DNA of 64,000 nucleotides. Origin: Kitasatospora sp. NBC_00458. GTDB taxonomy: Bacteria; Actinomycetota; Actinomycetes; Streptomycetales; Streptomycetaceae. A program made the position numbers and the translations under genes. Position 1 is the first letter of the stretch; every line of letters starts with the position of its first letter. The notes below the pieces were generated by a model. That model was not told where the DNA came from and made no database searches. It was given only the letters and a program-made list of their open reading frames with translations. The stretch lies in contig NZ_CP107904.1 of the NCBI RefSeq assembly GCF_036013975.1, positions 4,527,001 through 4,591,000 of the forward strand. The letters run 5' to 3'. Positions 1 through 64,000 of the stretch are shown piece after piece.

Positions 1-64
1 GAACGGCTGCCCACCAGGCGCGCCCGACTCCCGCCCCGACCGGCGCCCTGGCCGGCGTCCCGCC

Positions 65-1042
65 TCAGACCCGCAGCACCACCTTGCCGACCTGCTCGCC
101 GGCCTCCACCACCCGGTGCGCGTCGGCCGCGTCGGCCAGCGGCAGCACCCGGTCGACCACCGGCTTCACCACCCCCGACTCCACCAGCGGCCAGACGTGC
201 TCGCGCACCGCCGCCACGATCGCCGCCTTCTCGGCGAGCGGCCGGCCCCGCAGATTGGTCGCGATCACCGCGCCGCGCTTGCGCAGCAGCGTGTTGAGGT
301 TGAGATCCCCCTGCACCCCGCCCTGCAGCCCGATGACCACCAGGCGCCCGTTGACCGCCAGGGCGTCCACGTTCCGCTGCAGGTACTTGGCGCCCATGAT
401 GTCCAGGATCACGTCCGCCCCGGCCCCGCCGGTGGCCTCCCGGAGCACCTCGACGAAGTCCTGCTCCCGGTAGTCGATCAGGATGTCGGCGCCCAGTTCC
501 GCGCACCGGGCCAGCTTGGCGGCACTGCCCGCCGTCACCGCCACCCGCGCGCCGACCGCCTTGGCCAGCTGGATCGCCATCGTGCCGATGCCGCTGGCGC
601 CGCCGTGCAGCAGCACCGTCTCGCCCGGCCGCAGATGGGCGGTGAGGAACACGTTGGACCAGACCGTGCAGACGACCTCCGGCAGCGCGGCGGCCTGTTC
701 CGGGGTCAGGCCCTTCGGCACCGGCAGCAGCTGGCCGACCGGGACCGCCACCTTCTCCGCGTACCCGCCGCCGACCAGCAGCGCGCAGACCTCGTCGCCG
801 ACCGCCCAGCCGGCCACCCCGGGGCCCAGTGCGGTGATCCGTCCCGCGCACTCCAGGCCGGGGTGGGGCGAGCTGCCGGGCGGCGGACTGTAGAGGCCCT
901 GCCGCTGGAGCAGGTCGGCGCGGTTGACGGCGGTCGCCGCCACCTCGACCAGGACCTCGCCCTCGCCGGGCACCGGATCCGGCACCTCGGCCCAGACCAG
1001 CGCGTCGGGCCCGCCGGGTTCAGGAATCGTCATCGCATGCAT
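65..1042 (-). CDS. NAD(P)H-quinone oxidoreductase-like protein (MDR family)
   Basis: Predicted 325-aa cytosolic medium-chain dehydrogenase/reductase of the zinc-free quinone oxidoreductase type, expected to reduce quinones or enones with NADPH. The N-terminal GroES-like half contains NRADLLQRQGLY and PPGSSPHPGLECAG. The Rossmann half has the nucleotide-binding stretch LLHGGASGIGTMAIQLAK and ends in GKVVLRV. The cysteine/histidine ligands of zinc alcohol dehydrogenases are not evident. I chose the ATG at 1042 (MHAMTIPEPGG) because residues upstream of it in the open frame look non-coding; ATG at 1033 is an alternative. It is the last gene of the minus-strand group that starts with the molybdenum-cofactor genes and lies 52 bp after the YbaK-like gene. 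The true substrate is unknown. Confidence 0.85.
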   Translation of the reverse strand: MHAMTIPEPGGPDALVWAEVPDPVPGEGEVLVEVAATAVNRADLLQRQGLYSPPPGSSPHPGLECAGRITALGPGVAGWAVGDEVCALLVGGGYAEKVAVPVGQLLPVPKGLTPEQAAALPEVVCTVWSNVFLTAHLRPGETVLLHGGASGIGTMAIQLAKAVGARVAVTAGSAAKLARCAELGADILIDYREQDFVEVLREATGGAGADVILDIMGAKYLQRNVDALAVNGRLVVIGLQGGVQGDLNLNTLLRKRGAVIATNLRGRPLAEKAAIVAAVREHVWPLVESGVVKPVVDRVLPLADAADAHRVVEAGEQVGKVVLRV

Positions 1043-1094
1043 GATCCCGACGCTACTCCGCGCCACCCCGCCCCGACCGGCCCGGGACACGCCC

Positions 1095-1658
1095 CTATCC
1101 GGCCAGTTCCGGCAGCACCACGGCGCCCGGCAGCCCGGCCAGCACCCGGCCCGGCAGGATCAGCTTGCCCCGCCGGCGCCCGCTGCCCACCAGGACGTAC
1201 GGCGTCGCGGCCACCGCCGCGTCGACCAGCAGCGGCCAGTCCGCGGGCAGGCCGACCGGGGTGATGCCGCCGTACTCCATGCCGCTCCCCGCGACGGCGG
1301 CGTCCATCGGCGCGAACGACGCCTTGCGGGCCTCCAGGTGCCTGCGGACGGCCCGGTTGACGTCGACCCGGGTGGTCGCCAGGGCCAGGCAGGCCGCCAG
1401 GGTGGTGTCGCCGCCGCGCTTGGCGGCGACCACCACGCAGTTCGCCGAGACCTCCAGCGGTACGCCGTAGGTCTCGCAGAAGACGGCGGTGTCGGCCTTC
1501 TCCGGGTCGGTGTCCACGTACAGCACGGACCGGGCGGCCTCCCGGTCGTCCCAGTTCTTCAGGGCGTCCGCCACCGGGCCGGCCAGCGACTCACCGGCCT
1601 CCAGCGCCGGCGTGCAGGACTCGAAGGTTCCGAAGGGGAGTTGCGGTCGATCGCTCAT
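1095..1658 (-). CDS. YbaK/EbsC-type aminoacyl-tRNA deacylase
   Basis: 187-aa single-domain protein resembling the YbaK/ProX editing family, which hydrolyses mischarged aminoacyl-tRNAs such as Cys-tRNA(Pro) or Ala-tRNA(Pro). Supporting features are the central VSANCVVVAAKRGGDTTLAACLAL segment (read in two parts), the early Val/Asn/Cys core strand, and a late GSGRRRGKLILPG strand typical of the fold. The ATG at 1658 opens MSDRPQLPFG and lies 11 bp after the stop of the potassium-channel gene, so the two are probably co-transcribed. The start is not overlapped by an upstream gene. Family assignment is fairly secure; the tRNA substrate cannot be read from the sequence. Confidence 0.8.
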   Translation of the reverse strand: MSDRPQLPFGTFESCTPALEAGESLAGPVADALKNWDDREAARSVLYVDTDPEKADTAVFCETYGVPLEVSANCVVVAAKRGGDTTLAACLALATTRVDVNRAVRRHLEARKASFAPMDAAVAGSGMEYGGITPVGLPADWPLLVDAAVAATPYVLVGSGRRRGKLILPGRVLAGLPGAVVLPELAG

Positions 1659-1669
1659 GCTGCCCGACC

Positions 1670-2740
1670 CTACGTGCCGGCCGGACCCTTGATGACGATC
1701 ACCCGGTCGGTGAGCTGCAGCGTCCGCGCCTCCGGCTCGTTGTAGTTGATCACCCGGCGGCCGCGGACCACCGCCACCACCAGGTCCTCGCACTCGCGCG
1801 GGCTGTGCCCGGCCTCGGCCCGGGTGACCGGGCGCTCGTACACGTCCAGGCCGTTGCCGTAGGTCAGCAGGTCCTCCATGACCTCGCCGGCGTGCGGGCT
1901 GAGCATCGACATCCCGAGCAGCCGCCCGGCCGAACTGGAGCTGGTGACCACGACGTTCGCGCCGCTCTGGCGGAGCAGCGGCGCGTTCTCGTCCTCCCGG
2001 ACGGCGGCGACGATGGTGGCCGACCTGGTGAGCTGGCGGGCCGTCAGGGTGACCAGGGCGGCGGTGTCGTCCCGCTCCGGCGCGACCACCACCCGGGCGG
2101 CCGTGGGCAGTCCGGCCCGGATCAGGGTGTCGGCCCGGGTGGCGTCCCCGACCACGCCGACCAGGCCGTGCTGGGCGGCCTGGTCGATCACCTTGCGCTG
2201 CGGGTCGACCACCACGATCTCGTCCTTGCGCACCCCCTGGCCGAGCAGCGTGTCGACCGCGCTGCGACCCTTGGTGCCGTAGCCGATCACGACGGTGTGC
2301 TCGCGCACGGTGGACCTCCAGCGGTTCAACCGCCACTGCTGACGGGTGCGTTCGGTGAGCACTTCGAGGGTGGTGCCGACCAGGATGATCAGGAAGACCA
2401 CCCGGAGCGGCGTGATCACGAGGATGTTGGTGAGCCGGGCGCCCTCGCTGTACGGGGTGATGTCGCCGTACCCGGTGGTGGAGAGCGTCACGGTGGCGTA
2501 GTACGCCGCGTCGAGGAAGCTCAGCCCGCCGCCGGCGTTGTCGTTGTACCCGGCGCGGTCCAGCCAGACGATCACCGTGGTGGCCACCAGCACGGCGAGC
2601 GCGATCAGCAGCCGGAAGCCGACCTGCCGGACGGCGGGCGCCGTCCGGCGGGCCGGCAGCACGATCCCGGCGTCCGCCCAGGGCTCCGTCCCGGGGGTGA
2701 GCGGTCCGGGGTACCGCTCGCGCCTGCGTCGGGTGTTCAC
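1670..2740 (-). CDS. Two-TM potassium channel protein with TrkA-N (RCK) domain
   Basis: 356-aa membrane protein. It has one N-terminal membrane span (about residues 37-58), a pore loop carrying the K+ selectivity filter TTGYGD, a second span (RVVFLIILVGTTLEVL), then a cytosolic regulator-of-K+-conductance domain with the Rossmann motif VVIGYGTKG and a TrkA-C-like end. The architecture matches MthK/Kch-type ion channels. The GTG start at 2740 overlaps the moeA stop as GTGA, which implies translational coupling to the molybdenum-cofactor genes although no functional link is obvious. The ligand of the RCK domain is unknown. Confidence 0.88.
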   Translation of the reverse strand: MNTRRRRERYPGPLTPGTEPWADAGIVLPARRTAPAVRQVGFRLLIALAVLVATTVIVWLDRAGYNDNAGGGLSFLDAAYYATVTLSTTGYGDITPYSEGARLTNILVITPLRVVFLIILVGTTLEVLTERTRQQWRLNRWRSTVREHTVVIGYGTKGRSAVDTLLGQGVRKDEIVVVDPQRKVIDQAAQHGLVGVVGDATRADTLIRAGLPTAARVVVAPERDDTAALVTLTARQLTRSATIVAAVREDENAPLLRQSGANVVVTSSSSAGRLLGMSMLSPHAGEVMEDLLTYGNGLDVYERPVTRAEAGHSPRECEDLVVAVVRGRRVINYNEPEARTLQLTDRVIVIKGPAGT

Positions 2741-3948
2741 GGTGCCTCCAGCAGCTCGACCGGGTCGCCGGCCGCGGTGCCGCCGGGCGGCACCACCGCC
2801 AGCGCGTCGGCCCGCGCCAGGCCGCGGAGCATCGCCGGTCCGTCGTAGGGGAGTTGGACGACACCGTGCTCGGTTCGGCGGACCGGCAGCAGCCGGGTGT
2901 CCACCGGGTGCCCGGGCAGGGCGTCGACAGCGGCCGCCAGCACCGGGCGGGCGGTGGAACGCCCGGCCAGCCCGTGCAGCAGCGGCAGGGCGAGCGTGAC
3001 CGTCCCCGCCACCGCGGCCAGCGGATTGCCGGGCAGGCCCACCAGGTGGCGGCCGCCGGGCAGTTCGGCGAGCAGCATCGGGTGGCCGGGCCGGACGGCG
3101 ACCCCGTCCACCAGCAGCCGGGCGCCGACCTCGGCGAGCGCCCGGTGCAGGAAGTCCACCGGGCCGGCGGCCGTCCCGCCGGTGGTGACCACCACGTCGG
3201 CGGTGGAGTGCCGCAGGGCGTCCCGCAGCAGGCCGAAGTCGTCCCGGACGGCGCGCGGCGCACCGGTCTCGGCGCCGGCCGCGCGCAGCCACGGCGGCAG
3301 CAGCGGGCCGAGCGCGTCGCGGACCAGGCCGGGCCGGGGCAGGCCGGAGTCGAGCAGTTCGTCGCCGAGCACCAGCAGCTCGACCACCGGACGGCGACGG
3401 ACGGCCAGCAGGTCGTGGCCGCAGGCGGCGGCCAGGCCCAGCGTGGCCGGGCCGACCGGGGTGCCGGCCGGGAGCAGCGGCTCGCCCAGCCGGCACTCCT
3501 GGCCGCGCGGGCGGACGTCCTGGCCGGTGGTCAGCGAGCCGGGGGTGCGGTCGTACAGCAGCGTTCCCGTCGGCTCGCCGTGCTCACGGCGGAGGACGGC
3601 GGTGGCACCGGGCGGCAGCTGGGCCCCGGTGGCGATCTCCACGGCGGCGCCGTCGGCCAGCGGGCCGGTGGCGGGCCGTCCGGCCAGCTGCCGGCCCGCC
3701 ACCCGCCAGGGGCCGGGGCCGGCGACCGCCCAGCCGTCCATCGCCGAGGTGTCGAAGGCGGGCAGGTCGGTGAGCGCGGCGAGCGGCTCGGCGAGGGTGT
3801 GGCCGAGCGTCTCGGCGAGCGGCAGCCGGAGCGGCGCGAGCGCGGTCCGGCCGGCCCGCCGGGCGGTCTCCCGGGCCCGCGACCAGCCGGTCGGACGGGC
3901 GGGGGTCGGCGGCTGGTCGAGCACGGCGAGGTCCTCCACCGCGCTCAC
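2737..3948 (-). CDS. moeA: Molybdopterin molybdenumtransferase
   Basis: 403-aa MoeA homologue that inserts molybdate into adenylated molybdopterin to give active molybdenum cofactor. Recognisable elements are the N-terminal TSAMDGWAVAG (the family SxMDGYA motif), the central MoCF-binding fold with VVVTTGGTAAGPVDF, and GLPGNPLAA near the C-terminus, all in family order. The length matches typical MoeA (about 400 aa). The ATG start at 3948 overlaps the stop of the DUF6457 gene as ATGA, and its own stop overlaps the potassium-channel start as GTGA. A MobA-like gene lies upstream on the same strand, which supports the assignment. Confidence 0.9.
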   Translation of the reverse strand: MSAVEDLAVLDQPPTPARPTGWSRARETARRAGRTALAPLRLPLAETLGHTLAEPLAALTDLPAFDTSAMDGWAVAGPGPWRVAGRQLAGRPATGPLADGAAVEIATGAQLPPGATAVLRREHGEPTGTLLYDRTPGSLTTGQDVRPRGQECRLGEPLLPAGTPVGPATLGLAAACGHDLLAVRRRPVVELLVLGDELLDSGLPRPGLVRDALGPLLPPWLRAAGAETGAPRAVRDDFGLLRDALRHSTADVVVTTGGTAAGPVDFLHRALAEVGARLLVDGVAVRPGHPMLLAELPGGRHLVGLPGNPLAAVAGTVTLALPLLHGLAGRSTARPVLAAAVDALPGHPVDTRLLPVRRTEHGVVQLPYDGPAMLRGLARADALAVVPPGGTAAGDPVELLEAP

Positions 3949-4220
3949 GGCTGCCCCGGCGCGGGGTCCTGCGCCGCCCAGCGCTCGGCGAGGGCGGCGG
4001 TCCGCCGCGACGCCTCGGCGACGGCCTCCCGGCCGCCGCCCCGCTGGGCCGCCGCGTAGCCGATCAGAAAGGCGGTCAGCGGCGCGGCGGGCCGGGCCAC
4101 CCCGTGGGCGACCACCCGGGCCAGGTCGAGCAGTCCGTGGACGTCGACGTCCAGGTCGATGTCCAGCTCGGTCCGGACCTCGGCGATCCAGTCATCCAGC
4201 GTGCGCTCCATGCGCCCCAT
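3945..4220 (-). CDS. DUF6457 family small protein
   Basis: 91-aa acidic, helical protein of the DUF6457 type, recognised by the opening TLDDWIAEVRTELD and the segment GVARPAAPLTAFLIGYAAAQ. Function is not established. In actinobacteria this domain is found beside, or fused to, MobA-like nucleotidyltransferases; the placement here between a MobA-like gene and moeA fits a role in molybdenum-cofactor maturation, but that is inference. ATG at 4220 is used; an in-frame ATG at 4211 is equally plausible because neither has a strong ribosome-binding site. The stop overlaps the moeA start. Confidence 0.78.
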   Translation of the reverse strand: MGRMERTLDDWIAEVRTELDIDLDVDVHGLLDLARVVAHGVARPAAPLTAFLIGYAAAQRGGGREAVAEASRRTAALAERWAAQDPAPGQP

Positions 4221-4594
4221 GCTGCCTGATCGGTGGTTTCCCCGGCATGTTTGCCCGGTGAGCGGCGCGCGTCGTTTGGCTCACGCCGAGGTGCGGGCGG
4301 CCGTGAGCGACGGCCGGGCCTGCCCGGCGGATCGGGCCGAACCCGGCCGGATCCGGCCGTACCGGGCCGGAACGGGGCCGCGGCGCCCGGGCGGGCGCGG
4401 CACGCGGCGACGGCCGGGGGCGCCTCCCGGCCGACGGCCGGGGAAGGGCCACGCACCCGGGCCGGTCCGCAGGACACGCCGCCGGGGCCTCTCCCCGGGA
4501 CCTCGTCGGATCGGCGCGCGGCGTCGGGGTGCGTGCACCGGCGGTGCGGAGAGGGGCCCTGGATCCCGTCCGGCCCAAGATCCTCATCCGCGTT
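4221..4594. other. Gene-free GC-rich spacer between mobA-like and DUF6457 genes
   Basis: 374 bp with no convincing gene. All frames are open because of extreme GC content, but codon patterns and ribosome-binding sites do not favour any one of them. The stretch is built of short recurring GGCCGG, GGGCCG and CCCGGG words between about 4310 and 4460. No clear terminator or promoter was identified. Confidence 0.6.
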
Positions 4595-5176
4595 CTAGCG
4601 GGTGTCCCGCTCGCGGGCCCGGGCGAGGTCCTCCCAGGTGTCGCAGTCGTAGGTGACGTCGTCGGTGTCGGCCAGCCGGAGGGTCGCCAGTCCTCCGGTC
4701 AGGCGGCGCAGCGGCAGCCCGGCCGGGTCACCGGCGGCGGCCAGCGCGGCCTTCAGGGCGGCGGAGCGGTAGGCGGCGGCGAGCGGCTGGTCGCGGCCCC
4801 CGGCGTCGACCAGCACGACCGCCTCGGTGTCCGGTCCGGCGCCGTCGAGGGCGGCGGCCAGCCGGCGGACGGTCCGCTCGTCGAGGAAGGGCAGGTCGGC
4901 GGCGAACAGCAGCACCAGTTCGGCCGTCGTCTCGGCCAGGCCCGCGGCGACGGCGGCCACCGGCCCGCCGCCGGGCGGCCGCTCGCGGGTCCAGCGGACA
5001 CCGGGGCGGGCGGTGGGCCGGGCCGGGCCGACCACCACGGTGGTGCGGGCCCCGGCACAGGCGGCGAGCACCCGGTCCAGCAGGGTGGTCTCCCCCACGG
5101 TCAGGCCGGGTTTGTCCGCCCCGCCGAGCCTGCGGGCGGCGCCGCCGGCCGGGACGATCACGTCGTACGGCGTCAT
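4595..5176 (-). CDS. mobA: MobA-like molybdenum cofactor guanylyltransferase
   Basis: 193-aa NTP-transferase domain protein. The signature loop VPAGGAARRLGGADKPGL matches the LAGGxSxRMGxDK nucleotide-binding motif of MobA, and LLFAADLPFLDE matches the metal-binding DxPFL motif. MobA transfers GMP to molybdopterin-Mo to make the bis-MGD cofactor; related enzymes use CTP (MocA), so the nucleotide is inferred from context. It is slightly shorter than E. coli MobA. The DUF6457 and moeA genes follow on the same strand after a 374-bp gap. ATG at 5176 starts MTPYDVIVPAGG directly before the binding loop. Confidence 0.82.
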   Translation of the reverse strand: MTPYDVIVPAGGAARRLGGADKPGLTVGETTLLDRVLAACAGARTTVVVGPARPTARPGVRWTRERPPGGGPVAAVAAGLAETTAELVLLFAADLPFLDERTVRRLAAALDGAGPDTEAVVLVDAGGRDQPLAAAYRSAALKAALAAAGDPAGLPLRRLTGGLATLRLADTDDVTYDCDTWEDLARARERDTR

Positions 5177-5199
5177 GCCGCCAGTATCCGCCGGACGGG

Positions 5200-6213
5200 T
5201 CAGGCCTCGTCCACTCCGGTGCCCGGCTCCGTCCCGGGACGGTCCGGGCCGCCGTCGGGGTCACCGTCGGAGTCGCGGTCGGGGCCGCCCTCCGGAGGCG
5301 CGGCGGGGCCGCCCGGCTCCACCGGCACCGCGCGCTCCGCCGACCGCGCCGTGTTGGCGGCGGCGCTCAGCTCCAGCACGGCCGGCAGGGTCAGCTCCCC
5401 GTACCGCTCGTTCACCGCGGCGGCCAACGCCTCCGGGTCCTCCGGGTGCTCGGCCAGCAGCCGGTCGAAGTCCTGGAGGTACTCACCGGTGAAGGCGAGC
5501 ACCCGGGCCGCGTCGTCGCCCTGCCCGGGCGCCCGGTGGCCGGCGATCACCCGCTCGGCACCGAGCTCGGCGATCCGGCCGAGGTTGCGCGTCCACTCGG
5601 TGCGCTGCTCCGGCGTGGTGTCGGCGGTCCAGACGTGGGTGCCGTTGTAGACGAAGTCCCCGCCGACCACGGTCCCGGCGCTCGGCACGTGGACCACCGT
5701 GGAGCCGTCGCAGTCGCCCTGGCCGAGCAGCAGCACCCGGATCACCTGCCGGTCGACCATCAGCGGCTGGGGCAGCAGCGGGGCCGGTACCAGCGGGTGG
5801 TCCGGGATGTCGTCCCCGAACACCGGCTTCCACTGGGCGACCTTGGCCGCGGCGGTGCGCAGGATGCCGGCCACCACCGGGGGCGCGGCCAGCAGCTGGG
5901 CCTCGGGGAAGAGCCGGAGCACCTCCTCGGCACCGAAGTAGTGGTCGGGGTGGTGGTGGGTGACCACGATGGCGAGCAGCCGGCGGCCCTTGCCGGCCAC
6001 CCACTCGGCCAGCTCGCGGCCTGCGCTCCGGGTGAGCTGGGCGTCGACCAGGATCGCGGTGCGCTCGCCGAGGATCAGCGTGGAGGTGGCGAAGAAGGCC
6101 GACTCGGGGCCGGTGAAGACGGCGGTCTCCAGCGGCCGCACCGGCGGCTCGGCGGCGGCCCCGTCGGCCGCGCCCGCCGGGGCGGCGTTCTCCTCGGGCG
6201 GGGACGACGTCAC
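5200..6213 (-). CDS. Metallo-beta-lactamase-fold hydrolase
   Basis: 337-aa MBL-fold protein. The metal-binding motif THHHPDH lies in VVTHHHPDHYFGAEEV, the next ligand region is near GQGDCDGSTVVHVPSAGTVVGGD, and a late GHRAPG histidine completes the site. These indicate a dinuclear-zinc hydrolase, but the substrate is unknown (thiolesters, glutathione adducts or other small molecules in related families). GTG at 6213 is preferred over upstream in-frame starts because AGAGGGAG sits about 8 nt upstream and the longer N-terminus would be low-complexity Pro/Arg/Gly. The C-terminal 35 residues are acidic and Gly/Pro-rich with DGDPDGGPDR-like repeats and look disordered. Confidence 0.82.
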   Translation of the reverse strand: MTSSPPEENAAPAGAADGAAAEPPVRPLETAVFTGPESAFFATSTLILGERTAILVDAQLTRSAGRELAEWVAGKGRRLLAIVVTHHHPDHYFGAEEVLRLFPEAQLLAAPPVVAGILRTAAAKVAQWKPVFGDDIPDHPLVPAPLLPQPLMVDRQVIRVLLLGQGDCDGSTVVHVPSAGTVVGGDFVYNGTHVWTADTTPEQRTEWTRNLGRIAELGAERVIAGHRAPGQGDDAARVLAFTGEYLQDFDRLLAEHPEDPEALAAAVNERYGELTLPAVLELSAAANTARSAERAVPVEPGGPAAPPEGGPDRDSDGDPDGGPDRPGTEPGTGVDEA

Positions 6214-6433
6214 TGGCTGCTCCCTCTGGTCGGCGGTCCTGCAGGCGGGTGGTGCGGTCGGTCGTGCGGGCGGGCGGTCCTGCGTCTGCGGCCCCGTCCG
6301 GTGGCCGGCGGGGGTCCCTGCGGGCGGTCCCGGCCCGGGACCGGTCCGCGGTCCCGGCCGACGGGTGGCGGCCACCCGGCCGACGGCCGCTCCCCGCGCC
6401 CTACAGCATGGGAGCACGGCGCGCCGAAAGCGC

Positions 6434-6463
6434 GGAAGGCGCGCCCGGCGGGGCGCGCCTTCC
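6434..6463 (-). terminator. Hairpin terminator downstream of the mannose-transferase gene
   Basis: Perfect 13-bp stem with a 4-nt loop, positioned 48 bp after the stop of the minus-strand polyprenol-phosphate mannosyltransferase gene. There is no U-tract, as is common in high-GC actinobacteria. Confidence 0.6.
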
Positions 6464-6511
6464 CGATCGCGTGTCCGGGCCGGGCCCGGCCCCTCGGCCC
6501 TCGCCCCCGGC

Positions 6512-7273
6512 TCAGGCCTTTCCGCCGGTCAGCCGGGACAGCCGGTCGGCGATGCCCCAGGAGGTGACCCGCCAGAGCGCCTCGACCACGATGTGCCGGC
6601 TCATCTTGGACGCGCCGAGCTCCCGCTCGACGAAGGTGATCGGCACCTCGGCCACCTTGTACCCGGCCTTCACCGTGCGCCATGCCAGGTCGACCTGGAA
6701 GCAGTACCCGGCGGAGGCGACCTCGTCCATGCCCAGGCCCAGCAGGGTCTCCCGGCGGAACGCCCGGTAGCCGCCGGTGACGTCCCGGATCGGCACGCCG
6801 AGCATCAGCCGCGAGTAGGTCGAGCCGCCGCGCGAGAGCAGCAGCCGGGACTTCGGCCAGTTCACCACCCGGCCGCCCGGGACCCAGCGCGAGCCCAGCA
6901 CCAGGTCGGCCCCGCGCAGCGCGGTGAGCAGCCGGTCCAGCTCCTCGGGCCGGTGCGAGCCGTCGGCGTCCATCTCGACCAGCACGTCGTAGCCCTGGTC
7001 GATGCCCCAGCGGAAGCCGGCCAGGTAGGCGGCGCCGAGGCCCTCCTTGCCCTTGCGGTGCATGACGTGCACGTGCTGGTCCTCGGCGGCCAGCTTGTCG
7101 GCCAGCTCTCCGGTGCCGTCCGGACTGTTGTCGTCGGCGACCAGGACGTGGACCTCGGGAACGGCGGCACGGACCCTGCCGACGATCCGCTCGACGTTCT
7201 CCGCCTCGTTGAACGTCGGAATGATCACCAGCACCCTGCCGAGATCAGCAAAACGCTGCTGGTTGACGGTCAC
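6512..7273 (-). CDS. Polyprenol monophosphomannose synthase (GT2)
   Basis: 253-aa cytosolic or membrane-associated family-2 glycosyltransferase of the dolichol-phosphate mannose synthase type, expected to transfer mannose from GDP-mannose to polyprenyl phosphate. Motifs are [15 protein letters not shown] at the N-terminus, [15 protein letters not shown], the DxD-type [18 protein letters not shown] and [10 protein letters not shown], in the order of bacterial Ppm/DPM1 enzymes. No C-terminal membrane domain is present, as in actinobacterial split Ppm proteins. GTG at 7273 has GAGAGG upstream. The neighbouring divergent manA supplies mannose-6-phosphate, the first step toward GDP-mannose, so the pair is metabolically coherent. 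Confidence 0.87.
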
Positions 7274-7587
7274 GTACTAACCTCTCGGCCGGTGGCGGGA
7301 AGTGCCAGTCACCGTTGCCCGCACTCATCAGAAGACGTGGCCCCCGGCGGCGTCCCGCCGACCTGGAGACCACTGTGGAAAACACTGGGTCCTGGCATCC
7401 TACTACCGGACCCCCGGACCACCCCTCCGTCCGCGGCACTCCCGGCTCCCACCCGCCGTTTCCCCTGGGGAGCTGCCGGTCGGCTAGGGTCGATGCCCGG
7501 CCTTTGCCCGGACCACCCGCCCGCCCGGTGACCGCCGCCCGGCGACTCGGCCACCAGCCACCGCAGCAAAGGAGCAGGACCGCGCCC
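7274..7587. other. Divergent intergenic region between mannosyltransferase and manA
   Basis: 314 bp separating two divergently transcribed genes, so promoters for both are expected here. TAGGGT at 7485-7490 (plus) and TAGGAT at 7397-7402 (minus strand) are -10-like hexamers, but neither has a convincing -35 at the right distance. No small gene was found. Confidence 0.45.
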
Positions 7588-8787
7588 ATGGACAAGCTCG
7601 TCAACACCGTCCGCCCGTACGCCTGGGGATCGGTCAGCGCCCTGCCCGAGCTGCTCGGGCAGGAGCCGACCGGCGAACCGCAGGCCGAGCTCTGGATGGG
7701 TGCCCACCCCGGCGACCCCTCCCGGGCCGACCGTGGCGACGGGCCGCGCCGGCTGGACGAGCTGATCGCCGCCGACCCGGAGCGCGAGCTGGGCGCCGCC
7801 TCGGTGGCCCGGTTCGGGCCCACCCTGCCGTTCCTGCTCAAGGTCCTCGCGCCCGGCATCCCGATCTCCATCCAGGCCCACCCCTCGCTCGACCAGGCCC
7901 GGGCCGGGTACGCCGCCGAGAACGCCCTGAGCATTCCGTTGGACGCCCCGCACCGCAACTACCGGGACTCCAACCACAAGCCCGAACTGATCTGCGCGCT
8001 GGGCGAGTTCGACGGCCTCTGCGGCTTCCGCAGGCCGGCCGAGGCGGCTGCCCTGCTGGCCGGCCTCAAGGTGCCCGCGCTGGCGCCGCTGATCGACCTG
8101 CTGGGTGCCGGGGACGAGTCCGAGGCGCTCAGCGGCGCCCTGGCCGCCGCCCTCGGCCTGGACGGCCCGACCGCCGGGGCCACGGTCCGGGACACCGCCG
8201 AGGCGGTCGACAAGGCCGCCGCCGGGGACCCGCACGGCCCGTACGCGCCGTACACCCGGATCACCCGCGACTTCCCCGGGGACCGCGGGCTGATCGCCGG
8301 CCTGCTGCTCAACCACGTCCGGCTCCGGGCCGGCCAGGCGCTCTACCTCGGCGCCGGTGTGCCGCACGCCTATCTGCACGGCGTCTGCGTGGAGCTGCAG
8401 GCCAACTCGGACAACGTGCTGCGCGCGGGGCTCACGCCCAAGCACATCGACGTGCCGGAGCTACTCAGGGTGGTGGAGTTCGCCGCCTGCTCGCCGGAGC
8501 CGCTGCTGCCCGTCCCGGTCGACGGGACGCCCGGGGAGGAGCTCTACCCCGTCCCGATCGACGAGTTCCGGCTCTCCCGGTTCACCCTGGACGGCCGCGA
8601 GCGGGAGGTGGACGGCCGCGCCCCGCAGATCCTGCTCTGCACCGCCGGCACCGCCCGGCTGACCGCGGCCGACGGCGACGTCCTGGACCTCGCCCGCGGC
8701 GAGTCCGTCTTCCTCCCGGCCGACGGCGCCCCGACCCGGCTCAGCGGCACCGGCGCCACCGTCTTCCGCGCCACCGTCACGCTCTGA
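7588..8787 (+). CDS. manA: Mannose-6-phosphate isomerase, class I
   Basis: 399-aa type I phosphomannose isomerase interconverting fructose-6-phosphate and mannose-6-phosphate. Zinc-site motifs are present in order: SIQAHPSLDQA, the DSNHKPEL segment and LYLGAGVPHAYLHG, followed by the C-terminal cupin strand region. The ATG at 7588 (MDKLVNTVRPYAWGS) has AAAGGAG upstream, and the N-terminus aligns with the family start. It is divergent from a polyprenol-phosphate mannosyltransferase gene, which suggests supply of mannose for lipid-linked or protein mannosylation. A short GC-rich hairpin separates it from convergent dnaB. Confidence 0.92.
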   Translation: MDKLVNTVRPYAWGSVSALPELLGQEPTGEPQAELWMGAHPGDPSRADRGDGPRRLDELIAADPERELGAASVARFGPTLPFLLKVLAPGIPISIQAHPSLDQARAGYAAENALSIPLDAPHRNYRDSNHKPELICALGEFDGLCGFRRPAEAAALLAGLKVPALAPLIDLLGAGDESEALSGALAAALGLDGPTAGATVRDTAEAVDKAAAGDPHGPYAPYTRITRDFPGDRGLIAGLLLNHVRLRAGQALYLGAGVPHAYLHGVCVELQANSDNVLRAGLTPKHIDVPELLRVVEFAACSPEPLLPVPVDGTPGEELYPVPIDEFRLSRFTLDGREREVDGRAPQILLCTAGTARLTAADGDVLDLARGESVFLPADGAPTRLSGTGATVFRATVTL

Positions 8788-8788
8788 A

Positions 8789-8811
8789 CCCGGGGCCCCG
8801 GCGGCCCCGGG
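8789..8811. terminator. Short hairpin between convergent manA and dnaB
   Basis: 9-bp GC-only stem with a 5-nt loop starting just after the manA stop. It could end transcription from both sides. It is weak evidence because such stems arise easily at this GC content. Confidence 0.4.
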
Positions 8812-8835
8812 CGGGGACGTCGCCGAGCGCGGCCG

Positions 8836-10452
8836 TCAGTCCCGGGTCATGTCGACGAAGCGGGAGTAGTGGCCCTGGAAGGCCACCGTGATGGTGGCGG
8901 TGGGGCCGTTTCGGTGCTTGGCGACGATCAGGTCGGCCTCGCCGGCGCGCGGGGACTCCTTCTCGTAGGCGTCCTCGCGGTGGAGCAGGATGACCATGTC
9001 GGCGTCCTGCTCGATGGAGCCGGACTCACGCAGGTCGGAGACCATCGGCCGCTTGTCGGTGCGCTGTTCGGGACCACGGTTCAGCTGGGAGAGCGCGATC
9101 ACCGGGACCTCCAGCTCCTTGGCCAGCAGCTTCAGGTTTCGCGACATGTCGGAGACCTCCTGCTGGCGGTTCTCGGCCCGGCGGGAGCCTCCGGACTGCA
9201 TCAGCTGGAGGTAGTCGATGACGACCAGCTTGATGTCGTTGCGCTGCTTGAGCCGGCGGCACTTGGCGCGGATCTCCATCATCGACAGATTCGGCGAGTC
9301 GTCGATGAACAGCGGCGCCTCGCTGACGTCGGGCATCCGGCGGGCGACCCGGGTCCAGTCGTCGTCCGTCATGGAGCCGGAGCGCATGTGGTGCAGCGCC
9401 ACCCGGGCCTCGGCGGAGAGCAGGCGCATGGCGATCTCGTTGCGGCCCATTTCGAGCGAGAAGATCACGCTCGGCAGCTTGTGGTGGATCGAGCAGGCCC
9501 GGGCGAAGTCCAGCGCCAGGGTGGACTTTCCCATCGCGGGACGGGCCGCGATGACGATCATCTGGCCGGGGTGCAGGCCGTTGGTCAGGGCGTCGAAGTC
9601 GGCGAAGCCGGTCGGCACTCCGGACATCTGGCCGTTGCGGGAGCCGATCGACTCGATCTCGTCGAGGGCGCCCTCCATGATGTCGGCGAGCGGCGCGTAG
9701 TCCTCGTTGGTGCGCTGCTCGGTGACGGCGTAGATCTCCGCCTGGGCGGCGTTGACGATCTCGTCGACGTCGCCCTCGGCGGCGTACCCCATGCCGGCGA
9801 TCCGGGTACCGGCCTCGACCAGCCGGCGCAGCACCGCGCGCTCGTGGACGATCTCGGCGTAGTACTCGGCGTTGGCGGCGGTCGGGACGGAGTTGACCAG
9901 GGTGTGCAGGTAGCCGGGGCCGCCGACCCGCTGGAGCTCGCCGCGCTTGGTGAGCTCCCCGGCCACGGTGATCGGGTCGGCCGGCTCGCCGCGGGCGTAG
10001 AGGTCGAGGATCGCGCCGTGGATCAGCTCGTGCGCGGGCCGGTAGTAGTCGGCCGGCTTGAGCACCTCGACCACGTCGGCGATGGCGTCCTTGGAGAGCA
10101 GCATGCCGCCGAGGACGGACTGCTCGGCGGCGAGGTCCTGCGGGGGGACCCGCTCGAAGCCGTCGAGGCCGCCCTCGGCACGCTCGTCCTCGCCGTTCTG
10201 CCGCCGCTTGCCGCCGTCGCGCTGGAAGCCGCCGGAACCCCCGGACCCGCCGCCCTTGCCGCCCTTCTGGAAGCCGCCGGAGCCGCCCTGGCCCTGTCCG
10301 TCGCCGCGCGCGCGGGAGACCGGCAGCCGGTCCCCGGGGCCGTCCGGGAACGGGGCGTCGGCGAAGGCGCCGACGGGGAAGGGATCGTCGGCGGTCTGCC
10401 AGTCGTCCTCCGGCGGCGGGGCGTCGTGGTCGTCGTACTGGGGGCCGGTCAC
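8836..10452 (-). CDS. dnaB: Replicative DNA helicase
   Basis: 538-aa DnaB, the hexameric ring helicase that unwinds DNA at the fork. The N-terminal domain starts at VPPQDLAAEQSVLGGMLLS. The RecA-like domain has the Walker A AARPAMGKSTLALDFARA, Walker B VVIDYLQLM, and the conserved LSQLNRGPEQRTDKRP and IEQDADMVILLHR. No intein interrupts the motifs. About 100 extra N-terminal residues precede the conserved part and are rich in Gly, Asp, Pro and Lys (KGGKGGGSGGSGGF-like). GTG at 10452 is chosen for its GGGGAA ribosome-binding site. The gene is separated from the rpsF-ssb-rpsR-rplI operon by a MATE gene, and its leader holds a DnaA-box-like cluster. Confidence 0.95.
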   Translation of the reverse strand: MTGPQYDDHDAPPPEDDWQTADDPFPVGAFADAPFPDGPGDRLPVSRARGDGQGQGGSGGFQKGGKGGGSGGSGGFQRDGGKRRQNGEDERAEGGLDGFERVPPQDLAAEQSVLGGMLLSKDAIADVVEVLKPADYYRPAHELIHGAILDLYARGEPADPITVAGELTKRGELQRVGGPGYLHTLVNSVPTAANAEYYAEIVHERAVLRRLVEAGTRIAGMGYAAEGDVDEIVNAAQAEIYAVTEQRTNEDYAPLADIMEGALDEIESIGSRNGQMSGVPTGFADFDALTNGLHPGQMIVIAARPAMGKSTLALDFARACSIHHKLPSVIFSLEMGRNEIAMRLLSAEARVALHHMRSGSMTDDDWTRVARRMPDVSEAPLFIDDSPNLSMMEIRAKCRRLKQRNDIKLVVIDYLQLMQSGGSRRAENRQQEVSDMSRNLKLLAKELEVPVIALSQLNRGPEQRTDKRPMVSDLRESGSIEQDADMVILLHREDAYEKESPRAGEADLIVAKHRNGPTATITVAFQGHYSRFVDMTRD

Positions 10453-10639
10453 GCGTGTTCCCCGATCAGCGAGTGGTGCGAGTTGGAGCGGTCCTTGCCG
10501 GTGGCCGGCTGCGGCGGAGCCCGGTTTCCGCGCCACCGCATTTCTACGCCACCGCACCGACAAATCGGACGCCGGAGCGGGTGGGAGTGTCGGGCGGAGG
10601 GCCCACGCTAAGGCGCCGGGAGCCCTTCAGCCAAGGCGG
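10453..10639. other. dnaB leader, upstream part of the dnaB/MATE divergent region
   Basis: The whole dnaB-MATE intergenic stretch is 464 bp. This part holds the dnaB ribosome-binding site and presumably its promoter. No small gene is supported. Confidence 0.4.
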
Positions 10640-10728
10640 TTATCCACAGGGGGTGTGGACGAGCGGCCCACGACTGTGGAGAAGTGCCGCAAACCTGTGG
10701 ACGCCCCTGTGGAAAGCCCTGTGGATAA
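10640..10728. promoter_or_regulatory. Cluster of DnaA-box-like 9-mers upstream of dnaB
   Basis: Six DnaA-box-like words lie in 89 bp. They are TTATCCACA at 10640-10648 (plus); TCGTCCACA read on the minus strand at 10654-10662; TGTGGAGAA at 10675; TGTGGACGC at 10696; TGTGGAAAG at 10708; and a perfect TTATCCACA on the minus strand at 10720-10728. The outer two are perfect and convergent. Each TGTGGA core is visible directly; DnaA binding is inferred. The location suits regulation of dnaB or titration of DnaA about 40 kb from oriC. Confidence 0.65.
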
Positions 10729-10916
10729 CCAGACCATCGATCCACCGTCAACCCGCTGACCTGCGATTCCCCCGTCCCGGGGCTGTGCATGAGAAATTCT
10801 TCACACACAGCCGGGTGGCGGTGGACACAGACGCGGACGCCCCGGTCGCTCACACTTCCGAGTAAGTGATGAATACCCCTGGCACCTCTTACCTGTGGAT
10901 GAGTAGCCTTGACCCC

Positions 10917-12242
10917 ATGACCCTCACCACCGACCGCCGCCGGCACGACCGGGAGATCCTCGCCCTGGCCGTCCCGGCCTTCGGCGCCCTGGTCGCCGAG
11001 CCGCTCTTCCTGATGGCCGACTCGGCCGTCGTGGGCCACCTCGGCACCGCGCAGCTGGCCGGTGTCGGCGTCGCCTCGGCCGCGCTCACCACCGCCACCG
11101 GGGTCTTCGTCTTCCTCGCCTACGCCACCACCGCCGCGGTCGCCCGCCGGATCGGCGCCGGGGACCGCCGGGCCGCGGTCCAGCAGGGCATCGACGGCAT
11201 CTGGCTCGCGCTGCTGCTCTCCGCCGGGGTGGTCGTGCTGACCCTGCTGCTCGCCCCCTGGACGGCGGAGCTGCTGGGCGCCTCCCCGACGGCCGCCCCG
11301 TACGCGGTGACCTACCTGCGGATCAGTGCGCTGGGCATCCCGGCGGTCCTGATGGTGATGGCCGCCACCGGCGTGCTGCGCGGCCTCCAGGACACCCGGA
11401 CGCCGCTGCTGGTGGCCGTCGTCGGGTTCACCGCCAACCTCGGCCTGAACGTCGGCCTGGTGTACGGCGCCGGGCTGGGGGTGGCCGGTTCCGCCTGGGG
11501 TACCGTCCTGGCGCAGACCGGGATGGCCGCCGCCTACCTGTACGTGGTGGTGCGCGGCGCCCGTCGCGAGCGGGCCTCGCTGCGGCCGGACGCGGCCGGG
11601 ATCCGGGCGTGCGCGAAGGCCGGCGGGCCGCTGATGGTCCGCACCCTGAGCCTGCGCGCCATCCTGATGATCGCCACCGCGGTCGCCGCCGGGCTCGGCG
11701 ACGACCAGATGGCGGCGCACCAGATCGCCATGACGGTCTTCCTCTTCATCGCCTTCGCGCTGGACGCGATCGCGATCGCCGGCCAGGCCATCATCGGCCG
11801 CTACCTGGGCGCCGGGGACGTCCCCGGCGCCAGGGCGGCCACCCGGCGGATGATCGAGTGGGGCGTCGGCGCCGGCGTGCTGCTCGGACTGCTGGTCGTG
11901 GTCGCCCGGCCGCTGTACGTCCCGCTGTTCACCCCGGACCCGCAGGTGCAGGCCCAGCTGGACACCGCACTGCTGCTGCTCGCGCTCTGCCAGCCCGTGG
12001 CCGGCCTGGTCTTCGTCCTGGACGGGGTGCTGATGGGCGCCGGCGACGGCCCCTACCTGGCCTGGGCGATGCTCGGCACGCTGGCGGTCTTCGCGCCGGC
12101 CGCCCTCGCGGTGCCGGCCTCCGGCACCGGCCTGGCCGGGCTCTGGTGGGCGATGAACCTGTTCATGCTGGTCCGCGGCGGCTTCCTCACCTGGCGGGCG
12201 CGGAGCGGCCGGTGGCTGGTCACCGGAGCGGTCCGGAGCTGA
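10917..12242 (+). CDS. MATE family efflux transporter
   Basis: 441-aa polytopic membrane protein of the multidrug and toxic compound extrusion (DinF-like) family, with about 12 predicted membrane spans. It opens with REILALAVPAFGALVAEPLFLMADSAVVGHLG (segments of the MATE N-lobe), has the second-lobe repeat near PLMVRTLSLRAILM, and contains AGLGDDQMAAHQIAM. Export of cationic drugs coupled to H+ or Na+ is the family role; the substrate is unknown. The ATG at 10917 has no ribosome-binding site, but TAGCCT (10904-10909) ends 7 nt upstream, which suggests a leaderless transcript. It is conserved between dnaB and rplI in streptomycetes. Confidence 0.9.
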   Translation: MTLTTDRRRHDREILALAVPAFGALVAEPLFLMADSAVVGHLGTAQLAGVGVASAALTTATGVFVFLAYATTAAVARRIGAGDRRAAVQQGIDGIWLALLLSAGVVVLTLLLAPWTAELLGASPTAAPYAVTYLRISALGIPAVLMVMAATGVLRGLQDTRTPLLVAVVGFTANLGLNVGLVYGAGLGVAGSAWGTVLAQTGMAAAYLYVVVRGARRERASLRPDAAGIRACAKAGGPLMVRTLSLRAILMIATAVAAGLGDDQMAAHQIAMTVFLFIAFALDAIAIAGQAIIGRYLGAGDVPGARAATRRMIEWGVGAGVLLGLLVVVARPLYVPLFTPDPQVQAQLDTALLLLALCQPVAGLVFVLDGVLMGAGDGPYLAWAMLGTLAVFAPAALAVPASGTGLAGLWWAMNLFMLVRGGFLTWRARSGRWLVTGAVRS

Positions 12243-12334
12243 GGCCGGGCCGCCCCGCCACCGGGACCGCAACCGCCCACGACCGCAGCCGCAACCGCCC
12301 ACGACCGGGACCGGGAGCACCCAGGGAAACGACC

Positions 12335-12369
12335 GAGGGCCGGTCCCCCGCACGGGGGGACCGGCCCTC
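12335..12369. terminator. Bidirectional terminator between the MATE gene and rplI
   Basis: Perfect 15-bp stem with a 5-nt loop lying between two converging genes (MATE on plus, rplI on minus). Confidence 0.7.
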
Positions 12370-12401
12370 AGGGCACTGCTACGGAGCTGTCGCTACCGGG
12401 T

Positions 12402-12848
12402 TCAGGCGGCGACGACGGCGACGTCGAGGTTGGCCTGGACGTCGGAGTGCAGCTTGACCGAGACCTTGTGGGTGCCCACGGTCTTGATCGGCGAGGCGAT
12501 CGCGACGGCGCGCTTGTCCACCACCGGGCCGCCGGCGGCCTTGATGGCCTCGACGACGTCGGCCTGGGTCACCGAGCCGAACAGACGGCCGGCCTCGCCC
12601 GAGCGAACGGCCAGCTTGACCTGGACGCCCTCAAGCTTGCCCTTGACCTCGTTGGCGGCCTCAAGGGTCTGGATCTCGTGGATCTTGCGGGCGCGACGGA
12701 TGGCGTCGACGTCCTTCTGGCCGCCCTTGGTCCAGCGGATGGCGTAGCCACGCGGGACCAGGTAGTTGCGGGCGTAGCCGTCCTTGACCTCGACGACCTC
12801 GCCGGCGGAGCCGAGACCCGGCACCTCGTGCGTGAGGATGATCTTCAT
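12402..12848 (-). CDS. rplI: 50S ribosomal protein L9
   Basis: 148-aa bL9. The N-terminal domain [36 protein letters not shown] matches the family (seen in consecutive parts), including the GxARNYLxPxGxA motif. A long connecting helix (about 45-75) and the C-terminal rRNA-binding domain follow. The length is normal. It is the last gene of the rpsF-ssb-rpsR-rplI operon, 17 bp after rpsR. Confidence 0.97.
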
Positions 12849-12865
12849 TACTTGGTCACCCTCTC

Positions 12866-13102
12866 TTAGCGCGCGGTGCTGGTGTAGGGCAGCAGCGCCA
12901 TCTCACGGCTGTTCTTCACGGCCGTGGCGACGTCACGCTGGTGCTGGGTGCAGTTGCCGGTGACCCGGCGGGCACGGATCTTGCCACGGTCGGAGATGAA
13001 CTTCCGCAGCAGGTTCGTGTCCTTGTAGTCAACGTAGTTGACCTTGTCCTTGCAGAAGACGCAAACCTTCTTCTTCGGCTTGCGAGCAGGCGGCTTCGCC
13101 AT
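12866..13102 (-). CDS. rpsR: 30S ribosomal protein S18
   Basis: 78-aa bS18 that binds the small-subunit platform beside S6. It carries CVFC near the N-terminus and NCTQHQ later, so this is the cysteine-containing (zinc-ribbon-like) form rather than a zinc-independent paralogue. ATG at 13102 ([14 protein letters not shown]) is chosen over an in-frame upstream ATG at 13114 because GGAG lies about 8 nt before it and the start matches homologues. Confidence 0.96.
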
Positions 13103-13181
13103 TGTGTGCTCCATTTGGGGTTCACGGCCGGGCGGGCGTCCGAGGACGCCGGCGGCCCGGCCGCACGAAATCTGTCAGCTC

Positions 13182-13799
13182 TTAGAACGGGGGCTCTTCC
13201 GAGAAACCGCCACCGGCCGGGGCACCCCAGCCGCCGCCGCCACCCTGGTTGTTGCCACCAGAGGAGGGGGCGCTGGACGCCCACGGGTCGTCGGAGGGAC
13301 CGGACTGACCGCCGCCGGAGTTTCCACCCCAGCCGCCGCCGCCCTGCTGGCCGCCACCGCCGCCCCAGTTGCCACCGCCCTGGCCGCCGCCCTGCGGGCC
13401 GCCGCCGAAGCCGCCGCCGCCGGGAGCACCGGACCGGTTGGCCCGGGTGACCTTCGCGGTCGCCGAGCGCAGGCTCGGACCGACCTCGTCGACCTCGACC
13501 TCGAAGACCGTCCGCTTCTCGCCTTCCTTGGTCTCGTAAGACCGCTGGCGCAGTCGGCCCTGCACGATGACGCGCATGCCGCGCTGCAGCGACTCGGCCA
13601 CGTTCTCCGCCGGCTGCCGCCAGACGTTGCACGTGAGGAAGAGGCTCTCGCCGTCCTTCCACTCGTTCGTCTGACGGTCGAAGGTGCGGGGGGTGGACGC
13701 GATACGGAACTTCGCGACCGCCGCACCCGACGGGGTGAAGCGCAGCTCGGGGTCGTCGACGAGATTGCCGACGAGGGTGATGACGGTCTCGCCTGCCAT
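13182..13799 (-). CDS. ssb: Single-stranded DNA-binding protein
   Basis: 205-aa SSB. The OB-fold occupies about residues 1-110 and begins [21 protein letters not shown]. It is followed by a Gly/Gln-rich disordered linker, and an acidic tip ending SEEPPF replaces the canonical DDDIPF interaction tail. It protects ssDNA at forks and recruits partners through the tip. It sits between rpsF and rpsR as in most bacteria, which links it to ribosomal protein expression. A parS site lies in the 109 bp between rpsF and ssb. Confidence 0.97.
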
Positions 13800-13837
13800 G
13801 GTGGTGATGACCTCTCGGGAAGATGTCCGTTCACCGT

Positions 13838-13853
13838 TGTTTCACGTGAAACA
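13838..13853. other. parS site (perfect 16-mer)
   Basis: TGTTTCACGTGAAACA, the ParB-binding palindrome, lies between rpsF and ssb. The flanking bases extend the palindrome to about 24 bp (CCGT/ACGG arms). Of the eight sites found, it is the farthest from oriC. Confidence 0.95.
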
Positions 13854-13895
13854 ACGGTCGCGAGCTACCCGAGACCCGAAGGCCTCAGAGGTGGC

Positions 13896-14186
13896 TCAGT
13901 GGGTGTCCGGGCGCAGGACCTTGGTCCGCAGAACCGACTCGCTCAGGCCAAGCTGGCGGTCGAGCTCCTTGACGACCGCAGGGGTGGCCTGCAGGTCGAT
14001 GACCGAGTAGATGCCCTCGGACTGCTTGTTGATCTCGTAAGCCAGACGGCGGCGACCCCAGGTGTCGACCTTCTCGACCTTGCCACCGCCGTTGCGGACG
14101 ACGGCGAGGAAGCTCTCGATCAGGGGGGAGACAGCGCGCTCCTCGACCGACGGGTCGAGGATGACCATCAGCTCGTAGTGACGCAT
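13896..14186 (-). CDS. rpsF: 30S ribosomal protein S6
   Basis: 96-aa bS6 ([18 protein letters not shown]), with the family motifs [11 protein letters not shown] and [10 protein letters not shown]. It binds the central domain of 16S rRNA together with S18. The start at 14186 is fixed by an excellent AGGAGGTG ribosome-binding site. It is the first gene of the rpsF-ssb-rpsR-rplI operon. Confidence 0.97.
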
Positions 14187-14366
14187 GAGTAACCCACCTC
14201 CTTTGGACTCAGCGGCCACGGTCTCTCCGTGGCAGGAGGGTTGTGCAGCGTCGGCACCGGAGCAGTGACGACACCGGCTCACCGTAGCGGCCGGGTCCGA
14301 CAGTGCCGCCCCGCTCACCCGCTGGAGGGCAGAGGAAGGCACAACTACACCAGTGCAGACGGCACA

Positions 14367-14395
14367 GCCTACCTGCACCCGGACGGCCGAACAAA
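14367..14395 (-). promoter_or_regulatory. Putative housekeeping promoter of the rpsF operon
   Basis: On the minus strand TTGTTC (-35) and TAGGCT (-10) are separated by 17 bp, placing a start about 175 bp upstream of rpsF. The hexamers match the HrdB-type pattern. The rest of the 300-bp rpsF/membrane-protein intergenic stretch holds no visible gene. Confidence 0.5.
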
Positions 14396-14486
14396 ATGCA
14401 TAGGGGTTGTGAGACCCGCCCAACCGCCGCAATCTGGACGGAACGGGTTCCCTGCCCGTTCGTCCCCTCGCCAGGAGGTGGGACTC

Positions 14487-14786
14487 ATGGCCCAGACCAT
14501 CCACCGGATGCCCGCCCTCACCCTGAACACCGACGGCCACCCGCACCCGAGGGAGAACGCCCTGGTGGGCGTCACCGCCGTCCTCGGCGTCATCTCCTTC
14601 GTCACCTCGTTCTTCCACAACCTGCACCTGCTGACCTCGTGGACCGGCCTGTTCGGGATCGCCGCGGGCCTGCTGGGGGTGTTCATCTCCGTCACCACGG
14701 CGGAGCGGTTCATCCTCATGGTCGCGCTCGGCGCCTCGGCCGTCGGCTTCTACCTCGGAATGGCGCGCGGAGGCCTCTGGGGTTGA
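14487..14786 (+). CDS. Small membrane protein of unknown function
   Basis: 99-aa protein with a short hydrophilic N-terminus and three likely membrane spans (about residues 26-46, 51-70 and 75-92; [50 protein letters not shown]). The start is fixed by CCAGGAGGTG just upstream of the ATG at 14487. It is divergent from rpsF. I do not recognise the family, and no catalytic residues are apparent. Confidence 0.75.
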
Positions 14787-14950
14787 CCGCCCCGCGCGAG
14801 GAACCCTCAGCGCCCCCGTCGCGTACCTACCTAAGGCGGACCGGTACGAGACGGGGGCGCCGCCGCGCCCGCAGCCCCGGGGGCCCCGGACGATAAGGTC
14901 ACCCCGAGAAACCAGGGCCCACCGCAGCCCGACGACGAGGAGCACCGAGC

Positions 14951-16069
14951 ATGAGCCTGCGCCTGAGGACGATCACCCGCGAGGAGCACCTCGCCTTCAT
15001 CAGGAGCCGCGCCTCGGCCAGCCACATGCAGGTGCCGTCCTGGGGCGATGTGAAGGCCGAGTGGCGCTCCGAGTCGATCGGCTGGTTCGACCAGTCCAAC
15101 CAGCTCGTCGGCGCCGGCCTGGTGCTCTACCGGCAGCTGCCCAAGGTCAAGCGCTACCTGGCCTACCTGCCCGAGGGCCCGGTGATCGACTGGTTCGACC
15201 GCGACCTCGACCGCTGGCTGCAGCCGATGCTGGCCCACCTGAAGTCGCAGGGCGCCTTCTCCGTGAAGATGGGCCCGCCGGTGGTCATCCGCCGCTGGAA
15301 CGCGCCGACCATCAAGGAGGCCATCGCCGTCAAGGAGGCCAAGCGCCTGCGCGACGTCGAGGCCGACTGGTACGAACCGCGCGCCTTCGAGGTGGCCGAC
15401 CGGCTGCGCAAGGCCGGCTGGCTCCAGGGCGAGGACGGCGGCGCCGGCTTCGGCGACGTCCAGCCGCGCTACGTCTTCCAGGTGCCGCTGGCCAACCGCT
15501 CGCTGGACGACATCCAGAAGGGCTTCAACCAGCTCTGGCGCCGCAACATCAAGAAGGCCGAGAAGAGCGGCGTCGAGGTGATCCAGGGCGGCTACGACGA
15601 GCTGCCGATCTTCCACCAGCTGTACCTGGTGACCGCCGAGCGCGACCGGTTCACCCCGCGCCCGCTGTCCTACTTCCAGCGGATGTGGAAGGCCCTCACC
15701 GCCGAGGACCCGAACCGCATGCGGCTCTACATCGCCTACCACGAGGGCGAGCCGCTGGCCGCCACCACGATGCTCGTGGTCGGCGAGCACGTCTGGTACT
15801 CCTACGGCGCCTCCGCCAACCACAAGCGCGAGGTCAAGCCGTCCAACGCCATCCAGTGGCGGATGATGCGCGACTCGTACGCGCTCGGCGGCGGGGTGTA
15901 CGACCTGCGCGGCATCTCCGACACCCTGGACGAGAACGACCACCTGTTCGGCCTGATCCAGTTCAAGGTCGGCACCGGCGGCCAGGCCGCCGAGTACCTC
16001 GGCGAGTGGGACTACCCGCTCAACAAGCTGCTGCACAAGGCGCTCGACCTCTACATGTCGCGCCGCTGA
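14951..16069 (+). CDS. femX: FemX-type lipid II aminoacyltransferase
   Basis: 372-aa FemABX protein with two GNAT-like lobes. The N-terminus ([15 protein letters not shown]) and the central [16 protein letters not shown] plus C-terminal [18 protein letters not shown] are characteristic of peptidoglycan branch-forming peptidyltransferases. In Streptomyces coelicolor FemX uses Gly-tRNA to add the glycine branch to the diaminopimelate of the stem peptide; the same role is inferred here. A family coiled coil between lobes is not obvious. GAGGAG precedes the ATG. It is followed after 58 bp by the alanine-racemase-like gene, probably in one transcript. Confidence 0.88.
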
Positions 16070-16127
16070 GCGGCAGCGCCCCCGCCGCCGAGCCGCCCGT
16101 GCCCAACACCCTCTGGGAGATGACCCG

Positions 16128-17162
16128 ATGACGCTGTCGCTCTACCTCGACACCGAACGCTGGCGCACCCACCAGCGCTCCGTCCTGGCCGAGTTCCCCG
16201 GCCTGGTGCCGGTGGCGAAGGGCAACGGCTACGGACTGGGCAACCACCGCCTCGCCGAGGAGGCGACCCTCCTCGGCACCGGCATGCTGGCGGTCGGCAC
16301 CGCCTACGAGGCGGCGGACGCGGCCGACTGGTACGGCGGCGAGCTCCTGGTGCTCACCCCGTACCGGATCGGCGAGGAGGCGCTGCCGCTGCCGCACGCC
16401 CGGGTGATCCGGACGGTGGCCAGCGTCGACGGGGTGCGCGCGCTGCACGGCGCCCGGGTGGTCGTGGAGTGCATGACCACCATGCGCCGGCACGGCGTCT
16501 CGGCGGCCGACCTCCCGCTGGTCGCCGCCGAGCTGGACGGCGTCTCCTTCGAGGGCCTCGCCCTGCACCTGCCGATGGACCGGCCGGACGGCTCCAGCCC
16601 GGTCGAGGAGGTCGCGTACTGGGTGGACACCGCCCGGGCCGCCGGGGTGCCGGTGCACACCGTCTACGTCAGCCACCTCGGCGCGGCCGGCATGGAGCAG
16701 CTGGCCCAGCGCTACCCGGGCACCGTGTTCCGGGCCCGGATCGGCACCCGGCTCTGGCTGGGCGACCACGGTGCGCTGGAGGTCAGGGCGACGGTGCTGG
16801 ACGTCACCCCGATCGGCAAGGGCGAGCGCTACGGCTACCGCCAGCACCCGGCGCCCGCCGACGGCCACCTCCTGGTGGTCGCCGGCGGCACCGCGCACGG
16901 CATCGGCCTGGAGGCGCCCAAGTACGTGCAGGGCATGTCCTCGCGGGCCAAGGGCATCGCCCGGGCCGGCCTGGCGACCGTCAACAAGACCAAGTCGCCC
17001 TACAACTGGGCGGGCAAGCAGCTCTGGTTCGCCGAGCCGCCGCACATGCAGGTCTCCCTGCTGCTCCTGGACGGCGAGACCAAGCCGCCGGCGGTCGGTG
17101 ACGAGCTCGGCCTCCAGGTGCGGCACACCACCACGCACTTCGACCGCGTGGTGGACCGCTGA
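16128..17162 (+). CDS. Alanine-racemase-like PLP-dependent protein
   Basis: 344-aa protein with a fold-type III PLP barrel. VPVAKGNGYGLG (Lys31) corresponds to the PLP-lysine motif of alanine racemases. A DVTPIGKGERYGYRQ stretch introduces the C-terminal beta domain. The usual second-domain signature carrying the catalytic tyrosine (SMDQ region) is not recognisable; instead the end contains EPPHMQVSLLLL. It may therefore racemise an amino acid other than alanine, or may not be a racemase. Its conserved place directly after femX suggests work on cell-wall amino acids. The ATG at 16128 has GGGAG upstream. Confidence 0.78.
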   Translation: MTLSLYLDTERWRTHQRSVLAEFPGLVPVAKGNGYGLGNHRLAEEATLLGTGMLAVGTAYEAADAADWYGGELLVLTPYRIGEEALPLPHARVIRTVASVDGVRALHGARVVVECMTTMRRHGVSAADLPLVAAELDGVSFEGLALHLPMDRPDGSSPVEEVAYWVDTARAAGVPVHTVYVSHLGAAGMEQLAQRYPGTVFRARIGTRLWLGDHGALEVRATVLDVTPIGKGERYGYRQHPAPADGHLLVVAGGTAHGIGLEAPKYVQGMSSRAKGIARAGLATVNKTKSPYNWAGKQLWFAEPPHMQVSLLLLDGETKPPAVGDELGLQVRHTTTHFDRVVDR

Positions 17163-17170
17163 ACGACACC

Positions 17171-17204
17171 GGCCCCCGGCGCCCGGACGGGCACCGGGGG
17201 CCGG
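17171..17204. terminator. Hairpin between the racemase-like gene and the convergent glycosyltransferase gene
   Basis: Near-perfect 14-bp stem (one mismatch) with a 4-nt loop just downstream of the plus-strand stop. It probably serves both converging genes. Confidence 0.6.
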
Positions 17205-17232
17205 GGGCCGGAAGCCGTGGCGGCTCCGCCGG

Positions 17233-18933
17233 TCAGACCTTCTCGGCCGGCTCCGGGGCGGGCGGCTCCTCGACGAGCCACCCCTCGGCGCCGGCCGGCG
17301 CGTACCCGGCGTAGGTCGCCTCCTCGCGCAGCTGCCGGGCGGCGCCGAGCACGAAGACGTCGGGGGCGTGGTCGAGCACCCCGCCGGAGGGGTCGTCGCT
17401 GCCGTCCCAGCGCACCGGGTCGCGGTCCGGCAGGAGGATGTCCCGGACCACCACGCCGACCAGGTACAGCGTGCCGAGCAGGTGCAGCACGATCGCGAAG
17501 TGGTACCAGGACTCGCCGATCCCGTGCTGCTTGGGCCCGGTGACGAAGCCCAGGTGGGACCAGATGCCCAGGGTGTAGAGCACCTCGCAGGCCTGCCAGA
17601 TCAGGAAGTCCCGCCAGCGCGGGCGGGCCAGCACCGCGAGCGGCAGCAGCCAGAGCACGTACTGCGGCGAGTACACCTTGTTGAACACCACGAACGCGGC
17701 CACCACCAGGAAGGCCAGCTGCGCGACCCGCGGTCGGCGGGGCGCCGAGAGGCCCAGCCACGCTATCCCCGCGCAGCTCAGCACCATCAGGATCGCGATG
17801 AAGGTGTCGAGGTTCTCCAGCCCGACGCCGCGGCTCTGCATCACGATCAGCCAGAGCGAGCCGTAGTCCTCGGTGCGGTGCTTGCTGAAGACGTAGAAGG
17901 TCGACCAGCCCTGCCAGCTGGCCATCATGATCGGCAGGTTGACCAGGACCCAGGCCCCGACCGCGCCGCCGAGCAGGCCGCGGAGCTCACGCCAGCGACC
18001 GGCCCGCCAGCAGAGCACCACCAGCGGGCCGAGCAGCAGCAGCGGGTACAGCTTGGCGGCGGTGGCCAGACCGATGAACACCCCGGCCAGGACCGGCCGC
18101 GCACCGGCCCACCAGGCCAGCGCGACGGCGGCCAGCGCGACCGCCAGCAGGTCCCAGTTGACGGTGGCGTTGAGCAGCAGGACGGGGGCGAGCGCGAACA
18201 TCAGGGCGTCCCAGGGGCGGCGCCGGTGGGTGCGCGAGAGCGCCACCACGGCGACCACCGCGCAGGCCATCAGCAGGCCCGCGTTGATCAGCCAGAACCA
18301 CCGCTCCTGGTCCGGCAGCGCGCCGCCGCCGGGCGTCAGCCAGGCCGCGACCTGCATGAACAGACCGGTCAGCACCGGGTATTCGAGGAACTGCAGGTCC
18401 CCGGTGGTGCCCGGGATCCGGTCCACGTACGGGTGCAGGCCGGCCGCGAAGCCCCGCCCGGAGAACAGGTGCGGGATGTCGCTGTAGCAGGCGTGCACGT
18501 ACTGCGGCGAACCCGGCTGGAACCAGGCGGCGTTGTAGCAGGGCAGCTTCTGCGCCATGCCGAGCACCGAGACCACGATGACCACCAGCGCCAGGAAGCG
18601 CGCCGGGATCCACCAGGAGACGCCGAGCAGCGCGCGCTTCCCGGGCGGGCCGCCGATCACCTCGCTGCCAGCCGCCGCCACCGGGTCCTCGTCCGCCGGC
18701 ACGACCACGGTGTTGGCCACCACCCGGCCGGCCCCGGCCTCCGGTTCGGTGTCGGTCACGGCGTCGGTCACGGCCCCGGCGTCGGTCTCCGGCCCTGCGG
18801 CGGTGTCGGCCGCGGTGCCGGCCGCCGTCGCGGTCGGGGACCCGGCCCCGTTCTCCGGTGCCCCGGAGGCCGACCCGGCGGCCTCGATGGGCCCGGTCTG
18901 GCCGACGGATTCGTCACGAGCGCTGGACGTCAT
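17233..18933 (-). CDS. GT87-type polyprenol-dependent membrane glycosyltransferase
   Basis: About 566-aa integral membrane protein. A roughly 85-residue cytosolic N-terminus rich in Ala, Thr and Gly precedes 10-12 membrane spans with the pattern of GT87/PIG-M-like mannosyltransferases (FLEYPVLTGLFMQVAAW, FIGLATAAKLYPLLLLGP, YSPQYVLWLLPLAVLARPRW). Such enzymes use polyprenyl-phosphate mannose outside the membrane, which would connect it to the Ppm-like gene at 6.5-7.3 kb; the acceptor is unknown. I prefer ATG 18933 because GGCAGG lies about 8 nt upstream; ATG 18942 would place that motif adjacent to the start. Confidence 0.8.
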   Translation of the reverse strand: MTSSARDESVGQTGPIEAAGSASGAPENGAGSPTATAAGTAADTAAGPETDAGAVTDAVTDTEPEAGAGRVVANTVVVPADEDPVAAAGSEVIGGPPGKRALLGVSWWIPARFLALVVIVVSVLGMAQKLPCYNAAWFQPGSPQYVHACYSDIPHLFSGRGFAAGLHPYVDRIPGTTGDLQFLEYPVLTGLFMQVAAWLTPGGGALPDQERWFWLINAGLLMACAVVAVVALSRTHRRRPWDALMFALAPVLLLNATVNWDLLAVALAAVALAWWAGARPVLAGVFIGLATAAKLYPLLLLGPLVVLCWRAGRWRELRGLLGGAVGAWVLVNLPIMMASWQGWSTFYVFSKHRTEDYGSLWLIVMQSRGVGLENLDTFIAILMVLSCAGIAWLGLSAPRRPRVAQLAFLVVAAFVVFNKVYSPQYVLWLLPLAVLARPRWRDFLIWQACEVLYTLGIWSHLGFVTGPKQHGIGESWYHFAIVLHLLGTLYLVGVVVRDILLPDRDPVRWDGSDDPSGGVLDHAPDVFVLGAARQLREEATYAGYAPAGAEGWLVEEPPAPEPAEKV

Positions 18934-19033
18934 GGCGGACATCCTGCCGCACCTGCCCCGCCCGGACGAGGAGGCCCCCGCCGCGGCCCCGCCGCCGGGC
19001 CTCCGGGGCGTGACGAATCGCTCCGAATACGGC

Positions 19034-19079
19034 GAAACGGCGGCGGCGGCCCTCCGGGGAGGGCCGCCACCGCCGTTTC
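19034..19079 (-). terminator. Terminator hairpin after the PBP gene
   Basis: About 20-bp stem with one mismatch and a 4-nt loop immediately downstream of the minus-strand PBP stop codon, before the co-oriented glycosyltransferase gene. It makes that gene likely to have its own promoter. Confidence 0.7.
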
Positions 19080-19092
19080 CGGTGCGGACGCG

Positions 19093-21861
19093 CTACGGCG
19101 CGACCGCGTTGCCGCTCGGCGGCGCCGACGGCGAGGTCGGCGGCCTGGTCGTCGGCGGCTTGGGACTGCTGCCGCCGGCGCCACCGCCCGCACCGCCGCC
19201 CGGGTCGGTGGTCGGGCTCGGCGGCGCCGTCGACGGCGTGGTGCAGCCGATGTTGCCGATGATGCAGGTCGGCGAGACGCCGCCGGCCCCGCCGGTGTTG
19301 CCGCCGCCACCGGTTCCGGCGCCTCCGCCGGTGTTGCCGCCACCGCCCGTACCGGCGCCTCCAGCGGTGTTGCCGCCACCGCCGCCGGTGGTCGCCGGGT
19401 TGGTCTTGGTCGGGGCCGGGGGCACCGGCACCGTGCCCGGGCAGTCCACGCCGGGGACGCAGGCGGGCTCCTGGGTGACCGGCGGCTGGGTCGGCTGCTG
19501 GGCGTTGGGGTCCGGCGGGACGGTCGGCATGGTCTCGGTCGGCGTCGGTGTGGCGGTCGCCGTGCTCGGCGCGCCCGAGGAGTCGACCTGCGAACCGACC
19601 GGCTGCGGGGTCGGGAAGTCCAGCTTCTTCTCGTTGGCCAGGGCCGCCTTCATGTACCGGGTGAAGACGTCGGTCGGGGTGTCACCACCGTGCACCGAGT
19701 CCTTGCCGCCGGTGCCGTTCAGCGAGAGCCGCTCGTGCTGGGTCGGGTCCTCGCGCCACATCGCCACGCTGGTGGACAGCTGCGGGGTGTAGCCGACCCA
19801 CCAGGCCGACTTGTTCTGGTCGGTGGTACCGGTCTTGCCGGCCACCGGGCGGCCGAGCGCGTTGGAGTTCTTGCCGGTACCGTTCTTCGCCACGTTCACC
19901 AGCACGTCGGTGACGTTGTCGGCGACGGCCGGCTCCAGCCCCTGCTTGACCTCGTGCTTGCCGAAGCCCGGCCGCTCCTTGCCGTCCAGCAGGACCTTGG
20001 TCACCGAGTACGGGTCCGCCTGCTTGCCGCTGGCGGCGAGGGTCGCGTAGGCGTCGGCCATCCGGATCGGGCTGATCGTGGAGACGCCGAGCGGGAAGGT
20101 CGTGGTGTTGGCCTCGGCGGCCAGGTTCTCCTTGCGGACGCCCATCGCCTCGGCCACGGCGGCCACGTTCGGACCGCCGACGTCCTGGTTCAGCTGGACG
20201 AAGGGCACGTTCCACGACCACTGCATGGCGAGCCGCAGGGAGACGTAGCCGCGCTTGCCCTTCTCCTCGTTCTTCTGCCGGTAGGGCTTGCCCTTGTCGT
20301 CGAGCACCAGCGAGCCGTCCGGCCTGCGGATCTCGGACAGGTCGTCGGAGAGGTAGCGGCTGTCGGCGTTGATCCGCTTCGGCTTGCCCTTGTCGTCGGT
20401 CTGGGTCTGCACACCGGACTGCATGGCGGCGGCCAGCACGAAGGGCTTGAAGGTCGAGCCGACCTGGACGCCCTGGGCGTCGGCGTTGTTGTCGTGGTGC
20501 CCGTTCTCCACGCCGTCGCCGCCGTAGATGGCGACGAGCGCGCCGTCACCGGGCCGGACGCTGGCCGCACCGAACTGGACGAAGTTGTCGTTGTCGGGGC
20601 GCTTCTGCGGGTTCAGGGTCTCGGACTTGACGTCGTCCACGGCCTTCTTGAGGGCCTCGACCTTGTCCTTCTCGAAGGTCGTGTAGATCTTGAAGCCGCC
20701 CTTCTCGATCGCCCGCTGGTCGATCGTCGGGTCCTTGACCGTGACGAACTTGTTGGCGGTCTCGACCAGGTAGCTGATCTGCCCGTTCATGTTGGCCGGG
20801 GGCACCGGCTTGATCGGGTCCGGGAAGGCCGTGCACTTGGCCCGCTCCTCGGCGGTGGCGTTCTTGGTCTCCACCATCCGGTCGAGGATCCACTTCCAGC
20901 GCTCCTCGGCGCGGGCGCGGTTGTCCTTGATCGTCGGGTCGTAGTACGCGGCACCCTTGAGCAGACCGGCCAGCATCGCGCTCTGGCAGAGGTTCAGTTC
21001 CTTGGCGTTGACGCCGTAGTACGCCTGTGCCGCGGCCTGCGCGCCGGTCGCGCCGCGACCGAACCAGCTGGTGTTGAGATACCCCTTGAGGATCTCCTCC
21101 TTGGACTGGTCCTGGTTGATCTTCAGGGTGATGAAGAACTCCTTCACCTTCCGGGAGAGAGTCTGCTCCTGGGTCAGGTAGGCGTTCTTGACGTACTGCT
21201 GGGTGATCGTGGAGGCGCCCTGCGTCTGGCCGCCCTTGGCCATGTTGATCACCGCGCGCATCATGCCCTTGGGGTCGATGCCGCTGTCGGTGCGGAAGGT
21301 CTCGTTCTCCGCCGCGATGACCGCGTTCTGCAGGTTGGGCGAGATGTCGGTGAGCTCGACGATCTGCCGGTTGGTCTCGCCCCGGCGGACCATCTCGGTG
21401 CCGTCGGCCCAGTAGTAGATGTTGTTCTGATCGTTCACCAGGGCGTTGAGCGGCGGGATCTTCGTGGACTGGTAGATGACGAAGATGCCGCCCACGCAGG
21501 CCGCGAACGCGATCAGGAAGGCGCTGAGCCACAGCCGCCAGGAGGGCAGCCAGCGGCGGAAGCCCTGCTTGCCGAAGCGGGGGTAGTCGATGAACCGCTT
21601 CTTGCCCGGTGTGCCGCCGGGACCGCCCGCGGCCGGTCCGGGACCGCCCGCACCGCCGCGCCGGCCGCCCTTCTGGGAGGCCTTGCGCATCTCGGCCCGG
21701 GTCATCCGGGGCTGCTGGGCGGTCTCCCGCACACCGGGAGGGCGCCGGCGGCCGAGGCCTTCCGAGACGACCTCGTCGGGTCCGGCTCCGTCCGGGCGTC
21801 CGTTGCCGCCGCCCGGAGGCCGGTCGTCGCCACCGGACGACCTCCGCCGTCGTTCGCTCAT
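19093..21861 (-). CDS. Bifunctional class A penicillin-binding protein
   Basis: 922-aa membrane-anchored peptidoglycan synthase. A basic cytosolic tail of about 110 residues and one span (LWLSAFLIAFAACVGGIFVIY) lead to the GT51 transglycosylase domain (AAENETFRTDSGIDPKG, GASTITQQYVKNAYLT). The transpeptidase has STFK at about residue 469, an SWN motif and KTGTT at about 674. The last 170 residues are a Pro/Thr/Gly-rich tail with repeated GGGGNTGGGAGT units and one Cys pair region, probably extracytoplasmic and disordered. It polymerises and cross-links lipid II. It is encoded between the GT87-type gene and PadR. Confidence 0.92.
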   Translation of the reverse strand: MSERRRRSSGGDDRPPGGGNGRPDGAGPDEVVSEGLGRRRPPGVRETAQQPRMTRAEMRKASQKGGRRGGAGGPGPAAGGPGGTPGKKRFIDYPRFGKQGFRRWLPSWRLWLSAFLIAFAACVGGIFVIYQSTKIPPLNALVNDQNNIYYWADGTEMVRRGETNRQIVELTDISPNLQNAVIAAENETFRTDSGIDPKGMMRAVINMAKGGQTQGASTITQQYVKNAYLTQEQTLSRKVKEFFITLKINQDQSKEEILKGYLNTSWFGRGATGAQAAAQAYYGVNAKELNLCQSAMLAGLLKGAAYYDPTIKDNRARAEERWKWILDRMVETKNATAEERAKCTAFPDPIKPVPPANMNGQISYLVETANKFVTVKDPTIDQRAIEKGGFKIYTTFEKDKVEALKKAVDDVKSETLNPQKRPDNDNFVQFGAASVRPGDGALVAIYGGDGVENGHHDNNADAQGVQVGSTFKPFVLAAAMQSGVQTQTDDKGKPKRINADSRYLSDDLSEIRRPDGSLVLDDKGKPYRQKNEEKGKRGYVSLRLAMQWSWNVPFVQLNQDVGGPNVAAVAEAMGVRKENLAAEANTTTFPLGVSTISPIRMADAYATLAASGKQADPYSVTKVLLDGKERPGFGKHEVKQGLEPAVADNVTDVLVNVAKNGTGKNSNALGRPVAGKTGTTDQNKSAWWVGYTPQLSTSVAMWREDPTQHERLSLNGTGGKDSVHGGDTPTDVFTRYMKAALANEKKLDFPTPQPVGSQVDSSGAPSTATATPTPTETMPTVPPDPNAQQPTQPPVTQEPACVPGVDCPGTVPVPPAPTKTNPATTGGGGGNTAGGAGTGGGGNTGGGAGTGGGGNTGGAGGVSPTCIIGNIGCTTPSTAPPSPTTDPGGGAGGGAGGSSPKPPTTRPPTSPSAPPSGNAVAP

Positions 21862-22097
21862 GTTCCAGGTACTCCTCGCCAGGCCGGTCGAGCCTGAAGG
21901 CAGGGTTCACGTCCGATGCCCGCAACCGCCCTAACCCCGGAGGTGGTCCTCGTGCACACGCGACAGCGTACGCAGCACTGAATCCGAACTAATCGGGCAT
22001 CAGTCGCCAATGCCTGCAAAACGACTGCAGATCATTACACGCCCGTTGCCAAGCACACCCGCGCGTCGCCTTGTGATCACATTCACGCGCGCCCCCC

Positions 22098-22126
22098 TTG
22101 CCCGTTCGGGGACCCAGGCTTACTGT
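22098..22126 (+). promoter_or_regulatory. Putative padR promoter
   Basis: TTGCCC at 22098-22103 and TACTGT at 22121-22126 are separated by 17 bp on the plus strand. The predicted transcription start falls within the adjacent palindrome. The remaining 352-bp pbp-padR spacer has no gene. Confidence 0.55.
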
Positions 22127-22127
22127 T

Positions 22128-22153
22128 CTCGATATATCGAGCCGATACATCGG
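22128..22153. promoter_or_regulatory. Tandem palindromic boxes, candidate PadR operator
   Basis: CTCGATATATCGAG (22128-22141) is a perfect 14-bp palindrome. CCGATACATCGG (22142-22153) directly follows and is palindromic except at the centre. The two share CGATAYATCG spaced 13 bp apart. The boxes sit at the predicted transcription start of padR, which fits autorepression. Binding is inferred. Confidence 0.6.
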
Positions 22154-22213
22154 AGCGGCATACCGCCGGAGACGGCGGGTCGCGGACCAGCCGGGGAAGG
22201 GAGGACGACAGCT

Positions 22214-22912
22214 GTGGGCAGGCGCTCAGGAGTGCTGGAGTTCGCCGTCCTCGGCCTGCTCCACGACGCCCCGATGCACGGGTACGAGCTGCGCAAGCGG
22301 CTCAACGTCCTGCTCGGCTCGTTCCGCGCGTTCTCCTACGGGACGCTCTACCCCTGCCTGAAGAGCCTGGTGGCCCAGGGCTTCCTCGTCGAGGACAACC
22401 CGGACGTCGAGTACGTCCCGGCCACCGCACTCAACGGCAAGCGGTCCAAGATCGTCTACCGGCTCTCCCCCGAGGGCAAGGAGCGGTTCGAGGAACTGCT
22501 CGCCGAGTCCGGCCCGGACGCCTGGGAGGACGAGCACTTCGGCGTGCACTTCGCCTTCTTCGGCCAGACCGACCGGGCCGTGCGGATGCGCGTCCTGGAG
22601 GGCCGCCGCAGCCGGCTGGAGGAGCGCCTGGAGCGGATGCGCAACTCGCTGGCCCGCGCCCGCGAGCGGTTCGACGACTACACCGTCGAGCTGCAGCGGC
22701 ACGGACTGGAGTCGGTGGAGCGAGAGGTCCGCTGGCTCAACGAGCTGATCGAGACCGAGCGGGCCAACCGCACCGGCCGGACCGGACCGTCCACCGACGG
22801 GACCGGCCCCGCAGTACCCAAGACTTCGGACGGCCGTGGCCACGACGACGGGTCCTCGGACCCGCCCGGGCCACCGTACGACCGCCCGGGGCGCTCCGAG
22901 CAGGAGCGCTGA
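22214..22912 (+). CDS. PadR family transcriptional regulator
   Basis: 232-aa regulator. The winged helix-turn-helix (about residues 6-85) contains VLEFAVLGLLHDAPMHGYEL and FSYGTLYPCLKSLVAQGFL, hallmarks of PadR. A C-terminal helical dimerisation domain follows (RSRLEERLERMRNSLARARERF), then a 50-residue disordered tail. GTG at 22214 is chosen for its GGGAGG site and because the family begins at the SGVLEFAVLG strand. The gene is followed after 128 bp by ino1. The ligand is unknown. Confidence 0.88.
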   Translation: MGRRSGVLEFAVLGLLHDAPMHGYELRKRLNVLLGSFRAFSYGTLYPCLKSLVAQGFLVEDNPDVEYVPATALNGKRSKIVYRLSPEGKERFEELLAESGPDAWEDEHFGVHFAFFGQTDRAVRMRVLEGRRSRLEERLERMRNSLARARERFDDYTVELQRHGLESVEREVRWLNELIETERANRTGRTGPSTDGTGPAVPKTSDGRGHDDGSSDPPGPPYDRPGRSEQER

Positions 22913-23040
22913 CACCGCGTCAGCCCTGTGCCGTGCGCGGCAGGAGTGGGCGCCTCGCGCCCGTCAACAGTCATCGAAGAAGCAGGACGAGCACCGCCGG
23001 TCTCCGGCGGCGCTCATGAGATCACAGGGAGCAACCGGAA

Positions 23041-24123
23041 ATGGGTTCGGTTCGCGTAGCCATCGTGGGCGTCGGCAACTGCGCCGCGTCGCTGGTGCAG
23101 GGTGTCGAGTACTACAAGGACGCCGACCCGGCCGGCAAGGTCCCCGGGCTGATGCACGTCCAGTTCGGCGAGTACCACGTCCGTGACGTGGAGTTCGTCG
23201 CCGCCTTCGACGTCGACGCCAAGAAGGTCGGCTTCGACCTTGCCGACGCCATCGGCAGCAGTGAGAACAACACCATCAAGATCTGCGACGTGCCGCCGAC
23301 CGGTGTCACCGTCCAGCGCGGCCACACCCACGACGGCCTGGGCAAGTACTACCGGGAGACCATCGAGGAGTCCGACGAGGCCCCGGTCGACGTCGTCCAG
23401 ATCCTCAAGGACCGCCAGGTCGACGTCCTGGTCTGCTACCTGCCCGTCGGTTCCGAGGTCGCGGCGAAGTTCTACGCGCAGTGCGCCATCGACGCCAAGG
23501 TCGCCTTCGTGAACGCCCTCCCGGTGTTCATCGCGGGCACCAAGGAGTGGGCGGACAAGTTCACCGAGGCCGGCGTGCCGATCGTCGGTGACGACATCAA
23601 GTCCCAGGTCGGCGCGACCATCACGCACCGCGTGATGGCCAAGCTGTTCGAGGACCGCGGTGTCATCCTCGAACGCACCATGCAGCTGAACGTCGGCGGC
23701 AACATGGACTTCAAGAACATGCTGGAGCGCGAGCGCCTGGAGTCCAAGAAGATCTCCAAGACCCAGGCCGTCACCTCGCAGATCCGCGACCGCGAGCTGG
23801 GTGCCAAGAACGTCCACATCGGCCCGTCGGACTACGTGGCCTGGCTGGACGACCGCAAGTGGGCCTACGTCCGCCTTGAGGGCCGTGCGTTCGGCGACGT
23901 CCCGCTGAACCTGGAGTACAAGCTGGAGGTCTGGGACTCCCCGAACTCCGCCGGTGTCATCATCGACGCCGTCCGCGCCGCGAAGATCGCCAAGGACCGC
24001 GGCATCGGCGGCCCGATCCTCTCGGCCTCCTCGTACTTCATGAAGTCCCCGCCGGTCCAGTACTTCGACGACGAGGCCAAGGACAACGTCGAGAAGTTCA
24101 TCCGCGGCGAGGTCGAGCGCTGA
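23041..24123 (+). CDS. ino1: myo-Inositol-1-phosphate synthase
   Basis: 360-aa NAD-dependent Ino1 converting glucose-6-phosphate to inositol-3-phosphate, the first step to phosphatidylinositol and mycothiol. The Rossmann motif is [16 protein letters not shown], and [35 protein letters not shown] and [11 protein letters not shown] are typical of the short actinobacterial form. The upstream PadR gene may control it. A strong terminator follows, so it probably ends the transcript. Confidence 0.93.
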
Positions 24124-24176
24124 GCGGTGCGGGCTCCGCGGTGATCGGACGCTGAACCGATCGCCCGCCCGCACCG

Positions 24177-24211
24177 GAACGGGCCCACGGTCAACTACCG
24201 TGGGCCCGTTC
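24177..24211 (+). terminator. ino1 terminator
   Basis: Perfect 14-bp stem with a 7-nt loop followed by ACCTTTT, one of the few in this window with a T-run. Confidence 0.85.
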
Positions 24212-24227
24212 ACCTTTTCCCGGCCAA

Positions 24228-24243
24228 TGTTTCACGTGAAACA
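24228..24243. other. parS site (perfect 16-mer)
   Basis: TGTTTCACGTGAAACA lies between the ino1 terminator and the MFS gene start, about 26 kb from oriC. Confidence 0.95.
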
Positions 24244-24271
24244 CAGACCGGTTCCATGGCACCCTGGGCAG

Positions 24272-25609
24272 GTGGCGATCACGGAGAACGGCAGCACCCA
24301 CCAGACCGCGCACCGCGCCACGCTCCTCGACCTGCTCCGCGGCCGCGACTTCCGCCGGCTGCTGACCGCCCGTGTCCTCTCCCAGCTCTCCGACGGCGTC
24401 TTCCAGGTCTCGCTCGCCGCCTACGTGGTGTTCTCCCCGGAGAAGCAGTCCTCCCCCGCCGACATCGCCTCGGTACTGGCCGTGATGCTGCTGCCGTTCT
24501 CCGTGATCGGCCCGTTCGCCGGCGTGCTGCTGGACCGGTGGCGCCGCCGCCAGGTCCTGTACGTCGGCAACCTGGCCAGGTTCGGGCTCGGCCTGGTCAC
24601 CGGCGCGCTGCTGCTGGTCCAGGCGCCGACCTGGCTCTTCTTCGCCTCCGCCCTGATGGTCACCGCGCTCAACCGGTTCATCCTGGCCGGCCTCTCCGCC
24701 GCGCTCCCCCGGGTGGTGGGCCCCGAGCAGCTGGTCACCGCCAACGCCCTCTCCCCCACCCTCGGCACGGTCGCCGCGGCCTGCGGCGGCGGGGTGGGCT
24801 TCCTGCTCCACCAGGTGCTGCCGCCCGGCCCCCGGGCCGACGCCGCCCTGGTCTGCGTCGCCGCCCTGCTCTACCTCTCGGCGGCGGTGGCGGCGCTCCG
24901 GATGGACAAGGACCTGCTCGGCCCCGAGCGCCACGCCGGCCGACCGGCGCTCGGCCGCGCGCTGGCCGAGGCCGCCCGTGAGCTGCGCGCGGCCGTCACC
25001 CACCTGGTGCGGGACTGCCGTCCGGCGGCGCACGCGCTGGCCGCGGTCACCGCGGCCCGGTTCTGCTACGGCGTGCTGATCGTCGTCGTGGTGATGCTCG
25101 CCCGGTACACCTTCAACGACCCCGCGGACAGCGCGGCCGGACTGGTCACCCTGGGCCAGGCGGTCGGCCTCTCGGCCGCCGGGTTCTTCATCGCGGCGGT
25201 GATCAGCCCCTGGTGCACCCGCCGACTCGGGCTGGCCGGCTGGATGACGCTCTGCCTGGTGGCCCCGGTGGTCTTCGTCCCGGCGCTGGGACTCAACTTC
25301 ACCCTGGTGCCCTGCCTGATCGCCGCGCTGCTGCTCGGCGTGGTCACCCAGGGCACCAAGATCTGCGCCGACACCGTGGTCCAGGAGTCGGTGGAGGACG
25401 AGTACCGCGGCCGGGTCTTCGCCATCTACGACGTGCTCTTCAACGTCGCCTTCGTGGCCGCCGCGATGGTCACCGCCCTGGTGCTGCCGCTCTCCGGCCG
25501 CTCGGTCACGGTCGTCCTGGGGGTGTCCGCGGTGTACGCCCTGGCCGCCGTCCTCTACCTCCGCACGGCCCGGCGGACCGGCCCCGTCCCCGGTGACCAG
25601 GTGTCCTGA
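24272..25609 (+). CDS. MFS transporter
   Basis: About 445-aa polytopic membrane protein with 12 expected spans, of the major facilitator superfamily, possibly an exporter. The family loop between spans 2 and 3 reads GPFAGVLLDRWRRRQVLY, and a related segment occurs in the second half (EYRGRVFAIYDVLFN). Substrate unknown. The start is uncertain: GTG 24272 gives VAITENGSTHQ, but no ribosome-binding site is visible, and an in-frame ATG at 24227 would run through the parS site. The conserved position between ino1 and LppU-like genes is typical of streptomycetes. Confidence 0.82.
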   Translation: MAITENGSTHQTAHRATLLDLLRGRDFRRLLTARVLSQLSDGVFQVSLAAYVVFSPEKQSSPADIASVLAVMLLPFSVIGPFAGVLLDRWRRRQVLYVGNLARFGLGLVTGALLLVQAPTWLFFASALMVTALNRFILAGLSAALPRVVGPEQLVTANALSPTLGTVAAACGGGVGFLLHQVLPPGPRADAALVCVAALLYLSAAVAALRMDKDLLGPERHAGRPALGRALAEAARELRAAVTHLVRDCRPAAHALAAVTAARFCYGVLIVVVVMLARYTFNDPADSAAGLVTLGQAVGLSAAGFFIAAVISPWCTRRLGLAGWMTLCLVAPVVFVPALGLNFTLVPCLIAALLLGVVTQGTKICADTVVQESVEDEYRGRVFAIYDVLFNVAFVAAAMVTALVLPLSGRSVTVVLGVSAVYALAAVLYLRTARRTGPVPGDQVS

Positions 25610-25706
25610 GCACCGCGGCCCCCTGCGGCCCGGGCCCGTCGGCGCGAGTCGCTAAGGTACGTCAGATCTGTCGGAGCGACAGCACTCTGCCTCGGGGGAC
25701 AATCTG

Positions 25707-26447
25707 ATGAGCACACCACAGGGCCCGTACGGGCCACCGCAGCAGTACGGCCATCCACCGGCGCCGCAGCCCTACGGGGCACCGGCTCCCCAGCCGTACG
25801 GACCGCCCCAGCCGGTGCCCGCCGGCTACGGCGCACCGCAGCCCGGCTACGGCTACCCGGCCGCCCCGCCGCCGGCCCAGCCCGCGCCCGGGTACCCGCA
25901 GGGCGGCTACCCGCCCGGTCCGCACGCCCAGCCGCCGTACCAGCAGCCCCCGCAGGCACAGGCTCCGTACCCGCAGGCGCAGGCTCCGTACCCGCAGGCC
26001 CCGTACCCGCAGGCGCAGCCGCCGTACCAGCAGGCCCCCTACGGCCAGGCGCCGCAGCACGGCTACCCGCCGGTCACGCCGCAGCCCGGCGAACCGGCCG
26101 GCAGGGGCCGCGGCAAGGCCCGGCTGAAGGCGGTCGGCGTCGTCCTGGGTGTGATCGCCCTGATCATCGGCTACTTCGTCACCGGCCCGAGCGTCAGCAG
26201 CGCCAAGGCCGGCGACTGCGTCAAGGCCAGCGGCTCCCGCGACGTCTCCGTGGTCAAGTGCACCGACGGCAAGGCGAACTACAAGGTGCTGGCCAAGTTC
26301 GACTCCACCACCGACACCGCACGGTGCCGGGAGACCGCCGGCACCACCAGCACCGTCTCGGGCAAGAGCGGCCGCCGCTGGAACAAGAAGCGGTACGTGC
26401 TCTGCCTCGGTCCGCTCACCGGCGTCCCGCCGGTCAAGAAGTCCTGA
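25707..26447 (+). CDS. LppU/SCO3897-family membrane protein (first of a tandem pair)
   Basis: 246-aa protein. Residues 1-135 are a low-complexity cytosolic region dominated by Pro, Gln, Gly and Tyr with repeated QAPYPQAQ-type units. One membrane span follows (LKAVGVVLGVIALIIGYFV) and then an extracytoplasmic domain of about 80 residues starting AKAGDCVKASG and containing four cysteines, likely two disulphides. The C-terminal domain matches the LppU/SCO3897 family; no function is established. A GGGGGA site precedes the ATG. The next gene encodes a paralogous C-terminal domain. Confidence 0.82.
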   Translation: MSTPQGPYGPPQQYGHPPAPQPYGAPAPQPYGPPQPVPAGYGAPQPGYGYPAAPPPAQPAPGYPQGGYPPGPHAQPPYQQPPQAQAPYPQAQAPYPQAPYPQAQPPYQQAPYGQAPQHGYPPVTPQPGEPAGRGRGKARLKAVGVVLGVIALIIGYFVTGPSVSSAKAGDCVKASGSRDVSVVKCTDGKANYKVLAKFDSTTDTARCRETAGTTSTVSGKSGRRWNKKRYVLCLGPLTGVPPVKKS

Positions 26448-26480
26448 CCGCTCGCCACCTCGACCTCCCGGGGGATCCCG

Positions 26481-27542
26481 TTGTCCGTTCCGCCCCAGAT
26501 GCCGTACGGCGCGCCGCCGCCCGCCGACGGTTCCAACCCGTACGCCGGCAACCCGTACGCGGGCCAGCCGGCCCCCCAGCCCGCCGCCCCGCCCCCGCCG
26601 CCCGGCTACGGCTACCCGGCCGCGCCGCCCCCGGCTCCGGCCCAGCCCGGCTACGGCTACCCGGCCCCCGCGGCCGCGCAGGGCCCGTACGCCGGACAGG
26701 CCTACGGGTACGCGCCGCAGGGCGGCCCGGTCTGCCGGTTCTGCGGCGGCTTCCCGGCCGTGGAGACCACCGTCCGGGGCCACCAGGGCATCATCATCGT
26801 GATGCGGTTCCTGAAGCAGCCGGGGCCGTTCTGCCGCACCTGCGGCACCGCGGTGGTCCGCGACATGTCCGCCCGCACCCTGGTCCAGGGCTGGTGGAGC
26901 TACCTGTCCGGGCTCTTCACGGTGATCACCCTGCTGCGGAACCTGGCCGCCCACAACAAGATCAAGGACCTGCCGCCGCCGGTGCCCGGCACCCACGGCC
27001 CGCAGCTCGACCCGGGCGTCCCGCTGACCAAGCGGCCGCACATGCTGATGCTGCTGCTGCCGGTCATCTCGATCGGCACGATGATCGCCCTGATCGCCAC
27101 GGGGGCCTTCCTCGGCAGCCGGCACGACCGCGACCCGTACCGACCGCTGGTGCTCCCCGAGCCGACCATCACCGTCCCGACGGTGCCGCCCCTCTCGCCG
27201 TCCTTCTCGCTGCCCCCGGCCATCCCGCTGTCCCCGACCCCGGTCCCGGCCCCCACCGTGACGATGCCGACGCCGACCAAGGAGGCCGGCGACATCGACT
27301 CGGCCAAGGCCGGCGACTGCCTGCGCAACGAGAACGGCACCTCGGCCACCCACGACTCCAACCCGCGGATCACCATGCTGCCGTGCACGGACCCGAAGGC
27401 CCAGTACAAGGTGCTCAAGAAGGTCTACGCCACCAGCGACGACGACAAGGCCTGCGAGAACGTCACCGGCGCGGAGAGCACCTACACCCGCGAGTCCACC
27501 ACCCCGGCGCTCAGCTTCGTCCTCTGCCTGAAGAAGCTCTGA
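26481..27542 (+). CDS. LppU/SCO3897-family membrane protein with CxxC zinc-ribbon-like domain
   Basis: 353-aa paralogue of the preceding gene with a TTG start and GGGGGA upstream. A Pro/Ala/Tyr/Gly-rich region (1-75) precedes a domain absent from its neighbour, with CRFCGG and, 27 residues later, CRTCGT, a likely zinc ribbon facing the cytosol. A membrane span (MLMLLLPVISIGTMIALIATGAF), a Pro/Thr/Ser-rich linker and the C-terminal AKAGDCLRNENG cysteine domain follow. The function is unknown. The 33-bp gap to the upstream gene suggests co-transcription. Confidence 0.82.
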   Translation: MSVPPQMPYGAPPPADGSNPYAGNPYAGQPAPQPAAPPPPPGYGYPAAPPPAPAQPGYGYPAPAAAQGPYAGQAYGYAPQGGPVCRFCGGFPAVETTVRGHQGIIIVMRFLKQPGPFCRTCGTAVVRDMSARTLVQGWWSYLSGLFTVITLLRNLAAHNKIKDLPPPVPGTHGPQLDPGVPLTKRPHMLMLLLPVISIGTMIALIATGAFLGSRHDRDPYRPLVLPEPTITVPTVPPLSPSFSLPPAIPLSPTPVPAPTVTMPTPTKEAGDIDSAKAGDCLRNENGTSATHDSNPRITMLPCTDPKAQYKVLKKVYATSDDDKACENVTGAESTYTRESTTPALSFVLCLKKL

Positions 27543-27594
27543 CGCCACCGGTCACCGGGGGTGCCCCGGTCCTCCGGAGCGTCCGCCGGGCGAT

Positions 27595-27631
27595 CGGCAG
27601 CGGCGCCGGCCCCCCGCCGGCGCCGCTGCCG
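27595..27631. terminator. Bidirectional terminator between LppU-like gene and cca
   Basis: Perfect 16-bp GC-rich stem with a 5-nt loop followed by TTT on the plus strand, between converging genes. Confidence 0.75.
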
Positions 27632-27676
27632 TTTCCTGCCGTCCCTTGCCGCCCCGCAGTCCCGGCCGGGCGCCCG

Positions 27677-29191
27677 CTACCGCGCGGCGCCCGGCTGGTC
27701 GTCCCACCAGGTGCGCAGCGCGGCGACCGCCTCGTCGTACTCCATCGGCCCGTGCTCCAGCCGGAGCTCCAGCATGTGCTTGTACGCCTTGCCGACCGCC
27801 GGACCGGGCTTCAGGCCCAGCAGCTCCATGATCTGGTTGCCGTCCAGCGCGGGGCGGACGGCGTCCAGCTCCTCGCGGGCCTTCAGCTCCTCGATCCGCG
27901 TCTCCAGACCGTCGTAGGTGCGGGAGAGCGCCGCCGCCTTCTTCCGGTTCCGGGTGGTGCAGTCGGAGCGGGTCAGCTTGTGCAGCCGCTCCAGCAGCGG
28001 ACCGGCGTCGGTGACGTAGCGGCGCACCGCCGAGTCGGTCCACTCGCCGCCGCCGTAGCCGTGGAACCGCAGGTGCAGCTCGACCAGGCGCGAGACGTCC
28101 TCGGTGAGCTCCTTCGAGTACTTCAGGTCGCGCATCCGCTTGCGGGTCATCTTGGCGCCCACCACCTCGTGGTGGTGGAAGGAGACCCGGCCGTCCGACT
28201 CGAAGCGGCGGGTGCGCGGCTTGCCGATGTCGTGCAGCAGCGCGGCCAGCCGCAGGGTGAGGTCCGGGCCGTCCTGCTCCAGGTCGACGGCCTGCTCCAG
28301 GACGGTCAGCGAGTGCTCGTAGACGTCCTTGTGCCGGTGGTGCTCGTCGCGCTCCAGCCGGAGCGCCGGAAGCTCGGGCAGCACGTGGTCGGCCAGCCCG
28401 GTGTCGACGAGCAGCCGCAGGCCCTTCACCGGGTTCGCGGCGAGCAGCAGCTTGTTCAGCTCGGCCTGGACCCGCTCGGCGGAGACGATGGTGATCCGCT
28501 CGGCCATCGCGGTCATCGCCGCGATCACCTCGGGGGCCGGCTCGAAGTCCAGCTGGGCGGCGAAGCGGGCGGCCCGCATCATCCGCAGCGGGTCGTCGGA
28601 GAAGGACTCCTCGGGGGTGGCCGGGGTGCGCAGCACCCGGGCCTCCAGGTCGTCCAGGCCGCGGTGCGGGTCGACGAAGCCGCGGCCGGGCAGGTCGACG
28701 GCCATCGCGTTGACCGTGAAGTCGCGGCGGACCAGGTCCTCCTCGATGGTGTCGCCGTAGGTCACCTCGGGCTTGCGGGAGGTGCGGTCGTACGCCTCGG
28801 AGCGGTACGTGGTGATCTCGATCAGGAAGGACCCCTCCGCGGTGTCCTTGCGCGCGCCGACCGTGCCGAAGGCGATGCCGACGTCCCAGACCGCGTCCGC
28901 CCAGCCCTTGACCAGCTTGAGGACCTGCTGCGGGCGGGCGTCGGTGGTGAAGTCGAGGTCGTTGCCGAGCCGGCCGAGCAGCGCGTCGCGCACCGAGCCG
29001 CCGACCAGCGCGAGCCGGTGACCGGCGGCCTGGAAACGGCGGGCGATCTCGTCGGCGACCGGGGACACCCGCAGCAGTTCCTGCAGACCGAGGGTCTGCG
29101 CCTCGCTCAGGCCGGGAACGGCCTGCACGGCGGTGCTGGAATGATGGGCGCCGGACTGGTGGGCAGTAGTGGGCTCATTGGCAGTGGACAC
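27677..29191 (-). CDS. cca: CCA tRNA nucleotidyltransferase
   Basis: 504-aa class II nucleotidyltransferase that adds or repairs tRNA 3' CCA ends. The palm domain has LVGGSVRDALLGRLGNDLDF (GGxVRD and the catalytic DLD) and RRDFTVNAMAVDL. ERdxxR-type residues occur near DDPLRMMRAARFAAQL. An HD domain follows (ALLHDIGKPRTRR). GTG at 29191 (STANEPTTAH) leaves a hydrophilic leader of about 35 residues before the palm. It is functionally relevant here because the tRNA-Ala gene in this window lacks an encoded CCA. Confidence 0.92.
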   Translation of the reverse strand: MSTANEPTTAHQSGAHHSSTAVQAVPGLSEAQTLGLQELLRVSPVADEIARRFQAAGHRLALVGGSVRDALLGRLGNDLDFTTDARPQQVLKLVKGWADAVWDVGIAFGTVGARKDTAEGSFLIEITTYRSEAYDRTSRKPEVTYGDTIEEDLVRRDFTVNAMAVDLPGRGFVDPHRGLDDLEARVLRTPATPEESFSDDPLRMMRAARFAAQLDFEPAPEVIAAMTAMAERITIVSAERVQAELNKLLLAANPVKGLRLLVDTGLADHVLPELPALRLERDEHHRHKDVYEHSLTVLEQAVDLEQDGPDLTLRLAALLHDIGKPRTRRFESDGRVSFHHHEVVGAKMTRKRMRDLKYSKELTEDVSRLVELHLRFHGYGGGEWTDSAVRRYVTDAGPLLERLHKLTRSDCTTRNRKKAAALSRTYDGLETRIEELKAREELDAVRPALDGNQIMELLGLKPGPAVGKAYKHMLELRLEHGPMEYDEAVAALRTWWDDQPGAAR

Positions 29192-29515
29192 GGCTCACAA
29201 GGGTACGTGGCCCGAAGGCCCCGCCGCCCGCGCGTTTCCGTCGCCTCACCCCATGGCCCGCAACACCGCACCCCTCGCCACATCGTTACCATGCCGGTGG
29301 AACGAGTCGCGGGCACCGGCAACGGGCCGCGGTGCGGCGTGCCGGCACGGCCGACCGGGCGACGGACGACCGCCATTTCTTCACGGCTGATCCTCATGGC
29401 TGACCCCTACGGCCGACGGGACAACCGCAGCAGCACGGCACGGCAAACGCACGGCACAGCAGGGCACGGCACGGCATCAAGCGGCGAGCGATCGAGAACG
29501 GCGAGGGCGGAGCAC
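29192..29515. other. Spacer between divergent cca and the repeat-led DUF6049 operon
   Basis: 324 bp. It should hold promoters for cca and for the envelope operon. I see no convincing hexamer pair and no small gene. From 29430 it contains several GCACGGCA-like words. Confidence 0.4.
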
Positions 29516-29596
29516 GTGAGCGAGCGAAGCGAGCGAGCCAGGAGTAGGGGCGCGTTTCGCGAAGCGACCGCCGAGCGCAGCGAGGTGGGCGCATGA
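29516..29596 (+). CDS. Mini-ORF 1 in the 77-bp repeat (possible leader peptide)
   Basis: 26-codon frame with a GTG start, GAGGGCGGAG upstream, and peptide VSERSERARSRGAF followed by REATAERSEVGA. Its TGA overlaps the next ATG as ATGA. Translation is not proven; the coupling geometry suggests it could feed ribosomes to the downstream frames. Confidence 0.4.
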   Translation: MSERSERARSRGAFREATAERSEVGA

Positions 29597-29669
29597 GCGA
29601 GCGAAGCGAGCGAGCCAGGGATAGGGGCGCGTTTCGCGAAGCGACCGCCGAGCGCAGCGAGGTGGGCGC
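29516..29669 (+). repeat. Two tandem copies of a 77-bp repeat with a third partial start
   Basis: Copies at 29516-29592 and 29593-29669 differ only at the first base and at AGGAGTAGG versus AGGGATAGG. The next 14 bases after the second copy begin a third one (TGAGCGAGCGAGCC) and are the start of the DUF6049 gene. Each copy contains GAGGTG followed by the next start codon, so the repeat carries its own ribosome-binding site and start. Internally it is built from GAGCGAAGCGAGCGA and GAGCGCAGCGAGG words and includes CGCGTTTCGCG, a mini-hairpin. Confidence 0.9.
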
Positions 29670-29673
29670 ATGA
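29593..29673 (+). CDS. Mini-ORF 2 in the 77-bp repeat (possible leader peptide)
   Basis: 26-codon frame nearly identical to mini-ORF 1 (one Ser to Asp change), beginning with ATG and ending in ATGA that overlaps the DUF6049 start. GAGGTG lies 6 nt upstream within copy 1. It may represent a copied gene start rather than a functional peptide. Confidence 0.4.
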   Translation: MSERSERARDRGAFREATAERSEVGA

Positions 29674-32192
29674 GCGAGCGAGCCACCGGAACGCGCGCGT
29701 CCCGTCTGGCGGCGGCGGCCAGGCGGCTGGCCGCCGCCGCCGGCGCCGCGCTGGTGATCGTCCCGGTGCTGCCCGGCATCCCGGCCGCGACCGCGGCCCC
29801 GGCCGGCGGCGCGCACCCGGCCACCGAGTCGACGGTCTCCGCCGACTACCCGGTGATGCTGACCATCGAGTCGGTGAACAAGCCGGTGGCCGTCCAGAAC
29901 GGCACCGTGACGATCGCCGGCCACGTCACCAACAGCGGTAAGTCGGTGCTCAAGTCGGCCCACGCCGCCGTCCGCAAGCCCTGGTCGAACAAGCCGCTGA
30001 CCGTCCGCAACGACCTCGACGTGGTGGCCGCCCGGACCGGACCGGTCGGCGCGGACGGCATCTCCCTGGACAGTCCGCAGTACGCGCTGAACGAGCTCGG
30101 CCCGGGTCAGAGCCAGCCGTACACGCTGAGCGTCGCGGTGGCCGACCTGCAGTTCACCACCGAGGGCGTGTACGAGCTCGCGGTGGACGTCTGGGGCTCG
30201 ACCGCCGACAACCAGCGCGACCGCCCGCTGGGCATCGCCCGGACCTTCCTGCCGTACGTCCCGGGGGCCTCCGAGGCCCAGCCGTCGAAGGTCACCACCC
30301 TGTGGCCGCTGGTGCACGCGCCGGTGCTGGCCGCGCAGACGTACTCCGAGAACGACCAGACCGTCCCGGTGCTGCGGGACGACAGCCTGGCCACCGAGTT
30401 CGCCCCGGGCGGGCGGCTGCACGCCATGGTGGAGACCGGTGCCACGCTCCCGGGGCTGACCTGGGTGGTGGACCCGGACCTGTTGGACACGGCGTTCGCG
30501 ATGACCCGCCCCTACAAGGTCCAGAAGCCCGGGACGGCCGGCAACGCGGCCAAGGACGACAACACCGTCAACGGCACCGGCACCGCCGCGGCCACGGCCT
30601 GGCTGGAGAAGCTGCGGGCCGCCGTCGCCAAGCCCGGCAGCCAGGTGGTGGCGCTGCCGTACGCCGACCCGGACATCGCCTCGATCGCCCACAACGCCCC
30701 GGAGCTGGACGGCATCGACACGGCGCTCGGCAAGGCGGCCACGGCCGGCCGGCTGACCGTCGAGGGCAGGCTCTCGGTCGACACCCGCTCGGACGTCGCC
30801 TGGCCGTACCAGGGCTACCTGGACCAGCGGATCGCCTCCGTCACCCAGCAGACCGGTGCCAACCTGGTGCTGGTGAACGGCGCGAGCATGCCCGAGTCCG
30901 ACGCCCTGAAGTACACGCCGTCGGCCGCCCGTCCGCTCGGCAACGGGCAGACCGCGCTGGTCGCCGACGAGGAGATCTCGGCGCTGTTCGAGAAGGACCT
31001 GGTCACCCCGCAGGCCCAGACCCAGGCGACCCAGCGGTTCCTCTCCGAGACCTTCGTGATCTCCCGGCAGGAGCCGCAGCACCCGCGGGGCCTCCTGGTG
31101 ATGCCGCCGCGGGAGATGACCGCGACGACCGCCAAGGTGCTGGCCGACGCGCTCCTGGCGGCCCACGAGGGCAAGTGGGTGGAGCCGGTCAAGCTGGACG
31201 TGCTGGCCCAGCTCCCGCCGGACCCGAAGGCCAACACGAACGTCCCGGCCGCCTCCGACTACCCGGGCCGGACGCGCGACTCGGAGCTGCCCGCCGTCGA
31301 CCTGACCGCCACCACCCGGATCCAGACGGACCTGGACACGCTGATGCGGGTGCTGACCCTGCCGCAGCGGGTGCGCGGGCCGTTCAGCGCGGCCATGGTC
31401 CGCTCGCTGTCGACCGAGTGGCGCTCGCAGGCCCCGGCCGGCAGCGTCTACCGGGACGGCGTGGCCGGCTACCTCAAGGAGCTGACCGCCGCCGTGAAGG
31501 TGCCGCCGAAGCGGGTCATCACCTTCGCCGGGGACACCGGCGTGCTGCAGGTCAGCGTCCGCAACGACCTGACCCAGACGGTCACCAACCTCAAGCTGGT
31601 GCTGGTCCCGGCCCAGCCCAACCGGCTCCGGGTCGAGGTGCCCGCCGAGGAGCTGGTGCTGCCGGCCTCGCAGAGCGTCACCCTGCGGTTCCCGGCCGAG
31701 GCGCACAACAACGGGCCGGTCAGCATGACCGCCCAGCTGTTCACCACCGGACCGAACCCGCAGCCGTACGGCGAGCCGGTGCGGTTCACCGTCGAGGTCA
31801 CCTCGGTGACCAACGGCGTGCTGTACGTCTTCGGCGGCGGCCTGGTGCTGCTCCTGCTGGCCGCGCTGCGGTTCGTCCGCCAGCGCAAGCGCCGGACGCC
31901 GGGCGACGGCGACGAGCCGGTCGGGGACGCCCCGCTCGCCCCCGCCCCGGCGGACGGCGCCCCGGAGGCGGACCGCACGGGGGCGGACGGCGCGGAGGAC
32001 GGCGCGGAGGACGGCGCGGAGGACGGCGCGGAGGACGGCTCCGGCCCCGCAGCCCCCTCGGAACGCCCGACCCGGTCGGACCGCCCGGAACACCGGGAGC
32101 AGCCGGAACGCGGAGGAGCGGTGCAGACACCGCGCGGCAGCACCGCAGATGGCCGGGATCAGGCCACCAGTGATGAGAAGGTTGGTCCTTGA
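29670..32192 (+). CDS. DUF6049 family secreted/membrane protein
   Basis: 840-aa protein with an N-terminal signal peptide (ASRLAAAARRLAAAAGAALVIVPVLPG, cleaved near ATAAPAGG), a long extracytoplasmic region, one C-terminal span (VLYVFGGGLVLLLLAALRF) with RQRKRR after it, and an acidic cytosolic tail. The start codon forms the beginning of a third copy of the upstream 77-bp repeat. A homologue lies beside murJ in mycobacteria as well, which suggests an envelope role, but no activity is established. The tail includes four exact 12-bp repeats (31989-32036) encoding GAED units. Confidence 0.85.
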   Translation: MSERATGTRASRLAAAARRLAAAAGAALVIVPVLPGIPAATAAPAGGAHPATESTVSADYPVMLTIESVNKPVAVQNGTVTIAGHVTNSGKSVLKSAHAAVRKPWSNKPLTVRNDLDVVAARTGPVGADGISLDSPQYALNELGPGQSQPYTLSVAVADLQFTTEGVYELAVDVWGSTADNQRDRPLGIARTFLPYVPGASEAQPSKVTTLWPLVHAPVLAAQTYSENDQTVPVLRDDSLATEFAPGGRLHAMVETGATLPGLTWVVDPDLLDTAFAMTRPYKVQKPGTAGNAAKDDNTVNGTGTAAATAWLEKLRAAVAKPGSQVVALPYADPDIASIAHNAPELDGIDTALGKAATAGRLTVEGRLSVDTRSDVAWPYQGYLDQRIASVTQQTGANLVLVNGASMPESDALKYTPSAARPLGNGQTALVADEEISALFEKDLVTPQAQTQATQRFLSETFVISRQEPQHPRGLLVMPPREMTATTAKVLADALLAAHEGKWVEPVKLDVLAQLPPDPKANTNVPAASDYPGRTRDSELPAVDLTATTRIQTDLDTLMRVLTLPQRVRGPFSAAMVRSLSTEWRSQAPAGSVYRDGVAGYLKELTAAVKVPPKRVITFAGDTGVLQVSVRNDLTQTVTNLKLVLVPAQPNRLRVEVPAEELVLPASQSVTLRFPAEAHNNGPVSMTAQLFTTGPNPQPYGEPVRFTVEVTSVTNGVLYVFGGGLVLLLLAALRFVRQRKRRTPGDGDEPVGDAPLAPAPADGAPEADRTGADGAEDGAEDGAEDGAEDGSGPAAPSERPTRSDRPEHREQPERGGAVQTPRGSTADGRDQATSDEKVGP
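31989..32036 (+). repeat. Four tandem 12-bp repeats inside the DUF6049 gene
   Basis: GGCGCGGAGGAC repeated four times exactly, encoding four GAED units in the cytosolic tail. It is likely to vary in copy number without breaking the frame. Confidence 0.9.
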
Positions 32193-32249
32193 CACCGCCG
32201 ATACCGCCCGACTCCGGGACGGCCTCCCCCACGAGAGCGAAGAGGTGAC

Positions 32250-34835
32250 ATGACCGGGCGCAGCGATGAGCGGCCTCCGGGCCGCGGAGAGGGCCGTCCG
32301 GGCGCCGAGTCGCCGTCCGGCGACTGGTACGTGGCCGACACCTACGCGCAGGACCCGTACGCGGCCGACGCCTACCAGGACCGGCCCGGTGATCAGGACC
32401 CGTACGGCCTGCGGGCCGCCCGGCCCGCCGCGCCGCAGCAGCCGGCCGCGGCGTACGACGTGCCGCCGCAGCTGCCGCCGCAGGGCGGCGACTACCCGAC
32501 GCCGGTGCCGCCGGCCCCGTTCACCCCTCCCGTGCCGCCGGTGCAGCCCGGCTGGGACACCCCGGCCCGGGCGGGCTGGCAGGAGGGCCCGCAGGCCTGG
32601 GAGCAGCCCGCACCGGCCGCCCCCGCCGCCCCCGCCGCGCCCGCCCCGGGTGCGCCCGCTCCGGGCGCGTGGGACGGCCGGCAGCAGTGGCAGCCGGGCC
32701 CTGCGCACTCGTCCTGGGACTCCGAGTCCACCGAGTACGTCGGGGTGGACGCGCTGTTCGGCGGCGGCCAGGTGACCGCGGAGGCCCCCAGGCCGCCCGC
32801 CCAGCAGTCCCCGGCCCACCCGCAGCCCCCGCAGCCGCCGGCCCGGCAGGCGGCCGCACAGCCGCCCGCCGCGCCCGGTCCGTTCGCCCCGCCCGCGCCG
32901 TTCCCCCCGGCCGGCGCGTACCCGGGGCAGGCTCCGCAGGCACCGTACGGCCCCGGCCCCGGCCAGGGTCACGGCCAGGGTCACGGACACGGCCGCGGTC
33001 ACGGGAACGGCCCGGACGGGCCGCGCCCCTTCGTGCCGCCGATCGAGTTCGACCCGCCGCTCTCCGAGGAGGAGGCCACCATGCAGGTGGCGGCGGTGCA
33101 GCTGCCGCCCGCGGTGGAGCCCCTGGCGGACATCGTCGCCGAGGAGCGGGCCGGCACCGCGCCGCCCGCCCCGGCACCCGCGGCCGGCGGCGGCAAGGTC
33201 GCCTCGCTGCTGAACTCCAGCGCGATCATGGCGGCCGGCACCCTGGTCTCCCGCGGCACCGGCTTCGTCCGCACCATGGTGATCACGGCGGCGATCGGCG
33301 TCGGCGTGATGGGTGACTCCTACAACGCCGCGTACACCCTGCCGACCCTGCTCTACATCCTGATCGGCGGCGGCGCGCTGAACGCGGTCTTCGTGCCGCA
33401 GCTGGTCCGCAGCATGAAGAACGACGCGGACGGCGGCACCGCCTACGCCAGCCGGCTGCTCACCCTGGTGATGGTCGGGCTCGGCGCGGTGGTCCTGCTG
33501 GCCGTGGCCGGCGCACCGCTGCTGGTCCAGGTCATCTCGCACCCGATGATGGCCAACCCGGCCCGCGCCGACACCACCGTGGCGATGGCCCGGTACTGCC
33601 TGCCGACCATCTTCTTCATGGGCATCCACGTGGTGATGGGCCAGATCCTCAACGCCCGCGGCCGGTTCGGCGCGATGATGTGGACACCGGTCCTCAACAA
33701 CGTCGTGGTGATCTTCACCTTCGGTGCCTACATCTGGGTCTACGGCGGGTTCGGCACCACCCACGTCACCCCGGAGACGATCAGCCCCGAGGGCGTCCGG
33801 CTGCTCGGCATCGGCACCCTGGTCGGCCTGGTCGTCCAGGCGCTGGCGATGATCCCGTACCTGCGGGCGGCGGACTTCCGCTTCCGGCCGCGCTTCGACT
33901 GGCGCGGTCACGGCCTCGGCAAGGCGGCCCGGCTGGCCAAGTGGACGTTCTTCTTCGTCCTCGCCAACCAGGCCGGCTACCTGGTCATCACCCAGCTGGC
34001 CACCGCCGCCGGAAGCGCCGCGGAGAAGGGCGGCCACAACGGCGTCGGCCTCTCCGCGTTCTCCAACGCCCTGCTGATCTGGCAGCTCCCGCAGGCCGTC
34101 ATCACCGTCTCGATCATGAGCGCGGTCCTCCCCCGGCTCTCCCGGGCGGCCGCCGACGAGGACGCCGGCGCCGTCCGCGACGACATCTCGTACGGGCTCC
34201 GCACCACGGCGGTGGCGGTCGTCCCCGGCGCCTTCCTCTTCCTCGCGCTGGGCCCGGCGATCGGCCGGGCGATCTACGCGGTGGGCGGCGGCGAGGCGGC
34301 GCTGGACAGCGCGACCAACGTCGGCCTGATGCTCTCCGCCTTCGCCCTCGGCCTGATCCCGTACTCGGCGCAGTACGTGATGCTGCGCGGCTTCTACGCC
34401 TACGAGGACACCCGCACGCCGTTCTCCAACACCGTCTGGGTGGCGGTCTGCCAGGCCGGCTTCTCGCTGGTCTGCTGGTTCGCCCTGCCCTCCGAATGGA
34501 CGGTGGTCGGCATGGCGTTCGGCTACGGCCTCGCCTACGCCATCGGGGTGATGGTGGCGGTGCCCAAGTTGAAGAGGAAGATCGGCGGCCTGGACACCAA
34601 GCGGATCAGCCGGACGTACAGCCGCCTGACCGCGGCCTGTGTTCCGGGCGCCCTGGTCGGCATCGGGGTCAGTCTGGCGGTCCAGCAGGTGCTCGACGGC
34701 TGGGCTGGCAGTATTCTCACCGTCGTCCTGGCCGGCGGCCTCCAGCTGGCCGTCTTCGTGCTGATCGCGAAGCGGCTGCGGATCGAGGAGCTGAACGCCA
34801 TGCTGGGCATGGTGCGCGGCCGGCTCGGCCGCTGA
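32250..34835 (+). CDS. murJ: Lipid II flippase MurJ
   Basis: 861-aa MviN/MurJ. About 310 N-terminal residues are a cytosolic Pro/Ala/Gln-rich region with a GHGQGHGHGRGHGNG stretch. Fourteen expected spans begin at SLLNSSAIMAAGTLVSRGTGFVRT. MurJ moves lipid II across the membrane for wall synthesis; the MOP-fold signature is seen in NAAYTLPTLLYILIGGGALNAVFVPQL (two parts). AGAGGTGAC precedes the ATG. It lies 57 bp after the DUF6049 gene and is followed by a giant hairpin and the pseudokinase gene. Confidence 0.93.
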   Translation: MTGRSDERPPGRGEGRPGAESPSGDWYVADTYAQDPYAADAYQDRPGDQDPYGLRAARPAAPQQPAAAYDVPPQLPPQGGDYPTPVPPAPFTPPVPPVQPGWDTPARAGWQEGPQAWEQPAPAAPAAPAAPAPGAPAPGAWDGRQQWQPGPAHSSWDSESTEYVGVDALFGGGQVTAEAPRPPAQQSPAHPQPPQPPARQAAAQPPAAPGPFAPPAPFPPAGAYPGQAPQAPYGPGPGQGHGQGHGHGRGHGNGPDGPRPFVPPIEFDPPLSEEEATMQVAAVQLPPAVEPLADIVAEERAGTAPPAPAPAAGGGKVASLLNSSAIMAAGTLVSRGTGFVRTMVITAAIGVGVMGDSYNAAYTLPTLLYILIGGGALNAVFVPQLVRSMKNDADGGTAYASRLLTLVMVGLGAVVLLAVAGAPLLVQVISHPMMANPARADTTVAMARYCLPTIFFMGIHVVMGQILNARGRFGAMMWTPVLNNVVVIFTFGAYIWVYGGFGTTHVTPETISPEGVRLLGIGTLVGLVVQALAMIPYLRAADFRFRPRFDWRGHGLGKAARLAKWTFFFVLANQAGYLVITQLATAAGSAAEKGGHNGVGLSAFSNALLIWQLPQAVITVSIMSAVLPRLSRAAADEDAGAVRDDISYGLRTTAVAVVPGAFLFLALGPAIGRAIYAVGGGEAALDSATNVGLMLSAFALGLIPYSAQYVMLRGFYAYEDTRTPFSNTVWVAVCQAGFSLVCWFALPSEWTVVGMAFGYGLAYAIGVMVAVPKLKRKIGGLDTKRISRTYSRLTAACVPGALVGIGVSLAVQQVLDGWAGSILTVVLAGGLQLAVFVLIAKRLRIEELNAMLGMVRGRLGR

Positions 34836-34920
34836 CCAGCCGTACCGACCGGCCGCTCCGGGCGGCGCCCTGACCGGGCGTCAACCGGACGGTCCGGATC
34901 CTCCCGCCCCTCGGGGCGGG

Positions 34921-34976
34921 CGTCGGGCCGCTCTGCCGGCCCCGGGGCGTCCCGGGGCCGGCAGAGCGGCCCGACG
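34921..34976 (+). terminator. 26-bp perfect hairpin after murJ
   Basis: Left arm 34921-34946 and right arm 34951-34976 pair perfectly over 26 bp around the loop GCGT. It is the longest perfect stem in the window. It probably terminates or attenuates murJ transcription before the pseudokinase gene. The 311-bp spacer otherwise holds no gene. Confidence 0.8.
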
Positions 34977-35146
34977 CCGGATCTGCACCACATCTCTCCA
35001 CCATCGCGCAACCGCGCGGACCTTTCAGCGGTCGTACCCGGTGGAGAAGAGTGGGCACAATTGTCCTGGCGCACCGCGACCTCTGGCCGCGGGCGCCAAC
35101 GACTCTCTCTCAGGCCCGGGGCGACACAAGGGGAGGCAGGACCACG

Positions 35147-37150
35147 GTGGCTGATGGCACCAAGGCGGTCGTCGACACGTCAGCGGCAGACGGGGCGGCG
35201 GACGAGGCCGCGCTGGCCACGGCGATCGACGAGCTCGCCGAAGGCACGGCCCGGGCGACCACGGCCGACGACGACGGGCGGCGCACTCCGGAGGCCGGCT
35301 CCCCGGACGACCCGCCGACCGGCACCGGCTCCCCGGACGACGGCGGGTCCTCCACCGGCAGCGACTCCCCCGCCGGGAGCGGCTCCCCCGCCCCGGGCGA
35401 GGGGGTCTCGGAGACCACCGCGCCGCTGTCGGCCACCGAGATCGCCGCCGAACTGTCCGCCGGCGCCGCCCGGGCCGCCGAGGCGCGCCGCCGGGGCGAC
35501 ACCGCCGCGACCGGCGGCCGGCCCTCCGGACGCCCGCCCCAGGACCCGCAGCCGACCCACGACCCGCGGGACACCGGCACCCTGCCGCAGACCCTGCCCG
35601 CCCCGCTGCGGCACAGCGGCGACATGATCGGCCACCGGTACCGGCTGGAGGAGTGCATCTCCCAGACCGAGACCTTCAGCAGCTGGCGCGCGGTCGACGA
35701 GAAGCTGCGCCGCGCCGTCGGCGTCCACCTGATGGCCTCCGGCCACCAGCGGGCCCGCAAGGTGCTGGCCGCCGCCAAGTCGGCCGCACTGCTCGGCGAC
35801 CCGCGCTTCGTCCAGGTCCTGGACGCGGTCCAGGAGGGCGAGCTGGTCTACGTCGTGCGCGAGTGGCTGCCGCACGCCTCCGACCTCGCCAAGCTGCTCG
35901 CCGACGGGCCGATGGAGCCGCACGAGGCGTACCAGATGGTCCGCCAGGTCACCGACGCCGTCGCGGCCGCCCACCGCCGGGGCCAGGCGCACCTGCGCCT
36001 CACCCCGCGCTGCGTGCTGCGGACCGACAGCGGCCAGTACCGGATCAACGGCATCGCGGTGGACGCGGCGCTGCGCGGTCTGCCGTCCGGCGGCGCCGAC
36101 GGGGACGCCGAGCGCAGCGACACCCGCGCCATCGGCGCCCTGCTGTTCGCCGCGCTCACCCACCGCTGGCCGTACCCGGAGGACCGCTACGACCTCCAGG
36201 GCCTGCCGAGGAACCTCCGGGACGTGGCGCCGGACCAGGTCAGGGCCGGGGTCCACAAGGGCCTCTCCGAGCTGGCCGCCCGCGCCCTGTTCGACCAGCC
36301 GCCGCACCACGCCGAGCCGATCTCCACGCCCCAGGAGCTGGCCAAGGCGATCGCGCTGATGCCGCGCATCCGGCAGCCCGAGCCCGAGCTGCCGGCCTTC
36401 ACCGCCCCGCCGCGGCACAACACCCACGCCCTGCCCACCGCGCCCAACCCGACCCGGGTGGTCGCCGCCCCCGGCACCGCGCCGGTCCCGATGGCGGCTC
36501 CGGTGCGCCGCCCCGGGCGGCGGCTGCGCCGGGTGGTCAAGGTGACCGCCTGGACGGTCGCGCTCAGCGCGATCGGCGTCGCCTCCTGGCAGCTGGTCGA
36601 CCACCTGCGGTCCGGCAGCCCGGCCGTCGCCGCACCGCAGCCGAGCAGCTCCAGTGCCTCCCCGAGCACCCACGCGGTCCCCCGCACCCCGGTGCCGATC
36701 CCGGTCAGGGAGGCCTTCGACTACAACCCGCTGGGCAGCTCCCCCCAGGGCAAGGACTCCCTCCCCAACGCCATCGACGGCAAGACCGACACCGAGTGGA
36801 CCACCGGCTGGTACAACGACCCGTTCGGTCCCAAGCCGCCGGCCAAGGAGGGCGTCGGCCTGCTGCTCGACCTCGGCTCGCCGCAGGCGGTGTCCACGGT
36901 GAACGTGCAGTTCGCCACCGCCACCACGGCCGAGCTGCGGATCCCCGGCGCGGGGATCGCGGGCGACCCGGTGAGCGCCAAGCTCGGCGACTTCACGGTC
37001 GCCGCCGCCAAGAAGACTGGCACCACGGTCGAGTACACCGTGGACAGCCCGGTCACCACCCGCTACCTCCTAATCTGGCTGACCGGCCTGTCGAAGGACC
37101 CGGACAGCAAGTACCGCGGCCACGTCTCCGAGGTCAGGGTCTCCGGCTGA
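35147..37150 (+). CDS. Membrane-anchored pseudokinase with extracytoplasmic domain (MviN-partner type)
   Basis: 667-aa protein. A disordered Ala/Ser/Gly/Pro-rich N-terminus (1-155) leads to a Ser/Thr kinase-like domain (about 160-400), one span (VKVTAWTVALSAIGVASWQLV, about 465) and a C-terminal beta-rich domain (REAFDYNPLGSSPQGKDSLP onward) resembling discoidin/sugar-binding folds. The catalytic motifs are degenerate: GVHLM where a VAIK lysine should be, LRLTPRCVL instead of HRD-x-K-x-x-N, and no DFG. It corresponds to the pseudokinase part that in mycobacteria is fused to MurJ, which suggests control of peptidoglycan export by phospho-binding. GTG 35147 has GGGGAGGC upstream. Confidence 0.85.
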   Translation: MADGTKAVVDTSAADGAADEAALATAIDELAEGTARATTADDDGRRTPEAGSPDDPPTGTGSPDDGGSSTGSDSPAGSGSPAPGEGVSETTAPLSATEIAAELSAGAARAAEARRRGDTAATGGRPSGRPPQDPQPTHDPRDTGTLPQTLPAPLRHSGDMIGHRYRLEECISQTETFSSWRAVDEKLRRAVGVHLMASGHQRARKVLAAAKSAALLGDPRFVQVLDAVQEGELVYVVREWLPHASDLAKLLADGPMEPHEAYQMVRQVTDAVAAAHRRGQAHLRLTPRCVLRTDSGQYRINGIAVDAALRGLPSGGADGDAERSDTRAIGALLFAALTHRWPYPEDRYDLQGLPRNLRDVAPDQVRAGVHKGLSELAARALFDQPPHHAEPISTPQELAKAIALMPRIRQPEPELPAFTAPPRHNTHALPTAPNPTRVVAAPGTAPVPMAAPVRRPGRRLRRVVKVTAWTVALSAIGVASWQLVDHLRSGSPAVAAPQPSSSSASPSTHAVPRTPVPIPVREAFDYNPLGSSPQGKDSLPNAIDGKTDTEWTTGWYNDPFGPKPPAKEGVGLLLDLGSPQAVSTVNVQFATATTAELRIPGAGIAGDPVSAKLGDFTVAAAKKTGTTVEYTVDSPVTTRYLLIWLTGLSKDPDSKYRGHVSEVRVSG

Positions 37151-37242
37151 GCCGCCCCGCCGCGGCCACAGCGGCAGCAGCCGCGGCAGCGGGGACGACG
37201 GGGACGACGGCAGCGGCACGGCACGAACGGCGAGGGGTGGCA

Positions 37243-38070
37243 GTGACGGACGACGGCGCGGACCTGGGCGGGGACGACGCGGCGCTCCTCGCCCGGCACG
37301 TCGGCGGCGACCGGGAGGCCTTCGGCCTGCTGGTCGACCGCCACCGCGACCGGCTCTGGGCGGTCGCCCTGCGCACCCTCGGCGACCGCGAGGAGGCCGC
37401 CGACGCCCTCCAGGACGCCCTGGTCTCCGCGTTCCGGGCCGCCCACACCTTCCAGGGCCGCTCGGCCGTCACCACCTGGCTGCACCGGATCGTGGTCAAC
37501 GCCTGCCTCGACCGCGCCCGCCGGACGGCCACCCGCCGCACCAAGCCGCTCGACGACGACCCGCAGCGGCTGGACGCGCTGGTCGGCTCGTCCGAACCGG
37601 CCGACTCCCCGGTGGTCCGCGCCGAGGTGCACCGCGAGGTGACCGCGGCACTCGCCGAGCTGCCCGTCGAACAGCGGGCGGCACTGGTCCTGGTCGACAT
37701 GCAGGGCTACCCGGTCGCCGAGGCGGCCGAACTGCTCGGGGTGCCGGTGGGGACGGTGAAGAGCCGCTGCGCCCGGGGCCGGGCCCGGCTGCTGCCGCTG
37801 GTCCGCCACCTCCGCGAGGAGGGCGCTGTTTCACGTGAAACAAGACCCGCCGACGCGCCCGCACCCGGCCCGGCCGCACCGTCGTCACCCGCCGGCCCGT
37901 CCTCACCCGCCGGCCCGGTGCCCCCGGCCGCGGCCGTGCCCCCGCGCCGGACGGCGCCGGAGCCGGGCACGGGCGGGCCCCCCGGGAACCCACCCGGCCC
38001 CCGCACCGTCACAGGGACAGCCCCGGACACCACCCGGCCGATTCTGGAAGGAGACGCGAGCACGCGATGA
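37243..38070 (+). CDS. sigM: ECF sigma factor SigM-like
   Basis: 275-aa ECF sigma factor. Region 2 covers DREAFGLLVDRHRDRLWAV through TTWLHRIVVNACLDRARR, and region 4 covers LPVEQRAALVLVDMQGYP through VGTVKSRCARGRARL. About 85 extra C-terminal residues rich in Pro and Ala follow; they begin with a parS site read through as VSRETRP and look disordered. GTG 37243 has GAGGGGTGG upstream. The stop overlaps the anti-sigma start as ATGA, so the two are coupled. Context (murJ side, then trxBA) matches mycobacterial sigM. Targets cannot be inferred from this window. Confidence 0.9.
   Translation: MTDDGADLGGDDAALLARHVGGDREAFGLLVDRHRDRLWAVALRTLGDREEAADALQDALVSAFRAAHTFQGRSAVTTWLHRIVVNACLDRARRTATRRTKPLDDDPQRLDALVGSSEPADSPVVRAEVHREVTAALAELPVEQRAALVLVDMQGYPVAEAAELLGVPVGTVKSRCARGRARLLPLVRHLREEGAVSRETRPADAPAPGPAAPSSPAGPSSPAGPVPPAAAVPPRRTAPEPGTGGPPGNPPGPRTVTGTAPDTTRPILEGDASTR
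37827..37842. other. parS site (perfect 16-mer) inside sigM
   Basis: TGTTTCACGTGAAACA lies within the sigM coding region just after sigma region 4, translated as part of VSRETRPA. It lies about 13 kb from oriC. Confidence 0.95.
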
Positions 38071-39116
38071 CGGCCCCCCTCTCCTCCCCCGACCCCGCGC
38101 CCGCCTCCGGACCCCACCCCTCGGTCGACGAGCTGGCCGACCTCGCCGAGGGCCTGATCGAGGCCCGGGACGCGGCCGAGGCGCTCCGCCACCACCTCGC
38201 CGGCTGCCCCGAGTGCCGGGAGACCGCCGACGCGCTCGCCGAGGTGCGGACACTGCTCGGTGCGACCGAGCCGCCCGCCATGCCCGCCGACGTCGCCGCC
38301 CGGCTCGACGCCGCCCTCGCCGCGGCCGCCGCCGACCATGCCGCCACCGGCACCGGCTCCGCCCCCGCCTCCGGGGAACCCGGCTCCGCCCCGCAGACCC
38401 CCGGGAACGCGCCGCAGGCCCCCCGGGACGCCCCCGCGCCGCCCCGCCCGCCCCATGCCGCACCGACCCCGTCCGCGGCCCCCAGGACCCCGCCCGGCGC
38501 CCCGGCCGGCCGCCCCGCCGCGAGCACCGGACCGGGCCGGGCCCACAGCCGGCGGCGCCGCGCCGCCCTGCTGCTCGGTTCGGCCGCCGCACTGCTCGCG
38601 GTCGGCCTCGGCGGCACCTTCCTCGCCCTGTCCTCCGGCACCGACCGCTCGCTCCGAAGCGACGGCACCGTCGCGGTCGGCGGCCCCGCCGCGGCCAGCG
38701 CCCTCCCGGCCCGGCCCGGGAGCCCGGACGCCAAGACCGACGAGGCCGACCAGGCCGCCGGCGGCACCGCCTACCGCGACGACCTGCTCGCCGCGCAGGT
38801 CCGGCAGCTGCTCACCCGGAAGGGGGCCGGGAGCGCCTCCGGTCCCGCCGTCAAACCGTCCGGCCCCGGCGCCTCCGGCTCCACCGCCGCACCGCCCGCC
38901 GACGCCCAGGGACTGACCGGGGGCGGCCACTCCGCCCCGGCCTGCCCGCCGCCCGCCACCGGACCGCTGCTCGCCACCGACCTGGGCAGCTACCGGGGCG
39001 CCCCCGCCGAGGTGCTGGTCTTCGGGATCGCGGACCGGCCGGACCAGGTCGAGGTGTACCTCCGGTCGCCCGACTGCGGGCCGGTCCTGCAGCACCTCGT
39101 CGTCCCGTCCCGCTGA
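38067..39116 (+). CDS. Zinc-finger anti-sigma factor for SigM
   Basis: 349-aa membrane protein. The N-terminal anti-sigma domain contains HHLAGCPECRE, the H-x3-C-x2-C core of ZAS-type anti-sigma factors. A Pro/Ala-rich cytosolic linker, one span (RAALLLGSAAALLAVGLGGTFLAL) and an extracytoplasmic domain with Cys residues near HSAPACPPPA and SPDCGPVLQH follow. It likely binds SigM until a redox or envelope signal releases it. The ATG overlaps the sigM stop, the classical sigma/anti-sigma arrangement. Confidence 0.85.
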   Translation: MTAPLSSPDPAPASGPHPSVDELADLAEGLIEARDAAEALRHHLAGCPECRETADALAEVRTLLGATEPPAMPADVAARLDAALAAAAADHAATGTGSAPASGEPGSAPQTPGNAPQAPRDAPAPPRPPHAAPTPSAAPRTPPGAPAGRPAASTGPGRAHSRRRRAALLLGSAAALLAVGLGGTFLALSSGTDRSLRSDGTVAVGGPAAASALPARPGSPDAKTDEADQAAGGTAYRDDLLAAQVRQLLTRKGAGSASGPAVKPSGPGASGSTAAPPADAQGLTGGGHSAPACPPPATGPLLATDLGSYRGAPAEVLVFGIADRPDQVEVYLRSPDCGPVLQHLVVPSR

Positions 39117-39192
39117 CCGGCGGTTCCCGTGCGATCCACGCCGCCGCCGGTCCGACACTCCCACTGTGCGGGCGGCTGGTACTGATCCGCCT

Positions 39193-39219
39193 GGGAATGC
39201 GAGACACTGGTCAGTCGTT
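39193..39219 (+). promoter_or_regulatory. Sigma-R type promoter upstream of trxB
   Basis: GGGAAT (39193-39198), an 18-bp spacer, then GTT (39217-39219): this matches the thiol-stress sigma-R consensus GGAAT-N18/19-GTT. The predicted start is about 65 bp upstream of trxB. In S. coelicolor trxBA is a known sigma-R target, which supports the call. Confidence 0.75.
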
Positions 39220-39290
39220 GTCCCGGGCGGCGGAGCAGGACCGCCCTCCCCGCAGCAAACGCGGGTCGCAGATGCGAACCAGGAGATGCA

Positions 39291-40256
39291 GTGAGCGACG
39301 TCCGTAACGTGATCATCATCGGTTCCGGCCCGGCCGGCTACACGGCTGCGCTCTACACGGCCCGGGCCTCCCTCAAGCCGCTGGTCTTCGAGGGCGCCGT
39401 CACCGCCGGTGGCGCCCTGATGAACACCACCGAGGTCGAGAACTTCCCCGGCTTCCGGGACGGCATCATGGGTCCCGAGCTGATGGACAACATGCGGGCG
39501 CAGGCCGAGCGGTTCGGCGCCGAGCTGATCCCGGACGACATCGTCGCGGTCGACCTCACCGGTGACGTCAAGACCGTCACCGACTCCGAGGGCAACGTCC
39601 ACAAGGCCCGCGCGGTGATCGTCACCACCGGTTCCCAGCACCGCAAGCTGGGCCTGCCGAACGAGGACAAGCTCTCCGGGCGCGGCGTCTCCTGGTGCGC
39701 GACCTGCGACGGCTTCTTCTTCCGCGACCAGGACATCGCGGTGGTCGGCGGCGGTGACACCGCGCTGGAGGAGGCGACCTTCCTCTCCCGCTTCGCCCGC
39801 AGCGTCAAGGTCATCCACCGCCGGGACACCCTGCGCGCCTCCAAGGCGATGCAGGAGCGCGCCTTCGCCGACGAGAAGATCAGCTTCGAGTGGGACAGCG
39901 CGGTCGAGGCGATCCACGGCGACCCGAAGCTGACCGGTCTCACCCTGCGCGACACCACCACCGGCGAGACCCGCGAGCTGCCGGTCACCGGCCTCTTCAT
40001 CGCGATCGGCCACGACCCCCGCACCGACCTCTTCAAGGGCCAGCTGGAGCTCGACGCCGAGGGCTACCTGAAGGTGGACGCCCCGTCGACCCGGACCAAC
40101 GTCCCGGGCGTCTTCGCCGCCGGCGACGTCGTCGACCACACCTACCGCCAGGCCATCACCGCCTCCGGCACCGGCTGCTCGGCCGCGCTGGACGCCGAGC
40201 GCTACCTCGCCTCGCTGGCCGACCTGGAGTCCCAGGCCGCCGCCGTCGCGGTCTGA
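39291..40256 (+). CDS. trxB: Thioredoxin reductase
   Basis: 321-aa low-molecular-weight thioredoxin reductase, an FAD enzyme that uses NADPH to reduce TrxA. The FAD site is [18 protein letters not shown], the redox-active CATC lies in [14 protein letters not shown], the NADPH site is [12 protein letters not shown], and the C-terminal FAD strand is [16 protein letters not shown] 39291 follows AGGAGATGCA. A parS-containing spacer separates it from trxA. Confidence 0.95.
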
Positions 40257-40286
40257 GCCCCGCACCCCGGACGACCCCCGCGGGGG

Positions 40287-40302
40287 TGTTTCACGTGAAA
40301 CA
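40287..40302. other. parS site (perfect 16-mer) between trxB and trxA
   Basis: TGTTTCACGTGAAACA flanked by GGGGG and CCCCC, which makes a longer palindrome of about 26 bp. The hairpin could also attenuate trxB-trxA readthrough. Confidence 0.95.
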
Positions 40303-40404
40303 CCCCCGCTCCCAGAAGCCCCGCTCCGGCCAGGCAGAAACAGAACGGGCCCGCCCGTTGTTCTCCTGGCAGCAGCCCCCTCCGTTCGATCCAGAGGAGT
40401 TCCC

Positions 40405-40731
40405 GTGGCCGGCGCCACCACCACCGTCACCGATGCGACGTTCAAGGCCGAGGTCCTGGACAGCGACAAGCCCGTCCTGGTCGACTTCTGGGCCACCTGG
40501 TGCGGCCCGTGCCGCCAGGTCGCCCCGATCCTGGACGAGATCGCCGCAGAGAACGCCGACAAGCTGACCATCGCCAAGCTCGATGTCGACGCCAACCAGG
40601 AGACCGCCGCGCAGTACGGCGTCATCTCGATCCCGACCCTGATCCTCTACAAGGGCGGCGAGCCGGTGAAGCAGATCACCGGCGCCCGTCCGAAGGCCGC
40701 ACTGCTGCGTGAGCTGGACGGCCTGATCTAG
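40405..40731 (+). CDS. trxA: Thioredoxin
   Basis: 108-aa thioredoxin with [10 protein letters not shown] active site, the cis-proline region [11 protein letters not shown] and normal length. It reduces protein disulphides in the cytosol and is recharged by TrxB. The GTG at 40405 has AGAGGAG upstream. It is the last gene before a strong bidirectional terminator. Confidence 0.96.
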
Positions 40732-40751
40732 GTCCCGTCCCACCGGACGCC

Positions 40752-40792
40752 ACGAGGGCGGGGCTCCCCACGGAGGGGAGCCCCGCCCTCGT
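40752..40792. terminator. Bidirectional terminator between trxA and the GNAT gene
   Basis: Perfect 18-bp stem with a 5-nt loop between converging genes. Confidence 0.8.
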
Positions 40793-40866
40793 CGTCCCCT
40801 CCCCCGCGCCGCAACCGGCACCGGACGGATCCGTCGGCCGGGCCCTCGGGCGAACCGCCGCGCCGC

Positions 40867-41484
40867 TCAGAACGGCCGCAGCGCCGGCTCCTTCCGCCCG
40901 CCCCCCAGCAGCCGCTCCAACGCGCCCTCGACGTCCCCCCGCCAGGAGAGCGTGGTCCGCGCCTCCAGCCGCAACCGCGGGTACCGGTGGTGCGGCCGGA
41001 CCGTCTTGAAGCCCACCGCCAGCAGGTGCTCGGCCGGCAGCACGCAACTGGTCGGCTGCCGCCCCACCGCACCGAACGCCTCGATCGCCCGGAACCCCCG
41101 CCCCAGCAGGTCCTTGGCCACCGTCTGCACCAGCACCCGGCCCAGCCCCTGCCGCTGGTAGCCCGGCAGCACCCGGCTGACCATCAGCTGCACGGCGTCC
41201 GAGGCGACCGGACTGGTCGGGAAGGACTGCGAGCGCGGGACGTAGGCGGGCGGGGCGTAGAGCACGAACCCGGCGGGCTGGTCGTCCACGTAGACGACCC
41301 GACCGCAGGAGCCCCACTCCAGCAGCACGGCGGAGATCCACCCCTCCTTCTCCAGCTCCGGCTTGCCGGACTCGACCGCCGCCCGCCCGCTGACCGGGTC
41401 CAGCTCCCAGAACACGCAGGAGCGGCAGGTCGTCGGCAGGTCCGCGAGGTTGTCCAGTGTCAGCGGAACGATCCGGCGTCCCAT
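40867..41484 (-). CDS. GNAT family N-acetyltransferase
   Basis: 205-aa protein. The N-terminus has CRSCVFWELDP, then a GNAT fold with acetyl-CoA-binding VLPGYQRQGLGRVLVQTVAKDL (Q/R-x-x-G-x-G/A, in two parts). The conserved position next to parB is shared with mycobacteria (Rv3916c). Two cysteine pairs at the N-terminus could bind metal, but this is speculative. ATG 41484 is fixed by AGGAGGTG. The substrate is unknown. Confidence 0.87.
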   Translation of the reverse strand: MGRRIVPLTLDNLADLPTTCRSCVFWELDPVSGRAAVESGKPELEKEGWISAVLLEWGSCGRVVYVDDQPAGFVLYAPPAYVPRSQSFPTSPVASDAVQLMVSRVLPGYQRQGLGRVLVQTVAKDLLGRGFRAIEAFGAVGRQPTSCVLPAEHLLAVGFKTVRPHHRYPRLRLEARTTLSWRGDVEGALERLLGGGRKEPALRPF

Positions 41485-41531
41485 GCCCCGCACCTCCTCG
41501 TCCACTCCACGGTCGAGCATCCCCCCGAACG

Positions 41532-41585
41532 CCGATGGGTGCATGTTTCACGTGAAACACCGCTCACGTGAACCATGCACCCATC
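41532..41585. repeat. Inverted repeat enclosing parS
   Basis: The left arm starts CGATGGGTGCATGTTTCACG and the right arm is its complement with one mismatch over 23 bp, separated by 8 nt. The left arm overlaps a perfect parS, and the right arm holds a partial one (TCACGTGAAC). It sits between the parB stop (minus) and the GNAT gene. It could act as a terminator, or as a paired ParB site. Confidence 0.85.
41544..41559. other. parS site (perfect 16-mer) downstream of parB
   Basis: TGTTTCACGTGAAACA within the larger inverted repeat, about 9 kb from oriC. Confidence 0.95.
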
Positions 41586-41606
41586 GCGTGCCGCTCTCGA
41601 CGCGGC

Positions 41607-42710
41607 TCAGCCCTGCGACAGCCGCAATCCGTCCTCGCCCGGCGCCAGGCTGTCCAGGATCCGGTTCAGGTCCTCGACCGAGCCGAACTCCAGGACGACC
41701 TTGCCCTTGCCCAGCTTGCCCCCGCGCTGCGAGACCTCGACCTTGACCCGGGTGTCGAAGCGGTCGGAGAGCCGGCTCGCCAGGTCGTTGAAGGCCGGCG
41801 AGAGCAGCCTGCCGGCCTTGGGCCCGGCCGAGCGCTTGGCCTTCGACTCCTCGCCGCCCATCAGCACGACGAGCTCCTCGGTGGTCCGCACCGAGAGCCC
41901 CTCCGCGATGATCCGCTTGGCCAGCTCCTCCTGCCGCTCGGCGTCCGCCACCCCGAGCAGCGCACGGGCGTGCCCCGCCGTCAGCGTCCCGGCCGCCACC
42001 CTCCGCTGGACCCCCGGCGAGAGCTTCAGCAGCCGCAGCGTGTTGGAGACGTGCGAGCGCGAGCGGCCGATCCGGTCCGCCAGCTCGTCGTGGGTGCAGG
42101 AGAAGTCCCGCAGCAGCTGGTCGTAGGCGGCCGCCTCCTCCAGCGCGTTCAGCTCGGCCCGGTGGAGGTTCTCCAGCAGGGCGTCCAGCAGCAGCTTGTC
42201 GTCCTCGGTGGCCCGGATGATCGCCGGGATCTGCTCCAGCCCGGCCTCCCGGGAGGCCCGCCAGCGCCGCTCGCCCATGATGAGCTCGAAGCGCTCCGGC
42301 CCCACCTGGCGCACCACCACCGGCTGGAGCAGGCCCACCTCCTTGATGGAGGCGACCAGCTCGACCAGCTTGTCCTCGTCGAAGACCTCGCGCGGCTGGC
42401 GCGGGTTGGGGGTGATCGCGTCCAGCGGCAGTTCCGCGAACCGGGCGCCGTTCACCTCCGCCAGCTCCGGCCCGGCGGGCGGGCGCTCCCGGTCGGTCTG
42501 CTCCCGCAGGCTCTCGGCGGCCGCCTTGGCCGCGACCGTGCCCCGGCCGGTCGGCAGCACCGGCACCGCGGCCGGCGAGACCGTCCCGGTGGGCACCACC
42601 GAGGTCGGCGCGGGCGCGGCCGCCACGGGCTGCGCCACTGCCCCGGCCGCCGGCGTGGCAGCCGGGATCAGCGCCCCGAGCCCTCGTCCCAGACCCCTGC
42701 GACCACTCAC
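41607..42710 (-). CDS. parB: Chromosome partitioning protein ParB
   Basis: 367-aa CTP-dependent DNA clamp that loads at parS. It opens [16 protein letters not shown]. After a Pro/Ala-rich linker the ParB N-domain contains [17 protein letters not shown] and the CTP/arginine patch GERRWRAS. The helix-turn-helix region ([19 protein letters not shown]) reads parS, and the C-terminal dimerisation domain ends [23 protein letters not shown] 42710 overlaps the parA stop by 4 bp (GTGA). Confidence 0.95.
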
Positions 42711-43699
42711 CGATTGCCCTCCGTCGTACTGTGCTGCGCCGGCGGGGCGACCTGCCCCGACCGGCCGTCCTGCTGCTGACCGTCCCGCTGCTGCCCCACC
42801 GACGAACCGGTGCCCGCTGCGGGCACCGCCCGCAGCGCGAGCTCCCGGGCCGCCTCCAGGTAGGAGAGCGCGCCGGTGGAACCCGGGTCGTAGGTGAGCA
42901 CCGTCTGACCGTAGCTGGGTGCCTCCGAGATGCGCACCGAGCGCGGGATCGCGGTGTGCAGGACCTCCTGCGGGAAGTGCGTCCGGACCTCCTCCGCCAC
43001 CTGGGCGGCCAGCCTGGTCCGGGCGTCGTACATGGTGAGCAGGATGGTGGAGACGTGCAGCACCGGGTTGAGGTGCGCCCGGACCAGCTCGACGTTGCGC
43101 AGCAGCTGGCCGAGGCCCTCCAGCGCGTAGTACTCGCACTGGATCGGGATCAGCACCTCCTGGCCGGCGACCATGGCGTTCACCGTCAGCAGGCCGAGCG
43201 AGGGCGGGCAGTCGATCAGGATGTAGTCGAGCGGCTGCTCGTACGCGGCGATGGCGCGCTGCAGCCGGCTCTCGCGGGCCACCAGCGAGACCAGTTCGAT
43301 CTCCGCGCCGGCCAGGTCGATGGTGGCGGGGACGCAGAACAGCCCCTCGACCTCGACCACCGGCTGCACCACGTCGGCCAGCGGCTTGCCCTCCACCAGC
43401 ACGTCGTAGATCGACGGCACCTCGGCGTGGTGGTCGATGCCGAGGGCGGTGGAGGCGTTGCCCTGCGGGTCGAGGTCGACCACCAGGACGCGCAGGCCGT
43501 GCATGGCCAGCGAGGCGGCGAGGTTGACCGTGGTGGTGGTCTTCCCGACCCCGCCCTTCTGGTTGGCCACCACCATCACCCGGGTGGCGGCGGGCCTGGG
43601 CAGCCCCTCCCCCGCCCGGCCGATGGCCTGGACCGCAGCCTGGGCAGCACGCGCGATGGGCGTGTCATCGATCTGGTCGATGGTCTCCGAGTCCTGCAT
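42707..43699 (-). CDS. parA: Chromosome partitioning ATPase ParA
   Basis: About 330-aa deviant-Walker ATPase that positions ParB-parS complexes. Walker A is [17 protein letters not shown]' is [14 protein letters not shown], and Walker B is [13 protein letters not shown]. The tail of about 35 residues is Gln/Gly-rich. The start is uncertain: ATG 43699 ([11 protein letters not shown]) has no ribosome-binding site, and an in-frame ATG at 43801 would encode 34 extra residues running through two parS sites, as VFHVKRR and VSRETLT. I prefer the short form. It is co-transcribed with parB. Confidence 0.9.
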
Positions 43700-43708
43700 G
43701 GGGGTCAG

Positions 43709-43724
43709 TGTTTCACGTGAAACC
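43709..43724. other. parS-like site (15/16) at parA start
   Basis: TGTTTCACGTGAAACC, one mismatch at the last base, 10 bp upstream of the preferred parA start codon. Confidence 0.85.
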
Positions 43725-43781
43725 GGAGCGGCAACAGTCGCCGCCCGGCTGCGAGAGAGGATTCCCGAGAGGAGAGAGCGA

Positions 43782-43797
43782 CGTTTCACGTGAAACA
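43782..43797. other. parS-like site (15/16) in the parA leader
   Basis: CGTTTCACGTGAAACA, one mismatch at the first base, 73 bp from the neighbouring site. The pair brackets the likely parAB promoter region. Confidence 0.85.
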
Positions 43798-43887
43798 CCA
43801 TGCCCGCAATGTCGGAATTCTGACGGTGCGACACTCCGGTGATCCGACGGCCTCCTGCCGTCCGCCCGGCCGTCACCGGGGAGCAGA

Positions 43888-43919
43888 ACGGGCGGGTGGT
43901 CCGAGGACCACCCGCCCGT
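43888..43919 (-). terminator. Terminator after rsmG
   Basis: Perfect 14-bp stem with a 4-nt loop just beyond the rsmG stop on the minus strand, which separates it from parAB. Confidence 0.75.
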
Positions 43920-43938
43920 GTCGAGCATCACTCCGGGT

Positions 43939-44781
43939 TCAGCGGCTCCGGCGCCGTCCGCCCCGGGGCCGCTCGCCGGTCCGCGCCGCGCCGGTGCCGG
44001 TGCGGCCTGCGCGGGCCGCCGCCTTGGCCCGCCGGGTCGCCGCCCGCACGCCGCCCGGGCTCTCCCCGGCCTTGACCTGGACCACCCGGGTCGAGGTCTC
44101 CAGGGTGCCCTCGCCCACCGAGATCACCGACCACTCGACCGCACCCAGCCGGGCCAGCCCGGCCCGCGAGTCCGCCAGCTCCTGCTCGGCACTGTCGCCC
44201 TTGAGCGCCAGCATCTGGCCGTGCGGCCGGAGCAGCGGAAGCCCCCAGCCGGCCAGCCGCTCCAGCGGCGCCACCGCACGGGCGGTCACCACGTCCACCG
44301 CGAGCTTCCCGACCATCTCCTCGGCCCGGCCGCGCAGCACGGTGACGTTCTCCAGGCCCAGCTCGCGGACGACCTCCTCCAGGAAGGTGGTCCGGCGGAG
44401 CAGCGGCTCCAGCAGCGTCACCGAGACGTCCGGACGGGCGAGCGCCACCGGGATGCCCGGCAGCCCGGCGCCGGACCCGACGTCGCAGAGCGTCGTCCCG
44501 CCCGGCAGCAGCTCGGCCAGGACGGCGCAGTTCAGCACGTGGCGGTCCCAGAGCCGGGGCACCTCACGCGGGCCGATCAGCCCACGGGTCACGCCCGCGG
44601 TGGCCAGCAGCTCGGTGTAGCGGACCGCGGCGTCGTACCGCTCGCCGAAGACCTCCCGGGCCACGGCGGGCGGCGCGGGGGGCGCCTCGGGCAGCGGACG
44701 CTCGCCGCCGACCGTGCCCCCGGCAGCCGGCGTACCGGCACCCGTCTCCGGCCCGTCGGCAGCCGCGCTCTCCGTGTCCAT
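43939..44781 (-). CDS. rsmG: 16S rRNA (guanine-N7) methyltransferase G
   Basis: About 280-aa RsmG/GidB that methylates G527 of 16S rRNA using S-adenosylmethionine. The SAM loop is [19 protein letters not shown], and [15 protein letters not shown] follows, as in the family. Its N-terminal extension (about 40 residues) and basic C-terminal tail ([20 protein letters not shown]) are longer than in enterobacteria. ATG 44781 has GGAGAGG upstream; GTG 44808 is an alternative. Loss of RsmG activates antibiotic production and low-level streptomycin resistance in streptomycetes. Confidence 0.92.
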
Positions 44782-44825
44782 CTCGACCTCTCCGCTCCCC
44801 GGATCCACCGACCCGCTCTCCGCAC

Positions 44826-44841
44826 TGTTTCACGTGAAACG
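44826..44841. other. parS-like site (15/16) upstream of rsmG
   Basis: TGTTTCACGTGAAACG, one mismatch at the end, between jag and rsmG; of the sites found it is the nearest to oriC (about 5.5 kb). Confidence 0.85.
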
Positions 44842-44875
44842 TCTCTCGCCGGACCAGCGCCCCGCGAAGGGACGA

Positions 44876-44906
44876 CGACCCCGTCCGCGCACCGCGGACG
44901 GGGTCG
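44876..44906 (-). terminator. Terminator after jag
   Basis: Perfect 14-bp stem with a 3-nt loop. A second hairpin overlaps the jag stop at about 44944-44974. Together they separate the rpmH-rnpA-yidD-yidC-jag run from rsmG. Confidence 0.65.
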
Positions 44907-44957
44907 AGTCCTCTGCTGCCCTCCGGCCGCCGAGGCGGCCGGCCGTCGTGCTGCCGG

Positions 44958-45488
44958 TCAGACCGGCAGCACGACCACGCACCGCTGGGGCTCTTCGCCC
45001 TCGGACTCGCTCCGCAGACCGGCCGCGGCGACCGCGTCGTGGACGACCTTGCGCTCGAACGGCGTCATGGGGCGCAGCTTGACCTGCTCCCCCGAGCCCT
45101 TCACCTGCTCCGCGGCCTTGGCCCCGAGCTCGGCCAGCTCCTCGCGCTTGCGGGCGCGGAACCCGGCAATGTCCAGCATGAGACGGCTGCGCTCGCCGGT
45201 CTCCCGGTGGACAGCCAACCGGGTCAGCTCCTGGAGCGCCTCCAGCACCTCGCCGTCCTGGCCGACCAGGCGCTGCAGGGACCGGTCGTTGCCTTCGCCG
45301 ACGATGGAGACCAGGGCGCGGTCGCCCTCGACGTCCATGTCGATGTCACCGTCGAGGTCGGCGATGTCGAGCAGACCCTCCAGGTAGTCCGCCGCGATGT
45401 CGCCCTCCTGCTCCAGCCGTGCGATGAGGCTCTCGTCGGTGCTGGCGACGGCCTCGGCCTCGACGGCGGAGGTGGTGCCTTCCGTCAC
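44958..45488 (-). CDS. jag: Jag/KhpB-type RNA-binding protein (KH-R3H)
   Basis: 176-aa protein with a KH domain (GDIDMDVEGDRALVSIVGEG then RLVGQDGEVLEALQELTRLA) and a C-terminal R3H domain (LRPMTPFERKVVHDAV, with RxxxH). The Jag-N domain of Firmicutes is missing, as in other actinobacteria. It binds RNA and is genetically tied to YidC and cell division in other species. GTG 45488 has AAGGAG upstream, which excludes the longer N-terminus. Confidence 0.9.
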   Translation of the reverse strand: MTEGTTSAVEAEAVASTDESLIARLEQEGDIAADYLEGLLDIADLDGDIDMDVEGDRALVSIVGEGNDRSLQRLVGQDGEVLEALQELTRLAVHRETGERSRLMLDIAGFRARKREELAELGAKAAEQVKGSGEQVKLRPMTPFERKVVHDAVAAAGLRSESEGEEPQRCVVVLPV

Positions 45489-45573
45489 TGATGGACTCCT
45501 TCGGAGATGGGCCCGGGTGGTGGGCCGGTAACGAGGTTCGGGGGGCCGCAGGGGCGGGCCGGGGCCGGACGGA

Positions 45574-46737
45574 TCAGGACTTCTTCTTCGGCCGCTGCCC
45601 GCCGCCGCCGCGCTTCGGCTGCTGCCGGCCACCCTGCGGCCGGGCGGGGCCCGACTTGGTGCCGGCGGGCCGCGCCGCGGTCTGCTTGGCGGTACCGGTG
45701 GACTCGGCCGGGACGGCGTCCGCGGGCTCCTGGGCCGGCGTCTCGGCGGGGGTCTCCTTGGTCAGGCTGGTCGCCTGGGCGGTGCCGTGCTGGCGCTGCG
45801 ACTTGGTCTGCTTCCGCGGCTGCTGGCGGCGCACCTGCACCGACTCCTCGACCACGGCCTCGGCGCTGGCGGCGGACTTCTTCGGCGGCAGCAGGCCCCA
45901 CAGGGGACCGGTGATGACCGAGCCGTCCGGGTTCAGGCGGCCCGCCTTCTTGAGCCGGTCCTGGCGCTCGTCCCAGGCCTTGCTGCCCGGCGTCGGGTTG
46001 TTCCGGATGACGATCAGCTGCTGGCCCATCGACCAGACGTTGGTGGTCAGCCAGTAGACCAGGACACCGACGGGGAAGTTGATGCCCATCACGGCGAACA
46101 TGATCGGGAAGACGTACATCAGCATCTTCTGCTGCTGCATGAACGGCGTCTTGACCGTGAGGTCCATGTTCTTCGTCATCAGCTGGCGCTGGGTGATGAA
46201 CTGCGACAGCGACATCAGGATGATCATCACCGCGACGACGATCTTGACGCTGACGTCGGTGCTGCCGACGAAGGTGGCCGAGAGCGGGGCACCGAAGATG
46301 TGGGCCTGCTGGGCGCTGTCGAGCAGGGTGCCGTCGATGACCCCGATCGGCTTGCCGTCGGCGACCTTGGCGAGCACGCCGTAGAGCGCGGTGAAGAACG
46401 GCGCCTGCACGAGGATGGGAAGGCAGCTGGAGAACGGGTTGGTACCCGCCTCCTTGTACAGCTTCATCATCTCTTCGGACTGGCGCTGGCGGTCGTTCTT
46501 GTACCGCTCCTGGATGGCCTTCATCTTCGGCTGGATCGCCTGCATGGCCCGGGTCGCCTTGATCTGCTTCACGAAGAGCGGGATCAGGCAGATCCGGATG
46601 ACGACCACCATCGAGGCGATGGCCAGACCCCAGGCCCAGCCACCGTTCGGGTCGAAGACGTGGCTGTACAGCGAGTGGAACTGGACGATGATCCAGGACA
46701 CCGCTGTGTACAGGGGGTTGAGGAAGGAGAAGGTCAC
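45574..46737 (-). CDS. yidC: Membrane protein insertase YidC
   Basis: 387-aa Oxa1/YidC insertase. Five spans are expected, with the hallmark cytosolic hairpin [20 protein letters not shown] and the conserved [24 protein letters not shown]. The C-terminus of about 110 residues is basic and Gln/Ala/Pro-rich ([10 protein letters not shown] to [11 protein letters not shown]) and suits ribosome contact. It inserts and folds membrane proteins with SecYEG. The GTG at 46737 has AAGGAG upstream and overlaps the yidD stop by 4 bp. Confidence 0.95.
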
Positions 46738-47105
46738 CGGTCAGGCTCCTTGGACATTGGGATTGGCCCCACGGGGCCAATGGTCGCCGGGCCCTCGGGG
46801 TCCGGACCGGCGGGGGGCATGATCACCGGCTGGTCTGCGGCGGACCGGCTCTTCAGCAGGTCGCGCAACCGGCGGTGCCATACCGGGTGCTTGCGCGGCG
46901 GAACATGGTCGACCCCACCGGGCGTCCACGGATTGCAACGCAGGATGCGCCACGCGGTCAGCCCGCCGCCCTTCACCGCCCCGTGCACCTTCACGGCCTC
47001 GAAGCCGTAGTGCGAGCAGGAGGGGTAGTAGCGGCAGACCGGACCGAGCAGTGGGCTGATGGTCCACTGGTAGACCCGGATCAAACCCATCAGCAGGTAC
47101 TTCAT
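46734..47105 (-). CDS. yidD: Membrane protein insertion efficiency factor YidD
   Basis: 123-aa YidD. The conserved core [29 protein letters not shown] (seen in two parts) and [17 protein letters not shown] carries the family cysteines. The N-terminal amphipathic helix associates with the inner leaflet. The C-terminal 30 residues are an extra Pro/Gly tail. It overlaps rnpA and yidC by 4 bp on each side, so translation of all three is coupled. Confidence 0.94.
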
Positions 47106-47530
47106 CGCCCTGCTCCCGTCGGCGCCGCGGCGGCGTGCTCGGCCTTGAGCAGCCGCTTGAGCGCCGCGTCCAGGTCCCGTTCGAGGTCCTGGTACGAGGC
47201 GGACGCGGCCTGGGGCAGCGCACGCACCACTATCAGGCTACCGGCGGGCAGCCTGGAGAGACGATCACGGACTAGATGGCGCAGTCGGCGCTTGACCAGG
47301 TTGCGGATGACCGCCGGGCCAACGGCCTTGCTCACGACGAAACCCGCACGCGCCGAAGGTGTCCCCTCGGCGACGTGCGGGTGGGAGTCGCTGGCCCGGT
47401 CGGTGGGCCCCCCCGGGGCGTCCTCTCTCGCGAGGTGGACGACCAGAAGGGGCCTACCGGCCCGGCGACCGCGTTTGACCGCGGTCGCGAAGTCCTGGCG
47501 CCGCCGCAGCCGATTCTCGGAGGGCAGCAC
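47102..47530 (-). CDS. rnpA: Ribonuclease P protein component
   Basis: 142-aa RNase P protein that supports pre-tRNA 5' processing with the catalytic RNA. It starts [21 protein letters not shown] and has the RNR motif [19 protein letters not shown]. An insertion of about 20 residues ([20 protein letters not shown]) between strands is longer than in most bacteria. It follows rpmH by 18 bp, the universal arrangement. Confidence 0.95.
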
Positions 47531-47548
47531 GGCAGACTCTGGTGCGGA

Positions 47549-47686
47549 TCAGGCGGACAGGCTGGAACGGCCCTTGCCACGGCGGGCAGCCAGGATGGCG
47601 CGGCCGGCGCGGGTACGCATACGCAGCCGGAAGCCGTGGGTCTTGGCGCGACGACGGTTGTTCGGCTGGAAGGTGCGCTTGCTCAC
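47549..47686 (-). CDS. rpmH: 50S ribosomal protein L34
   Basis: 45-aa bL34 ([20 protein letters not shown] and [20 protein letters not shown]), a basic peptide bound to 23S rRNA. GTG at 47686 is preceded by CAGGAG. It is the first gene of the rpmH-rnpA-yidD-yidC-jag run and is divergent from dnaA across 441 bp. Confidence 0.97.
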
Positions 47687-47982
47687 TCGGGGGCTCCTGA
47701 GGTGAATCGTAGGATGACGGGAGGTCGCTTGGCCGTCACCGTGCGTCCGCGTGATCTCCCCTGAATCGGAAATCCGGCCCCGTCACCCCAGTTCGGCTGG
47801 GGTTTGAGGCAATCCACGGCGCCCGTGCTGCGCGCCTTATGGAGCGGGCGGACCCGCGGACATGCGGCAGCGGCCATCGACAACTCGACCTGGTTACGGT
47901 ACGCGGGACGGGGCACGAGGGTCAAACCAGCCGCTTGTCGGCGCCGCTCCGGGGACACCTGCCCCGCCCTTCGCCCACAGCC

Positions 47983-47991
47983 TGTGGACAA
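47983..47991 (-). promoter_or_regulatory. Perfect DnaA box upstream of dnaA promoter
   Basis: TTGTCCACA read on the minus strand, 4 bp upstream of the putative -35 of dnaA. A weaker box, CGATCCACA, lies in the leader at 48063-48071. The arrangement fits autorepression of dnaA by DnaA. Confidence 0.8.
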
Positions 47992-47995
47992 CGAC

Positions 47996-48024
47996 TTGAT
48001 CCGGCTCTGTTCGCTGACTACCGT
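47996..48024 (+). promoter_or_regulatory. Putative dnaA promoter
   Basis: TTGATC (47996-48001) and TACCGT (48019-48024) with a 17-bp spacer, giving a leader of about 97 nt before the dnaA GTG. Confidence 0.6.
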
Positions 48025-48127
48025 TGCAGGACTTGTCTGGTTTGTTCTTCGGTAACGGACCACGATCCACAGATTCTTGATCCACCACCCCTGCTGGAGC
48101 CGCGGGGAACCGAGAAAGCGTGCACCA

Positions 48128-50002
48128 GTGGCTGATGTCAACAGCGACCTCGTCCCTGTCTGGGCAAGGGTCGTCGAGCGGCTGGTCGGCGACCCGGACG
48201 TCGGGGAGATGGACAAGCAGTGGGTGCAGCGCACCCAGCCGATGTGGATGATGCACGACACCGCCCTGCTGGCGACCCCCAACGAGCGGGCCAAGCAGGT
48301 GCTGGAGGGCCGGCTGCTGCCGCAGCTGACCGAGGCCCTCAGCCGCGAGCTCAGCCGTCCGGTCCGGATCGCCGTGATGGTCGACGCCAACGCCGTGGCC
48401 CCCGGCCCCGCGCCGGCGGAGCCGCCGGCCGCCGAGCCCTACCCCCCGCAGAGCGGCGGTCCCGACTACGGGCAGCCCGCGTACGAGCGCCGCTACGAGT
48501 CGGAGCACGGCCGCGACCAGTACGGCCACGACCAGTACGGCGGCGGCTACCCCGAGCACCCGGCGCCCCAGTACGGCGGAGCGGGCGGGTACGGCCCGCC
48601 CGACCGGCAGCCGCCCTGGGACGAGGGCCCGGGCCGCTCCGGCTACGCCGAGCCGTCCCCGGAGTACCGCGACGAGTACCGGGACGACTACCGCGACCAG
48701 GACGCCCAGCGCCCCGCGCCCCGGCCCGCCGTCCCCGGCCCGCCCTCGACCACGCAGGGCGACCTCTTCGGCGGTGCGTACGGCCCCGGCCCCGGGGAGC
48801 ACCCGCGGGCCGGCTCCGGGCGCCGCGCCCCGGCGGCCAGGCCGCCGGCCGGGCGGTCCGCGGAGAAGGCCCCGGCCGAGCGCGAGCGCGCCACCGACCG
48901 GCCGGCGGTGCCCGGGGTCCCGGCCCCGCCCGGCGCTCCCCCGGCCGGCGGCTCCCGCAAGGACGAGCCGGCCGCCCGGCTGAACCCCAAGTACCTCTTC
49001 GACACCTTCGTCATCGGCGCGAGCAACCGGTTCGCGCACGCGGCCGCGGTGGCCGTCGCCGAGGCCCCGGCCAAGGCGTACAACCCGCTCTTCATCTACG
49101 GCGAGTCCGGGCTGGGCAAGACCCACCTGCTGCACGCCATCGGGCACTACTCGCGCAGCCTCTTCCCGGGCACCCGGGTGCGCTACGTGTCCTCGGAGGA
49201 GTTCACCAACGAGTTCATCAACTCGATCCGGGACGGCAAGGCGGACACCTTCCGCAAGCGGTACCGGGACATGGACATTCTGCTCGTGGACGACGTGCAG
49301 TTCCTGGCGAGCAAGGAGTCCACGCAGGAGGAGTTCTTCCACACCTTCAACACCCTGCACAACGCCAACAAGCAGATCGTCCTCTCCTCCGACCGGCCGC
49401 CCAAGCTGCTGACCACGCTGGAGGACCGGCTGCGCAACCGCTTCGAGTGGGGACTGATCACCGACGTCACCCCGCCGGAGCTGGAGACCCGGATCGCGAT
49501 CCTGCGCAAGAAGGCGATCCAGGAGCAACTGAACGCCCCCGCCGACGTGCTGGAGTTCATCGCGTCCCGGATCACCCGGAACATCCGGGAGTTGGAGGGC
49601 GCGCTGATCCGGGTCACCGCCTTCGCCAACCTCAACCGGGCGCCGGTGGACCTGGAGTTGGCCGGCATCGTCCTCAAGGACCTGATCCCGGGCGGCGACG
49701 AGGACGCGGGGCCGGAGATCACGGCGCAGGTCATCATGCAGCAGACCGCCGCCTACTTCGGGCTGGGCGTGGACGACCTCTGCGGATCCTCGCGCAGCCG
49801 AGTACTGGTGACGGCCCGTCAGATCGCGATGTACCTCTGCCGGGAGCTCACCGACCTCTCGCTGCCGAAGATCGGCGCGCAGTTCGGCGGCCGGGACCAC
49901 ACCACGGTGATGCACGCCGACCGCAAGATCCGGTCGCTGATGGCCGAGCGGCGCTCGATCTACAACCAGGTCACCGAACTCACCAACCGCATCAAGAGCT
50001 AG
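48128..50002 (+). CDS. dnaA: Chromosomal replication initiator protein DnaA
   Basis: 624-aa DnaA. Domain I (1-90) mediates self-association and partner binding. Domain II (about 90-285) is unusually long and rich in Gly, Pro, Tyr and Arg, as in streptomycetes. Domain III is AAA+ with Walker [10 protein letters not shown] (about 325), Walker [12 protein letters not shown] and the initiator-specific region. Domain IV has the DnaA-box-binding [15 protein letters not shown] near 590. GTG 48128 begins [11 protein letters not shown]; the ribosome-binding site is weak. It binds the oriC array just downstream. Confidence 0.97.
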
Positions 50003-50095
50003 CCGGGACCGCACGGACGGCCCCGTGGGCGGCCGTCCGGCCCGCCCGGCGGGACGGGCGCCGGTCCGTGCGCGGGCCGGCCGCCGGTGGCCGGA

Positions 50096-50127
50096 AAAGG
50101 GCGTCAGGAGCGATCCTGACGCCCTTT
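50096..50127 (+). terminator. dnaA terminator
   Basis: Perfect 14-bp stem capped by a GCGA (GNRA) tetraloop, with AAA/TTT at the base. It lies between dnaA and the first oriC box and should shield oriC from dnaA transcription. Confidence 0.8.
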
Positions 50128-50130
50128 CGC

Positions 50131-50824
50131 ATGTCCACAGGTGTGCGGAGCCGCCCGGCGGGGCATGGATCCCTGCGACGGACGCCCCGCCAGTCCACAG
50201 CCCGCGCCGAACATCTGACCAGGGATTCGAACTCCCCGGGTGCGCAGGGCCGGAATCCACAGGCCGGGCCGGTTCACCGTCGTCCACAGGCCACCGGGCC
50301 GTGAGTTATCCAGAATTCCTCCACAGGGCCGTCGCCGCTACGCTCTTCGGCGCAGGTCAGGTGCCTGTGGACTTGTGCACAACCGTTATCCACAGGCTGT
50401 GGACAATTGGCGGCCCGTCAGTGGGCCATCCGGGTTGTCCACCGGTTGTCCCCAGGAGGCCCCCGGTTATCCCCAGGTTGTCCACAGCTGCGTCCACAGT
50501 TCGACAACCTTCCGCCACCGTTCATGCCCAGGTGTGAAAGGCGTCACGAAATGTTGACCGGCGCCCGTGGATAACCGGGCCCGGATCTGGGGACAGCGCT
50601 GGGGATAACCTGTGGATACTCAGCGTGCCCTGTGGGTAACGCTCCGCCGTCCACAGCCGGCCCTGCTCGTCCACAGCCCCCGTCCACATGTCCTGTGGAC
50701 AAAAAACCGGGCCTGACCTGCGCAAACAGGGTTATCCACGGTTTCCACAGGCCCTACTACTACCACTACACCTATAGACCGTTCGATGAGCTCAAAAGCG
50801 GGTGGGGCCGAAATCTGTGGACAA
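50131..50824. other. oriC: Chromosomal replication origin oriC
   Basis: The dnaA-dnaN spacer holds about 25 DnaA-box-like 9-mers. Perfect TTGTCCACA occurs at 50398-50406 (minus), 50478-50486 (plus), 50694-50702 (minus) and 50816-50824 (minus); TTATCCACA at 50386-50394 (plus). Near matches include plus-strand words at 50131, 50191, 50253, 50280, 50306, 50317, 50435, 50446, 50467, 50490, 50647, 50667, 50680, 50732 and 50741, and minus-strand words at 50366, 50566, 50600, 50611 and 50631. This is the streptomycete type of origin. No classical AT-rich 13-mers are present. Confidence 0.95.
50732..50777. other. Candidate origin unwinding element (DnaA boxes plus DnaA-trios)
   Basis: Two abutting boxes, TTATCCACG (50732-50740) and GTTTCCACA (50741-50749), are followed by the spacer GGCC and then by CTA-CTA-CTA-CCA-CTA-CAC-CTA (50754-50774). 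On the other strand, read 3' to 5', this is GAT-GAT-GAT-GGT-GAT-GTG-GAT, close to the DnaA-trio pattern used for strand opening in Bacillus. This is also the least GC-rich stretch of oriC. Function is inferred. Confidence 0.65.
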
Positions 50825-51007
50825 GCGCCCACCGACATCCGTTCGACTTGCTTCCGCCCGTCTGCCCCGTCTGTCGGTGGAGTACGTCAGACTGTCCTCG
50901 GCGACTGGACACGGAGCGGCAGAGCTCGGCGGCCAGGCGGACCGACGACCAAGATCAGAAGAACCAGACGTGCGAGCGGGAGCGCTCGATCCAGGAGGCG
51001 GTTACCG

Positions 51008-52138
51008 GTGAAGTTCCGGGTGGAGCGTGACGTCCTCGCGGAGGCGGTGGCCTGGGCTGCCCGCAGCCTCCCGGCACGGCCGCCGGTGCCGGTGCTGGCG
51101 GGCCTGCTGCTGACGGCACAGGACGGCAGCCTGGCCCTGTCCGGCTTCGACTACGAGGTCTCGGCCCGGGTCGAGCTGGAGGCCGACATCGAGGAGGCCG
51201 GCACCGTGCTGGTCTCCGGCCGGCTGCTGAACGACATCTCGCGGAACCTTCCCAACAGGCCTGTGGAGATCTCCACCGACGGCCAGCGGGTCAGCGTGGT
51301 CTGCGGCAGCTCGCGGTTCACCCTCCCCACCCTCCCGGTGGACGAGTACCCCGCGCTGCCCCAGATGCCGACCGCGACCGGCACCGTCTCGGGCGACGTC
51401 TTCGCCTCCGCGGTCAGCCAGGCCGCCGTGGCCGCCGGCCGCGACGACACCCTCCCGGTGCTCACCGGTGTGCGGGTCGAGATCGAGGGCGACCGGATCA
51501 CCCTGGCCGCCACCGACCGCTACCGCTTCGCCGTCCGCGAGCTGCTGTGGAAGCCCGAGCAGGCCGACATCTCCGCGGTCGCCCTGGTGCCCGCCAAGAC
51601 GCTCCAGGACATCGCCAAGTCGCTGGGCAGCGGCGACACCGTCTCGATCGCGCTCTCCTCGGGCGGCGCCGGCGAGGGCCTGATCGGCTTCGAGGGTGCC
51701 GGCCGGCGGACCACGACCCGCCTGCTGGAGGGCGAGTTCCCGAAGTACCGCAGCCTCTTCCCCACCGAGTTCAACGCGATCGCGGCGATCCAGACGCAGC
51801 CGTTCCTGGAGGCGCTCAAGCGCGTCTCGCTGGTCGCCGAGCGCAACACCCCGGTGCGGCTCAACTTCGAGGAGGGCGTGCTCACCCTGGAGGCCGGTTC
51901 CGGCGACGACGCCCAGGCCACCGAGCGCATCGACGCCTCGCTGGAGGGCGACGCCATCTCGATCGCCTTCAACCCGGGCTACCTGGAGGAGGGCCTCAAG
52001 GCCATCGACTCCGCCTACGCCCAGCTGAGCTTCACCACGCCCACCAAGCCCGCGCTGCTCAGCGGCAAGGCCTCGGTGGACGCGGAGGCCGACGAGGCGT
52101 ACCAGTACCTGATCATGCCGGTCCGCCTCTCCGGCTGA
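51008..52138 (+). CDS. dnaN: DNA polymerase III beta subunit (sliding clamp)
   Basis: 376-aa clamp of three similar domains that tethers polymerase and repair proteins to DNA. It begins VKFRVERDVLAEAVAWAARS. Conserved stretches are TLPVLTGVRVEIEGDRITLAATDRYRFA (two parts) and the C-terminal YQYLIMPVRLSG, which forms the partner-binding pocket. GTG 51008 is fixed by CAGGAGG. It is the first gene after oriC. Confidence 0.97.
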   Translation: MKFRVERDVLAEAVAWAARSLPARPPVPVLAGLLLTAQDGSLALSGFDYEVSARVELEADIEEAGTVLVSGRLLNDISRNLPNRPVEISTDGQRVSVVCGSSRFTLPTLPVDEYPALPQMPTATGTVSGDVFASAVSQAAVAAGRDDTLPVLTGVRVEIEGDRITLAATDRYRFAVRELLWKPEQADISAVALVPAKTLQDIAKSLGSGDTVSIALSSGGAGEGLIGFEGAGRRTTTRLLEGEFPKYRSLFPTEFNAIAAIQTQPFLEALKRVSLVAERNTPVRLNFEEGVLTLEAGSGDDAQATERIDASLEGDAISIAFNPGYLEEGLKAIDSAYAQLSFTTPTKPALLSGKASVDAEADEAYQYLIMPVRLSG

Positions 52139-52302
52139 CGCCCCGCACGGCGGGCCGTCACCCACAGCCTGTGAACAAACCTGTGGAAGTCTCCCCCGGT
52201 CGGCCCGACCGCGGGGAGGCCTCTCCGCTCCAGCACGTAGGCTCGGGTGAGCGCGGCAACGGCGCCGCCCGCAGGGACGTCACCACAGGTAAGGATTAGG
52301 TC

Positions 52303-53178
52303 ATGGAGCTCGGCCTCATCGGTCTCGGCAAGATGGGCGGCAACATGCGCGAGCGGATCCGCCGCGCCGGCCACACCGTCATCGGCTACGACCGCAACCC
52401 CGACATCTCCGACGTCGAGAGCCTCCAGGAGCTGGTCTCCAGGCTCCAGGGCCCGCGCGTCGTCTGGGTCATGGTCCCGGCGGGTGCCGCGACCCAGGCC
52501 ACCGTGGACGAGCTGGCCGAGCTGCTCTCCCCCGGCGACGTGGTGGTCGACGGCGGCAACTCGCGCTGGACCGACGACATCAAGCACGCCGAGGCGCTGG
52601 CGGCCAAGGGCATCGGGTTCGTCGACTGCGGCGTCTCCGGCGGTGTCTGGGGCCTGGAGAACGGCTACGCGCTGATGTACGGCGGCGAGGCCGAGTACGT
52701 CGCCAAGGTCCAGCCGGTCTTCGACGCGCTCAAGCCCGAGGGCGACTTCGGCTCCGTGCACGCGGGCGCGGTCGGCGCCGGGCACTTCGCCAAGATGGTC
52801 CACAACGGCATCGAGTACGCCATGATGCAGGCCTTCGCCGAGGGCTGGGAGCTGCTGGAGGCGGCCCCCGAGGTCACCGACGTCCGCGAGGTCTTCCGCA
52901 GCTGGCAGGAGGGCACCGTGATCCGCTCCTGGCTGCTGGACCTGGCCGTCCGCGCGCTCGACGACGACGAGCACCTGGCCAAGCTCAAGGGCTGGGCCGC
53001 CGACTCGGGCGAGGGCCGCTGGACCGTCGAGGCCGCGATCGACCACGCCGTGCCGCTGCCGGCCATCACCGCCTCGCTGTTCGCGCGCTTCGCCTCCCGT
53101 CAGGACGACTCGCCGCAGATGAAGATGATCGCCGCGCTGCGCAACCAGTTCGGCGGCCACGCGGTGGAGTCCAAGTAG
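52303..53178 (+). CDS. gnd: 6-Phosphogluconate dehydrogenase (short, decarboxylating)
   Basis: 291-aa Gnd of the short YqeC/GntZ-like class, producing ribulose-5-phosphate. The nucleotide motif is LGLIGLGKMGGNM, followed by VDGGNSRWTDD and GAGHFAKMVHNGIEYAMMQ, where the catalytic Lys and Asn lie. The second domain is much shorter than in the 470-aa E. coli enzyme, as expected for this class; cofactor preference (NAD or NADP) cannot be settled. It is conserved between dnaN and recF in streptomycetes and some mycobacteria. The 164-bp spacer before it includes a box-like TGTGGAAGT word. Confidence 0.92.
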   Translation: MELGLIGLGKMGGNMRERIRRAGHTVIGYDRNPDISDVESLQELVSRLQGPRVVWVMVPAGAATQATVDELAELLSPGDVVVDGGNSRWTDDIKHAEALAAKGIGFVDCGVSGGVWGLENGYALMYGGEAEYVAKVQPVFDALKPEGDFGSVHAGAVGAGHFAKMVHNGIEYAMMQAFAEGWELLEAAPEVTDVREVFRSWQEGTVIRSWLLDLAVRALDDDEHLAKLKGWAADSGEGRWTVEAAIDHAVPLPAITASLFARFASRQDDSPQMKMIAALRNQFGGHAVESK

Positions 53179-53243
53179 TCCCGCAGTCCCCACCCGGGTA
53201 GTCCCACCGGGTTCTCCACAGAAGGCGAGCGCAGTCCACAGCC

Positions 53244-54377
53244 ATGCACGTCGCGCACCTGTCGCTCGCCGACTTCCGTTCCTACGCCCGGGCCGAGGTT
53301 CCCCTCGACCCGGGCGTGACGGCGTTCGTCGGGCCCAACGGCCAGGGCAAGACCAACCTGGTCGAGGCGGTCGGGTACGTCGCCACCCTCGGCAGCCACC
53401 GGGTCGCCACCGACGCCCCGCTGGTCCGGCTGGGCGCCGAACGCGCGGTGGTCCGCGCCTCCGTGGTCGCCGGCACCCGCACCTCCCTGGTCGAGCTGGA
53501 GATCACCCCCGGCAAGGCCAACCGGGCCCGGATCAACCGCTCGGACAACGTCCGCCCGCGCGACGTGCTGGGCGTGCTGCGCACCGTGCTGTTCGCTCCC
53601 GAGGACCTCGCCCTGGTCAAGGGCGACCCCGGTGAGCGCCGGCGGTTCCTGGACGAGCTGCTGACCGCCCGGGCGCCCCGGCTGGCCGGGGTCCGGCAGG
53701 ACTACGAGCGGGTGCTCAAGCAGCGCAACGCCCTGCTGAAGACCGCGGCGATGGCCCGTCGGGCCGGTGGCGGCAAGGGCGCCGACCTCTCCACCCTGGA
53801 GGTCTGGGACGGGCACCTGGCCCGGGCCGGCGCCGAGCTGACCGCCTTCCGGATCCAGCTGGTGGCGGCCCTCCAGCCGCTGGTGGCGGCCGCCTACGGG
53901 CAGCTCGCACCGGCCGCCGGCGACACCGTGCTGGAGTACCGCAGTTCCTTCGAGGGCGAGCTGCCGGGCAGCCGCGAGCAGGCCGAGGAGCAGCTGCTGC
54001 AGGCCCTCCAGGCGGTCCGCAAGCAGGAGATCGAGCGGGGGATCACCCTGGTCGGTCCGCACCGCGACGAGCTGGCGCTCCGGCTCGGTCCGCTGCCCGC
54101 CAAGGGCTACGCCAGTCACGGCGAGTCCTGGTCGTTCGCGCTGGCGCTGCGGCTGGCCTCGTACGAGCTGCTGCGCGCCGACGGCGGCGAGCCGGTGCTG
54201 ATCCTGGACGACGTCTTCGCCGAGCTGGACGCCGCCCGCCGCGACCGGCTGGCCGAGCTGGTGGCAGGCGGCGAGCAGGTGCTGGTCACCGCGGCGGTCG
54301 CCGAGGACGTTCCGAAGGCGCTGGCCGGTGTCCGGTTCACGGTCGCCGACGGTGCGGTCCAGCGCGTCACCGGCTGA
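53244..54377 (+). CDS. recF: DNA replication and repair protein RecF
   Basis: 377-aa SMC-like ATPase that loads RecA at gaps. Walker A is [13 protein letters not shown], the signature region is [20 protein letters not shown] and Walker B is [32 protein letters not shown] is the usual start. Two DnaA-box-like words (CTCCACA and CAGTCCACA) lie just before the ATG. Length is normal. Confidence 0.95.
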
Positions 54378-54472
54378 GCACCGGCACCGTTTCCCCACCC
54401 GATCCCCCCACCCGCCGCGGCCGGGGGCGCCGCGCGCACCCCTCCCGCTCCCGTACGCTGGACGGCTCACCG

Positions 54473-54493
54473 TTGTCCACAGGCTGGGGATAG
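54473..54493. promoter_or_regulatory. DnaA-box pair upstream of the dciA-like gene
   Basis: A perfect TTGTCCACA at 54473-54481 (plus) and a box-like TGGGGATAG at 54485-54493 lie directly before the ribosome-binding site of the DUF721 gene. They are positioned to allow DnaA control of a helicase-loader gene. Confidence 0.6.
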
Positions 54494-54502
54494 GAGATCG
54501 CC

Positions 54503-55042
54503 GTGAGCGAGCCGGCGGAGGACTCCCCGCAGTCGGGCGGCGCCGAGCTGACCGGCGCCGATCTGGCCCGCTCGGCGCTGCGGGCGGCCCGGGCCCAGGC
54601 CCGCCAGCGCGGCGAGCAGGTCCGGGAGAAGCGCGAGGCGAAGCGGCACGGTCTGCGCAGCGGGGCCCGCTCGGACGGCCGTGACCCGGTGCCGCTGGGG
54701 GCGGCGCTGAACCGGCTGCTGACCGAGCGCGGCTGGGAGTCCTCGGCGGCGGTCGGCGGGGTGATGGGCCGCTGGCCGCAGATCGTCGGACCGGACATCG
54801 CCGCGCACTGCACCCCGACGTCCTACGACGACGAGGCCGCGGTGCTCACCGTGCAGTGCGACTCCACCGCCTGGGCGACCCAACTCCGCTGGCTGGCACG
54901 ACAGTTGGTGGCCCGACTGAATCACGAGCTGGGCCACGGCACGGTCCGGACCATCAAGGTGCTGGGCCCGGCCGCCCCGGTCCGCGGCTACGGCCGGCTG
55001 CGCGCCCCGGGCAGCAAGGGGCCGGGCGACACCTGGGGCTGA
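54503..55042 (+). CDS. DciA-like helicase loader (DUF721)
   Basis: 179-aa protein. The N-terminal 55 residues are a charged, Ala/Arg/Gln-rich helix (LARSALRAARAQARQRGEQV). The DUF721 KH-like domain follows (LNRLLTERGWESSAAVGGVMGRWPQIVG in parts, then LTVQCDSTAWATQLRWLARQLV). DUF721/DciA proteins are the ancestral loaders or regulators of DnaB in bacteria lacking DnaC or DnaI. Placement between recF and gyrB is universal in actinobacteria. GTG 54503 follows AGGAG. The C-terminus is basic and Gly-rich. Confidence 0.88.
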   Translation: MSEPAEDSPQSGGAELTGADLARSALRAARAQARQRGEQVREKREAKRHGLRSGARSDGRDPVPLGAALNRLLTERGWESSAAVGGVMGRWPQIVGPDIAAHCTPTSYDDEAAVLTVQCDSTAWATQLRWLARQLVARLNHELGHGTVRTIKVLGPAAPVRGYGRLRAPGSKGPGDTWG

Positions 55043-57316
<2,274 letters not shown>

Positions 57317-57371
57317 CGCCTGCACCCAGGCCCCGCACGTACCAGTCCGCGTGAAAGGAAACTGACCACCA

Positions 57372-59984
<2,613 letters not shown>

Positions 59985-60134
59985 CCTCGTACCGTGTCGG
60001 CCGGTACCGTCGCGTCCGTACACGGCGCGGCGGCACCGGCCGCCGACCAGTACCGGGCAATCCCGCCGGGCGCTGGATGACGAGTGACGACGCAGGGCGG
60101 CGCCGCCGCCCTGGTGGGAAGTGCGGGAGGACCA

Positions 60135-60872
60135 GTGAGTGGAGCCACGGGTGCTGCGGGAGGAGCCACCGGCGGCCGTCCGGGCGCAGCACAGGGCGGC
60201 GGGGGCTACGGGGTGCCGCAGCCGCCGGCCGAACACCCGGCCGCGTCCACCTCGCTGATGCCCCCGGTCGGCGCGGCGGGACAGGGCGGGGCGACCTACG
60301 GCGGCCAGGCGACGCCCCCGCCGCCGCCGGGCGCCCCGGCGGCGGGCGGCGGGTTCTCGCAGCCGACCACCTACGCCAAGGGGCAGCCGACCCCGCCCCG
60401 GGGCACCCGGGTCGGCGGTCACACGCCGCCCGGCGGGACGCCCGCCGCGGGTCCCCGCCGGCCCGCCGCCCCGGCCACGCCGGCCGCGGGCCTGGGCCGG
60501 ACCAGGAAGGCCCGGCTGCGGGTGACCAAGGCCGACCCGTGGTCGGTGATGAAGGTCAGCTTCCTGCTGTCGCTGGCGGTCGGGATCATCCTGATCGTGG
60601 CGGCGGCCGTGCTGTGGATGACGCTGGACTCGCTGGGCGTCTTCGAGTCGCTGGGCAAGACCCTCAAGGACATCACCGCCTCGGACACCAACGGCGGCGG
60701 CCTGATCCTGATGGACTACGTCGGCTTCGGCAAGGTGATGACCTTCACCTCGCTGATCGCCGTGGTCGACGTGGTGCTGCTGACCGCGCTGGCCACCCTC
60801 TCGGCGTTCATCTACAACGCGGCGGCCGGCTTCACCGGCGGCATCGAGCTGACCCTCGCCGAGGAGGACTGA
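60135..60872 (+). CDS. DUF3566 membrane protein
   Basis: 245-aa protein. The N-terminal 130 residues are Gly/Ala/Pro-rich and disordered. The DUF3566 domain begins RKARLRVTKADPWSVMKVSF and has two membrane spans (LLSLAVGIILIVAAAVLWM and TFTSLIAVVDVVLLTALATLSAFI). It is universally next to gyrA in actinobacteria; function unknown, possibly envelope-related. GTG 60135 (GGGAGG just upstream) is preferred over GTG 60084. Confidence 0.85.
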   Translation: MSGATGAAGGATGGRPGAAQGGGGYGVPQPPAEHPAASTSLMPPVGAAGQGGATYGGQATPPPPPGAPAAGGGFSQPTTYAKGQPTPPRGTRVGGHTPPGGTPAAGPRRPAAPATPAAGLGRTRKARLRVTKADPWSVMKVSFLLSLAVGIILIVAAAVLWMTLDSLGVFESLGKTLKDITASDTNGGGLILMDYVGFGKVMTFTSLIAVVDVVLLTALATLSAFIYNAAAGFTGGIELTLAEED

Positions 60873-60938
60873 CCCTCCGGGCGTGATCCCGGGTCAGTTG
60901 CCCCCGCACGGACGGGTCTTCGTCCGCAGACGGAATGA

Positions 60939-60975
60939 ACGGGCCCCGCAGGCTGTTGCAGCCTGCGGGGCCCGT
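60939..60975 (+). terminator. Terminator of the gyrBA-DUF3566 transcript
   Basis: Perfect 16-bp stem with a 5-nt loop, about 65 bp after the DUF3566 stop. The rest of the spacer to 61143 holds no gene. Confidence 0.8.
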
Positions 60976-61143
60976 CGGCATTCGGGTGACAGCCGGTCCC
61001 CGCGGCGTGCCGCCCGAACGGGCGTCCGCCGTGGTGGGCTTAGCTTGGTCCGCTCGTTCCGAGTCTCCGACCGCCACAGGCCTCCCCGGTCCCACCGGCC
61101 GGGTCCGGTACGGCTGCGCAGGTACGCAGGACGGAGGCAGACG

Positions 61144-62535
61144 ATGGCGGAGCTCGCTCGGCGACTGGTCGGGGCCCTGGACGGGCTGCTGGGGGTTCCC
61201 GTGCCGCTGAGGATCCAGGCCTGGGACGGCAGCGTCGCGGGGCCGCCGGGGGCGCCCACGCTGGTGCTGCGCAACCGCCGTGCGCTGCGCCGCCTGCTCT
61301 GGCAGCCGGGGGAGCTGGGCCTGGCCCGCGCCTACGTCTCGGGGGACCTCGACGTCGCCCCCGGCACCGACCTGTACGACGTGCTGCGGGCCGTCGCGCA
61401 CTTCGTCGAGCGCCCCGAGATCCGCGGGCTGCGGTTCGGGGCGGCGGACGTCCTGGGGGTCAGGGGCCGCCGGGTGGCCGGGGCCCTGCTGCGGGCCGGG
61501 GCGCTGGGCCCGCAGCCCGTCCCGCCGCCGGAGGAGGCCCGTCCGGACGGGCGGCTGCACAGCCGCAGCCGGGACCGGGCGGCGATCAGCCACCACTACG
61601 ACGTCGGCAACGACTTCTACGCCCTGGTCCTGGGCCCGTCGATGGTGTACTCCTGCGCGTACTGGGAGCCCGCCGCCAGGAGCCTGGAGGCGGCCCAGGA
61701 GGCCAAGCTGGACCTCATCTGCCGCAAGCTCGGCCTGCGGCCCGGGATGCGGCTGCTGGACGTCGGCTGCGGCTGGGGCTCCCTGGTGCTCCACGCGGCC
61801 CGGCACTACGGCGTGACGGCGGTCGGCGTCTCGATCTCGGCCGAGCAGGTCGCGCTGGCCCGGAAGCGGGTCGAGGAGGCGGGGCTGGCCGACCGGGTGG
61901 AGATCCGGCTGCAGGACTACCGGGAGGTCCCGGACGGTCCGTTCGACGCGATCTCCAGTGTCGGGATGGCCGAGCACGTCGGCTCCGCGCAGTACCGGGT
62001 CTACGCCGAGAGCCTGTACCGGCTCCTGAAGCCGGGCGGGCGGCTGCTGAACCACCAGATCGCCCGGCGCCCCGACCTCCCGGGCGAGGAGTACCGTCCG
62101 AGCCCGTTCATCGACCGCTACGTGTTCCCCGACGGCGAGCTCTCCCCGGTCGGCTCCACGGTCTCCCGGCTGGAGGAGGCCGGGTTCGAGGTGCGCGACG
62201 TCGAGGCGCTGCGCGAGCACTACGGGCTGACCCTGCGTGAGTGGGTGGCCAACCTGGAGGCGCACTGGACGGAGGCGGTCCGGCTGGTGGGCCGGGGCCG
62301 GGCCCGGGTCTGGCGGCTCTACATGGCGGCCTCCGCGCTGGCCTTCGAGGAGAACCGGATCGGCGTCAACCAGGTCCTCGCCGTCCGTTCGACCGCCGAC
62401 GGTGCCGCCGGCCTCGCGGCGACCCGTGAGGAGTGGCTGCGCGCTCCCGGCACCGCCCCCGACCAGCCCGTCCCGGGGACGCCCGCCGCCGCCCCGGGTG
62501 AATCGGATTTGGGGGATCGGCGATCGGTCCGCTAA
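61144..62535 (+). CDS. Cyclopropane-fatty-acyl-phospholipid synthase family methyltransferase
   Basis: 463-aa SAM-dependent enzyme. The N-terminal lipid-binding half includes LLWQPGELGLARAYVSGDLD, the catalytic half AISHHYDVGNDFYALVLG, the SAM motif LLDVGCGWGSLVLHAARHYG, SVGMAEHVG, and a C-terminal helix bundle. These are CFA/CMAS signatures for adding a methylene bridge across unsaturated acyl chains of membrane lipids. The ATG at 61144 has GGAGG upstream; upstream in-frame sequence lacks conservation-like features. The last 45 residues are low complexity. Its stop region holds the promoter of tRNA-Ile. Confidence 0.87.
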   Translation: MAELARRLVGALDGLLGVPVPLRIQAWDGSVAGPPGAPTLVLRNRRALRRLLWQPGELGLARAYVSGDLDVAPGTDLYDVLRAVAHFVERPEIRGLRFGAADVLGVRGRRVAGALLRAGALGPQPVPPPEEARPDGRLHSRSRDRAAISHHYDVGNDFYALVLGPSMVYSCAYWEPAARSLEAAQEAKLDLICRKLGLRPGMRLLDVGCGWGSLVLHAARHYGVTAVGVSISAEQVALARKRVEEAGLADRVEIRLQDYREVPDGPFDAISSVGMAEHVGSAQYRVYAESLYRLLKPGGRLLNHQIARRPDLPGEEYRPSPFIDRYVFPDGELSPVGSTVSRLEEAGFEVRDVEALREHYGLTLREWVANLEAHWTEAVRLVGRGRARVWRLYMAASALAFEENRIGVNQVLAVRSTADGAAGLAATREEWLRAPGTAPDQPVPGTPAAAPGESDLGDRRSVR

Positions 62536-62538
62536 TCT
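62509..62538 (+). promoter_or_regulatory. Putative tRNA-Ile promoter in the 3' end of the preceding gene
   Basis: TTGGGG (62509-62514), an 18-bp spacer and TAATCT (62533-62538). The -10 overlaps the upstream stop codon, and the predicted start is about 7 bp before the tRNA. Confidence 0.55.
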
Positions 62539-62551
62539 TTCAGTGCGGCAA

Positions 62552-62628
62552 GGGGCTATAGCTCAGACGGTTAGAGCGCTTCCCTGATAAGGAAGAGGCC
62601 ACAGGTTCAAGTCCTGTTAGCCCCACCA
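62552..62628 (+). tRNA. tRNA-Ile (GAT anticodon)
   Basis: 77-nt cloverleaf with encoded CCA. The acceptor stem GGGGCTA pairs with TAGCCCC, the D-loop carries AGCTCAGACGGTTAGAGC, the anticodon loop CTGATAA presents GAT (62586-62588), and the T-arm is GTTCAAGTC. tRNA-Ile and tRNA-Ala following gyrA is a conserved bacterial arrangement. Confidence 0.97.
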
Positions 62629-62631
62629 CCG

Positions 62632-62664
62632 CGAAGGGCCCGGAGCAATGCTCCGGGCCCTTCG
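62632..62664 (+). terminator. tRNA-Ile terminator
   Basis: Perfect 15-bp stem with a 3-nt loop (AAT) immediately after the tRNA gene. Confidence 0.8.
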
Positions 62665-62762
62665 GCGTTTCCGTGGTCCGGGGGTGGAACCCCGGGCGCC
62701 GCCCGGGGGTTGTAGGGGTGGGCCGCCCGGCGGCGGGCGGCGTCCGGTGGAGGGACGGTGGC

Positions 62763-63101
62763 GTGGTGGCGGTGTTCTGGGCGATGAGCATCCCCGGCCT
62801 GGTATGCGCGCTGGTGGCGCTGGCCTTCTTCGACCAGCTGGCGCTGCGGGCGCGGAAGTCGCGTCTGGTGCCCTGGCGGGGGACGGGCCGCGAGGGGCAG
62901 ATCTCGGCGACCGGCTTCGAGCAGCTGCACGCGCAGTTCGCGGCCGGAAAGCAGCACCAGCTGGACGAGCGGCAGAGTTCGCTGATGCTGCGCGACGAGG
63001 AGGGGGAGGGCGCTCCGCCCCGGACCAGGGTGGACCTGGCGGCCGGTGTGGCGGTGGTGGTGCCGCCCACGGCGCCGCCCGCGCGCGGGCAGGGCCTGTG
63101 A
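62763..63101 (+). CDS. DUF6191-like small membrane protein
   Basis: 112-aa protein with one N-terminal span (VFWAMSIPGLVCALVALAFF) and a cytosolic hydrophilic part. The stretch FEQLHAQFAAGKQHQLDERQSSLMLRDEEGEG (in parts) and the ending RTRVDLAAGVAVVVPP resemble DUF6191 proteins of streptomycetes. No function is known. GTG 62763 has GGAGGG 8 nt upstream. It lies between two tRNA genes and stands alone. Confidence 0.72.
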   Translation: MVAVFWAMSIPGLVCALVALAFFDQLALRARKSRLVPWRGTGREGQISATGFEQLHAQFAAGKQHQLDERQSSLMLRDEEGEGAPPRTRVDLAAGVAVVVPPTAPPARGQGL

Positions 63102-63391
63102 CGGCCCTGAGGGGGCTCCACGGGGGCTTCGGGGGGTCTCTGCGGGGATTCGGGACCGGGCCGACCGTACGACAGGAGGTGTGGCGTCAATCCTCCGGCC
63201 GGACCGGTCGGTTGGAGGCAGCGGTGGCTGGTCACGATTGGGACACCGGTGTGTATCATCGGCCGCAAGGGCAGTCTGGCAACCCGACCGCCCGTTCGTG
63301 CTCGTAAGGAATCATGGACTCGTCGGCCCGGTCGAACCCGATCGGTGCACGGCTGCTGAGTCCGCCAACGCAAGAAGGACGAGGTCCCGCG

Positions 63392-63520
63392 GTGAAGAAG
63401 CTTCTCCTGGTCGCCCTGGTCGCCCTCGGCGGCTTCTTTGTCTACCGTCAGGTCCAGGCGGACCGCGCCGAGCAGGACCTGTGGACCGAGGCCACCGACC
63501 CGGTCCCGGCCGGCCGCTGA
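63392..63520 (+). CDS. DLW-39 family small membrane protein
   Basis: 42-aa peptide with one hydrophobic segment (LLLVALVALGGFFVYRQV) followed by a hydrophilic tail containing the DLW motif in AEQDLWTEATD. It matches the DLW-39 family, conserved in actinobacteria downstream of gyrA and of unknown function. GTG 63392 has GAGG upstream. The 290-bp spacer before it carries no other gene. Confidence 0.78.
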   Translation: MKKLLLVALVALGGFFVYRQVQADRAEQDLWTEATDPVPAGR

Positions 63521-63578
63521 GGCCGCCGGCGATCTGACGATCGACGATCTTCGGAGGCGCCGGACGGCGCCTCCCGGG

Positions 63579-63612
63579 CCGGTCGTCCCGGTCGGCTGAC
63601 CGGGACGACCGG
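63579..63612 (+). terminator. Terminator after the DLW-39 gene
   Basis: Perfect 15-bp stem with a GGCT loop, preceded by a second 9-bp hairpin at about 63553-63574. Confidence 0.7.
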
Positions 63613-63710
63613 ATTCCCCGGGCCCCGTACGGCAGGATTGCCGGACCGGGCGTGGGATTCGCACCGCGACCGGGTACGCTAGTGCCCGGCGGTACGCACG
63701 GTGCCGCCCC

Positions 63711-63783
63711 GGGGCTTTAGCTCAGTTGGTAGAGCGCTGCCTTTGCAAGGCAGATGTCAGGAGTTCGAGTCTCCTAAGCTCCA
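63711..63783 (+). tRNA. tRNA-Ala (TGC anticodon)
   Basis: 73-nt cloverleaf. Acceptor GGGGCTT pairs with AAGCTCC (one G-U), the D-loop is AGCTCAGTTGGTAGAGC, the anticodon loop TTTGCAA presents TGC (63744-63746), and the T-arm is GTTCGAGTC. The genome does not encode CCA here (ACAG follows), so Cca must add it. Confidence 0.97.
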
Positions 63784-63811
63784 CAGTTCCGCCCACCGCG
63801 TGTGGGCAGCC

Positions 63812-63849
63812 GATCGGCCGCCGACCTGAATCCGGGTCAGCGGCCGATC
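63812..63849. terminator. Terminator between tRNA-Ala and a convergent gene
   Basis: 10-bp stem plus a 4-bp inner stem, between the tRNA (plus) and the partial minus-strand gene. Confidence 0.65.
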
Positions 63850-63856
63850 TGCGTTC

Positions 63857-64000
63857 TCAGTGCGGTTTCCGCGGGTCGTGCGGCTTGGGCCGGTCGTGGT
63901 CCGGCCCTGATCCGGAGCCGTTCTCGGCCGGGGAGTCGGCCGGGGAGTCGGCCGGTGTCCCGGAGTGGTCGGGCCGGCCGGCCGCGGGGCCGGGGGAGGC
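63857..64000 (-). CDS. C-terminal fragment of an unidentified protein (cut by window edge)
   Basis: 47 residues plus stop, open to the right edge of the window. The peptide is Pro/Asp/His/Ser-rich (TPADSPADSPAENGSGSG, then PDHDRPKPHDPRKPH) with mostly G/C third positions, which fits a disordered C-terminal tail. The gene cannot be identified without sequence beyond 64000. Confidence 0.5.
   Translation of the reverse strand, partial: ASPGPAAGRPDHSGTPADSPADSPAENGSGSGPDHDRPKPHDPRKPH

Follow-up and report, generated by a model that had tools for sequence, protein, structure and literature searches.

The window, that is, the whole 64-kb stretch of DNA that was analysed, comes from an 8.01-Mb genome consisting of a single contig. 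It carries a dnaA open frame, an array of DnaA boxes that marks oriC, and a downstream gene that we take, from its own sequence, to be dnaN. The features on which the following argument depends are these:

10756..10765, plus strand: third exact copy of the companion element CTGACCTGCG, lying in the second DnaA-box cluster, the one upstream of dnaB
48077..50002, plus strand: dnaA, an open frame of 641 amino acids
near 49193-49333, plus strand: within dnaA, E, N, I, I, R and E at the spacing of B. subtilis residues 183, 187, 190, 193, 202 and 228
about 50131..50824, unstranded: oriC DnaA-box array, from a search for TTNTCCACA with at most one mismatch
50351..50360, minus strand: companion element in inverted orientation, an exact copy on the left side of the oriC box array
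50713..50722, plus strand: companion element CTGACCTGCG, starting 19 bp before the start of box 1 and judged by the conservation of CTGACCTG
50732..50740, plus strand: DnaA box 1, TTATCCACG, read directly
50741..50749, plus strand: DnaA box 2, GTTTCCACA, abutting box 1, read directly and compared without regard to the trios
50750..50753, unstranded: GC-rich 4-bp spacer GGCC (G.92, G.87, C.91 and C 1.00 in 141 distinct sequences)
50754..50762, minus strand: DnaA-trios 1-3, 3'-GAT-GAT-GAT-5'
50763..50768, minus strand: trios 4-5, 3'-GGT-GAT-5', relaxed, with mostly conserved outer bases and a free middle base
50769..50774, unstranded: triplets CAC and CTA, included in the count of the original prediction but lacking conservation as trios
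51008..52138, plus strand: dnaN, with a GTG start and the N-terminus MKFRVERD

The plus strand reads CTA CTA CTA CCA CTA CAC CTA from 50754 to 50774, the first five triplets all being CNA; the two abutting boxes, the GGCC and the seven triplets including five CTA that had been described at this site are found base for base at 50732-50774. The predicted distance of about 230 bp to dnaN is likewise accurate, with 233 bp measured to the GTG at 51008. An exact CTACTACTA occurs once in the 64 kb, at 50754-50762. Allowing one mismatch yields six matches where 0.5 would be expected, three of the six being overlapping registers of the array itself.

Conservation was assessed in 151 sequences, 141 of them distinct, made up of the window and 150 relatives (70 genomes of the genus and 80 named Streptomycetaceae contigs, two sets that overlap and include the window's own genome). 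A strict regular expression with GG in the spacer matched 127 of the 151, and the other 24 carried the element with one to five mismatches. Because these 24 were missed, conservation was recounted with the triplets left unconstrained, each sequence being anchored on its best-scoring pair of abutting boxes and ties going to the pair nearer dnaN. By this trio-blind count the abutting pair is present in 151/151 sequences, three in-phase NTN triplets follow at a fixed offset in all 141 distinct origins, and an exact CTACTACTA follows in 138 of them, trio 1 lying 177-312 bp before dnaN. Every column of triplets 1-3 holds its C, T or A at.99-1.00. Triplet 4 keeps its C (.97) with a mixed middle base and an A at.58, triplet 5 keeps C (.99) and A (.92) around a middle T (.58) or C (.41), and from triplet 6 onward the trio pattern is gone, though some later columns are conserved too. 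The family thus has three fixed and two relaxed units, and of the proposed array of five trios in seven triplets the five CTA words are present, but only units 1-3 are fixed, 4-5 are relaxed and 6-7 are unconserved as trios.

A wider search used the pattern TWTCCACANNNCCTACTACT, which covers box 2, the spacer and most of the three triplets. With at most one mismatch, and counted wherever in the genome it fell, it was found in 393 of 394 Streptomycetaceae genomes and in 17/17 genera, as a single match in nearly all and as two matches in 3; the one miss is a genome that is 71% complete (G174). The reversed pattern, as a control, gave 11 matches in 10 of the 394 genomes. The period-3 conservation after the boxes on which the idea had been staked in advance therefore holds in relatives. 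The association of boxes and triplets is real and not due to chance.

In Bacillus subtilis, according to published passages, DnaA separates the strands at a site composed of boxes, a spacer and triplets, the trios reading 5'-CTACTATTACTTCTACTA-3', and a passage of a review of that work calls an A at the middle trio base obligatory. According to passages of Pelliciari 2021 (PMC8287927), such a basal unwinding system (BUS) was predicted for 1755 (85%) of 2070 origins and was shown to function in vitro in six further species, no actinobacterium among them. The rule in these passages asks for three or more NAN triplets no farther than 16 bp from a box, with spacers peaking at 10-13 bp and 13 bp the commonest. 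Since a BUS has already been predicted in 85% of those 2070 origins, the original idea is less new than it was worded. For Streptomyces, a passage of PMC3411110 describes an oriC of 19 boxes in two groups, in which replication needs all boxes and the spacer. Statements on a streptomycete DnaA-trio are absent from the passages covered of PMC8287927, PMC10316083, PMC6669920, PMC6275241, PMC4285127, PMC3411110 and PMC10225481, and likewise from those of PMC10797057, PMC6727663, PMC5043019, PMC12500396, PMC2607554, PMC10201434 and PMC10721633; the literature passages covered also contain no map of streptomycete origin opening. The Kocuria rhizophila oriC, an actinobacterial dnaA-dnaN origin, is annotated with DnaA-trio motifs in a passage of PMC12500396, although this is an annotation of one strain, and the passage presents it without conservation or variant analysis.

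Cryo-EM of the B. subtilis protein, in the passages of PMC10721633, shows N187, I190, I193, R202 and E228 contacting the trio, the guanine being held by R202 and E228 and the adenine by N187 and E183, with the third base not captured. We located these positions in the window DnaA through the motif TNEFINSI and the published numbering, and found identical residues at the right spacing for E183, N187, I190, I193, R202, K222 and E228. Across Streptomycetaceae, N, I, I, R and E at 187, 190, 193, 202 and 228 are present in 79/79 DnaA reads (80 loci).

The window accordingly combines tandem boxes at 50732-50749, a 13-bp spacer (taken from the better-conserved box, box 1, to the first trio at 50754), three 3'-GAT-5' triplets on the strand and in the direction of the rule, conservation at the homologous place in relatives, and a DnaA whose initiator-specific motif carries the trio-binding residues. 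The proposal that order and orientation are those of the B. subtilis system is upheld by these features, among them the 13 bp that separate box 1 from the trios, and at the level of sequence the membership of the streptomycete element in this known kind is well supported. It resembles B. subtilis boxes 6/7 and their trios, as described in published passages, in its tandem boxes, short spacer, adjoining triplets of 3'-GAT-5' consensus and DnaA contact residues. The B. subtilis array, in contrast, has six units rather than three fixed and two relaxed. The streptomycete module carries CTGACCTG at a fixed upstream offset.

Beyond the family, the picture changes. A class-wide search with the DnaA C-terminal domain covered 197 genomes and gave 193 matches, from which 90 loci were taken (the 30 best matches and 60 picked for family spread), later enlarged to 94 by four loci from family f4. 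A scan that demanded CTA-type triplets found matches in only 15 of the 90, and a weighted scan was sparse too. Dropping the triplet requirement and using the abutting boxes as anchor revealed a relaxed array. With up to three mismatches, such a pair was present in 71/90 and then 75/94 loci, and 19 of the 94 had none. In the 71 loci, with triplets unconstrained, the first triplet has C at.85, T at.89 and A at.97. Units 2-5 then have A in phase 3 at.87,.87,.76 and.63 and C in phase 1 at.35,.70,.66 and.75, around a middle base that is mostly G (.35-.52) or T (.25-.39), and unit 6 is near background. The phase-3 A occupies 223 of 284 places in units 2-5; 5000 random-phase draws gave a mean of 92 (sd 12.5) and never more than 137, in a control that leaves relatedness in place. 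Most of the other actinomycete families sampled thus have a five-unit, period-3 array whose units conserve their outer bases but vary in the middle one (3'-GNT-5'). The window agrees with this wider pattern, each of its first five triplets being CNA.

Read on the trio strand, at least three NNT units follow the tandem boxes in 57/75 loci, whereas at least three NAN units occur at the homologous site in only 18/75; either is found at less than 1% of random places. Families in which half or more of the loci are positive number 23/29 for NNT and 6/29 for NAN, and family-weighted frequencies agree with the class-wide counts. The window conforms to the Pelliciari 2021 sequence rule (box within 16 bp, at least three NAN, tandem boxes, 13-bp spacer), whereas the other families mostly fail NAN and keep NNT, and the failing loci are better called BUS-like than members of the BUS. 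As far as sequences can tell, the actinomycete pattern is the opposite of the published rule that the middle base must be A, and the comparison calls that rule into question. As a separate observation, dnaA and the element are unusually far apart in one locus of the class (L173), whose five perfect CTA triplets lie 1.3 kb downstream of the gene.

In DnaA itself, E183 and N187 are present in all class-wide reads, positions 190 and 193 are I, or V or L in a few, and position 202 is R, Q or K. Since N187 and E183 persist also in loci with a middle base other than A, a simple exchange of reader and base is unsupported, and neither residue 202 (R, Q, K) nor residue 196 (G, D, N, H) tracks the relaxed middle base by eye. 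E228 is lost within the class only in family f36. A second loss, in f50, lies outside the class, where a few other reads depart at 183 or 187. In f36 (L159, L171, L224, L225, L238, L239, L355) residue 228 is A or T, and in most loci a TTAACACCGTTAAG-like sequence, not CTA triplets, comes after the boxes. In f50 (L252, L253, L257, L265, L337), which belongs to another class, A228 is accompanied by TTA-rich triplets after the boxes, for example TTATTATTATTATTA in L265. The loci from other classes of the phylum were searched together with one from f36 (50 loci, 49 outside the class plus L355), and many have no abutting pair or only coding-like pairs; within f50, no pair was found in L250, L251, L273 and L336, which are without E228, nor in L255 and L262, which keep it.

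Where E228 is missing and a box pair is present, trio 1 starts with T on the plus strand (3'-A) in 12/12 genomes (f36 and f50), against C (3'-G) in 150/157 with E228. The association has a Fisher p of 7e-14 with relatedness ignored, 79 of the 157 rows being from one family and 18 rows entered by hand. The table omits L335, L254, L256, L267, L275 and L353, which have no credible element, L191 and L212, which have no DnaA read, and every locus without a pair; in L354 two pairs tied and the triplet-followed one was chosen, an assignment that is not trio-blind. Six of the families with E228 include a non-G case. Put most safely, the expected change is seen in two families belonging to two classes, and 31 families that have E228 show 3'-G. 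Natural covariation of DnaA and trio of this sort could provide a means to test how an initiator reads single-stranded DNA.

The original prediction further held that streptomycete origins lack classical AT-rich 13-mers and that the element lies in the most AT-containing part of oriC. The first statement is correct for the window, where no 13-mer in 50003-51007 exceeds 9/13 A+T, so that a repeated AT-rich 13-mer unwinding element of the E. coli type is not present there. The second holds for duplex stability but not for composition. Nearest-neighbour sums rank the 30-mer that begins at 50754 as the least stable among the 977 windows between dnaA and dnaN, and the triplet region is also the least stable 20- and 50-mer. 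The five A+T-richest 13-mers (9/13), however, fall at three unrelated places, 50304-50306, 50694 and 50951. This last fact would suit an origin whose strands open elsewhere, either beside dnaA or within the box array, with the triplets guiding the DnaA filament afterwards or aiding helicase loading. The same could be said of the 23/141 distinct origins in which, over the 700 bp preceding dnaN, the least stable 30-mer lies away from the triplets, whereas in the other 118/141 it starts between -9 and +39 of trio 1. Such an arrangement would also fit Mycobacterium tuberculosis, an origin that according to published passages shares the dnaA-dnaN setting, many boxes and a lack of distinct A+T-rich repeats. 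Here PMC2607554, the one actinobacterial opening map among the passages covered, places permanganate-detected opening close to dnaA, in an A+T-rich stretch at -500 to -518 from dnaN. In two loci that we judged Mycobacterium-like by an A-run beside dnaA (L333, L334), dnaA is followed after 227-228 bp by the box pair and after 249-250 bp by the triplets, which puts the element at about -258 and -289 from dnaN, so that opening and element do not coincide there. Either Mycobacterium-like species open elsewhere, or the in-vitro permanganate map misses the BUS. An A-run of this kind after dnaA was not found on reading the window. At each size of 20, 30 and 50 bp, the five least stable non-overlapping windows all lie farther than 290 bp from dnaA, the weakest duplex is at the triplets, and the geometry of boxes, spacer and triplets is that at which B. 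subtilis DnaA separates strands; on balance we consider opening at another place in the streptomycete origin unlikely.

Alternatively, the conserved stretch might be a transcriptional control site, such as a DnaA-controlled promoter of dnaN, a role that would fit both its position 230 bp upstream of that gene and a conservation as high as that of regulatory sites. No sigma-70-type match was found in 50003-51010, which is a weak test for actinobacteria. More tellingly, a promoter predicts neither a period-3 array at a fixed 4-bp gap from two boxes, with three NNT units in half or more of the loci of 23/29 families, nor covariation with residue 228 of DnaA, and we therefore regard this role as very improbable. 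A little less credible still is that the triplets are left over beside functional boxes through shared ancestry and have no function of their own. Streptomycetaceae sequences are related, and identity among them is by itself weak evidence. Ancestry does not account, however, for columns 50754-50762 being fixed while those past triplet 5 vary, nor for a period that is kept in other families of differing sequence, where the phase-3 A stands far above its random-phase mean.

We thus favor the reading in which the element is probably the site of origin DNA unwinding, a basal unwinding system. By analogy with B. subtilis biochemistry and given the conserved geometry, DnaA-ATP would bind the two abutting boxes, whose presence and conservation are observed, and would then pass over the GGCC spacer onto the minus strand. 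Successive DnaA subunits would take successive triplets, beginning with the first 3'-GAT-5', and the growing filament would draw bases from the duplex and so open oriC where its duplex is weakest, some 230 bp ahead of dnaN. Three of these triplets would be fixed in Streptomycetaceae, with two more relaxed towards 3'-GNN-5' and 3'-GNT-5'. If so, the element offers a base-precise and testable candidate opening site for a GC-rich streptomycete origin that has no 13-mers.

The companion element upstream of the boxes has no resemblance to a DnaA box. Only three exact copies of CTGACCTGCG occur in the 64-kb window, all within DnaA-box arrays; with one mismatch allowed there is no clear enrichment (16 matches against 10.8 expected, a number that 8 of 100 shuffles reach). 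A stricter pair pattern was matched by 148 Streptomycetaceae sequences. In 147 of them CTGACCTG, with at most one mismatch, lies within 40 bp upstream of the boxes, at -19 in 141, and it is exact in the remaining 3 of the 151; within 40 bp before the boxes and at this tolerance it was not found in L084. In the 75 other actinomycete loci, again at one mismatch or fewer, it is present at -19 to -21 in 36, representing 14/29 families, and not in 39. The offsets are -20 (31 loci), -19 (3) and -21 (2), and all other offsets from -80 to 0 together give three scattered matches (81 offsets, 75 loci). The reversed word, as a control, matched once in the 75 loci. An exact inverted AGGTCAG occurs upstream in 99 of 148 Streptomycetaceae sequences; the 25 listed fall into two groups about one helical turn apart, 10 with positions from -379 to -381 and 15 with positions of -390 or -391. 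Another candidate word, CTGACCTGSNNAAAC, was rejected as specific to oriC, being present in 101/101 genomes, in several copies in most and in 4 in the window's own genome; its reversed-pattern control was near zero, but such a control is poor for a codon-like word.

A second cluster of DnaA boxes (seven sites with at most one mismatch) lies in the window at 10640-10902, some 40 kb away from oriC. It is flanked by what we presume from sequence to be a dnaB-like gene (8836-10563, minus strand) on one side and a transporter-like gene on the other. This may, we assume, be the Streptomyces DnaA-box cluster reported in 2006. Of 30 Streptomycetaceae dnaB loci, one of them too short to judge, 29 have four or more boxes upstream of the gene, and in 24 an exact CTGACCTG stands near at least three boxes, each time with a box start 35 bp away. 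Its recurrence in inverted form within oriC and at a fixed 35 bp from a box beside dnaB suggests that CTGACCTG may bind an undescribed partner of DnaA, and we propose that it is a putative site for a protein working with DnaA. By title, no paper relating this motif to oriC was among the literature matches listed. A fixed element of this kind hints at a possible missing component of the orisome in antibiotic-producing bacteria.

Taken together with the arrays of other families, these patterns raise the possibility of a distinct actinomycete module. It would comprise five 3'-GNT-5' units with a free middle base, their guanine tied to E228, plus in many families a second protein-binding element, CTGACCTG, about 20 bp or two helical turns upstream of the boxes, perhaps for an undescribed DnaA partner. 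We advance this only tentatively and give it somewhat less than even chances. Finally, an additional dnaN-like match was seen in eleven genomes of the genus (12 matches with 45-60% identity, for example G029:C275 and G007:C2), and some of these extra copies may be located on plasmids.
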